From Deltaproteobacteria bacterium (GTDB taxonomy: Bacteria; Bdellovibrionota_F; JAHFAK01): a stretch of 13,635 bases of DNA. Where the stretch lies: positions 1 through 13,635 of the forward strand of contig JAHFAK010000040.1 in assembly GCA_023250585.1 (NCBI GenBank), in the 5' to 3' direction. Both the position numbers and the translations under genes were made by a program. The number at the start of each line of letters is the position of its first letter. Position 1 is the first letter of the stretch. Positions 1 to 13,635 of the stretch are shown piece by piece. The notes under the pieces were generated by a model, which made no database searches, was not told the DNA's origin, and was given only the letters and a program-made list of their open reading frames with translations.

Positions 1-721
1 GTTCGGTCTGATTATACCGATATGCATTCCCATCTCTGGTGCAACCAATGAGTGTATTTCCTTTAAAATAATATGTTGTTCTCTTTGAGCCTGTTGTGAT
101 CGTTTTATTTGGATCACTCAGAGCTTCGAGTTCCTCTTTACTGGAAGGGACTTTTAAAGATTCTGTTCGTTCATTTTCTTTTTGAAGATGAGTAGTAAGT
201 TTTATAAATAAGAGTGAGGCAGGAAAAATAATAAGATATTCTCTGGGAGCTTCACGATTTGATAAATATCCTTTAAATGGATATCGATGAGTATCGGGCT
301 TAAAGCCAGCAAATACATATTCGTACTGTTCAAAGAAGTGATCTCGAGCTTCCTCAGTTGGAAAACTCATAATATAATGAGTCTCCTCTAAGGTACATTT
401 GTAATTATGAAGGGAATCGTTTCTCCAGGGGTTTTTATTGGTTCTCTTGACTTTATAAATTGATTGAGAAAATGGTGTCTTAGCCTTATATATAATTATA
501 GGGTTAGGAACAATATGTTCAAAATGAACATCTGTTGTAATATCAGCGGTATAGGAAGATATTGATTGAGGAGACGTGTAGTACTCCGTCTGTATTTCAG
601 TTTTTGTAGGAAGGTCTTCAGAGATACCTACTGGTCTATTCCAAATATTCCCACAGGAATGAGGCGTTGCATGTAATTCTGCCCCCAGAAAAATGATTAA
701 TATAATAAAAATAAAGTTCAT
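1..721 (-). CDS. Exported protein of unknown function, C-terminus cut by window edge
   Basis: An open frame of 240 codons runs without a stop from an ATG at 721-719 off the left edge, so the C-terminus is missing. The N-terminus (MNFIFIILIIFLGAELHA) is a hydrophobic Sec signal peptide with a likely signal peptidase I site after LHA, near residue 18, so the mature protein should be periplasmic or secreted. I recognise no domain. The mature part is rich in Tyr, Thr and Lys, has scattered Cys (SCGN, YKC, IGC) and a YxFKGN segment near the visible end. An in-frame TAG three codons upstream fixes this ATG as the most upstream possible ATG. An AGGAG lies 20 nt upstream, too far for an ordinary ribosome binding site. 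The gene diverges from the thiolase-like gene. I am confident it is a gene; its function is unknown. Confidence 0.8.
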   Translation of the reverse strand, partial: MNFIFIILIIFLGAELHATPHSCGNIWNRPVGISEDLPTKTEIQTEYYTSPQSISSYTADITTDVHFEHIVPNPIIIYKAKTPFSQSIYKVKRTNKNPWRNDSLHNYKCTLEETHYIMSFPTEEARDHFFEQYEYVFAGFKPDTHRYPFKGYLSNREAPREYLIIFPASLLFIKLTTHLQKENERTESLKVPSSKEELEALSDPNKTITTGSKRTTYYFKGNTLIGCTRDGNAYRYNQTE

Positions 722-748
722 ATAATACTAAAAGTAGTTTTCTCCTAA

Positions 749-777
749 TATCTATAATAAATAACGTATTATGTCAA
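749..777 (-). promoter_or_regulatory. Sigma-70-like promoter for the leftmost exported-protein gene
   Basis: Reading the minus strand, a perfect -35 box TTGACA (777-772) is followed by -10 candidates TATAGA (756-751, 15 bp spacer) or TAGATA (754-749, 17 bp spacer). Transcription would start near 742, leaving a leader of only about 20 nt. A second TTGACA copy lies just upstream (800-795) but has no good -10 partner. Confidence 0.5.
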
Positions 778-892
778 TATTTATTTTTTTTGCATGTCAA
801 ACCAAAGTAGAAATGTCTCATAGTTGTAATAACGCATACAGGTTCTCCTACTCTCCCAATAACTGAGAAGGTGTGAAAAAATCAAGAGAGAG

Positions 893-989
893 CTCCATTT
901 TTATAAAACTGAGATTTCTCGCAGACGCTTTCAAATTGACTTCGATTTCTTTTGTGAGTAGAAAATTTCGAGTTAATATAAAAATGGAG
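893..989. repeat. 13 bp perfect inverted repeat whose right arm contains the thiolase ribosome binding site
   Basis: CTCCATTTTTATA at 893-905 is the exact reverse complement of TATAAAAATGGAG at 977-989. Similarity continues weakly on the inner side (AGTT on both). The right arm includes the GGAG of the Shine-Dalgarno sequence for the gene starting at 997. If transcription begins upstream of 893, the leader RNA could fold so as to hide this site. A candidate promoter lies inside the loop and would give a leader lacking the left arm. Confidence 0.55.
936..964 (+). promoter_or_regulatory. Candidate sigma-70 promoter for the thiolase-like gene
   Basis: TTGACT (936-941) is separated by 17 bp from TAGAAA (959-964), a 5/6 and 4/6 match to consensus. 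Predicted transcription start is near 971, about 26 nt upstream of the ATG. The ribosome binding site is GGAGG at 986-990, 6 nt before the start. Confidence 0.45.
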
Positions 990-996
990 GTATCCA

Positions 997-2355
997 ATGA
1001 TTCGATTTGGAAAAGGTAACTTACGCATTCCTCGTTTTGAGAAGCCTGTATATATTGTTGCGGGCGGTATGACTGATTTTAGAAAACGCTATCCAGAGAA
1101 AGCAACCGAAGAGCTTGTTGCTGACGCATTCAATATGACTATTCGCCACAATGATCTCAAAGTTGATATGGAAGAATTCAAGACCATGGTCAACTACTGC
1201 GTCTATTCACAATTTGCTGATCATTTCGGTGATCAATTGCTCGCGGCTTCGCGCGTTCATGATGCACTTGGTTTTGATCCCTTGGGAAATATTGAAGTGA
1301 AAACTGGAGGTGCAACCGGCGGTCATGCAATTATGGCTGCTGCGCATGCTATTGCATCAGGATATGCTACTGTAGTTCCTGTTGTTGGCTGGGAGCGCAT
1401 GGATGAAGTGCCGACAAAAGCAGGAAATTCATATATCGCTTCAGCTGCCTGCAAAAATTTTGAATCAGAACTTGGCTGGATGTATACGAGTTATTATGCA
1501 CTCATGGCTCAGCGCTATATGCATGAAAATAAAGTGTCTCGTGAGACCCTTGCAAAGATTGCGGTAAAAAATCATGGATATGCATGTTCATCGCCATTTT
1601 CGCAAAGTCCGATGAAACTGACGATTAATGAAGTTTTAGAAAATGGCATGGTTTCTGATCCACTTGCTTTTCTTGAATGCTGCCAGATGAGTGTGGGTGC
1701 TGCGGCTATTATTTTGACCGATGAAGAAACGGCATATAAACTCACTGATCATCCGATTCGGCTTACCGCAATTTGTTCAGGTACGCATACGTTGCGAACA
1801 GCTGACCGTCGACCAATGGAAATTCTGCGCCTCCCCCATGAAGATGAAAATCTTTATAAAAATTATAAATCTGAATGGCCTGGATTTACTTCATTCTTAG
1901 CAGCACGAATGGCAGCATATCTTGCCTACAATATGGCAGGCATCAAAAATCCGCTTGAAGATTTAGATGTATTAGAAACCCATGATGCATTTACGATTAG
2001 TGATATTCAAACCTATGAAGATATTGGTTTGCGGCCTTATGGGCATGGTCGCGAATTCATTGAGAGCGGCGATGCATACTTGGGAGGAAAATTACCAACA
2101 AATTTATCTGGTGGGCTCATTGGATCCATGCATTCCGTAGGTGCAACGGGTATTTTTCAAATCAATGAAATCTTCTGGCAACTCCAAGGTACATGGGCAA
2201 AATTTCATACAGATCCAAAGATGTGGGAACGATTTGGAAAGAAGATTCCCACGGATATTGAGGACCTTCAGGTAAAGAATCCGAAACGTGGTGCAGCCGT
2301 AAGTCATGCTGGTACCGGCAGTCATGTGACCGTTGCTATAATGGAGAAGGCTTAG
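997..2355 (+). CDS. SCP2-type thiolase-fold protein lacking the nucleophile cysteine (possible acyl-CoA aldolase)
   Basis: This 452-residue protein has the thiolase fold of the SCP2/lipid-transfer thiolase branch. Visible landmarks are the N-terminal active-site loop VKTGGATGG (101-109), the GWERMDEV segment (131-138), PLAFLECCQMSVGAA (222-236), the HDAF motif (329-332; HDCF in most SCP2 thiolases), NLSGGLIGSMHSVGATG (369-385, with H379 at the usual GHP His) and the C-terminal SHAGTGSH (436-443). Where thiolases carry the acylated Cys (CASG) this protein has Gly105, and the second Cys (CxG) is also absent. Ordinary thiolysis is therefore doubtful. Such proteins usually act on acyl-CoA thioesters in complex with a DUF35 partner; one is encoded at 9103. 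The start has a good GGAGG site 6 nt upstream. Thiolase-superfamily membership is firm; the reaction is inferred. Confidence 0.9.
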   Translation: MIRFGKGNLRIPRFEKPVYIVAGGMTDFRKRYPEKATEELVADAFNMTIRHNDLKVDMEEFKTMVNYCVYSQFADHFGDQLLAASRVHDALGFDPLGNIEVKTGGATGGHAIMAAAHAIASGYATVVPVVGWERMDEVPTKAGNSYIASAACKNFESELGWMYTSYYALMAQRYMHENKVSRETLAKIAVKNHGYACSSPFSQSPMKLTINEVLENGMVSDPLAFLECCQMSVGAAAIILTDEETAYKLTDHPIRLTAICSGTHTLRTADRRPMEILRLPHEDENLYKNYKSEWPGFTSFLAARMAAYLAYNMAGIKNPLEDLDVLETHDAFTISDIQTYEDIGLRPYGHGREFIESGDAYLGGKLPTNLSGGLIGSMHSVGATGIFQINEIFWQLQGTWAKFHTDPKMWERFGKKIPTDIEDLQVKNPKRGAAVSHAGTGSHVTVAIMEKA

Positions 2356-2358
2356 AAA

Positions 2359-2495
2359 CTTTAGGGGACCTCTAAAAACTACCCATCTACTTCGTTGTCC
2401 ATGCATTCGCAATCCTCACGTATTGACATATACGCTCCGGTTGCTCATGTGTGAACGCCTCGTATCTGGGCACTTTTTAGAGGTCCCCTTTAACT
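2359..2495. mobile_element. ~130 bp palindromic element 1 (MITE-like or structured repeat)
   Basis: The element begins a few bases after the thiolase-like stop codon. The outer arms are a perfect 16 bp inverted repeat, AGGGGACCTCTAAAAA at 2363-2378 and its complement at 2474-2489. Inside, an imperfect stem continues (ACCCA against TGGGC and further blocks) to a short apical hairpin with CGTAT/ATACG arms at 2419-2434 and a 6 nt loop. It is clearly GC-richer than its flanks and has no convincing coding capacity. It could be a non-autonomous transposable or REP-like element, and the fold may also end thiolase transcription, though the following T run is short. Confidence 0.65.
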
Positions 2496-2521
2496 TCTCA
2501 AAAAGCGTACTCCTTCACTTA

Positions 2522-2639
2522 TAAGGGAGTAGGAATGTTTTCACAAAGGATTTCTATCGACGTCGCTTCCATAGAAATATTAAGAACGGGGTAAGCGCGC
2601 TCGATAGAAATCCTTTGTGAAAACATTCCTACTCCCTTA
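2522..2639. repeat. Perfect 39 bp inverted repeat, palindromic element 2
   Basis: Positions 2522-2560 and 2601-2639 are exact reverse complements over 39 bp, enclosing 40 nt. The loop itself can add CGCTT/AAGCG pairs and contains ATAGAAAT, a copy of a piece of the arm. A small extra palindrome (TACTCC...GGGAGTA) straddles the left boundary. No start codon or reading frame of note lies within. Such long perfect arms are typical of MITEs and other non-autonomous elements, or of recent inverted duplication. It lies 76 bp upstream of the toxin-antitoxin pair. Confidence 0.7.
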
Positions 2640-2714
2640 CTCCCCCATTAACTGAGCTGGTACCAAAAAGCCTCATTGAATCTTTCCAGGAAAACTGCTA
2701 GTGTAAATTCTAAG

Positions 2715-3158
2715 ATGAATCTACAACAGTATCAAAAATCTTTAGAAGAAATATTCCAAAGTAATAATGTAGTTTTGGCATATCTCTTTGGATCTTATGC
2801 TACTAAAAAGGCTAATACCCTCAGTGATATTGATATTGCAGTCTTATGTGCCGAAAAAGTCGATACAATGTTGTATACAGAAATACAAATAGAACTCATT
2901 ACAACATGTATTAAGCTTTTTAAGAAAAATGAGGTTGATGTTGTTGTCCTCAATGCAGCAGCACCACTTCTTGCTTTTCAAGTAGTGAAAAATGGGGCTG
3001 TACTCTATGATCCACAAGGTAGACATCTTAATTTCAGAATCAAGACGCTTAATACTTATTACGACACGGAATATCTGCGTAATGTTCAGACCTATTATTT
3101 GAAGCAATGGATTAAACAGCAAAAGTCGAAATGGAAGGAACCGGCAGGGAAATGGTAG
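2715..3158 (+). CDS. mntA: MntA-type nucleotidyltransferase antitoxin
   Basis: This is a minimal MNT-fold nucleotidyltransferase of 147 residues, the usual size for MntA. From the ATG at 2715 it shows the catalytic GSx10DxD signature (G26, S27, D38, D40) in LFGSYATKKANTLSDIDIAVL and the third acidic position in EVDVVVLN (D75). Established knowledge: MntA antitoxins transfer AMP units from ATP to a tyrosine in the partner HEPN toxin HepT, switching off its RNase activity. The gene directly after it is a HepT. The frame extends upstream to a TTG at 2676, but the family starts close to the MNT core, so ATG 2715 is preferred. Neither start has a convincing ribosome binding site. The family call is strong; the exact start is uncertain. 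Confidence 0.88.
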   Translation: MNLQQYQKSLEEIFQSNNVVLAYLFGSYATKKANTLSDIDIAVLCAEKVDTMLYTEIQIELITTCIKLFKKNEVDVVVLNAAAPLLAFQVVKNGAVLYDPQGRHLNFRIKTLNTYYDTEYLRNVQTYYLKQWIKQQKSKWKEPAGKW

Positions 3159-3577
3159 ATAAACCTATTGCATATAAAATTCTTAAGAATCTTCGAAACT
3201 ATATTGAAAATTTACGTCCGCTACAAAATCTATCGAATGAAGAAGTCGTCAGTAGTTTTGTAACCCAAAGTGCAGTTCGCTATGGTTTATTGGTTTCTAT
3301 CCAATGTGTAATTGATGTAGGAAATCATATCCTTTCTGGAATGAATTTTGAAGCGCCAAATACATACGAAGAAGTGATAAAAAATCTTGGAAAGGCACGT
3401 ATTATTCCAACAGAGTTTGCTACTTCAATAAGCAAAATGGCGGGATTTCGAAATCTTTTGGTTCATCATTATGCAGACGTTGATTCAGAAATCGTAGCCG
3501 CTCGGCTAAAAGAAAGACTCGACGATTTTGAGAAGTTTATTGATTATATACAAAAATATTTAGAGTCTGGCTCATAA
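3152..3577 (+). CDS. hepT: HepT-type HEPN ribonuclease toxin (DUF86)
   Basis: This all-helical HEPN protein has 141 residues from the ATG at 3152. It carries the HepT signature Rx4HxY as R100-NLLV-H105-H-Y107, in the setting MAGFRNLLVHHYADVD. In the family the Arg and His form the RNase active site and the Tyr is the residue AMPylated by MntA. Other typical segments are LLVSIQCVIDVGNHIL and the C-terminal LDDFEKFIDYIQKYL helix. The ATG overlaps the mntA stop (ATGGTAG), which points to translational coupling, the normal arrangement for this pair. An in-frame ATG at 3131 would add seven residues, with no better ribosome binding site. All key residues are intact, so the pair is probably functional. 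Confidence 0.9.
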   Translation: MVDKPIAYKILKNLRNYIENLRPLQNLSNEEVVSSFVTQSAVRYGLLVSIQCVIDVGNHILSGMNFEAPNTYEEVIKNLGKARIIPTEFATSISKMAGFRNLLVHHYADVDSEIVAARLKERLDDFEKFIDYIQKYLESGS

Positions 3578-3611
3578 ATTTATTTTAGAATTTATTCATT
3601 CTAAAATAAAT
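3578..3611. terminator. Bidirectional AT-rich hairpin between convergent genes
   Basis: ATTTATTTTAGAAT (3578-3591) pairs perfectly over 14 bp with 3598-3611 around a 6 nt loop. It starts directly after the hepT stop and ends 4 nt before the stop codon of the convergent gene. The stem is almost all A and T, and no long T run follows, so termination strength is uncertain. Position and symmetry fit a shared terminator. Confidence 0.6.
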
Positions 3612-3615
3612 ATCC

Positions 3616-4473
3616 CTATTCCTTATACGCTTTCATTAATCCCATCAAAACTTCTTTAGAGTAATCAGCTGGTATTGGCCAAGTACTTTCATCTTTTCTA
3701 TCCCACAATGGATCAACTCCTTCTGACATCATCTGCAGTGAAAGAATCGCATAACTTTTACATGCATTGTAGAGCGGATGTTTTTTCTTTTTGGAAATAT
3801 CAGTGCATATTTTTTGAGCACCTTCAAACGCATATTTTCGAGTGAGAGAATTTTCGTCACGAATTCCAAATTGTAGAAGGAACCAGAGGCTTATAATGGA
3901 TTTTGAACCCATCTCAGCAAATGCCTGGGTGAGTGATTGGAAACCCCCTTGAAGAATAGTATCTTTAAATCTTTTCCTATGTGAGAGCACTTCTTTAACT
4001 ACTAATCGTATGGTTATGTCTGAATCTATAGCTACGAATAAGTAAATAAGGCCGTGAGTGAAACTTGAAGAAAGGTCTTCTAAATCTTGATAAGTAGCAT
4101 GAAATTTATTCATAATACCTTCCAATTCAGATTGAGGAATATCTGATTTTGCAACTGCCCTTGCAATATTTCCCGCAGAATTCCAGTGTAGATATCGAGT
4201 GCCAGTATCGGATGTAGTACTGCTTAAGCTCTCGTAAATTTCTTCAAGAAGTGGAGCAACAATTAGATAATCACCCTTGCGTGTATGTTCTAAGATGTCT
4301 TGAGTAGCATTGATTTGAGTATAATATTCATTTTCATAGTGCCCCAGATTTTTTTTAAAGTTTTTTACAAGTTCTATAAGACGAGGTTCTCCACCTTCAC
4401 GAGCTCTTGCGTAGGATAAAAAACTATTAGATAAGAACAGTAACATTATTAAAGTTTGTACTATTGTTTTCAT
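3616..4473 (-). CDS. Exported helical protein of unknown function
   Basis: A 285-residue protein with a clear Sec signal peptide (MKTIVQTLIMLLFLSNSFLSYARA), likely cleaved near residue 24, so periplasmic or secreted. The start is well supported: AAGGAG lies 5 nt upstream of the ATG. I recognise no family. The mature part looks mainly alpha-helical, with alternating amphipathic stretches (LVKNFKKNLGHYENEYY, LEDLSSSFTHGLIYLFVAI, SLWFLLQFGI), resembling a helical-repeat scaffold, and a basic KKKKH patch about two-thirds along. There is no lipobox, no evident catalytic motif and no other membrane span. It diverges from the TraB-like exported protein and converges on hepT. It is a real gene of unknown function. 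Confidence 0.85.
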   Translation of the reverse strand: MKTIVQTLIMLLFLSNSFLSYARAREGGEPRLIELVKNFKKNLGHYENEYYTQINATQDILEHTRKGDYLIVAPLLEEIYESLSSTTSDTGTRYLHWNSAGNIARAVAKSDIPQSELEGIMNKFHATYQDLEDLSSSFTHGLIYLFVAIDSDITIRLVVKEVLSHRKRFKDTILQGGFQSLTQAFAEMGSKSIISLWFLLQFGIRDENSLTRKYAFEGAQKICTDISKKKKHPLYNACKSYAILSLQMMSEGVDPLWDRKDESTWPIPADYSKEVLMGLMKAYKE

Positions 4474-4495
4474 GTTAGCTCCTTAATTACATTAG

Positions 4496-4524
4496 ATTAT
4501 AGCCTTACAGCAGAGACTATGCAA
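4496..4524 (-). promoter_or_regulatory. Sigma-70-like promoter for the exported helical protein
   Basis: On the minus strand a perfect -10 box TATAAT (4501-4496) is preceded at 17 bp by TTGCAT (4524-4519), a 4/6 match to the -35 consensus. The leader would be about 16-20 nt and contains the AAGGAG site. One arm of a 10 bp repeat (4513-4522) overlaps the -35 box and spacer. Confidence 0.6.
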
Positions 4525-4635
4525 AAAGCATTCCAAAATTCAAATAAATGATAACTCTATAAAATTATAGGAGAATTTTAGGTATCTTTTTTAGTATATT
4601 CGAAATAAGGAAATAATCTGCGACAGCATAGTCTC
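4513..4635. repeat. 10 bp inverted repeat pair in a divergent promoter region
   Basis: GAGACTATGC at 4513-4522 and its exact complement GCATAGTCTC at 4626-4635 flank the middle of the intergenic region between the two divergent exported-protein genes. The left copy overlaps the -35 box of the minus-strand gene; the right copy lies about 50 bp upstream of the candidate -35 of the plus-strand gene. A 10 bp match at this distance could arise by chance, so an operator role is only suggested. Confidence 0.3.
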
Positions 4636-4676
4636 ACTATTAATAAATGTAAATAAACAGGACGAAGAAGAATTAT

Positions 4677-4705
4677 TTGACAAATTGCATTATTATTAGT
4701 AGAAG
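4677..4705 (+). promoter_or_regulatory. Candidate promoter for the TraB-like gene
   Basis: A perfect TTGACA (4677-4682) is followed after 17 bp by TAGAAG (4700-4705), a weak -10 resembling the TAGAAA proposed upstream of the thiolase-like gene. Start of transcription would fall about 8-10 nt before the ATG at 4720, leaving room for only the short GGGG element. Confidence 0.4.
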
Positions 4706-4719
4706 CTAGAAACGGGGAT

Positions 4720-5502
4720 ATGTCTTACAAAAAAATAGTAACTATAATTATTCTCAACTTTTTTATGAGCACTGAAGGCAAAGTTTCCGCTCAATGTGAA
4801 AATATTTTTACAAGATTTTTCACATCGAAAATTGTCGCAGCTATTTTCCCAACGTCTAAAGAAGGATTATGGATCAGTGTAGAACATGCTTTAGACGATG
4901 GAGGTAAGAAAGAATTACAATGGGTTAAAAATAAGATTAGTGAAGAACAGCGTAAAGGGGCTAAAAGTATTGGCCTTGAATTGAGACAGGATTATGAAGA
5001 GCGTATACAAATGGGCATCAAGGTGGCATTCTTTGGCGAACTTTACCGTTTTGCCAAGGAAAATGGAATCAAAATAGTTCTATTAGAAGATCCAATCTTA
5101 TATGAAGAACAGTCCGCATTAGTTACCGCAGTAGAATTTACGAGGACCAATACTTCAATCAAGATGGTTGAGAGATTACTACAATTAAAAAGGCAAGCTC
5201 AGTCAGGATTTATTCCTCCTGAAAAATCTCTTTCTATTCATTTGGATATTCAGTTATTTACCCGAGTTCTAGAGCTGATGAAGCACTATCAAACATTAGA
5301 AAGTCTTCAAGATCTCTATAATCAACTTCAGACGAAACGAGAAGTTCATATGAGAAAAATAATAGATAAAGAAAAACCAGATATCGTTGTTATAGGAACA
5401 ATGCATACTCAAAATATTCGTAAGCAACATAAGCACGGAAAAATAAAAAAATATCGATTAGCTTTTAGTCCAGAAGCTGAAACAATTCCAATACTCAACT
5501 AA
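4720..5502 (+). CDS. Exported protein resembling the TraB/TIKI (erythromycin esterase-like) superfamily
   Basis: A 260-residue protein with an N-terminal signal peptide (MSYKKIVTIIILNFFMSTEGKVSA, cut before QC near residue 25). The mature part shows a pattern like the TraB/TIKI fold: H56 in WISVEH, a helix, then the strand and acidic motif SIGLELR (E87, R89). Further on come KIVLLED (119-124), KREVHMRKII (206-215) and DIVVIGTMH (221-229) with a GxxH ending in H229. Known members include the Wnt-cleaving TIKI metalloproteases and the pheromone regulator TraB/PrgY, where paired GxxH motifs and an E/R pair are the conserved core. Here the first motif is SVEH rather than GxxH, so assignment is tentative. 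The start has only a weak GGGG site 2 nt before ATG. A peptidase role in the periplasm is possible but unproven. Confidence 0.75.
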   Translation: MSYKKIVTIIILNFFMSTEGKVSAQCENIFTRFFTSKIVAAIFPTSKEGLWISVEHALDDGGKKELQWVKNKISEEQRKGAKSIGLELRQDYEERIQMGIKVAFFGELYRFAKENGIKIVLLEDPILYEEQSALVTAVEFTRTNTSIKMVERLLQLKRQAQSGFIPPEKSLSIHLDIQLFTRVLELMKHYQTLESLQDLYNQLQTKREVHMRKIIDKEKPDIVVIGTMHTQNIRKQHKHGKIKKYRLAFSPEAETIPILN

Positions 5503-5604
5503 GGTAATTATTTTTGGGTTTTATCAATTCTTTGAGTCTATCTTTGCATCTCATTAACCGTGAAGGTCATTCGAATGTTGACACAATATGAGTAAACTTT
5601 TGAA

Positions 5605-5645
5605 AAGGTGCCATCCACGAATTCATCTCATGTGGATGACACCTT
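5605..5645 (-). terminator. Rho-independent terminator of the TSP3-repeat lipoprotein gene
   Basis: AAGGTGCCATCCAC (5605-5618) and GTGGATGACACCTT (5632-5645) form a 14 bp stem with one mismatch and a 13 nt loop. On the minus strand the stem is followed by TTTTC, and it lies 25 nt past the lipoprotein stop codon. It may also stop plus-strand reading from the TraB-like gene, which ends about 100 nt before it. Confidence 0.8.
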
Positions 5646-5669
5646 AATCTTTCTACTACTTCTTGATTT

Positions 5670-8600
5670 TTATGGTTCGCATACATTACCAATGTTATTA
5701 GAATCATCGTCTGCTTGCTCTGCATTTGATACAAGAGGGCAGTTGTCCGAGTCATTTGAGATTCCATCTCCGTCTTTATCATCATCGCATACATCTCCCT
5801 GTCCATCGGAGTCGATATCAGATTGATCTGGGTTTGCAATAGAATCACAGTTATCAGATGTATCAATTATACCATCTAGATCAGAATCAGTTCCATCACA
5901 TGCATCACCAATACTGTTACTGTCTCCGTCAGCTTGATTGCTATTGGAATAATTAGGGCAGTTGTCTTCAGCATCAGCGATTCCATCTCCGTCTTTATCA
6001 TTGTCACATGCATCTCCCTGTCCATCGGAGTCGATATCAGATTGATCGACATTTGGAACTGCGTCGCAATTATCATAGATGTCAATCCATTGATCGCCAT
6101 CTGTATCAGTTCCATCGCATGCATTACCGATGTCATTAGTATCATCATCAGCTTGATCTGGGTTATAGGCTAGAATACAATTATCAGTATCATCCAAAAT
6201 TCCATCACCATCATCATCGTCATCGCAAGCGTCTCCCTGCCCATCATAATTACTGTCTAGCTGACTTGGGTTATCTATAGAATCACAATTATCATAGATA
6301 TCAATCAATCCATCTAGGTCTGAATCAGTTCCATCACAGACATCTCCGACTCCATTACCATCAGAATCGTCTTGATTTGGATTGTATGCAACACGACAAT
6401 TATCACTATCGTCTAAAATTCCGTCGCCGTCATCATCGGTATCACATGCATCTCCCTGTCCATCGTAGTCAATATCAGATTGATCGACATTTGGAACTGC
6501 ATCGCAGTTATCATAGACATCAATCCATCCATCATTATCAGAATCAGTTCCATCACAAGAATCACCAACTCCATTACTATCAGAATCTTCCTGATTTGGA
6601 TTGTAATATGTCGGGCAATTATCATTTATATCGAGGACTTCATCATTGTCATTATCGCTATCACACGCATCACCCTCTGAATCCCAATCAATATTTGATT
6701 GTTCTGGATTGTCTACGTATTTACAATTGTCATAAATGTCTATCCATCCATCGCCATCCGTATCCTTTCCATCACATATATCGCCCACTCCGTCGCCATC
6801 ACTGTCATCTTGTGCTGGGTTATAAGTCATTGGACAATTGTCATCTATATTTGCAATGTCATCACCATCGGTATCAGTATCACAAGCGTCTCCCGATAGA
6901 TCTGTCCAGTAATCTGTATTAGCTTGATCTGAGTTTGAGTCATTAGGGCAGTTATCGTAAGTATCAAATACACCATCATGATCGCTATCCTGGCACGCAT
7001 CTCCAATACCATCAGCATCTGAATCGATTTGATCTGAATTATACCAATAAATACAGTTATCATTACTATCGAGAACTAAATCTCCGTCACTATCAGATGC
7101 CGCTCCAAACACTACTGAATTTGCATCAGCAGGAGAATAACCCCATTGAATTAACCAGGTGACATAGTAGTTTTCACCGCACGTTGCTACTTTATCTGCG
7201 CAACAATCACCTCTATCGACGCATCCATCATCGCATGCGCATTCGTAACTTGGATTATATCCACCACAAAAATTTCCACCTTCATAGTTACAAGAATGCG
7301 GATCATATATAAACGTTGACTGTGTAAATATTTCTTCATTCGCAGTTTCAAAGCTGGTAGCATCATAGGTACTATAATCAAAGGTAAGATCAATTGAACC
7401 AAATAAATCATCAAAATCAAGATATGCAAAAGTCCCACTTGAACCTGTTTCATCAGCAAAATTTGAAGAATTATCTTCAAACATACTGGCATCAACGGCT
7501 AATTCAATAAATTCTACGAGATTATTTACCAGTTCAAGATCAGCTGATCCATCAGAAGCAACTAAAGAACTCCAGAAATCAGGATCATCGGCTTTTGCTG
7601 CAAAACCACTTCCTAAGGCATCAGTAACGTCTGAATCAAATCCTTCTGGATTATCAAATACACTACTAATAATTCCAGCTACAACAGCTTCAATATTAGG
7701 ATCGTTTACTGCTGCTACAATAGTAGATGGTTCAAAAAGACCTGCAAGGCCTTTTATTACTAAGGATCTGTCATTTGTATTTCCTTCATCTGGAGTCGAA
7801 ACTAACCCTGCAAAGGTAACTAATACTGCAATTGTTTCTTCAGTTGCATACATTTGTGTTAATTCATCTGTTGTACTTCCTATAATAGAAGCTCCAACAA
7901 GCAGTTCTGCTGTTGATTCATCAGTTGTTAAGATCGAATCTATTTCATCGCTACTTGCTAAAACATTCATAAGATCATTGATATCTTGAGCAGAACTTGC
8001 ATTATTAATAACATCGTCAGAAGTAAAATCAGCTAAATTTGTATTATCATCAACTGCACTAGTTATGGCATCTATTGTTGCATCTGATGTAGATTCATCA
8101 GCATTTACAACTATTTCCAAAGCATCAGTTGCCGATGTTCCATCAGAAAGAGCGTCTCCGTTATTTAACTCAGCAATGAGTTCATACATTGTAGCAATAC
8201 TCGAATCAGCGCTATGGCCAGAAAAATCTGTAATATCTTGATCCACTACAGTATTGACTGCGTCGTTCGTAACTTGAACTAAATTGCTAAAATCTGTAAT
8301 AAGAGGGGGATCCGTGTCTGCAGTTAATGGATTAAAGTCGCTGCCTTCAAAGATAAGCATTGTAGCTGTTGTGGCACTATTATCTACTTCAACGTCTAAA
8401 TTTGTAGTTTTTTCGACATTATCCGTAGGTTCAGATATAGTAGCCATTTCAATAACCTCTCCGCCATCAACAGTAGGTGCAGTACATCTTATAAAAAATG
8501 TAGATGCATCTGAATCATTTGAGTCAGCTAAAGTTGCTATTTCTGGAGCAAATATAATTGTTCCTGCTTCATCTGTTTCTCCCGTATCTATGACTGAAAA

Positions 8601-8882
8601 ACTTGAATCAAGGAGATCACAGGGAACCCCTGAAGCAGCCTGATCAGTCGATAGTTTCAAAGCATGTTTTGTAGTTTTTAAATACGCAGGTACTGCATTG
8701 GGGAGTGCGTTTGGAAGCGCACTAGCCACGTTCGATGGCACTTGAAAAGCAGCGGTAATTTGAAAAGTACTGGGATTGGTGTCTTTACTCTCTCCACCAC
8801 CACCGCATCCACTACAACTTGAAATAAGAGCGAATACACCAATGGACAAAAGATAAAAATAATTCAATTTTTTTACTTGCAT
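5670..8882 (-). CDS. Outer-membrane lipoprotein with somatomedin-B-like domain and 13 thrombospondin type 3 repeats
   Basis: A 1070-residue lipoprotein. The signal peptide ends in the lipobox ISSC (Cys23), followed by Ser and a glycine run that would act as a tether; a +2 Ser favours outer-membrane sorting. Residues about 35-160 contain a possible beta domain with two Cys (GVPC, FIRC). About 170-450 is acidic and rich in Ala, Ser and Thr, apparently helical, with no known family. Residues 531-568 have eight Cys spaced C-x7-C-x8-C-x-C-x3-C-x5-CC-x6-C (ECACDDGC, RGDCC), very like a somatomedin-B domain. From about 597 to the end there are 13 TSP3 units (DxDxDGxxDxxDNC), which bind calcium in this family. 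The protein ends directly after the last repeat. AGGAG lies 7 nt upstream of the ATG. It is probably a long, calcium-rigidified surface protein; the partner is unknown. Confidence 0.92.
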   Translation of the reverse strand: MQVKKLNYFYLLSIGVFALISSCSGCGGGGESKDTNPSTFQITAAFQVPSNVASALPNALPNAVPAYLKTTKHALKLSTDQAASGVPCDLLDSSFSVIDTGETDEAGTIIFAPEIATLADSNDSDASTFFIRCTAPTVDGGEVIEMATISEPTDNVEKTTNLDVEVDNSATTATMLIFEGSDFNPLTADTDPPLITDFSNLVQVTNDAVNTVVDQDITDFSGHSADSSIATMYELIAELNNGDALSDGTSATDALEIVVNADESTSDATIDAITSAVDDNTNLADFTSDDVINNASSAQDINDLMNVLASSDEIDSILTTDESTAELLVGASIIGSTTDELTQMYATEETIAVLVTFAGLVSTPDEGNTNDRSLVIKGLAGLFEPSTIVAAVNDPNIEAVVAGIISSVFDNPEGFDSDVTDALGSGFAAKADDPDFWSSLVASDGSADLELVNNLVEFIELAVDASMFEDNSSNFADETGSSGTFAYLDFDDLFGSIDLTFDYSTYDATSFETANEEIFTQSTFIYDPHSCNYEGGNFCGGYNPSYECACDDGCVDRGDCCADKVATCGENYYVTWLIQWGYSPADANSVVFGAASDSDGDLVLDSNDNCIYWYNSDQIDSDADGIGDACQDSDHDGVFDTYDNCPNDSNSDQANTDYWTDLSGDACDTDTDGDDIANIDDNCPMTYNPAQDDSDGDGVGDICDGKDTDGDGWIDIYDNCKYVDNPEQSNIDWDSEGDACDSDNDNDEVLDINDNCPTYYNPNQEDSDSNGVGDSCDGTDSDNDGWIDVYDNCDAVPNVDQSDIDYDGQGDACDTDDDGDGILDDSDNCRVAYNPNQDDSDGNGVGDVCDGTDSDLDGLIDIYDNCDSIDNPSQLDSNYDGQGDACDDDDDGDGILDDTDNCILAYNPDQADDDTNDIGNACDGTDTDGDQWIDIYDNCDAVPNVDQSDIDSDGQGDACDNDKDGDGIADAEDNCPNYSNSNQADGDSNSIGDACDGTDSDLDGIIDTSDNCDSIANPDQSDIDSDGQGDVCDDDKDGDGISNDSDNCPLVSNAEQADDDSNNIGNVCEP
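5680..7100 (-). repeat. Coding tandem repeat with a 219 bp period (TSP3 pairs)
   Basis: The DNA encoding the TSP3 region repeats every 219 bp (73 codons): equivalent CTCCCTG(T/C)CCATC segments occur at about 5792, 6011, 6230 and 6449. Each period holds two alternating 36-37 residue units, one ending GQGDACD and one ending GxGDxCDG. Thirteen DNC motifs are present, so the array reads as one half unit plus six pairs. The outer units towards the somatomedin-like domain are more diverged. Confidence 0.85.
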
Positions 8883-8928
8883 ACCTCTCTCCTTTAATGA
8901 GTAATAAAACTCACTTTACTAATTTTAA

Positions 8929-8957
8929 ATTTTACCATAGTTAGATAAATATTGCAA
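8929..8957 (-). promoter_or_regulatory. Sigma-70-like promoter for the lipoprotein gene
   Basis: On the minus strand TTGCAA (8957-8952) is separated by 17 bp from TAAAAT (8934-8929), a 4/6 and 5/6 match. The leader would be about 40 nt and carries the AGGAG ribosome binding site. Confidence 0.55.
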
Positions 8958-8996
8958 CTCATATCTATACTATACGGTATATGTAAATTTTTTTCA

Positions 8997-9010
8997 GTGA
9001 TTTAGATCAC
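8997..9010. promoter_or_regulatory. CRP/FNR-family binding site candidate
   Basis: GTGATTTAGATCAC is a perfect dyad with 5 bp arms. It fits both the CRP core (GTGA-N6-TCAC) and the inner FNR core (TGAT-N4-ATCA). Its centre is about 60-70 bp upstream of the likely transcription start of the DUF35 operon, a normal place for class I activation. It also lies about 40 bp upstream of the lipoprotein -35 box. Confidence 0.5.
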
Positions 9011-9036
9011 GGTAAGTAAGGATAATTCAAAAGAAA

Positions 9037-9071
9037 TTGACTTATCATCCTTAACTTAGATAAAAATCTAA
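9037..9071 (+). promoter_or_regulatory. Candidate promoter and small dyad upstream of the DUF35 operon
   Basis: TTGACT (9037-9042) is a good -35. The best -10 candidates, TAAAAA and GATAAA near 9059-9066, are weak, which suits a promoter needing an activator. A perfect 6 bp dyad TTAGAT-AAAA-ATCTAA (9056-9071) overlaps the -10 and could be an operator. Confidence 0.4.
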
Positions 9072-9102
9072 AGACAATTCAGTAATAAAACGTGGAGGTA
9101 TT

Positions 9103-9582
9103 ATGGGTGTTGAGTTAGTCGGTCAGGCTTGTGAAGTTCTCAATGAAAAGCCGTTAGTTATAAAAAATGTAAAAGATTATTTTCATATTCATTCCTATGG
9201 TGGACTTTCGAAATTTTTTATAAGTTTGAGAGAATCAAAACTATTAGGAACGCGGTGTACAAATAAGGCATGTAAGGAAAAGGGAATTTGGCTGCCGCCG
9301 CGAATATATTGTCCTGATTGCCTCCAGCAGATGGAATGGGTAGAGGCACCGCAGGTAGGAGAAATTTATACTCATACGACTGTTGAATATCCGGGGAGTA
9401 ATTTTAAATTATCAACTCCATGTCCTTTGATTTCCGTTTCTTTGCCTGGCGTTTGCACAAAAATGATGTCATATCTCAAAGAAGGCAAACCAAAAATCGG
9501 GATGAAAGTTAAAGCATGGTTTCGAACCGATAAGCCAACGAATACTATACTCGATCTCGCATGGGTTCCCCTCGACAAATGA
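9103..9582 (+). CDS. DUF35 zinc-ribbon/OB-fold acyl-CoA-binding partner protein
   Basis: A 159-residue DUF35 protein. A short helical N-terminus (KDYFHIHSYGGLSKFFISLRESKLLGTRC) leads into a zinc ribbon with C52-x4-C57 and C70-PD-C73, then an OB-fold (GEIYTHTTVEYPG, TPCPLISVSLPG, GMKVKAWFRTDK). The family forms complexes with SCP2-type thiolases, archaeal acetoacetyl-CoA thiolase/HMG-CoA synthase and steroid-degrading Ltp2 aldolases, helping bind or channel the CoA ester. It is the first gene of a three-gene operon with a strong GGAGG site 6 nt before ATG. Its stop overlaps the start of the ligase gene. The usual thiolase partner is not adjacent; the candidate is at 997. Confidence 0.92.
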   Translation: MGVELVGQACEVLNEKPLVIKNVKDYFHIHSYGGLSKFFISLRESKLLGTRCTNKACKEKGIWLPPRIYCPDCLQQMEWVEAPQVGEIYTHTTVEYPGSNFKLSTPCPLISVSLPGVCTKMMSYLKEGKPKIGMKVKAWFRTDKPTNTILDLAWVPLDK

Positions 9583-11402
9583 GTCAACACGTATCGGCAG
9601 ACTGGATTCCAACGAAAGAAGTTATCGCACAGAGTAATCTGGACTATTTAATGAATAAATGCAGAATCCAGAATTTTAAAGAACTCCATTCATGGTCAGT
9701 CAAAAACTTTGAGGCATTTTGGGAGTGTTCAATCGAACGCTTAGGCATCGTTTTTCAAGAACCCTATAGAAAAATCTGTAATCTCGAAAAAGGAATTGAA
9801 AAAGCCGAATGGCTTCCCGGCGCTCGCTTTAATATCGTCGATAGCTGCTTCAAAAAAGAAAATTATGATTCGCTCGCTATTATTGAATCATTCAAAGGCG
9901 AGAGGATCACGTTTACCTATGAAGCATTAGAAACATACGTCAATCGTTTTGCGCAAGGACTTGTCCGACATGGTTTAAAAAAAGGAGATGCCATTGCCAT
10001 TTGTATGCCCATGACATGGCAGGCGGTTGTTGCCTACTTGGGAATTATTAAAGTAGGAGGAGTTGTTGTTTCTATTGCTGATAGCTTTTCGCCTGAAGAA
10101 ATAAACGTTCGATTTGAAATGACACAGCCCAAAGCCGTACTTACCATGGATTATGTATATCGAGGTGAAAAAACGTATCCCCTGTATGCAAAATTACAGA
10201 AGACATCTATCTCTCGCATACTTCTTATCAAAACAGATGGGAAAACAAAACTTCGGCCGCAAGATCTTGAGTGGAATCATCTGCTCAGCGGCTATTCAAG
10301 TGTGACTTCATATACGGCAACTTCGGATTATATGATCAATATACTTTTTTCTTCAGGTACCACTGGAGAACCAAAGGCAATTCCGTGGACTCATGCAACA
10401 CCAATAAAATGTGCGACTGATGCTCATTGGCATCATGATGTTCATCCAGGCGATCGATTTACGTGGCCAACTAATCTCGGATGGATGATGGGACCATGGC
10501 TTATTTTTGCAACGCTGATTAACAAAGCAACGATGACGTTGTATAGCGATATTCCAACTGACAAAAAATTTGGTGAATTTATTCAGCATGAAAAAGTTAC
10601 GCATCTCGGTCTTGTTCCAAGCCTTGTACAATCATGGCGAACAAGTAAATGCATGGAAGATCTCAATTGGAAAAATATAAAATTATTTAGTTCTACCGGT
10701 GAATGCTCAAATGCATCGGATATGACATATCTCATGTCATTAGCGGGAAATAAGCCTATAATTGAATATTGTGGCGGAACTGAAATTGGGGGTGGGTATA
10801 TCACAAGTACCGTCATTGAACCAAATATCGCTGCTGCATTTTCGACACCGGCTCTGGGGCTTGATTTTGATATATGTGATGAAGAGGGTAAACCTACAAC
10901 CAATGGAGAAGTTTTTATAAAAATACCATCTCTTGGTTTGTCACAAAAATTACTCAATCGTGATCATCATGAAGTTTATTTCGCAGGAACTCCAGCTCCA
11001 CATCTGCGGCGACATGGAGATCAAATCGAAAAACTTCCCAATGGGTATTTCCGTGTGCTTGGTCGTGTTGATGATACCATGAATCTTGGCGGAATAAAAG
11101 TAAGCTCAGCAGAAATTGAACGAGCGTGTAGTGGTATTGAAGAAATTAAAGACATCGCTGCAATTGCTGTAACTCCAAATAATGGAGGTCCGAGTGAATT
11201 GATCTTGTATATTGTTTTGAACAATGAAAAAAGTGCTGATCAAGAATTTTTATTGAAGAAAATCAAAGAAGCCATTAAGAAAAACTTAAATCCACTTTTT
11301 AAAGTATCTGATTTAGTAATAATTGATACATTACCAAGAACTGCATCGAATAAAGTTATGAGACGTGAATTACGAAAGAAATACATAAAGCAAAGGAGTT
11401 AA
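9579..11402 (+). CDS. Acetyl/acetoacetyl-CoA synthetase-like AMP-forming acyl-CoA ligase
   Basis: A 607-residue ANL-superfamily ligase that activates a carboxylate with ATP and CoA through an acyl-adenylate. The N-terminal part (FEAFWECSIERLGIVFQ, EWLPGARFNIVDSCF) is typical of the acetyl/acetoacetyl-CoA synthetase branch. Core motifs are SSGTTGEPK (258-266, ATP loop), EYCGGTE (396-402), GRVDDTMNLGG (495-505, hinge) and LPRTASNKVMRRELR (585-599), where K592 is the adenylation lysine. Acetate-specific enzymes have WWQTE where this has CGGTE; loss of the pocket Trp predicts a larger acyl substrate. The start is taken as the ATG at 9579, overlapping the DUF35 stop (ATGA), which implies translational coupling. 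An in-frame ATG at 9561 would add six residues. The substrate cannot be read from sequence. Confidence 0.93.
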   Translation: MSQHVSADWIPTKEVIAQSNLDYLMNKCRIQNFKELHSWSVKNFEAFWECSIERLGIVFQEPYRKICNLEKGIEKAEWLPGARFNIVDSCFKKENYDSLAIIESFKGERITFTYEALETYVNRFAQGLVRHGLKKGDAIAICMPMTWQAVVAYLGIIKVGGVVVSIADSFSPEEINVRFEMTQPKAVLTMDYVYRGEKTYPLYAKLQKTSISRILLIKTDGKTKLRPQDLEWNHLLSGYSSVTSYTATSDYMINILFSSGTTGEPKAIPWTHATPIKCATDAHWHHDVHPGDRFTWPTNLGWMMGPWLIFATLINKATMTLYSDIPTDKKFGEFIQHEKVTHLGLVPSLVQSWRTSKCMEDLNWKNIKLFSSTGECSNASDMTYLMSLAGNKPIIEYCGGTEIGGGYITSTVIEPNIAAAFSTPALGLDFDICDEEGKPTTNGEVFIKIPSLGLSQKLLNRDHHEVYFAGTPAPHLRRHGDQIEKLPNGYFRVLGRVDDTMNLGGIKVSSAEIERACSGIEEIKDIAAIAVTPNNGGPSELILYIVLNNEKSADQEFLLKKIKEAIKKNLNPLFKVSDLVIIDTLPRTASNKVMRRELRKKYIKQRS

Positions 11403-11404
11403 GT

Positions 11405-13420
11405 ATGGATTGGACACGTATGATTTCAAAAATTAAAGGTCTCTCGGAAAAAGATCGAGAAATGATTCAAGAAGCTGATGCAATGATGGGCCCAGATCCA
11501 AAAGAGATGGGAGCAGTAAAGAATCTTTTTTGGGGGCATGTTCGCGAAGATTTGATGTTTCCATATCCTGAGTTAAGTGAAACGGAAAAAAAGAAAAATA
11601 AACCTTTAATAGAACGACTTGAATCATATTTGAAGAATGAGCATCCAAGCGTACAAATTGATCAAGAAGAAGAAACTCCCGAATGGGTTTTAAAACGTCT
11701 CTTTGAAATGGGCGTTATGGGCATGACGATCGGTAAGGAATATGGCGGGCTTGAATTAGGAGTCACGAGTTACAATCAGGTTTTACAACGAATAGGTGCC
11801 AAATGCGCATCGACATCAGTTATTGTTTCCGCACATCAATCAATTGGCTGTAAAGCGCTCATGCTCTATGGAACCGAAGCACAAAAGAAAAAATATTTGC
11901 CGAAGCTTGCAAAAGAAAGTCTTTCAGCATTCTGTCTTTCTGAACCGAATGTCGGGTCGGATGCTGGTGGCCAAGAGACAACATATACAGAATCACTTGA
12001 TGGAAAATATTATATTTTGAATGGAGAAAAGAAATGGGCGACATCGGGCGCTCTTGCTGCCATGTTTACCGTCATCGCACGAAAGCATGATCCTAAGAGT
12101 ACTAAAAAAACAATTTCAGCTTTTATTTGTACGCCAGAAATAGAAGGCGTTGAGATATTTGAACGCAACCGAAGTAAATGCGGTATTCGTGGAACATGGC
12201 AAGCGAGGATTCGTTTTACTAATGTGAAAATTCCAAAAGAAAATGTAGTTCTCGGCGAAGGGAAGGGATTGCATATTGCTCTTGGGTGTTTGAATTATGG
12301 AAGATGTACGCTCTCAGCAGGAGTGCTGGGCAATGCACTCACTTCTCGTGATCAGGCTATTAAATGGGCACAAACGAGATTTCAATTTGGAAGGCCTTTG
12401 TCTGATTTTCAACTAATTCAAGAAAAAATTGCGCGCATGTCAGCATTGACGTACGCTATGGATGCGATGCTGTACATGACGACTGGAATGCTTGATCGTA
12501 AAGATACCGACATCATGGTTGAAACAGCGACGTGTAAGGTTTTTTGTTCAGAGATGGGTTGGCGTGTAATTAATGATGCGGTCCAAATTATGGGTGGCGA
12601 TGGGTACATGACTGAAAATGAATTAGAACGTGGATTTCGTGATAGCCGCATTTACTTGATCGTTGAAGGTGCAAATGAAGTTATGCAGACATTTATTTTT
12701 GCATATGGCGGAAAACAGCTTTTTGAATATCTCTTAGCATTCACCTGGGATCCTGAGCAGGGTATTGGCGAGAATATGGTAAACCTTCTTAAACGGCTGA
12801 CGAATAGAAAAGTTTTAAAACAAGGAATTGCTTTTCTTGCAGAAGTATTTTTGAAGATAAAACCAAAAGCGCCTGAACTCACGAAACTCCATTTATCGCT
12901 ATCTGATTACTCGAAACGTTTTAGTTCCCTTGTCGGGGAGCACAGCTATCATTTCAAAAAAATGATTATCAAACATCGTGAATCATTGATAACAAAACAA
13001 GTTGTGCAAGCGCGGATTGCTGATGTGGCTATGTGGCTTCATGCATATATGTGTACATTGTCGAAATTGGATATGCAACTCCGTAAAGAAGAGAGCGGCA
13101 GTGCCTTTGAACGAGACAAAGCAGCCGCATTACACTTTTTTGATCTTGCGGAACGAGAGATTAGAACTCGTTTTGATAGCTTGTATCACAATGCCGATAA
13201 GACACTCGACGCAGCAGCAAAAAAGACGATGCTCTACACTGACACGTTACCCAATAGTGATTTTATTATTCATCAAAAATCTCCAAATGCCCAAGGCTCA
13301 GGCCGCAAGCCTATACGAGAATTTGTGAAACAGTTTGTGGGTACAAAAGAAAATCTAACTGTCAAAGTTCAAACAAATCGAGACAAAGAAGATAACGAAC
13401 AACATAAGCCGCTGCAGTAG
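11405..13420 (+). CDS. Long acyl-CoA dehydrogenase with C-terminal extension (VLCAD/ACAD9-like architecture)
   Basis: A 671-residue FAD-dependent acyl-CoA dehydrogenase that would form a 2,3-enoyl-CoA. Visible motifs are AFCLSEPNVGSDA (175-187) and KKWATSG (209-215) for FAD and substrate, QFGRPLSDFQ (327-336), QIMGGDGYMTE (394-404) and RIYLIVEGANEV (415-426), where E421 aligns with the catalytic base of the MCAD/VLCAD group. The usual catalytic core ends near residue 440. The remaining 230 residues are mostly helical, basic and similar in layout to the C-terminal domain of VLCAD/ACAD9, which mediates dimer and membrane contacts. An N-terminal extension of about 50 residues is also present. 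AAGGAG lies 7 nt before the ATG, and only 2 nt separate it from the ligase stop. The last 30 residues are polar and probably disordered. Confidence 0.93.
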   Translation: MDWTRMISKIKGLSEKDREMIQEADAMMGPDPKEMGAVKNLFWGHVREDLMFPYPELSETEKKKNKPLIERLESYLKNEHPSVQIDQEEETPEWVLKRLFEMGVMGMTIGKEYGGLELGVTSYNQVLQRIGAKCASTSVIVSAHQSIGCKALMLYGTEAQKKKYLPKLAKESLSAFCLSEPNVGSDAGGQETTYTESLDGKYYILNGEKKWATSGALAAMFTVIARKHDPKSTKKTISAFICTPEIEGVEIFERNRSKCGIRGTWQARIRFTNVKIPKENVVLGEGKGLHIALGCLNYGRCTLSAGVLGNALTSRDQAIKWAQTRFQFGRPLSDFQLIQEKIARMSALTYAMDAMLYMTTGMLDRKDTDIMVETATCKVFCSEMGWRVINDAVQIMGGDGYMTENELERGFRDSRIYLIVEGANEVMQTFIFAYGGKQLFEYLLAFTWDPEQGIGENMVNLLKRLTNRKVLKQGIAFLAEVFLKIKPKAPELTKLHLSLSDYSKRFSSLVGEHSYHFKKMIIKHRESLITKQVVQARIADVAMWLHAYMCTLSKLDMQLRKEESGSAFERDKAAALHFFDLAEREIRTRFDSLYHNADKTLDAAAKKTMLYTDTLPNSDFIIHQKSPNAQGSGRKPIREFVKQFVGTKENLTVKVQTNRDKEDNEQHKPLQ

Positions 13421-13517
13421 TATAGTAAGAACTTAGTTCATATGTCGGTCCCCACCTTTTGTTTTCACGTAGTGAAGGGTTCAAAATTTCTCTTTGAAAT
13501 GAGTTTTTAGAGGTGAC
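13421..13517. other. Intergenic region between convergent genes
   Basis: Short stems are visible (TTCAC-GTA-GTGAA near 13465, ATTTC-TCTTT-GAAAT near 13490), but none followed by a convincing T run. AGTTTTTAGAGGT (13502-13514) matches the outer arm of palindromic element 1 over 13 bp. That could be a decayed copy or chance. I see no gene here. Confidence 0.3.
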
Positions 13518-13634
13518 TTAAAATAAAAGACATTTATCATCTTTGGGAGCACTTGGCCAGATAAAACTTGCCCTTGGTAAAAATTCCTGAGCTTGTTTTA
13601 TGTTTTCTTCAGAGATTCCCATTGCTTGAAGATC
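13518..13634 (-). CDS. C-terminal fragment of an unidentified protein, cut by window edge
   Basis: The minus strand has an open frame entering from the right edge and ending at TAA (13520-13518). It encodes 38 residues with protein-like composition (DLQAMGISEENIKQAQ, then FIWPSAPKDDKCLLF at the end). The piece is too short for a family call. The gene would converge on the acyl-CoA dehydrogenase. Only the stop and frame are visible, so confidence is moderate. Confidence 0.5.
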   Translation of the reverse strand, partial: DLQAMGISEENIKQAQEFLPRASFIWPSAPKDDKCLLF

Positions 13635-13635
13635 G

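Follow-up and report, generated by a model that had tools for sequence, protein, structure and literature searches.

A predicted bacterial lipoprotein joins a somatomedin-B domain to an array of TSP3 repeats

Somatomedin-B (SMB) domains, Pfam family PF01033, are familiar chiefly from proteins of animal blood and matrix, and occur in vitronectin, in ENPP1-3/autotaxin and in animal EndoU. The SMB domains of vitronectin and of the ENPPs mediate protein contacts, and that of vitronectin binds PAI-1 and uPAR through known contact residues. In bacteria, lipoproteins are recognized by the established lipobox rule. A second point of comparison is provided by Myxococcus MtsC and TSP3-repeat proteins, and calcium binding is given as shown for bacterial TSP3 repeats where Dai et al. 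2017 are cited in PMC12045341. Here, we describe an ORF of a Deltaproteobacteria bacterium (assembly GCA_023250585.1, contig JAHFAK010000040.1) that lies in a window of 13,635 nucleotides, that is, the whole stretch of DNA that was analysed. With the PF01033 proteins, its SMB domain has in common the register of eight Cys, the CxCD and GDCC motifs and the predicted fold, while the protein as a whole shares its TSP3 array with Myxococcus MtsC and TSP3-repeat proteins.

The layout of the ORF is given in Table 1. The initial annotation had read it as a bacterial lipoprotein with TSP3 repeats, and both a lipobox and such repeats are present. The N-terminus, MQVKKLNYFYLLSIGVFALISSC, has a signal peptide in which the lipobox ISS precedes C23, and MQVKKLNYFYLLSIGVFALISS followed by C23 agrees, by eye, with the lipobox pattern [LVI][ASTVI][GAS]C. 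From about residue 596 to the C-terminus, Pfam TSP_3 (PF02412) matched in 13 stretches with 283.5 bits, above the cut-off, and the array holds 13 DNC motifs. The N-terminal region (residues 24-526) had neither a Pfam family match nor a homologue across 97 other genomes, and its single-sequence model was uninterpretable (pLDDT 37). Likewise, a search of 97 other genomes returned no ortholog of the whole 1070-aa protein.

Table 1. Features of the predicted SMB-TSP3 lipoprotein ORF, with positions in the window
Feature	Position	Strand	Basis
Predicted lipoprotein ORF, 1070 aa	5670..8882	-	Translated ORF, comprising the five features below
Signal peptide with lipobox I-S-S-C, residues 1-23	8814..8882	-	Read by eye; Cys23 is the predicted lipidation site
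N-terminal region, residues 24-526	7305..8813	-	Family and homologue searches, single-sequence model
SMB domain, residues 527-570, eight Cys at 531-568	7173..7304	-	Profiles, Cys register, predicted fold
Linker, residues 571-595, NYYVTWLIQWGYSPADANSVVFGAA	7098..7172	-	Sequence
TSP3 array, 13 repeats, Asp-rich calcium-binding motifs and DNC Cys	5673..7097	-	Pfam TSP_3, DNC motifs

In the translated ORF, Cys residues are found at positions 531, 539, 548, 550, 554, 560, 561, and 568 (window 7292-7179, minus strand), in agreement with the eight Cys at residues 531-568 first reported within 6990-7320. The full spacing is C-x7-C-x8-C-x-C-x3-C-x5-CC-x6-C; from the third Cys on, it is identical to the SMB spacing noted before (C-x-C-x3-C-x5-CC-x6-C), and the DCC motif is present as GDCC. 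Against PF01033, whose gathering score is 23.1 bits, the whole protein scored 17.1 bits (E 0.0069) and the domain alone 22.4 bits (E 1.5e-4). The HMM search proposed in the initial annotation thus yielded a match, but one just below the gathering score. This slight shortfall, and the fact that animal SMBs have a shorter C1-C2 loop, might point to an unrelated Cys-rich domain imitating the SMB spacing by convergence or chance. With the single domain sequence as query, the top matches in the PDB were the SMB domains of ENPP3 (E 0.006).

A scan of genome contigs with the DNA motif C-x-C-D-x2-C-x4-D-C-C-x6-C returned at least 112 stretches, and the majority of those listed fall within long open frames. 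Two extra Cys were present within 25 residues upstream in 147/147 retained domains, although the pattern had not required them. The window domain and 51 of the retained prokaryotic domains were assembled into an alignment, of which 51 of the 52 members matched PF01033. The Cys columns are invariant, C3-C8 being imposed by the search pattern and C1 and C2 being free. Run against the PDB, the profile of this alignment matched 43 distinct sequences, all 43 SMB-bearing (EndoU, ENPP1-3, autotaxin, vitronectin, and SUSD2), with E-values of 4e-13 for EndoU, 2.5e-10 for ENPP1, and 4.5e-7 for vitronectin. A leave-one-out profile, built from the 51 other prokaryotic SMBs with the window sequence excluded, scored the window domain at 41.6 bits. 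With the same profile, no further ORF in the window scored above 9.0 bits, the value of the best one; full shuffles of the window domain reached 9.4 bits at most (n = 3000), and shuffles in which the Cys were kept fixed 31.5 bits at most (n = 1000).

Structure prediction, which the initial annotation had also suggested, gave an AF2 model of the domain with a pLDDT of 80. The model superposed on the vitronectin SMB (1oc0_B) with a Z of 4.5 and an rmsd of 1.4 Å over 36 of 37 residues, indicating an SMB fold in a predicted, not a solved, structure. SMB proteins made up 50/50 of the matches listed by Foldseek/VIA, with E-values that were weak (best 0.1) because the domain is small (54-residue query). 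As to the longer C1-C2 loop, 16 of 147 other prokaryotic domains have one of 5-8 residues, and five have exactly 7. We rejected chance or convergence as the source of the pattern, since the 41.6 bits exceeded every shuffle, including those with fixed Cys, and consider such an origin very improbable, given also that the profile found only SMB proteins in the PDB and that the predicted fold superposes on vitronectin. The SMB-like identity first proposed therefore stands: the window domain is a true, slightly divergent homologue of the animal SMB fold, as established by the profiles and the predicted fold. From the fold and the Cys register, the disulfide pairing is expected to be C1-C4, C2-C8, C3-C7, and C5-C6.

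Compared with animal SMBs, the window domain stands out by its C1-C2 loop of 7 residues, its lipoprotein context and its single copy beside TSP3. The C1-C2 spacing of the vitronectin SMB is x3, versus x7 here, and the residue after CCxD, a Lys in the window domain, is usually aromatic in animal SMBs. Except for the Asp of CxCD, the PAI-1 and uPAR contact residues of vitronectin are replaced and, because they are not kept, vitronectin-type partners are not predicted. Some Myxococcota SMBs (for example, those of L061, L106, L123, and L126) resemble the window domain in their similar longer C1-C2 loop, in CGG after C2 and in CWCDxxC...GDCC. Their ORFs mostly start with lipobox-like N-termini, as the window ORF does, but, unlike it, are devoid of TSP3 repeats.

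The initial annotation had implied that such a domain would be an animal oddity in a bacterium. This was not borne out, as many Myxococcota have SMB domains, which also occur in several further groups of bacteria and among DPANN archaea. Of the 188 genomes sampled from the phylum of L061, Myxococcota as judged by locus titles, 42 had SMBs that scored above the Pfam cut-off, with up to 30 per genome. SMBs were also found in 6/193 genomes of the archaeal phylum to which L125, a Woesearchaeota locus, belongs and in 2/100 of the phylum of TMED161. Motif matches were, by title, also listed in Aenigmatarchaeota (L135), Candidatus Ainarchaeum (L072), Neomarinimicrobiota, Cryomorphaceae and Fluviicola, as well as in Thermodesulfovibrionia, Phycisphaerales, and Hydrogenedentota. 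DPANN MAGs with SMB domains are L072, L115, L125, and L135 (Ainarchaeum, Woesearchaeota, and Aenigmatarchaeota). Since the genomes are mostly MAGs, single SMB cases may be binning errors. Planctomycetota gave 0/199 at E 1e-5, yet this zero does not mean absence, because motif matches with extra Cys exist there. In viral contigs, the motif scan returned mostly low-complexity or Cys-rich noise and the protein scan no relative, and plasmids gave no match. The host genome has one SMB, and the one other genome searched from its phylum had none.

Being frequent in Myxococcota and found in other prokaryotes, the domain itself is not exotic in prokaryotes. Its commonness in Myxococcota and its reach into archaea bear on where the SMBs of vitronectin and of the ENPPs originated. 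In the open-access literature searched, we found no description of prokaryotic SMBs, and no priority is claimed. A wider, rather doubtful proposal would be that SMB is not an animal innovation but a disulfide module that prokaryotes use generally outside the cell, and that the window protein is a matrix-like adhesin, combining SMB with TSP3, that was invented separately in a bacterial phylum with sparse sampling.

Prokaryotic SMB ORFs are largely Cys-rich and often look exported. Elsewhere, the companions of the domain include peptidases (S8, M4, M57, and M12B), transglutaminase, peptidyl-arginine deiminase, and FG-GAP, Kazal, and EGF modules. Two or more SMB copies were present in 33/86 ORFs, and the domain lay at the very C-terminus in 42 of 77; a loose regex found a lipobox in 52/83, some of these certainly being false. 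Such contexts are in keeping with an accessory module of general use outside the cell. In the survey of bacterial SMB and TSP3 combinations that the initial annotation had called for, the window ORF was the only one of about 105 SMB ORFs to carry a TSP3 array as well; because many of the compared ORFs are cut by locus ends, rarity of the fusion is indicated but not proven. The SMB family thereby gains a TSP3-linked architecture. As for the extracellular-matrix-like architecture claimed initially, the joining of SMB and TSP3 is real, and the likeness to a matrix is an analogy only. In a deltaproteobacterial MAG (L085, 997-3825 and 4093-6498, plus strand), an ORF with TSP3 immediately precedes one with an SMB, the two modules being neighbours but unfused. 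TSP3 proteins are expanded in the host genome (2.2 Mb), with 134 TSP3 matches spread across about two dozen frames.

We infer a surface location, calcium stiffening, and a spacer or interaction role of the SMB. The ORF product would be exported as a lipoprotein, with an ectodomain in which the N-terminal region is followed by one SMB disulfide knot and, after a short linker, by a 13-repeat, calcium-binding TSP3 rod. The SMB probably belongs to a prokaryotic population of small accessory modules of secreted proteins. It would act as a disulfide-locked spacer or hinge joining the N-terminal region to the calcium-stiffened rod, and it may present a protein-interaction surface. The protein is thus probably an exported SMB-TSP3 lipoprotein in which the SMB forms a rigid, protease-resistant knob or hinge and an interaction surface at the base of the TSP3 rod. 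A possible, if less favoured, alternative is that the SMB is a passive disulfide cap, ending the N-terminal region and starting the rod without any ligand. Prokaryotic SMBs do resemble interchangeable small modules, often C-terminal or in tandem and beside unrelated enzymes, but the sequence by itself does not tell a cap from an interaction module.

Alternatively, the SMB might be a specific adhesion module for a protein on neighbouring cells, substrate or host, with the TSP3 rod as its stalk. The window protein passed the cut-off of the NCBIfam "cell-cell cohesion" model MtsC (NF047638; 373.6 versus 350), though through its TSP3 repeats, the best stretch being residues 669-850, and the SMBs of vitronectin and ENPPs do make protein contacts. 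However, besides the loss of the vitronectin contact residues, the N-terminal anchor puts the SMB closer to the membrane than the rod, and the protein lacks the MYXO-CTERM that the MtsC model names: the C-terminus, ...DDDSNNIGNVCEP (...NNIGNVCEP), has no hydrophobic or Arg-rich tail. We consider this adhesion role unlikely. The window protein was also rejected as an MtsC, from which it differs by its SMB, its N-terminal lipobox anchor, and its lack of MYXO-CTERM.

The predicted SMB-TSP3 lipoprotein gene is flanked on the plus strand by genes (997-2355 and 9103-13420) for a thiolase, a ChsH2-type OB-fold protein, an acetoacetyl-CoA-synthetase-like ligase, and an acyl-CoA dehydrogenase, which probably serve acyl-CoA catabolism. 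Two exported-looking ORFs without a Pfam family lie at 3616-4473 (minus strand) and 4720-5502 (plus strand). At 2676-3577 (plus strand), a Polbeta/MNT nucleotidyltransferase (160 aa) adjoins a HepT-like ORF (148 aa), a typical HEPN/MNT toxin-antitoxin pair.
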